A stretch of 20,190 nt of DNA, taken from a virus. The stretch lies in the IMG/VR virus record IMGVR_UViG_3300006165_001202, positions 1 through 20,190 of that record; one strand, 5' to 3'. Below the pieces are notes generated by a model. The model did not search any database, was not told the origin of the DNA, and was given only the letters and a program-made list of their open reading frames with translations. The translations under genes and the position numbers were made by a program. Below are positions 1 to 20,190 of the stretch, one piece after another; positions within the stretch are counted from its first letter, which is position 1, and each line of letters starts with the position of its first letter.

Positions 1-468
1 CGACTCGGTAAAGCAAAGATAGGTTTTAACGACTCTAACGATGCCGCAATTAAAGACTGGCAAAGGCACTTACAAACACGTGACTTAGTAAAATATGGAT
101 TAATACCTGAGTTTATAGGTAGACTTCCTAGTGTTAATGTGTTAAACTTATTAAGTAAGCAAGATTTAGTAGAAATATTGACAGAACCAACAGATAGTAT
201 TATTGATCAAATAAAAGATTTATTTTTACTTGACAAAATACAAATAGAGTTTACAATAAGTGCATTAGAAGAAGTTGCAACTGTTGCTATAAACGAAGAA
301 ATGGGTGCTAGAGGTTTACGTAAGATTTTAGACGAAGCACTTTTAGACATCCAATATGAGTTACCTGAGATGTATGAACAAGGAGTTAGAAAAATTATTA
401 TTAACGAAAATGTAATACGCAATACCGGAAAACCCATAATTATTAAAGGCACAAACACAGTTGAATAA
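1..468 (+). CDS. clpX: ClpX C-terminal part (5' end outside window)
   Basis: The frame is open from base 1, so about 155 C-terminal residues are visible. It reads as the C-terminal part of the AAA+ unfoldase ClpX: LVKYGLIPEFIGRLP matches the family's conserved LIKFGLIPEFIGRLP block, and GARGLRKILDEALLDIQYELP is the sensor-2 helix and small-domain signature. ClpX feeds substrates, including SsrA-tagged proteins, to ClpP in the cytoplasm. The zinc-binding domain and Walker motifs would lie upstream, so completeness cannot be judged. Its last 8 bases overlap the next gene, which suggests translational coupling. A window-edge clpP neighbour would be expected if a full protease were encoded, but it is not visible. 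Confidence 0.93.
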   Translation, partial: RLGKAKIGFNDSNDAAIKDWQRHLQTRDLVKYGLIPEFIGRLPSVNVLNLLSKQDLVEILTEPTDSIIDQIKDLFLLDKIQIEFTISALEEVATVAINEEMGARGLRKILDEALLDIQYELPEMYEQGVRKIIINENVIRNTGKPIIIKGTNTVE

Positions 469-982
469 AAGCAATTTTAAAAAGAGAGACATCGGTCCTA
501 AAGTAGTAGCAAATAACAGGATTAGGTGCAAGACAGTAAGAGTTTCCTTTCCAGATGGTGATAGTCAAATACTATCGATTGAGGACGCACAGAGGAGTGC
601 ATTAGAACTAGACTTAGATTTAGTGTTGATCACTGAAACAGCAGATCCACCAGTTTGTAAAATAACTGATCTAGCTAAGTTTATATACGCCTCTAAGCAA
701 AAAGACAAGTTGGCTAAACGAAAGCAACGTGAAAGCGTTGTTGAGACAAAGGAAATACGTTTGGGAATTAACATCGATATAGGTGACATAACTACCAAGG
801 CTAAGCAAGCACGTAAATTCTTAGACAAAAACAACAAAGTTACAGTTACCATTATTCTTAAAGGTAGAGAGCGGGGGAAAAGCGATAGAGCTAAAGAACT
901 GCTAAATACATTTGCTGACACTCTAGGTGTTGAATATGAAAATATAAGCATTCAGAATAATAGAGTGACTGGAAAGATATAA
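461..982 (+). CDS. infC: Translation initiation factor IF-3
   Basis: The 173-residue protein has both IF-3 domains and the usual length (about 180). The N-domain contains RIRCKTVRVSFPDGDSQ, LDLDLVLITETADPPVCKI and the K/R-rich linker; the C-domain contains KEIRLGINIDIGDITTKAKQ and a GRERG turn. IF-3 binds the 30S subunit, prevents premature 50S joining and proofreads start codons. The start is TTG at 461, chosen because an in-frame stop lies just upstream and AAAGG sits at 445-449. Bacterial infC is known for non-ATG starts that allow autocontrol, so a TTG here may be functional. The gene overlaps clpX and precedes rpsU by 6 bases. The C-terminal tail is slightly shorter than in bacterial IF-3. 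Confidence 0.93.
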   Translation: MNKSNFKKRDIGPKVVANNRIRCKTVRVSFPDGDSQILSIEDAQRSALELDLDLVLITETADPPVCKITDLAKFIYASKQKDKLAKRKQRESVVETKEIRLGINIDIGDITTKAKQARKFLDKNNKVTVTIILKGRERGKSDRAKELLNTFADTLGVEYENISIQNNRVTGKI

Positions 983-988
983 CAAAAT

Positions 989-1225
989 ATGTCAAAAAAT
1001 AATCATAAAGATCAACGAGGCGGCGGTGGCCTAACAGTTGAAGTTAGAAACAATAATGTAGAACAAGCACTACGTAAGCTAAAGAAAATGATAGCCAAAG
1101 ACGGTATCATGCAAACAATACGTGACCGTAGTCATTTTGTAAGTAATACTGAGAAACGATTAAAAGCAAATGCCGCGGCAGCTGCCAGACATCGTAGACG
1201 TATTAAGGAAAACAAGTACGAATAA
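989..1225 (+). CDS. rpsU: Ribosomal protein bS21
   Basis: This 78-residue basic protein matches bS21: a VEVRNNNVEQALRKLKKMIAKDGIMQTIRDR core followed by a KRLKANAAAAARHRRR tail. bS21 is the last small-subunit protein to assemble and sits near the anti-Shine-Dalgarno region, where it influences initiation. It lies 6 bases after infC, so two initiation-related proteins are co-expressed. The N-terminus carries a glycine-rich lead (RGGGG) before the conserved core. bS21 genes are known in several aquatic phages, where they are thought to exchange into host ribosomes. Confidence 0.92.
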   Translation: MSKNNHKDQRGGGGLTVEVRNNNVEQALRKLKKMIAKDGIMQTIRDRSHFVSNTEKRLKANAAAAARHRRRIKENKYE

Positions 1226-1251
1226 TTTAACAGAATTTGTCCATTTTTATG

Positions 1252-1259
1252 GGTAAATA
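1252..1259 (+). promoter_or_regulatory. Possible late promoter box before the hsp20 leader
   Basis: GGTAAATA resembles the T4-type late box but differs from TATAAATA at the first two positions. Initiation about 6 bases downstream would give a leader of about 75 nt that holds the thermometer-like hairpins before hsp20. This is a weak match and a guess. Confidence 0.3.
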
Positions 1260-1267
1260 ATAATGCG

Positions 1268-1340
1268 TGTTAGAACTGATTTCTGCATGCAGGAATGCCG
1301 AAAGGGTTCCAAAAATCTTGCTTAACAAAGGAGAACAATT
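1268..1340 (+). promoter_or_regulatory. ROSE-like RNA thermometer upstream of hsp20
   Basis: Two hairpins are visible. The first, 1292-1310, pairs GGAAT.CC with GGGTTCC around a GAAA tetraloop with one bulged G. The second places the Shine-Dalgarno in a stem: 1316-1323 (TCTTGCTT) pairs with 1328-1334 (AAGGAGA) around a 4-nt loop. In it, UUGCU (1318-1322) faces AGGA (1329-1332) with G1320 unpaired. A UYGCU anti-SD with an extra G is the hallmark of ROSE thermometers that repress small heat-shock genes in alphaproteobacteria. The ATG of hsp20 follows 6 bases after the stem. Position, motif and downstream gene agree; melting has not been measured. Confidence 0.75.
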
Positions 1341-1766
1341 ATGACAAGACTTACAACACTAAACCTACCAGACTTCTATAAAGCCACTATTGGTTTTGAT
1401 AGAATGTTCGATGAGATGCAAAATGCATTTAATCCAACAACTACAGGCGGGTATCCACCCTACAATATCGTTAAAGTAAACGAAACAAGCTATGCAATTA
1501 GTTTAGCAGTAGCTGGTTTTAATAAGAACGATATTAGCGTGGAGCAAGACGGTAACATGCTTACTATCAAAGCTGAAGATACTTCAGAAGAAGATGTTAA
1601 GGAATATCTACACAAGGGTATTGCAACTAGAAACTTTACAAGAGAATTTAGTTTAGCAGATTATGTAGATGTAACTGGAGCGAAACAAAATGACGGAATT
1701 TTAGAAGTCACTTTGCAACAAAACATTCCAGATAACAAGAAACCACGTAATATTAAAATTGGATAA
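1341..1766 (+). CDS. hsp20: Small heat-shock protein (Hsp20/IbpA type)
   Basis: The 141-residue protein is a typical IbpA-like chaperone: an N-terminal TIGFDRMFDEMQ segment, an alpha-crystallin domain from about residue 38 (YNIVKVNETSYAISLAVAGF) to the GILEVTL strand near residue 120, and a short tail. Such proteins hold unfolding proteins for refolding by DnaK/ClpB. The strong AAGGAG site at 1328-1333 lies inside the ROSE-like hairpin, implying temperature-dependent translation. Hsp20 genes are common in T4-like marine phages, where a role in virion assembly has been suggested. clpS follows after 11 bases. Confidence 0.93.
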   Translation: MTRLTTLNLPDFYKATIGFDRMFDEMQNAFNPTTTGGYPPYNIVKVNETSYAISLAVAGFNKNDISVEQDGNMLTIKAEDTSEEDVKEYLHKGIATRNFTREFSLADYVDVTGAKQNDGILEVTLQQNIPDNKKPRNIKIG

Positions 1767-1777
1767 CAGGTAAAACA

Positions 1778-2080
1778 ATGGCTCAAGCATCACACGAAGA
1801 CATAGCAGAAATGACAAGGTTAAAATCACCACCTAAATTTAACGTGATTCTAATGAATGATGAAGCTACGCCTCAAGAGTTCGTAGTTAATGTTTTAAGA
1901 TCAATTTTTAATAGAACATCAGACGAAGCAGAGGCAGTGATGCTTGAAGTCCATAACAAGGGCAGAGGCATAGCTGGTACATACAGTTACGAAGTTGCTG
2001 AACAAAAATGCGTTGAAACGATTACTGACGCAAGGCGTAATAGCTACCCACTAGACGTCACATTAGAAAAAACAGAATAA
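1778..2080 (+). CDS. clpS: ClpS adaptor for N-degron delivery
   Basis: This 100-residue protein is a full-length ClpS. PPKFNVILMNDEATPQEFV and MLEVHNKGRGIAGTYSYEVAE are the family blocks. The pocket residues that grip N-terminal degrons are kept: Asn27, Asp28 and His59, equivalent to Asn34, Asp35 and His66 of E. coli ClpS. ClpS binds the ClpA/ClpC N-domain, delivers N-degron substrates and inhibits SsrA-tagged protein degradation by ClpAP. No ClpA is seen in the window, so it would act on the host ClpA. Its company (clpX, hsp20, tmRNA) suggests the phage redirects host proteolysis. Confidence 0.92.
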   Translation: MAQASHEDIAEMTRLKSPPKFNVILMNDEATPQEFVVNVLRSIFNRTSDEAEAVMLEVHNKGRGIAGTYSYEVAEQKCVETITDARRNSYPLDVTLEKTE

Positions 2081-2086
2081 AATTAA

Positions 2087-2656
2087 ATGAAAATAGCAAT
2101 CACGCAACGTGTGATTGACTTTCGAAACGGCCCTTACGACAGCTTAGATCATGGATTCTATGACATGTTTGCAGGGCATACATTACGTCCCATTCCAAAC
2201 AACTTAGAACATTATCAAACAGAGATTATAGTTAATAGTGATTTAGTAGTTTTTACGGGCGGCAATAGTATGATACCGGGCAACTGGCAATACAATGAAG
2301 ACCGGCTACGTATAGAAAAACACACGTTAGATCTAGCAAAACTTTATAATAAACCAATATTAGGTATTAGTAGAGGATGTCAATTCCTTACTGTAAGCCT
2401 TGGCGGAAGTATTAAAGAAAGTGGTAGACATAAAGCTGATCATACAGTATACTATAAAGATAGTGAAGTAGAAGTTCATAGCAGGCATGAAGAAATATTA
2501 AGTAGTATTCCACATGGTGCTACATGCCTTGCTACAGACGACGAAGGAAATTGCGAAAGTTGGAAACTAGATAACATATTAACTGTACTTTGGCATCCTG
2601 AAAGAATGAATACACACTGGCTTCCGTATGAAGCATACAACATACTAGGATTATAA
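2087..2656 (+). CDS. Class I glutamine amidotransferase-like hydrolase
   Basis: The 189-residue protein has the class I amidotransferase fold. The nucleophile is Cys98 in LGISRGCQFL, and the His170-Pro-Glu172 pair in LWHPERM completes the triad. It opens with KIAITQRVI and has an FTGGN oxyanion-region motif. The short free-standing form resembles gamma-glutamyl hydrolases (peptidase C26), including the gamma-glutamyl-CDP-amidate hydrolase of Campylobacter capsule phosphoramidate synthesis. A cytidylyltransferase gene starts one base after its stop, which makes a CDP-linked glutamine substrate an attractive but unproven guess. It is the first gene of a five-gene coupled operon. Confidence 0.82.
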   Translation: MKIAITQRVIDFRNGPYDSLDHGFYDMFAGHTLRPIPNNLEHYQTEIIVNSDLVVFTGGNSMIPGNWQYNEDRLRIEKHTLDLAKLYNKPILGISRGCQFLTVSLGGSIKESGRHKADHTVYYKDSEVEVHSRHEEILSSIPHGATCLATDDEGNCESWKLDNILTVLWHPERMNTHWLPYEAYNILGL

Positions 2657-2657
2657 T

Positions 2658-3074
2658 ATGAAAGTTGGAATAACATTTAGTACATTTGATCTACTCCATG
2701 CCGGACACATTGGCATGTTGAGGGAAGCGAAATCAAATTGCGATTATCTTATTGTGGGTTTACAAAGTGACCCTACAATTGATCGCCCAAAAACAAAAAA
2801 CAAACCCATACAAACAATGGTAGAGCGTTATGCACAACTTAATGCAATTAAGTTTATTGACGAAATTGTGCCATACCAAACAGAAGAAGATTTAGTGGAT
2901 ATACTAGAACTGTTTGAAATTGATGTACGGTTCCTTGGTGAAGAATATAAGGAAGATGAATTCAGCGGTAAAGACGTATGTCGTAAACGTGGAATTGACT
3001 TGTATTTTAATAAACGTGAACACAGGTTTAGCACGAGCGGCCTTAGAAAAAGAGTGTGTGATAATCAAAAATGA
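2658..3074 (+). CDS. Cytidylyltransferase (glycerol-3-phosphate cytidylyltransferase-like)
   Basis: This 138-residue protein belongs to the nucleotidyltransferase alpha/beta phosphodiesterase superfamily. It shows the nucleotide-binding HxGH motif as HAGH (residues 14-17) after TFDLL, and the C-terminal RFSTSGLRKR segment corresponds to the family ISSTxxR motif. Such enzymes join CTP to a phosphorylated small molecule and release pyrophosphate. The acceptor cannot be told from sequence; glycerol 3-phosphate, ethanolamine phosphate or phospho-glutamine are options. It overlaps the next gene by 4 bases (ATGA). Close relatives occur in T4-like marine phages, from memory. Confidence 0.85.
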   Translation: MKVGITFSTFDLLHAGHIGMLREAKSNCDYLIVGLQSDPTIDRPKTKNKPIQTMVERYAQLNAIKFIDEIVPYQTEEDLVDILELFEIDVRFLGEEYKEDEFSGKDVCRKRGIDLYFNKREHRFSTSGLRKRVCDNQK

Positions 3075-3403
3075 AATATATAATTGATATAGATGGTACT
3101 ATTTGTAAAGAAGTTTTTCTTGCAGATGGTAAGAAAGACTATGCTAACCATATTCCATATATGGATCGTATTGCAAAAGTAAACAAACTACATGAAGCAG
3201 GTCATACTATCAAGTACATGACTGCACGTGGAATCACTAGTGGAATAGATTATTTTAAACTAACAAATAATCAGCTAGTAGAATGGGGTGCAAAGTTTGA
3301 TGAACTTGATGTAGGTAACAAACCCCATTACGATATATGGATTGATGACAAAGCATTTTGGAGTGAGAACTTCTTTAGAGAAACAGGTGAAACATATGAG
3401 TAA
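3071..3403 (+). CDS. HAD-superfamily phosphatase, capsule-biosynthesis type
   Basis: The 110-residue protein begins MKYIIDIDGTIC, the HAD motif I with nucleophile Asp6 and acid Asp8. Motif II is MTARG near residues 55-59, followed by a Lys in the NKPHYDIWIDDKA block that supplies motifs III and IV (paired Asp). There is no large cap domain, as in small phosphatases of sugar and capsule gene clusters. It probably removes phosphate from a small metabolite made by its operon partners. It is coupled at both ends: a 4-base overlap with the cytidylyltransferase and an 8-base overlap with the aldolase. Confidence 0.8.
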   Translation: MKYIIDIDGTICKEVFLADGKKDYANHIPYMDRIAKVNKLHEAGHTIKYMTARGITSGIDYFKLTNNQLVEWGAKFDELDVGNKPHYDIWIDDKAFWSENFFRETGETYE

Positions 3404-4190
3404 ATTTATAGCCGCAATGGACCACAGTGGTGGAAGCACAGGCGGAGTACTAGAACGTTACGAACAAGATTATACAGAAGATAATAAAATGGACCTTGTA
3501 CATCAAATGCGTATGCGTATGGTTAATAGTCCAGACTTTAACAGTAATAATATTTGGGCCTCAATACTTTATAAAGATTCAGTTGAACGAGGTTTATCTA
3601 TGATCCTACGTGCAAAAGGCATTGAACCATATCTTAAAATTGATAGTGGGTGTGAAGAAGATGGAACACTCAAACACTTTGATTTAGAAGAGATGTGTAA
3701 GTATGCACTTGAAATGCAATGTAGTGGTACTAAGATGCGTAGCATTATTAAAAGCGAAGAGATGATTGATGCAGTACTTAAACAACAATTTGGTATGGCT
3801 GCATATATTAGTAACAAAGGCCTTATGCCAATTGTAGAACCAGAAATTCCAATTGATCATCCAATGAAGCGTTCGTTAGAGATTATGCTTTTTGAACAGT
3901 TAAACAATCATCTACAAACATTAGATGGTAAGTGTATTCTAAAACTTACACTACCTGATATTAAAGAACTCTATAAACCATTGACAGCACATGAAAGTTG
4001 TAGTAGTATTGTAGCATTAAGTGGTGGATACACTACAGAAGAAGCATGCAAAAGACTAGCAAATAATCCTTCAATGGGTGCTAGCTTTAGTAGAGCATTA
4101 AGCGAGGGATTGTTCTATGGACAGACTGAGCCGGTATTTGACACACGAATAAGTGCAAATATTGATAACATTAAAAGGAGTTGTGAATGA
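3396..4190 (+). CDS. Class I fructose-bisphosphate aldolase
   Basis: The 264-residue protein matches the single-domain bacterial class I aldolase seen in Staphylococcus. Signature blocks are [23 protein letters not shown] (111-116), [17 protein letters not shown] with the Schiff-base Lys183, [10 protein letters not shown] and [12 protein letters not shown]. It cleaves or forms fructose 1,6-bisphosphate from dihydroxyacetone phosphate and glyceraldehyde 3-phosphate. ATG 3396 is preferred over an upstream ATG at 3342 because it starts the conserved domain and has AGGTGA at 3385-3390. It is about 30 residues shorter than the Staphylococcus enzyme, mostly at the N-terminus. It overlaps both neighbours. 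Confidence 0.9.
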
Positions 4191-5335
4191 GAATCGAAAC
4201 AGAACACAAGCTAGATTATAGCGATGTATTAATTAGACCAAAGCGTAGTACGTTAGGGTCGAGAAAAGACGTTGATTTACAACGTGGATTTACATTTAGA
4301 AACTATTTGGGAGCAAGGCCTTTAAATGAACCAGAAGACTACAGCGGTATTCCTATTATGGCTTCTAACATGGATGGAGTTGGTACATTTGAAATGGCAG
4401 ACACACTTGCTAAACAAAGTATCTTCACTTGCTTAGTTAAAACATACAGCGTAGAAGAACTTGTTGAATTCTTCAATACGGATAATGAGTCTCGCACAGA
4501 TAATGTTGCTATTAGTATTGGCATCATGGAAAAGGATCAACAGAAATTTAGTGACGTATATGAACAAGTTGGTGCCCGTATCAAGTATGTTTGTATTGAT
4601 GTAGCAAATGGATATAGTGAACGATTTAGTAACTTTGTTAGAAAGTTTAGAAAACAATATCCATACGTAGTAATTATTGCTGGTAATGTAGTAACAGGCG
4701 AAATGACAGAGGAGTTAATTCTTAATGGAGCAGACATTGTTAAAGTTGGAATCGGACCAGGTTCCGTGTGTACAACAAGAATCCAAACAGGTGTCGGATA
4801 CCCACAGCTATCTGCAGTTATTGAATGTGCAGATGCGGCACATGGACTTGGTGGACATATTATCGCTGATGGGGGTTGCAATTGTCCTGGTGACGTGGCT
4901 AAGGCATTCGCTGGCGGTGCAGATTTTGTAATGCTTGGCGGAATGCTAGCAGGACATGATGAAGGCGGTGGAAAAACTATTCTTAAACATTATGAGACAA
5001 ATGAACTTGTATATGAAATAGGTAGTCACTTGGATAAGCATACAAAGAAAATTGAAACAAAAGAGTTTGTAGCATTCTACGGAATGAGTTCAAATGCGGC
5101 AAACACAAAGCACTTCGGAGGATTGAAAGATTATAGATCAAGCGAAGGACGTGAAGTACTTGTTCCTTATCGTGGAACAGTAGAAAATACTATACAAAAT
5201 ATATTAGGCGGAATACGTAGTACATGCACATACGCAGGTGCAAACCGTCTTAAATACCTAAATAAATGCACTACATTTATTATGGCTAACAAACAGTACA
5301 ACGCAGTATATGAAGCGACTACAACGAAGATTTAG
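4187..5335 (+). CDS. guaC: GMP reductase
   Basis: This 382-residue protein is GMP reductase rather than IMP dehydrogenase: it starts [18 protein letters not shown], lacks CBS domains, and keeps [19 protein letters not shown] and [11 protein letters not shown] with catalytic Cys195 and nearby threonines. [15 protein letters not shown] and [12 protein letters not shown] follow. The reaction is GMP + NADPH to IMP + NH3 + NADP. It is about 35 residues longer than E. coli GuaC, with inserts near residues 42-51 and near 265-295 before FYGMSS. It overlaps the aldolase by 4 bases and ends the operon. It may rebalance purines scavenged from host RNA and DNA. Confidence 0.92.
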
Positions 5336-5435
5336 CACTCTAAGACGCCGAATAAGTAGCCAGGCAAAGATTTAACAGAAGCACCTTAAAGGACTATAGG
5401 CTAAAGGAAAAAGGTAGTCATAGGAGACAATATAC

Positions 5436-5486
5436 ACTCATGCACATACGGCATAACGAAAATGCTTTACGTGCATGAGTCTTTTT
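5436..5486 (+). terminator. Intrinsic terminator after the GMP reductase operon
   Basis: A perfect 10-bp inverted repeat (ACTCATGCAC 5436-5445, GTGCATGAGT 5471-5480) has a second GCAT/ATGC pairing inside its loop (5451-5454 with 5462-5465) and is followed by CTTTTTG. It closes the 2087-5335 operon and separates it from the late promoter at 5498. Confidence 0.75.
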
Positions 5487-5497
5487 GTGGTCTATGT

Positions 5498-5505
5498 GAT
5501 AAATA
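5498..5505 (+). promoter_or_regulatory. T4-type late promoter box GATAAATA
   Basis: GATAAATA differs from the T4 late consensus TATAAATA only at the first base. Transcription would begin near 5511 and give a 180-190 nt leader before the small-protein operon at 5695. Confidence 0.55.
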
Positions 5506-5510
5506 GAAGT

Positions 5511-5694
5511 GTTAAATAAGACAAGCGACCTCAGCTTTGAAAAAATGAGTGGCACTAGGGAAAGACCAGGGCATAACCCATGCCTTACAAGTGATGCTAC
5601 AACTGTCAGGCATCGTGGTAACACCGGGAGAGACCGGAAAATTGAGACCGGATGCTTTCCCAAAAACATCCAAAACTTTTATTAGGAGACTAGA
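5511..5694 (+). ncRNA. Candidate structured leader of the small-protein operon
   Basis: No gene is seen in 5336-5694 apart from the terminator and the late box. The second half looks folded: AGGGCAT 5568-5574 pairs with ATGCCTT 5580-5586 around a 5-nt loop, GATGC pairs with GCATC further on, and ACCGG occurs three times between about 5620 and 5660. AGGAG follows just before ATG 5695. I do not recognise a known riboswitch. It could be a cis-regulatory leader or a separate small RNA. Confidence 0.35.
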
Positions 5695-5922
5695 ATGACA
5701 ACTCACTTTTTTAGTGGCTTGGCAGGAATCTTTGGTAAGCGCCGATGTGACTACCGTAGAGACCTCGAGAGTTACGCAAAGACGGAATATAAACATGACT
5801 GGCGATTTGCTTATGATTATATGGTAGCTAATGAGGGCAGAGGCCCTTCAGCTTACGCACTACATCAAGAGTTAATTAAAGGAGCTGAAATGGCTCGTTT
5901 AGAAATGGATATAAAACGATGA
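5695..5922 (+). CDS. Small basic protein of unknown function
   Basis: The 75-residue protein is basic and aromatic-rich (MTTHFFSGLAGIFGKRRCDYRRDLE, then YKHDWRFAYDYMVANEGRGPSAYAL). I do not recognise it. AGGAG stands 8 bases before the ATG. It is the first of three short genes that overlap by 4 bases (ATGA) and all begin with ATGACAAC, so they are translated as a unit and may be diverged relatives. No signal peptide or membrane helix is visible. Its place behind a late promoter suggests late expression. Confidence 0.75.
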   Translation: MTTHFFSGLAGIFGKRRCDYRRDLESYAKTEYKHDWRFAYDYMVANEGRGPSAYALHQELIKGAEMARLEMDIKR

Positions 5923-6137
5923 CAACACTAACAATTTATCAAACAACATGCAACGTATGCGAATACATAGCAGACAAGATTTCAAACGCTTGTAATAATA
6001 TGATTAAAAGTTTTGAAGTAGTTGGAACAGCGAGAGCCGCTTCACAACTAGCAAGCATGGGTTATTACAAAGAAGCAGAAGCTCTTATGTTACAACTCAA
6101 AGATATAAGAAAAGAATTAGAGGCCATTAAAAAATGA
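5919..6137 (+). CDS. Small protein related to the following DUF1127-like gene
   Basis: The 72-residue protein starts MTTLTIYQTTCNVCEYIADKI and shares with the next gene the MTTL start, a CxxC and a following I-A pair. The later RAASQLASMGYYKEAEALMLQLKDI segment resembles in spacing the DUF1127 helix pair, but the signature is weak. It may be a diverged duplicate. The CxxC could bind metal or form a disulphide. It overlaps both neighbours by 4 bases. Confidence 0.7.
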   Translation: MTTLTIYQTTCNVCEYIADKISNACNNMIKSFEVVGTARAASQLASMGYYKEAEALMLQLKDIRKELEAIKK

Positions 6138-6349
6138 CAACACTAGCAGAAACTTACTGTGCATTTTGCGATAGAATTGCACTTACCGTTAACAACTTAA
6201 TTAGTAAATGGGAAAATAGAGAAAGACCGTATAACAGAGATACATACAATGCTTTATCGAAGTTGTCAGATCATGACTTAAAGGATATTGGGTTATGCCG
6301 AGGCGATATCATGTTTATCGCTAAGGGTGGATCGATTTACCGTAAATAA
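6134..6349 (+). CDS. DUF1127 (YjiS-like) small protein
   Basis: This 71-residue protein carries a clear DUF1127-like core, YNALSKLSDHDLKDIGLCRGDI (the family reads roughly L..LsDreLaDIGlsRsdI), after an N-terminal CAFCDRIA segment. DUF1127 proteins are short, basic and abundant in alphaproteobacteria; some bind RNA and influence small-RNA turnover and phosphate or carbon metabolism. It is last in the three-gene unit. Presence in a phage fits an alphaproteobacterial host and a possible role in host RNA control, which is inference. Confidence 0.8.
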   Translation: MTTLAETYCAFCDRIALTVNNLISKWENRERPYNRDTYNALSKLSDHDLKDIGLCRGDIMFIAKGGSIYRK

Positions 6350-6383
6350 AAAACCCTTGCTCAGATAACACTAGTTTTAATCG

Positions 6384-6391
6384 GCTAAATA
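6384..6391 (+). promoter_or_regulatory. Late promoter box GCTAAATA directly before the ligase-like gene
   Basis: The box ends 5 bases before ATG 6397. With T4 geometry (box at -13 to -6) the A of ATG would be base +1, so the transcript would be leaderless. No Shine-Dalgarno is seen in the 12 bases before the ATG. Confidence 0.5.
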
Positions 6392-6396
6392 GTTGT

Positions 6397-7368
6397 ATGA
6401 GCAAGGTACATCTTTTATCACAAATAATAGCTAATTTACAGCTACCTACAACTCAAGACGAGAAGATTGAGTTACTAACCACCTATAATAAAGAAATCAT
6501 ACTGAAACGCATTATAAGTATTGCGTATAATCCATGGATTGATCTTGGTATGACTAAGTTTAAGCCTAGACATACTGGTAAACAGTTTGGAATGGGTATA
6601 GCTAGATTCTTACATATTCTAGATGATATTATAGATGAAAAATATTCACATAAAGAAAAAGAGTTTTCATGCAATATGGCACTTATGCATATTGAACAAA
6701 ATGATGCTAAACTCTTTACTAGCTTAATTACACAGTCATTAGATCTATGCTTAGATATTGAATCAATCAATACAGTTTGGCCTGGATTAATAATGAACTA
6801 TCCAATAAGCACTCCAGTTACTACAGACTATAAAGAATTTAAATTGTTTCCAGCATCAGTACAACCACTTAGCAGAGGCTTACGAGTCAATGTAATGGTT
6901 TACAATGATGTTGTATTCTATAAAGACAAGCTAGGTAATAATATACTAGGTTGGGAAATATATGACAAACAATTTATTAACCTAGCACAAGGTAACAATA
7001 CAGTATTTGATGGGCATGCAGTAGTTGCAGAAGGCGTTAACGTTGTTGAAGTTGCAAACGATAAGGTACTAGAAGCAGAAGCAGAGAACATTAGATTCAT
7101 GTTATGGGACGTTATACGTTATGATGGGTTTGTTAAAGGTGAAGACACACGCATGGGTTATAACTGGCGTTACAACGGTATTGAACATATGCAAATATTA
7201 GCCATAGACAAGAATCCTGCTCCTTGTTATGATTTAGTTCGTGCTGAATTAGTAGGTAGTCAAGAGCAATTAGCACTTACTGTGTCTAAATTCAGTGGAT
7301 GTGTTATTAAGAGCTTAGATGGTATCTGGAAACACGGTCCAGATGAAACACAAGTTATTTGCGTCTAA
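6397..7368 (+). CDS. T4-type DNA ligase relative, catalytically degenerate and truncated
   Basis: The 323-residue protein aligns with T4 gp30 from the start: a helical N-domain with QFGMGIARFL, then SINTVWPGLI (gp30 SIANKVWPGLI), then FPASVQPLSRGLRVNV where gp30 has FPAFAQLKADGARCFAEV. The adenylated Lys of KxDG is therefore Leu158 and the Asp is Arg160. Motif III DGEL reads DGHA, the WDY region reads WDVIRYDG, and EGIILK reads SGCVIK. The frame ends after SLDGIW, before motif V and the OB fold. It cannot ligate as a classical enzyme. The long intact frame argues for a retained non-catalytic role. The start overlaps a hairpin arm and it converges on the lipase gene with a 14-base overlap. Confidence 0.8.
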   Translation: MSKVHLLSQIIANLQLPTTQDEKIELLTTYNKEIILKRIISIAYNPWIDLGMTKFKPRHTGKQFGMGIARFLHILDDIIDEKYSHKEKEFSCNMALMHIEQNDAKLFTSLITQSLDLCLDIESINTVWPGLIMNYPISTPVTTDYKEFKLFPASVQPLSRGLRVNVMVYNDVVFYKDKLGNNILGWEIYDKQFINLAQGNNTVFDGHAVVAEGVNVVEVANDKVLEAEAENIRFMLWDVIRYDGFVKGEDTRMGYNWRYNGIEHMQILAIDKNPAPCYDLVRAELVGSQEQLALTVSKFSGCVIKSLDGIWKHGPDETQVICV

Positions 7369-8122
7369 GTATTTTCTTAAGGTAGTTAGCACTCAAGTGA
7401 TCATAAAAATTATCAAAGAACTGAAACTTACTCCAAGCCTTTAATCTTCCTTTTATTCTATCTCTCATTCTATGCAAAAAAGTTGTGTTAGTCTGTATAT
7501 GATCAGTGTATGATATATAGAACAAATCACCTATGTGTTCATAGTAACCACCTGGTGGAACTTGTGGCACAATATCGTTGTTATTCACAAAACGATAAGC
7601 ATCTATTCCATCAAATTGCTTAGTCCATGCAAGTGTTCCTACTTTAGGGCATCCATATGTATAAAGAGATATATCCTTATTGTCTACATGAATACGTGTA
7701 GCGGCTATAGTTGCCATTGCGGCACCTAAGCTATGTCCACATATTACAAACTTGCGTGATTTTATACTTTTACCTAGCCACTTAGTTAGTGCTGGCCAAA
7801 GTTTATCAAGTTCAGTTTTAAATCCACCATGTACATGTCCTACAGTTTCAGCACTACTTGGCCATGCTTTAACGTCTGCAAGTATGTCTCCGAATTGTGT
7901 TGGTTCAGTTCCTCTAAATGCAATTAATGTATACTTGGGAAATTTAATTCCGTAACATTGTGCAGAACCTTTAGAAAAGAACTTTATAGTGGAATATTTT
8001 ATTTTATGTTTTATTAGATACGCTTCCATTGTATCAATATCGTTATATGCTTCTTCTACCATTTCCGCTGTTAATTCAACAACGGCCCAATCTATCTTAT
8101 TTTTTGTTGTTTGATTTGGCAA
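7355..8122 (-). CDS. Class 3 lipase-like alpha/beta hydrolase
   Basis: The 255-residue protein has the lipase_3 pattern: TLIAFRGTEPTQFGDILADV near residues 65-84, the nucleophile elbow GHSLG with Ser131, YTYGCPKVG, an Asp in NNDIVPQVPP (Asp183), and a late His242 in DHLSANY. The triad is complete. No signal peptide is visible, so it would act in the cytoplasm or be released at lysis. Phospholipid attack at lysis or lipid salvage are possible roles. Its start overlaps the end of the MscS-like gene by 26 bases, indicating one late minus-strand transcript. Confidence 0.85.
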   Translation of the reverse strand: MPNQTTKNKIDWAVVELTAEMVEEAYNDIDTMEAYLIKHKIKYSTIKFFSKGSAQCYGIKFPKYTLIAFRGTEPTQFGDILADVKAWPSSAETVGHVHGGFKTELDKLWPALTKWLGKSIKSRKFVICGHSLGAAMATIAATRIHVDNKDISLYTYGCPKVGTLAWTKQFDGIDAYRFVNNNDIVPQVPPGGYYEHIGDLFYISYTDHIQTNTTFLHRMRDRIKGRLKAWSKFQFFDNFYDHLSANYLKKILRRK

Positions 8123-8429
8123 TTACTTTCTCCAGTCTCATCATAGGCATTCTTTTGTTTTCAACATATCTCCACACTTTACCGCGGCCGTTGTCAATTT
8201 CAAAAATAGTTTCTCGTAAACCAATGCTGATGATTGTTGCTTGTTCACCTTCAAGAAAAACTACATCTCCGGGTTCAAACCCAGGTTTCATTTTCCATCT
8301 TATACTTGCTACTATATCAGCAACTGCTTCTTTAAACCACATTGCTATTATACCACCAATTAGTACTATAATAAACGGCTTAAAGAATTCTTCTATGTCA
8401 ATTGCGTATTTTAGTGCTTCTGTTTCCAT
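8097..8429 (-). CDS. Small membrane protein with an MscS-like beta domain
   Basis: The 110-residue protein has one membrane helix (about residues 17-31, FKPFIIVLIGGIIAMWF) followed by GFEPGDVVFLEGEQATIISIGLR, which is the pattern of the MscS Sm-like beta domain (family: F.vGD.V...G..G.V..IglR.T). Only the last pore-lining helix and the beta domain are kept, with no sensor helices and no C-terminal cage. It could form a minimal channel or interact with host MscS. The ATG lies 5 bases after a minus-strand CATAAATA box and has no Shine-Dalgarno. The lipase gene overlaps its end. Confidence 0.7.
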   Translation of the reverse strand: METEALKYAIDIEEFFKPFIIVLIGGIIAMWFKEAVADIVASIRWKMKPGFEPGDVVFLEGEQATIISIGLRETIFEIDNGRGKVWRYVENKRMPMMRLEKVIAKSNNKK

Positions 8430-8434
8430 GCTTG

Positions 8435-8442
8435 TATTTATG
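8435..8442 (-). promoter_or_regulatory. Minus-strand late promoter box CATAAATA
   Basis: The box reads from 8442 down to 8435 and is followed by 5 bases and then the ATG of the MscS-like gene (8429). This is the same spacing as at 6384 and predicts a leaderless transcript. Confidence 0.5.
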
Positions 8443-8479
8443 CGTAATTGAAATTAACATTTGTGTTAATTAAATATTT

Positions 8480-8487
8480 GATAAATA
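8480..8487 (+). promoter_or_regulatory. Late promoter box GATAAATA upstream of the tmRNA gene
   Basis: A plus-strand GATAAATA lies just before the TTGACA of the tmRNA promoter. It would give a slightly longer tmRNA precursor than the box at 8513. Confidence 0.4.
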
Positions 8488-8489
8488 GG

Positions 8490-8520
8490 TTGACAGAAGA
8501 CACTACATAGTGTATAAATA
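8490..8520 (+). promoter_or_regulatory. Fused sigma70 and late promoter of the tmRNA gene
   Basis: TTGACA (8490-8495), a 17-base spacer and TATAAA (8513-8518) form a near-consensus sigma70 promoter. The same -10 bases extend to a perfect T4 late box TATAAATA (8513-8520). The tmRNA could thus be made by host holoenzyme early and by the phage-modified polymerase late. Confidence 0.7.
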
Positions 8521-8524
8521 TAAC

Positions 8525-8866
8525 TTGTAACGTTGAAACTTAATTGAACGCTAAACTGGACCTGGGGGCAGTACCCAGCAGCTCCACCATAAACACATCG
8601 CCGTGTGGACCGAAAGACGGATTCTATAGGCGTTTCGGCATATGTCGCAGTAGAATATTACGGTGTGTTTTTGATGGGGCTGATATAGGATCGACAGGTA
8701 GACTAGATAAGTGGAGTTATCCCGATGTAAGCTGGGTTAACGCGAACAAACTTTATAATTGCAAACGCAAATTATGAGCCAGAAATGGCAATAGCAGCCT
8801 AAATTAGGTATGTAGGGGTTTTGGTAACTTGGACCTGGCAACAGAATCAAGTTGCAAACTTCATGG
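8525..8866 (+). ncRNA. ssrA: Permuted two-piece tmRNA
   Basis: The gene is circularly permuted as in alphaproteobacteria. The acceptor piece comes first and ends CAGCTCC-A-CCA (8579-8589), with a CTGGG/CCCAG T-arm-like hairpin before it. An intervening segment (8590-8675) follows, then the coding piece from 8676 with the tmRNA 5' signature GGGGCTGATATAGGATCGAC. GGGGCTG (8676-8682) pairs over 7 bp with CAGCTCC (8579-8585), with one G-U pair. The tag frame is at 8761-8802; a CCTAAATTAGG hairpin holds its stop codon, as in helix 5 of other tmRNAs. The last clear element is a hairpin at 8826-8853. Exact outer ends and processing sites are not determined. It rescues stalled ribosomes with SmpB. 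Confidence 0.9.
8761..8802 (+). other. tmRNA proteolysis-tag reading frame
   Basis: The resume frame starts at GCA 8761 and reads ANANYEPEMAIAA before TAA, 13 residues plus the alanine charged on the tmRNA. Alphaproteobacterial tags such as AANDNFAEEFAVAA share the N.N(Y/F) start and the hydrophobic-AA end that ClpX recognises. Here the end is MAIAA rather than LAA or VAA. Interior EPEM is unlike the usual AEEF. Confidence 0.88.
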
Positions 8867-8900
8867 ACATAAGTTCATGATTATCTTAAACAGGAATAAT

Positions 8901-9485
8901 ATGAAAAATTTAATGATGACTGCGGCCGCAATAGCCGTAATTTCTACAGCCGCATTGGCTGAGGATTATGACAATACATCTATTACTATGGCAGCTGAAG
9001 GTGCTACAGTAGGAGTTGAGTTGTCAACAAATGATACAACTAGATCACTGGGCGTATACACAACTAACACTGCACTCGATTATGGTGTGCAAATGATTGA
9101 TAATGGCACTAAGCGTGACTATAATCTTTCAGTTGGTAATACAGTTGAAATGCCTGTTGGATTTGCCGGAACGGCATATGTTAAAGGCGAAGCTGAGTAT
9201 AATTGGGGTGACTCATATACTAAAGCAGAAATGCACATTACACCAGCAGTTGGCTTTAAAACAAAGTTAGCTCAAATTGCTCCATTCGTTGAAGCTGGTT
9301 ATAGATTGAAATCAATCGAAGGTGATTATACTAATGTAAACCGTGATGCTCCTTATGCAAAACTTGGTACTTCGTATCAGTTAACGCTTAACACAGCATT
9401 GAACTTAGACGTAACACAGTCTATGGATAAAAAGTGGAAATCAACAGACCGTGAACTTGGTGCAAAATTAACATTTAAATTCTAA
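8901..9485 (+). CDS. Outer-membrane beta-barrel protein with signal peptide
   Basis: The 194-residue protein starts with a cleavable signal peptide, MKNLMMTAAAIAVISTAALA then EDYDN. The mature part alternates polar and hydrophobic residues in about eight strands (for example AGTAYVKGEAEYNWG, AQIAPFVEAGYRLKS) and ends KLTFKF, the C-terminal Phe that the BAM complex recognises. This suggests an OmpA/opacity-like barrel in the host outer membrane. ATG 8901 is preferred to an upstream in-frame ATG at 8829 because the signal peptide begins there and CAGGA precedes it. A phage could use it for superinfection exclusion or receptor masking; the function is unknown. A strong terminator follows. Confidence 0.85.
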   Translation: MKNLMMTAAAIAVISTAALAEDYDNTSITMAAEGATVGVELSTNDTTRSLGVYTTNTALDYGVQMIDNGTKRDYNLSVGNTVEMPVGFAGTAYVKGEAEYNWGDSYTKAEMHITPAVGFKTKLAQIAPFVEAGYRLKSIEGDYTNVNRDAPYAKLGTSYQLTLNTALNLDVTQSMDKKWKSTDRELGAKLTFKF

Positions 9486-9500
9486 AAATACTTAAACGGA

Positions 9501-9535
9501 AAAGGGAGCTACTTCTTAAAAGCTCCCTTTTTTTC
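9501..9535 (+). terminator. Strong intrinsic terminator
   Basis: AAAGGGAGCT (9501-9510) and AGCTCCCTTT (9521-9530) form a perfect 10-bp stem with a 10-nt loop, running into T7. It ends the tmRNA/outer-membrane protein unit. Confidence 0.92.
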
Positions 9536-9552
9536 TGGCTAAATTACCAAGG

Positions 9553-9581
9553 TTGACTTTTGGCTTCTAATGTGTTACTAT
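9553..9581 (+). promoter_or_regulatory. Sigma70-like promoter
   Basis: TTGACT (9553-9558), a 17-base spacer and TACTAT (9576-9581) lie right after the terminator and before the gene at 9631. An overlapping TATAAT at 9579-9584 would give a 20-base spacer. The -35 sits in GGTTGACTTT, shared with the promoter at 9916. Confidence 0.7.
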
Positions 9582-9630
9582 AATAATGTAGAAATGAATT
9601 CTACAACACACAAACACACAGGAGAAGTAA

Positions 9631-9861
9631 ATGGTAACAAATAATAAAAATGCGTATGAGATACGTACAGAAATACTAAGTATGGCCCAAGGGTTCGTTA
9701 TGGACAAGTTTCATAATGAAAGAAACAATTGGGAAAGTTCTACAAGTAGACATCCTGAAACAGGACAATTATTATCTACAAAAGATGCACCAGTGTATCC
9801 TTCATCTGAAGATATACTAGCAGAAGCAAATAAGCTATATTCGTTTGTTGATAGTAAGTAG
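9631..9861 (+). CDS. Conserved small phage protein of unknown function
   Basis: The 76-residue soluble protein (NAYEIRTEILSMAQGFVMDKF ... YPSSEDILAEANKLYSFVDSK) resembles, from memory, a short protein family of T4-like cyanophages with the same NAYEIRTE start and LYSFV end. AGGAGAAG precedes the ATG by 5 bases. It is a single-gene unit with its own promoter and terminator, so it is probably expressed strongly early in infection. No catalytic motif is visible. Confidence 0.82.
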   Translation: MVTNNKNAYEIRTEILSMAQGFVMDKFHNERNNWESSTSRHPETGQLLSTKDAPVYPSSEDILAEANKLYSFVDSK

Positions 9862-9873
9862 TTAAATTACGGG

Positions 9874-9899
9874 AAAAGCCATCGAAAGGTGGCTTTTTT
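9874..9899 (+). terminator. Intrinsic terminator with GAAA tetraloop
   Basis: AAAAGCCATC and GGTGGCTTTT pair over 10 bp (one G-U) around GAAA and continue into T6. It closes the 9631 gene. Confidence 0.9.
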
Positions 9900-9915
9900 A
9901 TGACTAAAATACCGG

Positions 9916-9943
9916 TTGACTTTGGGGTAAATTCTTATATAAT
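9916..9943 (+). promoter_or_regulatory. Sigma70-like promoter of tRNA-Arg(GCG) and the methyltransferase
   Basis: TTGACT (9916-9921), a 16-base spacer and TATAAT (9938-9943) stand 9 bases before the tRNA. Confidence 0.8.
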
Positions 9944-9952
9944 AGTAAATAT

Positions 9953-10029
9953 GCACCCTTAGCTCATCTGGATAGAGCGTTGGTTTGCGGAACCAGAGGT
10001 AATAGGTTCGAGTCCTGTAGGGTGCACCA
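9953..10029 (+). tRNA. tRNA-Arg, anticodon GCG
   Basis: A complete 77-nt cloverleaf with encoded CCA. Acceptor GCACCCT/AGGGTGC, D-stem GCTC/GAGC, anticodon stem TTGGT/ACCAG with loop TTGCGGA, and T-arm ATAGG-TTCGAGT-CCTGT. Anticodon GCG reads CGC and CGU; A in the D-loop and C35 agree with arginine identity. Bacteria normally use ACG edited to inosine for these codons, so a G34 version is unusual. The methyltransferase gene starts 20 bases downstream and is probably co-transcribed. Confidence 0.92.
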
Positions 10030-10049
10030 AATTCATAAAAGAGATATAC

Positions 10050-11012
10050 ATGTTTAAAGGAAAATACAACGAACTAGTAAGTCATCAAACTATGATTCAA
10101 GATGAAACTAGAACACAAGGTTATATGGAAGCTATTGAAAAAGCAGTTGATCCAGGAGACACTGTTATTGATTTTGGCAGTGGCACAGGAATATTAGCTA
10201 TTAAAGCCGCTAAGTGTGGAGCAAATAAAGTTTGGGCAATCGAGCGTAATCCTGTTACAGCTATGATACTCAGAAAAAACATATTATCTAATAATGTAGA
10301 TGTTGAAGTATTTGAAGGAACTGCTGCTGAATTTATAATAATGCATCATGGCGAATTTAAAGCAGATGTTGTTATTAGTGAATGTATAGGAGATCACATA
10401 TTTGAAAATACTATGGTCTTAGATTTCCACGAAATATGCAAACACTTTTATGCAACAAAATGCATACCTTCAAACTTTAAATTATATTGTCATGGCGAAT
10501 ACATTACTAGAAAGCAAGATAAATTTGATAATGCAAAAGACAATTTAGCAAAACATGATATTAATTTAGAAATGTTAAACGAAGAATTGTTTCCAAATGC
10601 ATTTTTAGATACATGCTATTTTGAAAATAATGATGATAATTTAGATTATTATTTTAAGTTTATTCCAAGTGATAAAGAACATTTACTATTTGAATGGAAT
10701 AATTCAGCTACATTGTTAAATTATGAAGACAATGATGAAATTATTAAAACTAGTTTTACTATGGACAAGTTACCTAATGCAGGTGACTACTTAATGTTGT
10801 ATTGGGATATTGATTTATTTAAAGGTACAATGTTTACAAATAGGCCTAGTAGAAAGAGTACTAAAAATCATTCATATTTTCAACGAACAATCAACGTAAG
10901 TAGTTATGTAATTCCAGAGTTCAACTTAGGTATTAACATACTATTTGATAAAATAGCAAATGAAGATACTCCTTGTAATAATATTAAACTATTTGCCAAG
11001 GAAACAACTTAG
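10050..11012 (+). CDS. PRMT-like SAM-dependent methyltransferase
   Basis: The 320-residue protein has a class I methyltransferase fold with features of protein arginine methyltransferases. DETRTQGYMEAIE (18-30) matches the D..RT..Y region before motif I, VIDFGSGTGIL (39-49) binds SAM, and E65 in VWAIERN would hold the ribose. SECIGDHIFEN (110-120) is placed like the double-E loop, with E111 and E119. The C-terminal part looks like the PRMT beta-barrel and has NHSYFQ near residue 277, where PRMTs have a THW loop. Substrates could be host or phage proteins. It overlaps the convergent gene by 29 bases at its 3' end. Confidence 0.78.
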   Translation: MFKGKYNELVSHQTMIQDETRTQGYMEAIEKAVDPGDTVIDFGSGTGILAIKAAKCGANKVWAIERNPVTAMILRKNILSNNVDVEVFEGTAAEFIIMHHGEFKADVVISECIGDHIFENTMVLDFHEICKHFYATKCIPSNFKLYCHGEYITRKQDKFDNAKDNLAKHDINLEMLNEELFPNAFLDTCYFENNDDNLDYYFKFIPSDKEHLLFEWNNSATLLNYEDNDEIIKTSFTMDKLPNAGDYLMLYWDIDLFKGTMFTNRPSRKSTKNHSYFQRTINVSSYVIPEFNLGINILFDKIANEDTPCNNIKLFAKETT

Positions 11013-12360
11013 GCAACCATTGTTGATTCTTATGCTCATTCATTTCATTGATTACAAAGCCTTTTGCTATAATCTTATTACCATACCCAGCAATCCAATC
11101 TATGTAACTACGTTCGCATCTTAGTCTAACATTCTTACTATACAACATAGCGTTAACTTCGTAATTAAATGCATTACTAACGTCAATGAATACTTTCTCA
11201 TTCTCAGTACTTTTATTAACAGCGTCATCTAGTTCAGCTTTCATTCTGCTCATCCGCATTACATCAATGCGTTTGAATACTACACCAAATGATTGTGCTT
11301 CTTTTCTCCACCAATCAATAAATGGTTGTCCTAATTTAAGTAAGTATTCGTCCATTTGATCTAATCCATCTGAAGCCGCAAAGTAAGGCCTAGACATTGG
11401 ATTATCTGCTAAGTAAGAATTAACAAATTGTTTCCAGTTTGTACCATCCCAATTTTTAAAGACATACCAACACATTTCTAATGCTCTAGAATCTGCATCA
11501 AAGCATGTTATCTCGCCACCTGGTCTTAAATTTTGAATATATGCATTTGCTATTGGACTTAATCCTCCACATGTACTGAATATACTACTGCACACTTGAT
11601 CTTTAATTTCTAAATCTAAGTCTTCTGTGTTAGAACAATACCAACGTGATACCCATGTTTCGCTGCCCAATAGATATAACTTTTCATAGTGATCGTTCAT
11701 CTCAGGATAACAGTATTCTTTTAAACTACGTAAATGTTCATTCCAAATGCCTACTTTTTTACCTTGTGATAATGCAGCATCTAATAGTTTCCAGCCAGTG
11801 CGTGTGTACGTTGCAGAAACTGTTTCGTCTGTAGCTTTAATCCAGTCTGGGTTATATGTGTCACTTTTATCGCTACCTAAAGAATCTGTACTTCTTTCTA
11901 CCTTAGTAGCAGTATATGGATTTGCAATATCACTACGATCACCAAAGTCTGGCTTTCCTGCTTCCTCCCACCATTTCAAGTCAATATACATTGCTTGTGG
12001 ATGTATTTGCCACCAAGCATCTTCGTTTGTTCTATCTAATATGTGTCCAACTATAACACAGTCTTTGTATTGACCTTTCCAATACGGTTGTGTTTGTTCA
12101 ATAAAGTCTGATTGTAACACTATGCCTTGCTTTAACATTAGTATTGATTTAAGTCCAACATGTAATCCTTGTTCACATAAGTCCATAAATGTTGCAGAAG
12201 ATAGTTGAGGTATTTTTCTGTATTTCATACTGTAAAAGTCTAGCATGTTTTGTGTAATGCCTTGTGTAGACAGTTCTTTAATTTGATTGTTCAGCAACCA
12301 ACCTATCGCACAGCCTTCTGGTAGTTTGTCAGCGGTGTGAGGTATTTTATAATTTATCAT
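10984..12360 (-). CDS. Large orphan protein with a Rossmann/methyltransferase-like region
   Basis: The 458-residue protein is not recognised. Around residues 255-300, SSIFSTCGGLSPIANAYI followed by GGEITCFDADSRALEMCWYVF looks like a Rossmann SAM-binding region (glycine-rich loop, then an acidic strand end FDAD). The N-terminal half is rich in Trp and charged residues and contains WWQIHPQAMYIDLKWWEEAG. No signal peptide or membrane helix is apparent. AAGGA lies 6 bases before the ATG. It is alone on the minus strand between two plus-strand units, and no clear minus-strand promoter was found. Confidence 0.8.
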   Translation of the reverse strand: MINYKIPHTADKLPEGCAIGWLLNNQIKELSTQGITQNMLDFYSMKYRKIPQLSSATFMDLCEQGLHVGLKSILMLKQGIVLQSDFIEQTQPYWKGQYKDCVIVGHILDRTNEDAWWQIHPQAMYIDLKWWEEAGKPDFGDRSDIANPYTATKVERSTDSLGSDKSDTYNPDWIKATDETVSATYTRTGWKLLDAALSQGKKVGIWNEHLRSLKEYCYPEMNDHYEKLYLLGSETWVSRWYCSNTEDLDLEIKDQVCSSIFSTCGGLSPIANAYIQNLRPGGEITCFDADSRALEMCWYVFKNWDGTNWKQFVNSYLADNPMSRPYFAASDGLDQMDEYLLKLGQPFIDWWRKEAQSFGVVFKRIDVMRMSRMKAELDDAVNKSTENEKVFIDVSNAFNYEVNAMLYSKNVRLRCERSYIDWIAGYGNKIIAKGFVINEMNEHKNQQWLPKLFPWQIV

Positions 12361-12378
12361 CTTTTTCCTTTAAATGTA

Positions 12379-12407
12379 TTGACATGTGTTCTTTGTTGTA
12401 GTATAAT
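12379..12407 (+). promoter_or_regulatory. Perfect-consensus sigma70 promoter
   Basis: TTGACA (12379-12384), a 17-base spacer and TATAAT (12402-12407) match the consensus at all twelve positions. It points to the small-gene and tRNA block. The start would be near 12414, leaving a leader of about 150 nt. Confidence 0.8.
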
Positions 12408-12469
12408 ACTAACTGTTGTAGGGAATATTATAACATACTTCATTAACAAAGTATATTACTATTTACCAT

Positions 12470-12477
12470 TATAAATA
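12470..12477 (+). promoter_or_regulatory. Perfect T4-type late promoter box TATAAATA
   Basis: A full TATAAATA match between two sigma70 promoters on the same strand. It would let the 12565-13741 block be transcribed late as well. Confidence 0.6.
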
Positions 12478-12503
12478 AAGTAGTAAGTAAGGAAAAATAA
12501 GTG

Positions 12504-12532
12504 TTGACAAGCATGGGCTTACTATGTTATAT
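12504..12532 (+). promoter_or_regulatory. Second sigma70-like promoter of the 12565 operon
   Basis: TTGACA (12504-12509) is followed after 17 bases by TTATAT (12527-12532), or after 18 by TATATT. It starts transcription about 25 bases before the first gene. Confidence 0.7.
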
Positions 12533-12564
12533 TAGTAACATAATTAATAAAGGATACGGGTGAT

Positions 12565-12771
12565 ATGATTAGCAGTAGACAAACAGTAGAGATATTAAAA
12601 GAAGAAATGAACAAGTACACCGAAGTAAGTGAAGGACGCAAAGCTCTTAAAAAAGCAATTGAGCGTATTGAAATACTAGAAGAGATCGAGTACGTTAATA
12701 TGTATAAGCAACCCGTTTATGATGTAAAGAAGGCTAACAACAAAGAAGAGCTCGAGAAGTTCTTCAAATGA
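12565..12771 (+). CDS. Small coiled-coil protein of unknown function
   Basis: The 68-residue protein is almost wholly helical and charged (TVEILKEEMNKYTEVSEGRKALKKAIERIEILEEIEYV), with heptad-like leucine/isoleucine spacing over residues 8-43. I do not recognise it. AAAGGA lies upstream. Its TGA overlaps the ATG of the next gene (ATGA). Confidence 0.78.
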   Translation: MISSRQTVEILKEEMNKYTEVSEGRKALKKAIERIEILEEIEYVNMYKQPVYDVKKANNKEELEKFFK

Positions 12772-12935
12772 CAGTAGTTGCGTTCGCAGAACAAACGAAT
12801 CGTATTCAAGTATTAACAGAAACTGTAGAAGTGCTCAGAAGTCGTATACAAGAACATGACACTGGGCACTTATACACAACTATTAGTACACTAGAACGCT
12901 ACATAACAGAGTTAAATAAGGAAATAGAAACATGA
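12768..12935 (+). CDS. Small helical protein of unknown function
   Basis: A 55-residue frame begins at ATG 12768 inside the ATGA overlap and ends in another ATGA at 12932-12935. It reads MTVVAFAEQTNRIQVLTETV, then EVLRSRIQEHDTGHLYTTIS and TLERYITELNKEIET: a helical protein with hydrophobic residues every 3-4 positions. The precise coupling on both sides supports a real gene despite its length. Confidence 0.78.
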   Translation: MTVVAFAEQTNRIQVLTETVEVLRSRIQEHDTGHLYTTISTLERYITELNKEIET

Positions 12936-13213
12936 ACCTTACAGATTTTAAGCAAAATGAACACAATGGCGGTGTGCAAGTATTACTTGATTACACTCAA
13001 TACCAACTAAGCATTATTAAATCAGACTTTTCATATGGTGGAAAACAAGGACTATATGAAATTGGCGTATTTGATAACAACGGTCTGGTAGAGTTAGCAG
13101 ATATCACCTCAGAGGGAGATACCGTTCGAGGTCATCTTACCGAAACCCAAGTTGATAGTATCATTAAAATGATGACTATGATAACAAAGGAAACCCCAAA
13201 ACAAATTAACTAA
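12932..13213 (+). CDS. Hypothetical protein
   Basis: The 93-residue protein is soluble and acidic, with probable beta strands at the start (GGVQVLLDYTQYQLSIIKSDFSYG in the middle of two strands, then GLYEIGVFDNNGLVELADIT) and a C-terminal helix (TETQVDSIIKMMTMITK). I do not recognise it. It is third in the coupled unit, 9 bases before the first tRNA of the cluster, so genes and tRNAs are probably one transcript. Confidence 0.78.
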   Translation: MNLTDFKQNEHNGGVQVLLDYTQYQLSIIKSDFSYGGKQGLYEIGVFDNNGLVELADITSEGDTVRGHLTETQVDSIIKMMTMITKETPKQIN

Positions 13214-13222
13214 AGAGTAATT

Positions 13223-13299
13223 GTCTCCTTAGCTCAGCTGGATAGAGCAACGGCCTTCTAAGCCGTAGGTCACAGGTTCGAATCCTGTAGGGGACACCA
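13223..13299 (+). tRNA. tRNA-Arg, anticodon TCT
   Basis: A complete 77-nt cloverleaf with encoded CCA: acceptor GTCTCCT/AGGGGAC, D-stem GCTC/GAGC, anticodon stem ACGGC/GCCGT with loop CTTCTAA, and T-loop TTCGAAT. It reads AGA and AGG, codons common in this AT-rich window. Confidence 0.95.
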
Positions 13300-13305
13300 A
13301 TTTAA

Positions 13306-13389
13306 GCTCGCATGATGGAATGGTAGACATAACAGACTTAAAATCTGTGGCCGTAAGGCGTCCCGGTTCGAGTCCGGGTGCGAGTACCA
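13306..13389 (+). tRNA. tRNA-Leu, anticodon TAA
   Basis: An 84-nt class II tRNA with encoded CCA. Anticodon stem ACAGA/TCTGT with loop CTTAAAA, variable arm GGCCGTAAGGCG, T-arm CCCGG-TTCGAGT-CCGGG. The first acceptor pair is G-T. It reads UUA and UUG. Confidence 0.94.
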
Positions 13390-13401
13390 AAGGTGTAGAC
13401 T

Positions 13402-13474
13402 GGGTGTCGGAATACACTAGAAAATTAAATACCAAGTATAAGCCGTGAACATGTGAGCTTGGTATATGGCACCC
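13402..13474 (+). ncRNA. Folded spacer element in the tRNA cluster
   Basis: GGGTGTC (13402-13408) pairs with GGCACCC (13468-13474) over 7 bp (one G-U), the size of an acceptor stem, and ATACCAAG (13429-13436) pairs perfectly with CTTGGTAT (13458-13465) inside it. There is no T-loop or CCA, so it is not a tRNA as it stands. It may be a degraded tRNA or a small RNA released when the flanking tRNAs are cut out. Confidence 0.35.
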
Positions 13475-13481
13475 CAAATTA

Positions 13482-13556
13482 GGGACTGTAGCTTAGTGGT
13501 AGAGCAAGACGCTCATAACGTCCAGGTCACTGGTTCGAACCCAGTCAGTCCCACCA
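13482..13556 (+). tRNA. tRNA with CAT anticodon (elongator Met or lysidine-type Ile)
   Basis: A 75-nt cloverleaf with encoded CCA: acceptor GGGACTG/CAGTCCC, D-stem GCTT/GAGC (one T-G pair), anticodon loop CTCATAA, T-arm ACTGG-TTCGAAC-CCAGT. The G1-C72 pair rules out an initiator. Met and Ile(CAU, lysidine) cannot be separated by eye. Pair 27-43 is A-C. Confidence 0.92.
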
Positions 13557-13561
13557 GTTTT

Positions 13562-13648
13562 GCCGGAACTCAGGTTTGTGGGTTCTCATTGGTATCACAG
13601 GCGTCATACCGCGAGAACAGGCGGGGTTCAATTCCCCGACCGGCACCA
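13562..13648 (+). tRNA. Aberrant tRNA-like element with T-arm and CCA
   Basis: The 3' end is tRNA-like: CGGGG-TTCAATT-CCCCG T-arm, then CCGGC pairing with GCCGG (13562-13566), then A and CCA. The rest does not fold as a cloverleaf. One base lies between the T-stem and the 5-bp acceptor. The middle holds GGTAT/ATACC (13591-13595, 13606-13610) with a 10-nt loop, flanked by GTTCTC/GAGAAC (13582-13587, 13613-13618), which competes with a GAACTC/GGGTTC hairpin. No anticodon can be assigned. It may be a decayed tRNA, an intron-bearing one or a tRNA mimic. Confidence 0.5.
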
Positions 13649-13653
13649 ATATT

Positions 13654-13741
13654 GGAAGATTGCCAGAGTGGTCGATCGGAGCTCCCTGCTAAGGAGTTGA
13701 ACCGCAAGGTTCCGTGGGTTCGAATCCCACATCTTCCTCCA
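13654..13741 (+). tRNA. tRNA-Ser, anticodon GCT
   Basis: An 88-nt class II tRNA with encoded CCA: acceptor GGAAGAT/ATCTTCC, anticodon stem GCTCC/GGAGT with loop CTGCTAA, variable arm with AACC/GGTT, T-arm GTGGG-TTCGAAT-CCCAC. It reads AGC and AGU. A late promoter box begins 7 bases after it. Confidence 0.94.
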
Positions 13742-13747
13742 ACAGTT

Positions 13748-13755
13748 GATAAATA
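13748..13755 (+). promoter_or_regulatory. Late promoter box GATAAATA directly before the 13762 gene
   Basis: The box ends 6 bases before ATG 13762. T4 spacing would start the transcript at the base before the ATG. No Shine-Dalgarno is present. Confidence 0.55.
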
Positions 13756-13761
13756 GATGCT

Positions 13762-13974
13762 ATGGGATTTAAGCCAACTAATAAAGTACCTAAGTCAATT
13801 AACTATAAGCGTTATATAGATGGAGTTGAAATTAAGCCATCTATGTTTGTAGGAAAGAATGGAAAAGGTGTTATAGGCGGAGCTCTTAATGGGGACATTG
13901 TATTAGATAATGATGGCAATGCTGTTCCATTTGGACGAGTACAACATACTGAAATCGCAATAGCCAATAAGTAA
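13762..13974 (+). CDS. Small hypothetical protein, predicted leaderless
   Basis: The 70-residue protein (MGFKPTNKVPKSINYKRYID, GVEIKPSMFVGKNGKGVIGG, ALNGDIVLDNDGNAVPFGRV, QHTEIAIANK) looks like a small beta-rich soluble protein. I do not recognise it. Its ATG is 6 bases after a late box with no ribosome site. It is a single-gene unit converging on the minus-strand gene that ends at 14013; no terminator is seen in the 38-base gap. Confidence 0.75.
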   Translation: MGFKPTNKVPKSINYKRYIDGVEIKPSMFVGKNGKGVIGGALNGDIVLDNDGNAVPFGRVQHTEIAIANK

Positions 13975-14012
13975 TTATTGTTTATATGATCTGAAGTACA
14001 ATATTGCTGTCA

Positions 14013-14492
14013 CTATATTATACCCTTGAATCTTAATGCCCACAATATAGATGCTATTATACCTGTTGCTATTATGAATAATGTTCCTATACAAATAACA
14101 TTAATAAAAGCAACTCTACGTTCTTCTTGTTTATATAATGTAGCTTCTCTTTCGGCTTTGATTTTTCTTCTTAGCTCGATGAGTTCCTTCCAGGTCCCAA
14201 ACCCATATCTCCAATTTAACATTGTTTCGAGTTCTTTTTCCTGCTCACGAATTGCCTTATCGTGCATTAGTAGTTGAAGGGCTTCTTCCTCAATACTACC
14301 TGCGGCAAATAATTTCTTAAATAATGGGGGATTTTTATTATTGGCTTGTGCTTTGCGTATGTCACTTACTGCTCCATACCATTTGCTCATTGATCCTACA
14401 ACTCGTTCAAGATCTTGTCCCATGCCAACAGCTCTTTTTACCGCGCCAAATGCGGCTGATGCTACAGCGAATGCCGTTACAGGATCTATAAT
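14013..14492 (-). CDS. Conserved T4-like phage protein with C-terminal membrane helix, ATT start
   Basis: From ATG 14423 the frame gives 136 residues, but it stays open upstream and reads IIDPVTAFAVASAAFGAVKR, VGMGQDLERVVGSMSKWYGA and onward. That N-terminus resembles, from memory, proteins of T4-like cyanophages starting MIDPVTAFA. No ATG, GTG or TTG fits there; ATT at 14492-14490 lies 7 bases after a perfect AAGGAG (14506-14501), so ATT is the likely start (159 residues). Central coiled-coil helices (EEEALQLLMHDKAIREQEKE, ELIELRRKIKAEREA) are followed by a C-terminal membrane helix (VICIGTLFIIATGIIASILW). A perfect minus-strand TATAAATA lies upstream. Function unknown, possibly virion-related. 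Confidence 0.78.
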   Translation of the reverse strand: MIDPVTAFAVASAAFGAVKRAVGMGQDLERVVGSMSKWYGAVSDIRKAQANNKNPPLFKKLFAAGSIEEEALQLLMHDKAIREQEKELETMLNWRYGFGTWKELIELRRKIKAEREATLYKQEERRVAFINVICIGTLFIIATGIIASILWALRFKGII

Positions 14493-14520
14493 GGGCCCAC
14501 TCCTTAACTAACTATACACC

Positions 14521-14528
14521 TATTTATA
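14521..14528 (-). promoter_or_regulatory. Minus-strand late promoter box TATAAATA
   Basis: A perfect late box read from 14528 to 14521, giving a start near 14515 and a short leader carrying AAGGAG before the ATT-start gene. Confidence 0.65.
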
Positions 14529-14578
14529 GGTCAATATGCATAATTAACACTGTTTTTAACGATAAGTTCAGAAAAGAC

Positions 14579-14612
14579 TTGACAGCCGATTACTACTGTT
14601 ATACAATAAATA
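14579..14612 (+). promoter_or_regulatory. Fused sigma70 and late promoter
   Basis: TTGACA (14579-14584), a 17-base spacer and TACAAT (14602-14607) form a sigma70 promoter. The late-type box AATAAATA (14605-14612) overlaps the -10 element, as at the tmRNA promoter. Confidence 0.65.
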
Positions 14613-14648
14613 GTATAAGTGAAATAGTGAATACACTGTATTTTCTAT

Positions 14649-14703
14649 GGAGTTAGTGTGTAGATTTAAGCACATACGTGAGTTCGAGTCTTGCGTTACT
14701 CCA
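14649..14703 (+). ncRNA. D-arm-less tRNA-like element
   Basis: GGAGTTA (14649-14655) pairs with TTACTCC (14696-14702) with one mismatch. GTGTGT/ACATAC (14656-14661, 14672-14677) forms one 6-bp hairpin with a 10-nt loop, and GTGAG-TTCGAGT-CTTGC (14678-14694) is a T-arm with a canonical 7-nt T-loop. There is no D-arm and no full CCA (ACC follows). It sits in the leader of the 14725 gene. It could be a decayed tRNA or a tRNA mimic. Confidence 0.5.
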
Positions 14704-14724
14704 CCTTTCTTAAGGGGATAGAAT

Positions 14725-14907
14725 ATGTCATTTAGACACGACACTAAAGCTATAAAAGAAAAAGTTAAGGTTATCCTTAATAAGGTAGAACTACTTGAGC
14801 AGGCAGAATTATTGCCTAGCGGTCGAGAAGACATGAAAAGATACCTAATAGACGACATTAGGGCTCTTGCTCGAGACATTGCTAACGATTCGACCGATAA
14901 CTGTTAG
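14725..14907 (+). CDS. Small helical protein of unknown function
   Basis: The 60-residue protein is highly charged and probably all helix (DTKAIKEKVKVILNKVELLE, PSGREDMKRYLIDDIRALAR). I do not recognise it. AAGGGGAT precedes the ATG. It follows a fused early/late promoter and heads the unit with the small membrane protein and the endolysin. Confidence 0.75.
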   Translation: MSFRHDTKAIKEKVKVILNKVELLEQAELLPSGREDMKRYLIDDIRALARDIANDSTDNC

Positions 14908-14940
14908 TAACTATATAAACATTTAAAAAAGGAGATCAAT

Positions 14941-15108
14941 ATGATTGATTGGATTAAAGACAGACTAGCTGAGCGTACATCATTAGATGGCGGTATGCTA
15001 ATTGCAATGGGTGTTATCACACTCTTTTTCAGTGCAATAATTCCCATTAACTTAGTAGCATGGATTGCTATTGGTTATGGTGCATTTACGTTATGGAAAA
15101 GTGAGTAG
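14941..15108 (+). CDS. Small membrane protein next to the endolysin
   Basis: A 55-residue frame starts at ATG 14941 after a strong AAGGAG. It reads MIDWIKDRLAERTSLDGG, then a hydrophobic stretch (MLIAMGVITLFFSAIIP, NLVAWIAIGYGAFTLW) that could form one or two membrane helices, and ends KSE. Similar short proteins with a K.RL.ERTS.DG start and a TLWKSE end occur in T4-like cyanophages, from memory. Its place 5 bases before the endolysin and its size make a holin or lysis accessory role possible, but T4-type holins look different. Confidence 0.75.
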   Translation: MIDWIKDRLAERTSLDGGMLIAMGVITLFFSAIIPINLVAWIAIGYGAFTLWKSE

Positions 15109-15113
15109 GTAAT

Positions 15114-15941
15114 ATGAATTTTGATTTTACAGTAGATCAGGTAGCAGAGCTTTTGCCACGTGTAGATGCCAGTGAATGGTTTGATGCAATGAACAGAGTT
15201 TTGCCAAAATGGAAGATTGATAGTGTTAATAGGGTTGCGGGTTTCGTAGCACAAACAGCACATGAGTCTGCCGGTTATACGGTACTAACTGAAAATCTAA
15301 ATTACAGTGCAACAGCATTGAATAAGATTTTTCCGAAATACTTTGAACGTGCTGGCAGAAATGCCAGTGATTATCACAGACAACCAGAAAAGATTGCTAA
15401 CGTAATTTATGCTAATCGTATGGATAATGGTGATACTAGTAGTGGGGATGGATGGCGCTTTCGAGGTGGCGGAATTCTTCAACTAACTGGTAGACACAAT
15501 TATACACAGTTTAGTCAACAAGAAGGTATGACAGCGGAAGATGCTACAACATTTGTCCGTTCTCCTATTGGAGCGTTAGCTAGTGCTTGCTGGTTCTGGG
15601 ATACAAATGACATTAATGATTATTGCGACAAACAAGACATTGTTGGAATGACTAAACGCATTAATGGCGGAACTATCGGTCTAGAAGATCGCAAAAAACA
15701 TTATGAACATGCTTTAGAAGTACTTGGTGGACATTACACTCCATCAGTAACTTATGAAACAGTTCGTATTGGATCTCGTGGAGTAACTGTAAAGAGATTA
15801 CAGGAATCCCTAAAACTTTCTGCAGATGGCATCTTTGGTGCTGGAACAGAAAGAGCACTTAAAGAATGGCAAAGTAAGAATAACTGCACTCCTGACGGAA
15901 TTGCAGGCCCTCAAACTTTAGGACGCATATTCAGTGCATAA
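15114..15941 (+). CDS. Endolysin: GH19 chitinase-like domain plus peptidoglycan-binding domain
   Basis: The 275-residue protein has a GH19-type muramidase/chitinase domain (about 1-205) with general acid Glu51 in AHESAGY, second Glu60 in TENLNYSA, and the FRGGGILQLTGRHNYTQF block. A C-terminal PG_binding_1 domain (about 212-275) shows RIGSRGVTVKRLQESL, ADGIFGAGTERALKEWQ and PDGIAGPQTLG. It should cleave the peptidoglycan glycan strands at lysis. No signal peptide is present, so it needs a holin. It follows the small membrane protein closely and its ATG overlaps a weak GTAGGT site. Confidence 0.92.
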   Translation: MNFDFTVDQVAELLPRVDASEWFDAMNRVLPKWKIDSVNRVAGFVAQTAHESAGYTVLTENLNYSATALNKIFPKYFERAGRNASDYHRQPEKIANVIYANRMDNGDTSSGDGWRFRGGGILQLTGRHNYTQFSQQEGMTAEDATTFVRSPIGALASACWFWDTNDINDYCDKQDIVGMTKRINGGTIGLEDRKKHYEHALEVLGGHYTPSVTYETVRIGSRGVTVKRLQESLKLSADGIFGAGTERALKEWQSKNNCTPDGIAGPQTLGRIFSA

Positions 15942-15967
15942 GTTTACAATAAACAAAGTGGTGGACA

Positions 15968-17155
15968 TTGACAGTCAATAAACATAGCGACAGTTGGTGT
16001 CCACTACCCTTTAATGCTATTAGCTTTCATCCTACTGGTAAACTGACTCGTTGTATGATGAGTGATACACCCATGGGAGAAAGTTATGATAGTGCAGAAA
16101 TGCAACATCTACGACAAGATATGCTTGACGGTAAATGGGACAAAGAAGGGTGCATGAGTTGTTGGAAAAAAGAAGAACAGGGCAACATAAGCCAAAGACA
16201 AAAATGGTTACAGCGTAACCCAAAAGACTTTAAGAATCAAGACGGGTATAACATGCCACTTGTTAAAGGAAACCCAGTAAATCACATGTTTGTTAATTAC
16301 AGTAATATATGTAATTTTAAATGTAGAATGTGTGGACCTAATTTTAGTAACAGTCTTATTCCAGAACATAAACATTTGCATGCAATTGGACTGGGAAAAA
16401 AAGTAAAAACAGAAACTATTAAAAACAGAAACTTTATTAATGATTATCTGAGAAAAAATGTAAACAGTTTAAAAGACGTAAGCAGTATTTGGATTACAGG
16501 TGGAGAACCTTTAATGGATAATAGTTGCTACGAGCTAATGGATATATTAAATGAGTACAACAGATCTTTTGATACTGATATGGTTATCACTACAAACGGA
16601 TCTAAAGTTGATTTAAATAAATTACAAGAGTTTGAGAACTTAAAGTTCTTTGAACTTGATCTAAGTATTGATGCACCTAACACTATGTTTGAATATATGC
16701 GTAGTGCAGGAATATACACATGGAAAGAAATGAGTAGCCTTATTGATGATTTAACACATTTTAAGAAAGAGAACAGTAGTTGGTTCCATCTGTGTTTTAA
16801 TTCAAGTATACAAGCATTAAACTTTGATACAGTATTAGAGTTTGACAAATTATGTCGTGATGCAGGCGCCCTAAATAATACTAGGATGCTAGTATTTCCA
16901 GAACACTTTAGATTAGATGTGTTACCCTTGGAAATGCGACAAGCAGAATACAACAAGATTAAAGATTACACACCTGCTCAATACGATCCAAGGTTTAAAC
17001 GTACTTTTGATGATATACTCAAAAGCATGTTGACGCCACAAGCAGATAGTGTTATAATAAACAAGTTTAAAGAGTTCACATTAGCACAGGATAAGTATAG
17101 AAATATGCATATAAAAGATTATCATGTACAGCTAAGTGAATTTATATACAATTGA
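15968..17155 (+). CDS. Twitch-type radical SAM protein, first copy
   Basis: The 395-residue protein has the radical SAM CxxxCxxC motif at Cys115, Cys119 and Cys122 (NICNFKCRMC), then WITGGEPLMDN, TTNGSK and a TIM-barrel-like remainder. Before the barrel, Cys11, Cys29 and the GCMSC pair Cys62/Cys65 form an N-terminal auxiliary cluster site, as in phage proteins called twitch-domain radical SAM proteins. Substrate unknown. The only usable start is TTG 15968: a stop lies 6 codons upstream and the first ATG is past Cys29. A GTGGTGG stretch precedes it. The second copy follows after 7 bases. Confidence 0.88.
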   Translation: MTVNKHSDSWCPLPFNAISFHPTGKLTRCMMSDTPMGESYDSAEMQHLRQDMLDGKWDKEGCMSCWKKEEQGNISQRQKWLQRNPKDFKNQDGYNMPLVKGNPVNHMFVNYSNICNFKCRMCGPNFSNSLIPEHKHLHAIGLGKKVKTETIKNRNFINDYLRKNVNSLKDVSSIWITGGEPLMDNSCYELMDILNEYNRSFDTDMVITTNGSKVDLNKLQEFENLKFFELDLSIDAPNTMFEYMRSAGIYTWKEMSSLIDDLTHFKKENSSWFHLCFNSSIQALNFDTVLEFDKLCRDAGALNNTRMLVFPEHFRLDVLPLEMRQAEYNKIKDYTPAQYDPRFKRTFDDILKSMLTPQADSVIINKFKEFTLAQDKYRNMHIKDYHVQLSEFIYN

Positions 17156-17162
17156 GGAATAG

Positions 17163-18470
17163 ATGAAAAGAGACGGCGCCCCGAATAAGTTTTTTATACC
17201 AGCAGATCAAATTGAAACTAAAGTAGTAGAAACTGACAAATGGAACAACTTACACAGTAAGAGTTGGTGTCCAGTTCCGTTTAATACTATTAGTTGGCAC
17301 CCTAGTGGTGTTGTCAGTCGTTGTATGATGAGTGATGACGACATGGGTACACATCATGATTCAGATGAGATGCAAAATCTACGAAAGAATATGCTTGATG
17401 GTAAATGGGATACATTTGGATGTACTAACTGTTTAACTAAAGAAAAGCAAGGAGCTCGTAGTCAACGAATGAACTGGCTACATCATGACTTCCGTGAACA
17501 ATTAGGCAATCCAGATCCATACAACACTCCACTGTTAAAAGGAAACGACATAAGCCACTTGTTCGTTAACTTTAGTAACGTGTGTAACTTTAAATGTAGA
17601 ATGTGTAGTTCTAACTATAGTAACAGTTTAATTCCAGAAGCAAAGCATATGGAACCTTTGTTTCCTAGAGAATACAGAAAAGTAGAAACATCAAATCCAA
17701 AGAATTTTAATAATATTAATGAATACTTAGAAGCTAATCCATCAGTACTTAAAGGTATTAGAAGTATATGGATGACAGGTGGCGAACCATTTATGGACAA
17801 CAGCCCATACAAGCTAATGGAACTTATTGAGCAACATGGACATCCAGAACTAATTAAAATGGTTGTTACAACTAACGGTTCAAGATTAGATGTATCAAAG
17901 CTTCACAAATTTAAAAAACTTAAAAAACTTACACTTGATATTAGTATTGATGCAGTAGGTCCAATGTTTGAATACATGCGTAGTAATGGTGTGTTCTCAT
18001 GGAGCCAAATGGAAACAAAAATTGGAGAGTTAAAAACCTTTGCTGATGATCACAGAGCTAAAGAGAAACGTGATGATTGGTTCAGTTTTCAAATCAATAG
18101 TAGTTACCAAATGTTTAACTACGATAACATGCCAGAGTTTTTTCAATTCATATACGACATGCGTTGCGACAGTAATGTACGATTAGTTATTTTTCCTGAA
18201 CATTTACGTGCAGGAAACTTACCAGAGTCTTACAAAAAACAAGCACTAAAAGATATGGATATGATTGAAGTACGTTATGGAAATAAAAACGTACACAATA
18301 TTAAAACACTTGAAGATATTAGAAAAGCACTTTATAAACAAGACACAAAAATAGAAGTGTTTAAAACATTAGTAAAAGAACAAGATAAATTTAGAGGTAC
18401 ATACTTGTATGACTATCATCCACATTTGGGTGAGATAATTTATGGCGATATACAACCAGGACTATTTTAA
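17163..18470 (+). CDS. Twitch-type radical SAM protein, second copy
   Basis: The 435-residue protein is a tandem paralogue of its neighbour. Shared blocks include SWCPVPFNTISWHPSG, RCMMSDDDMG, MLDGKWDTFGCTNC, NFSNVCNFKCRMC (the CxxxCxxC), WMTGGEPFMDNSPY and TTNGSRLD. All auxiliary and radical SAM cysteines are kept in both copies. It carries about 25 extra N-terminal residues (PNKFFIPADQIETKVVETDK). GAGGAA precedes the ATG. The following gene starts at the last base of its stop codon. Retention of both copies suggests distinct substrates or a heterodimer. Confidence 0.9.
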   Translation: MKRDGAPNKFFIPADQIETKVVETDKWNNLHSKSWCPVPFNTISWHPSGVVSRCMMSDDDMGTHHDSDEMQNLRKNMLDGKWDTFGCTNCLTKEKQGARSQRMNWLHHDFREQLGNPDPYNTPLLKGNDISHLFVNFSNVCNFKCRMCSSNYSNSLIPEAKHMEPLFPREYRKVETSNPKNFNNINEYLEANPSVLKGIRSIWMTGGEPFMDNSPYKLMELIEQHGHPELIKMVVTTNGSRLDVSKLHKFKKLKKLTLDISIDAVGPMFEYMRSNGVFSWSQMETKIGELKTFADDHRAKEKRDDWFSFQINSSYQMFNYDNMPEFFQFIYDMRCDSNVRLVIFPEHLRAGNLPESYKKQALKDMDMIEVRYGNKNVHNIKTLEDIRKALYKQDTKIEVFKTLVKEQDKFRGTYLYDYHPHLGEIIYGDIQPGLF

Positions 18471-19264
18471 TGTTACCATTACCTCATAAAGGTCCATTAC
18501 CAAGACCAGATTATAAATCATACAGTATGATATTCCCACAAGGATTGCCGGGTGAATTTATTTCATTTTTTATTCAACTGCATGAAGGATTCCCAAGAAT
18601 ACAAGATATGGATATGAGGTACACACCAGATGATCCATATGATGAAGCGAATGATGGTAAAGATCCAATAGGGCATCAAGGCAGATCGTGGAATCCAGAA
18701 GGAATAAAACACAGCAACAAGTTTGGAGACACATGGGAAACGCCAGTAACTGAATTTAAAGAATCAATTAATGCTATGCTAGAAACAGGATACGGTGATT
18801 TTACAAAGATGGTTTTTAAAATTAATCCATTACATTTTATAAATTATGCATGGGATAGATTTGATCTAGTACACACACATGATACAAAAATTGTACAACA
18901 TATCGTACTTGAATGTAAAGATTTAGATATTAGGGATATGATTGAAGTTGCCAATCCTATAAAAATAAAATGGGATTATACAATTACTCCAAGTAAAGCA
19001 TTTAGAGAAGGCAGGCGAGACCTCGTAACAGCAGAGTACATAGGTCCTGTGTTTGCTAATTTCCAAGAATCATACGTGCATTATAAACAGCTAATTGAAG
19101 AAAGAGGAGTTAAAGTAGACAAGATTGATGTTGGTAACTTACTTCAACGTGAACCATACGAATACTACAGACTACTAAAAATTATTGATTCTCAACCACT
19201 TCCAAATTGGCGTAAAATAATTAAAGATTATACAGATCTAGCCTTTATGGAATGTTTCGATTGA
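18470..19264 (+). CDS. Unrecognised protein coupled to the radical SAM pair
   Basis: The 264-residue soluble protein starts in a TAATG overlap with the second radical SAM gene. The N-terminus SYSMIFPQGLPGEFISFFIQ puts a glycine-proline turn after a beta strand, a little like a sulfotransferase phosphate-binding loop, and the C-terminal EYYRLLKIIDSQPLPNWRKI resembles the end of phage sulfotransferase-like proteins. This comparison is weak and the middle is unfamiliar. As third gene of the unit it may act on the radical SAM product. Its stop codon lies inside the next promoter. Confidence 0.78.
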   Translation: MLPLPHKGPLPRPDYKSYSMIFPQGLPGEFISFFIQLHEGFPRIQDMDMRYTPDDPYDEANDGKDPIGHQGRSWNPEGIKHSNKFGDTWETPVTEFKESINAMLETGYGDFTKMVFKINPLHFINYAWDRFDLVHTHDTKIVQHIVLECKDLDIRDMIEVANPIKIKWDYTITPSKAFREGRRDLVTAEYIGPVFANFQESYVHYKQLIEERGVKVDKIDVGNLLQREPYEYYRLLKIIDSQPLPNWRKIIKDYTDLAFMECFD

Positions 19265-19289
19265 CAAACATGTAAAAATGTACTATAAT
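19261..19289 (+). promoter_or_regulatory. Perfect-consensus sigma70 promoter
   Basis: TTGACA (19261-19266), a 17-base spacer and TATAAT (19284-19289) match all consensus positions. The spacer holds ACAT...ATGT inverted half-sites. The -35 box overlaps the stop codon of the preceding gene. Confidence 0.85.
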
Positions 19290-19317
19290 ATATACTTAAT
19301 TGAATGGGAGTATATAC

Positions 19318-19758
19318 ATGACAATGCACTTAGTCGGTCCGTACATGACCACAACAAACTACAAACGTAAGAAAACTAAGAAAAAGCTAAGTCCTAATCA
19401 ACAGGAAAAGCTACGTATACAGTGGAAAGCACACAATAAAGATTGTCGTAAGCGACATATTCATTCAGCACAGTTTGCAGAATTAGAAGACTTTATTGCA
19501 TACGTAAATGGCACCTACAAAGCTCCTGTAAAGGCACACGTAGCAATGAAGCCATATCAACCCCCCAAAGTAAGAGATGAAAAACATTATCCAAGTTTAA
19601 GCAATAATATTGCAGGATTAACACCTCGTAAAGAAAGTATGCAATATACAGGCGAACGTAAGTTACTTGGAATTGCTACAATGCACAAAAGTAACATGGT
19701 TCCTATATTTGAGGACAACAAACATGAAGCAATTGAAATAGCACGAATGAGGCGATAA
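19318..19758 (+). CDS. Conserved T4-like phage protein of unknown function
   Basis: From ATG 19318 (GGGAG 7 bases upstream) the protein has 146 residues. An upstream in-frame TTG at 19300 is less likely. It begins MTMHLVGPYMTTTNYKRKK, has a very basic N-terminal third and ends with GERKLLGIATMHKSNMVPIF, then KHEAIEIARMRR. This LGIATMHKSN..P.F...EA..I..MRR ending is, from memory, widespread in T4-like cyanophages, which supports the phage assignment. Function unknown. Its stop codon overlaps the next ATG by one base. Confidence 0.85.
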   Translation: MTMHLVGPYMTTTNYKRKKTKKKLSPNQQEKLRIQWKAHNKDCRKRHIHSAQFAELEDFIAYVNGTYKAPVKAHVAMKPYQPPKVRDEKHYPSLSNNIAGLTPRKESMQYTGERKLLGIATMHKSNMVPIFEDNKHEAIEIARMRR

Positions 19759-20063
19759 TGAGTAAACGAGTATATAGCGTCACTATCAGTGGTAGAAATG
19801 ATTGTGTAGCTTTAACTGAATGGGAAGCTATGACAGTTAAGATGAAATTTATGCCAGAAATAGAGATGTTTGACATGACTGAAAAGCATGGAATGCAAGT
19901 AGAGCATTTACATAAACTGGAACGTATGCAACAAACAGGTGAAGATTTGCCCGATTATGTTAGTTGGACTGGACCTATTCAATATACTAAAGGAGTTGGT
20001 CCTGGCATATATGGTGGTGCAGCAAAGATAGTTTGGGAATACGAAGATTTAATGAAAATGTGA
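19758..20063 (+). CDS. Hypothetical protein
   Basis: The 101-residue protein (MSKRVYSVTISGRNDCVALT, EWEAMTVKMKFMPEIEMFDM, then QQTGEDLPDYVSWTGPIQYT) starts in a TAATG overlap, so it is coupled to the preceding gene. It looks soluble and mildly acidic. I do not recognise a family. It shares the perfect sigma70 promoter at 19261 and is therefore probably early. Confidence 0.78.
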   Translation: MSKRVYSVTISGRNDCVALTEWEAMTVKMKFMPEIEMFDMTEKHGMQVEHLHKLERMQQTGEDLPDYVSWTGPIQYTKGVGPGIYGGAAKIVWEYEDLMKM

Positions 20064-20072
20064 ATTTAATGG

Positions 20073-20101
20073 TTGACAAGTAAGACGTCTTACTGTATAC
20101 T
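20073..20101 (+). promoter_or_regulatory. Sigma70 promoter with palindromic spacer
   Basis: TTGACA (20073-20078), a 17-base spacer and TATACT (20096-20101). The spacer contains the perfect 16-base palindrome AGTAAGACGTCTTACT (20079-20094), and TATACT-GTA-AGTATA (20096-20110) is a second inverted repeat over the -10 element. Both look like repressor-binding sites. Confidence 0.75.
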
Positions 20102-20132
20102 GTAAGTATAGTTAATAAAAAAGAGAGCAAAA

Positions 20133-20190
20133 ATGCTAGAACAAAAATATATCCTAACTGATGCAGATGGTGTACTACTGGATTGGGAAG
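20133..20190 (+). CDS. HAD-superfamily protein, 5' end only
   Basis: Nineteen residues are visible before the window ends: MLEQKYILTDADGVLLDWE. DADGVLLDW is a HAD motif I with the two aspartates of the nucleophile pair. AAGAGAG precedes the ATG. A phosphatase or 5'-nucleotidase role is likely but cannot be fixed from this length. Confidence 0.65.
   Translation, partial: MLEQKYILTDADGVLLDWE

Follow-up and report, generated by a model that had tools for sequence, protein, structure and literature searches.

A translationally coupled pair of N-terminal-twitch radical SAM genes and an accompanying third gene in a marine T4-like phage

The closest described family for the genes considered here is that of the NCBIfam model NF033640 (N_Twi_rSAM), which names a subfamily but no reaction, and a literature search found no substrate or activity for any N_Twi_rSAM protein. 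Further points of comparison are the viperin family and the sugar-acting SPASM/twitch enzymes SpeY, AbmM and BtrN, the last being a SPASM/twitch radical SAM enzyme that acts on a sugar. Among phages, a marine T4-like phage with a 183-kb genome has been reported to carry 12 radical SAM genes together with an A-type Fe-S carrier, and the question of Fe-S assembly genes in such phages was raised in the same study (Nishimura 2017, PMC5332604). Furthermore, the host-recognition cluster of pelagimyophages holds radical SAM cassettes and glycosyltransferases (Zaragoza-Solas 2020, PMC7029224). The phage type in these accounts is the same as that of the locus described below, but their accessible parts contain neither the order of the paralogues nor a pair with a third gene, nor a ferredoxin, IscS, reductase or nucleosidase. 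In the accessible text of PMC5332604 the terms IscS, ferredoxin, cysteine desulfurase and nucleosidase occur 0 times.

The stretch of DNA analysed here, referred to as the window, comprises 20,190 bases of phage sequence (IMG/VR record IMGVR_UViG_3300006165_001202, positions 1 to 20,190). Its source is a T4-like marine phage, and the relatives suggest marine surface water as the habitat of such phages. Three consecutive plus-strand genes are of interest: gene A (15968..17155; 395 aa, TTG start), its paralogue gene B (17163..18470; 435 aa) and gene C (18470..19264; 264 aa), the start codon of which lies within the stop codon of B. A and B are separated by a 7-base gap and B and C overlap by 1 base, in agreement with the coupled third gene of the preliminary description. 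In five relatives A and B overlap by 8–11 bases and B and C by 13 bases, so that the genes overlap throughout the six pairs checked except at the A–B gap of the window. An endolysin gene (15114..15941, plus strand; phrog_181, E 5e-72) lies directly 5' of A, as it also lies upstream of the locus in L001, L004, L006, L007, L012, L015 and L121. The right neighbour, gene D (19300..19758, plus strand; phrog_27048, E 3.5e-13), is outside the unit and is found on the right side in nearly all related loci. At the 3' end of C, ahead of gene D, is a consensus sigma-70-like promoter, TTGACA-17-TATAAT (19261..19289, plus strand), which agrees at 12/12 consensus positions and, judged by that consensus match, likely marks the 3' edge of the unit; promoter-like sites across the sequence were not more numerous than in shuffled sequences.

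Both A and B score above the curated NF033640 cut-off of 170 bits (213.3 and 232.9 bits, respectively), A also matches PF04055 (E 8e-12), and the two share length and motif order with the family. The coupled gene C and a tail specific to B in pairs fall outside what that model describes. The two proteins are 48% identical. The analysis confirmed, with exact coordinates, the earlier claim that both paralogues keep every cluster cysteine. In A, the auxiliary-cluster cysteines C11, C29, C62 and C65 lie in the N-terminal part (15998..16162) and are followed by the radical SAM motif CNFKCRMC (CX3CX2C, C115–C122 with cysteines 115, 119 and 122; 16310..16333); in B, alignment and pattern place C36, C54, C87 and C90 at 17268..17432 and the same motif (C141–C148, cysteines 141, 145 and 148) at 17583..17606. 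The seven ligand columns are invariant in a 15-row alignment. The CX3CX2C and auxiliary motifs were found by pattern in 350 of 373 distinct radical SAM ORFs from the collected loci, some of the 23 misses being start-codon or sequence problems. For each of A and B, two [4Fe-4S] clusters are expected, one binding SAM and one auxiliary, the latter in a twitch-like domain at the N terminus.

In a tree of 30 rows (L005, L010, L011, L013, L022 and L122 were omitted, being identical or nearly identical to included rows), the A proteins and the B proteins each form a clade with 100/100 support, with single-copy proteins nested inside both, although the program flagged long branches. The duplication suggested in the preliminary description is therefore borne out by two intact paralogues, and the tree shows one old A/B duplication followed by loss of one copy, C being absent each time. 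In the tree, the sampled singles L004, L006, L121, L009 and L012 read as such losses within the pair clade, whereas the remaining singles lie outside it. The close set comprised 25 related records, window included, 17 with a single copy and 8 with the pair. C follows 7/7 complete A+B pairs and adjoins 0/17 single copies, a count that reflects, within the A/B clade, about four lineages with the pair and about four with a single copy, which are few and not independent. No pair without C, and no C without a pair, was seen among the 25 records, and close homologues of C were found downstream of complete pairs only. The preliminary description had proposed a survey for a fixed third gene, and had named paralogues occurring singly and without it in most relatives as the outcome speaking against its reading. 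That outcome is literally what we found, since singles are the majority by raw count (17/25), although wherever the pair is complete the third gene is fixed behind it. This supports the view that C is tied to the complete pair.

The same counts could be read as redundant duplicates kept by drift, with C as an unrelated neighbour. One copy does suffice in ten records of the A/B clade, and singles outnumber pairs by 17 to 8. We nevertheless consider drift improbable: all ligands are retained in both copies over long branches, C follows the pair without exception, and both the B–C overlap and the C-terminal tail of B are conserved in six tabulated pairs. This tail, IQPGLF, is present in the B proteins of 6/6 pairs and is absent from the aligned single-copy proteins. 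A–B–C as a unit is well supported.

Gene C has, as stated earlier, no known family: Pfam and NCBIfam searches gave no match, the best PHROG match had E 0.13, and nothing credible was found among PDB sequences. C has distant paralogues besides its close homologues, and searches with C and two of these paralogues found no homologue in cultured phages. The structure model of C (pLDDT 56.9) was too poor for use, and the GTPase-like rows that Foldseek and VIA returned for it (Z 5.6–6.9) were regarded as uninformative. By eye, the N-terminal GxPGxxxS and HxGxxW of C resemble a phage protein (L156:245-922 / L167:1282-1986), the link of which to PF13469 is weak at best. As regards a possible sulfotransferase-like P-loop identity, no Pfam sulfotransferase match was obtained for C, and hhalign of the C family against the two-member sulfotransferase-like profile gave 0.1% probability, the same level as control clusters.

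The structure model of B (mean pLDDT 81.5, pTM 0.83) matches radical SAM structures in the PDB, which points to a radical SAM fold for B. Its neighbours BlsE (Z 13.5) and DesII (Z 13.2), both sugar-acting, viperin (13.0) and anSME (12.9) are tied, and SkfB and SuiB are also among them, so that sugar, nucleotide, peptide and protein substrates are all represented. Viperin is the top Foldseek match (E 1.2e-6); SpeY and AbmM also occur among the Foldseek rows, in which sequence identity is 15–21%. With the sugar-acting enzymes BtrN, SpeY and AbmM, A and B share the radical SAM core and one predicted auxiliary cluster, and dehydrogenase or sugar chemistry is possible for them, but their auxiliary cysteines are N-terminal to the core.

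The match to viperin, with which A and B share core and fold, raises the speculation that the target of the unit is a nucleotide or a nucleic acid, altered by viperin-like chemistry or by DNA or tRNA hypermodification, in counter-defence or genome protection. The phage does encode five tRNAs and a tmRNA, and the NCBIfam viperin model NF038283 gives A and B 36.1 and 37.3 bits. These scores are, however, far under the cut-off of 180. A and B also have an extra N-terminal four-cysteine domain, and to our knowledge viperin lacks the N-terminal twitch cysteine set. Moreover, the locus has no nucleotide-modifying neighbour and the arrays described below retain glycan-type ones. We regard a nucleotide substrate as unlikely.

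Slightly less doubtful, but still improbable in our view, is a modification of a protein or peptide of phage or host origin, through a SPASM/twitch-like cross-link, epimerisation or oxidation. The structural neighbours SkfB, SuiB and anSME use peptides or proteins, and a sister clade with a single radical SAM protein has a 2OG-oxygenase-like gene immediately downstream in 6/6 loci. These six belong to the singles outside the pair clade and carry this partner instead of C. In L031 a 2OG-oxygenase-like domain is additionally fused to the radical SAM protein. The partner has the HxD...H metal motif of 2OG-Fe(II) oxygenases, with both histidines invariant and the D conserved except in the fused domain of L031, which reads HRN; the L027 gene itself had no Pfam match. 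Asp/Asn-hydroxylase-type oxygenases occur in the arrays as well. Both observations, the sister-clade partner and the array oxygenases, also count among the grounds for the tailoring-unit reading given below. Against this speak the missing peptide genes. There is no room for a small ORF between A, B and C, as the preliminary description had noted, the neighbours are the endolysin and gene D, and among the neighbourhoods compared no peptide gene was conserved alongside the unit. Neither the C-terminal SPASM domain nor the adjacent precursor gene of a SPASM-type RiPP maturase was found, PF13186 not being reported for A or B in the Pfam search. A peptide substrate would also need many different ordered enzymes for peptides encoded elsewhere.

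Tandem N_Twi_rSAM runs are the rule among the phages surveyed, a context that the preliminary description had missed, together with the phage nature of the genome. At least three such genes lie within 13 kb in 45 of 58 dereplicated viral loci, which do not constitute a random sample because only the 80 top-ranking matches, out of at least 582, were retained. The array genes usually overlap, often in conserved order, and the A+B pair is the small end of this larger pattern. By hand count, the first occurrences of clusters B, A and E follow that order in 21 of the 25 viral loci having all three, with kinship among the phages uncorrected and cluster labels resting on 38% identity linkage. Similar arrays are held by Bdellovibrionota assemblies, exemplified by L111, where the gene order differs. 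Array neighbours include a NodU/CmcH-type carbamoyltransferase, a GT7-type glycosyltransferase and a UDP-sugar dehydrogenase, although the members with glycan context are only about 22–35% identical. A fusion to a phosphomannomutase-like HAD domain (PF03332 at 28.4 bits, above the cut-off of 22.4) occurs in one relative.

The BlsE and DesII neighbours, the HAD fusion, the glycan genes of the arrays and the pelagimyophage cassettes together argue for a unit acting on sugar. The substrate is most likely a phage-made or phage-altered sugar or glycan; the surface sugar, one of three substrates suggested earlier, is a candidate favoured by the array context, and the focal locus itself adjoins an endolysin, outside any glycan island. 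We give about an even chance to A, B and C being one translationally coupled tailoring unit for such a substrate. A and B would be two specialised N-terminal-twitch enzymes from the single duplication, which would most likely act by hydrogen-atom abstraction at related positions on one substrate, or form a heterodimer. By analogy to twitch dehydrogenases, the auxiliary cluster might accept or donate an electron. C would be a dedicated partner, needed only with both enzymes present, and could serve in substrate presentation or in a transfer step on the product. If true, this would define a reaction for a large enzyme family and help to explain the Fe-S assembly genes of such phages. The all-or-none A–B–C unit is the smallest handle on the problem, being a set of two enzymes and a single partner suitable for co-expression.

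More tentatively, the unit may be a branch of a phage radical-SAM assembly line, in which ordered N-twitch enzymes perform one step each towards a common glycan-like product and which moves between marine T4-like phages and Bdellovibrionota. Some of the phages would themselves encode Fe-S assembly (IscS, IscU, A-type carrier, ISC ferredoxin), an electron supply through ferredoxin-NADP reductase and a nucleosidase clearing the by-product 5'-deoxyadenosine. A 184-kb relative encodes 18 N_Twi_rSAM enzymes along with IscS, IscU, an A-type carrier, ISC ferredoxin, a ferredoxin-NADP-reductase-like protein and a nucleosidase. Radical SAM enzymes come at a high cost and are sensitive to oxygen. With 18 genes of roughly 400 codons each, a 184-kb genome commits up to about a tenth of its length to one family, and this share and the kept order therefore point to a product under strong selection that probably resides on the virion or on infected cells.

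The idea that a self-contained Fe-S kit generally accompanies these genes was rejected, the kit genes being patchy across records and complete in G015 only. IscU occurs in 13/45 records (12/24 close ones) and not in the window; the A-type carrier in 5/44, the 2Fe-2S ferredoxin in 3/45 from a single lineage, IscS-type PF00266 in 2/45 and the nucleosidase in 3/31. The kit is dispensable for the unit, since IscU is missing from 4/6 other C-bearing records. The ferredoxin-NADP-reductase-like gene, scoring 97–130 bits and thus under the NF008178 cut-off of 390, is found in 12/44 records (11/24 close and 1/20 distant array phages), and in 7/7 close records of at least 80 kb. Elsewhere in the window, a 458-aa protein (10984..12360, minus strand) gave no match in family searches, but has relatives within the N_Twi_rSAM arrays that other phages and a Bdellovibrionales contig carry (23–26% identity to the L037, L041 and L098 proteins), and is possibly a further member of the pathway.

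Two radical SAM genes with an N-terminal twitch domain (N_Twi_rSAM), A (15968–17155, + strand) and B (17163–18470, +), stand in a head-to-tail row in the window, which is a complete IMG/VR virus record of 20,190 bases. Against NCBIfam NF033640 (cut-off 170) they score 213.3 and 232.9 bits, and they are 48% identical to each other. Alignment showed the CX3CX2C motif intact in both, along with four N-terminal cysteines in twitch-domain-like spacing; the predicted auxiliary-cluster site is N-terminal to the core, not C-terminal. The preliminary description of tandem twitch radical SAM paralogues is thus confirmed, since both exceed the cut-off and retain these cysteines. The third gene of unrecognised family noted there was also borne out: C (18470–19264, +) is next in the row, and has no match in Pfam or NCBIfam and none that is credible in PHROGs.

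In the window, B and C share 1 base, and a 7-base gap separates A from B. In five relatives the B–C overlap is 13 bases, and A and B overlap by 8–11 bases. The B proteins of pairs share a C-terminal tail (QPGLF, QPCLF, QLCLF or QQCLF) that single B-type proteins lack, and its conservation may in part merely reflect the overlap with the start of C. A consensus promoter (12/12 matches) starts at 19261, consensus sites overall being no commoner than in shuffles. A second near-perfect promoter-like site (20073–20101, +; 11/12) lies ahead of a HAD-like gene at the window end.

Searches with A, B and C and their alignments gathered 24 further records, giving a close clade of 25 with the window. The A+B pair is present in eight of these. 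The downstream sequence continues in seven, all of which have C (7/7), and the eighth, G007, ends inside B. A single rSAM gene occupies the focal locus in 17/25 records, with C adjoining in none (0/17). Strong matches to a C profile (E below 1e-110) were found in 6 of the 24 further records, and these are precisely the ones whose pair is complete. In relatives the locus is usually flanked by a lysis-type gene to the left and by gene D to the right. A 30-row tree groups the A proteins with three singles (100/100) and the B proteins with two singles (100/100), as sister clades (100/99). The simplest reading, based on few separate lineages, would be a single duplication, after which A and B were each lost at least once, with C absent each time.

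Outside A and B, a separate clade (96/93) unites six rSAMs that have a 2OG-oxygenase-like neighbour. In these outside-clade loci the oxygenase-like gene is directly 3' of the rSAM gene (6/6; the L029 copy is cut by the contig end), and in locus L031 such a domain is additionally fused to the rSAM. The predicted model of C (pLDDT 56.9) is too low to name a fold. An iterated search over the collected loci yielded a C family of 15 distinct proteins, whose distant members sit elsewhere in the same phages. Tandem C-like genes are found directly 5' of a ferredoxin-NADP-reductase-like gene in the viral records G001, G002, G004 and G006, with two such genes at each of L152:782–2192, L154:1563–3018 and L155:2332–3703. 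G015 has one C-like gene, with a MazG-like gene (by eye) between it and an A-type Fe-S carrier. C therefore belongs to a family of phage proteins repeatedly found close to redox and Fe-S genes.

G015 (184 kb) encodes IscS (L183:4201–5415; 745.9 bits, cut-off 548), an ISC-type ferredoxin (L189:2791–3132; 172 bits, cut-off 132.1), IscU (L189:9204–9620; 210 bits, cut-off 192.4) and the A-type carrier (L151:2054–2440; 69.5 bits, cut-off 58.8), all on the minus strand. Together these make up a nearly complete core ISC set. Radical SAM enzymes can be reduced by use of ferredoxin/flavodoxin-NADP reductase, and MTA/SAH nucleosidases also cleave 5'-deoxyadenosine, a by-product of radical SAM enzymes. 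G015 has a ferredoxin-NADP-reductase-like gene (113.2 bits, under the model cut-off). It also encodes a nucleosidase akin to MTA/SAH nucleosidase, which scores 97.5 bits where the best model requires 129. The support gene set is only partial in other records; the full kit is a trait of one lineage, not of the whole group.

N_Twi_rSAM genes over the cut-off number 18 in G015, 13 in G004 (205 kb) and 8 in G002 (222 kb). A second tandem rSAM pair lies at another site in 9/24 records, five of which are single at the focal site. We surveyed 69 loci (L027–L095), dereplicated to 58 and drawn from the best 80 of at least 582 matches; within this sample, 45/58 loci have at least three rSAM ORFs within about 14 kb, and, of 184 same-strand gene neighbours, 141 lie no more than 20 bases apart and 131 overlap. 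Clustering of 301 proteins at 38% identity, with letters unrelated to the window gene names, revealed orders that recur, C-B-A-A-E among them. Of 25 viral loci holding all of clusters B, A and E, 21 have them in the sequence B, A, E, the phages being related. Both window enzymes belong to cluster D. Distant relatives of a 458-aa window protein (10984–12360) are located inside arrays. Bdellovibrionota assemblies likewise contain arrays of at least eight genes, at L097 and L111; L111 has an Obg-like gene, identified by eye, nearby. Some of the Bdellovibrionota arrays L097, L098 and L111 share 450-aa and oxygenase-like neighbours with phage arrays.

The nearest structures of B are BlsE (Z 13.5) and DesII (13.2), both sugar enzymes, viperin (13.0) and anSME (12.9); as these are mixed and tied, fold alone does not decide the substrate. 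Array neighbours include a carbamoyltransferase, a GT7-type glycosyltransferase, a UDP-sugar dehydrogenase and hydroxylases. At L126:4503–6293 a phosphomannomutase-like HAD domain is naturally fused to an N_Twi_rSAM protein, which we take as a substrate clue. Furthermore, a published account locates rSAM cassettes within a cluster of tail-fibre and glycosyltransferase genes (PMC7029224). A sugar substrate is favoured on account of these glycan-type neighbours, the fusion and the cassette location. A, B and C are probably one tailoring unit, and gene context tentatively points to a sugar or glycan as substrate; the whole statement, a unit with such a substrate, we consider evenly balanced.

A-B-C is a real, well-formed unit, and its radical SAM enzymes belong to an already known family. 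Nishimura and others described a T4-like virus of 183 kb that carries 12 rSAM genes as well as an A-type carrier, and noted IscU in other viruses (PMC5332604). Tasman Sea phages are enriched in rSAM genes (PMC7150976); related literature includes PMC10783043 and PMC11002830. Literature searches, with most subscription papers and preprints outside their scope, found nothing on N-terminal twitch radical SAM, viral twitch domain-containing radical SAM or phage-encoded radical SAM with ferredoxin-NADP reductase, nor, in the text accessible, an account of ordered rSAM arrays. What is new is the arrangement of a pair with a dedicated third gene, within a broader pattern of ordered arrays that has been little described.

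No close relatives of A or C were found among cultured phages, three Vibrio phages matching A at 22–24%. G002, a close relative with the A-B-C unit, has a T4-type Gp23 capsid gene. The window carries five tRNAs, an endolysin, a DNA-ligase-like gene and a permuted alpha-type tmRNA (8486–8893, +; RF04321 106.4 bits, RF01849 99.3 bits; ARAGORN tag ANYEPEMAIAA); tmRNA genes of this type have been published for a marine methylophage and its relatives (PMC9004378). It also encodes a GMP reductase of phage purine salvage (4187–5335, +; 523 bits against NF003470, cut-off 397) and, directly 5' of it, a class-I fructose-bisphosphate aldolase-like gene (3342–4190, +; PF00274, E 1.6e-7, over the cut-off).
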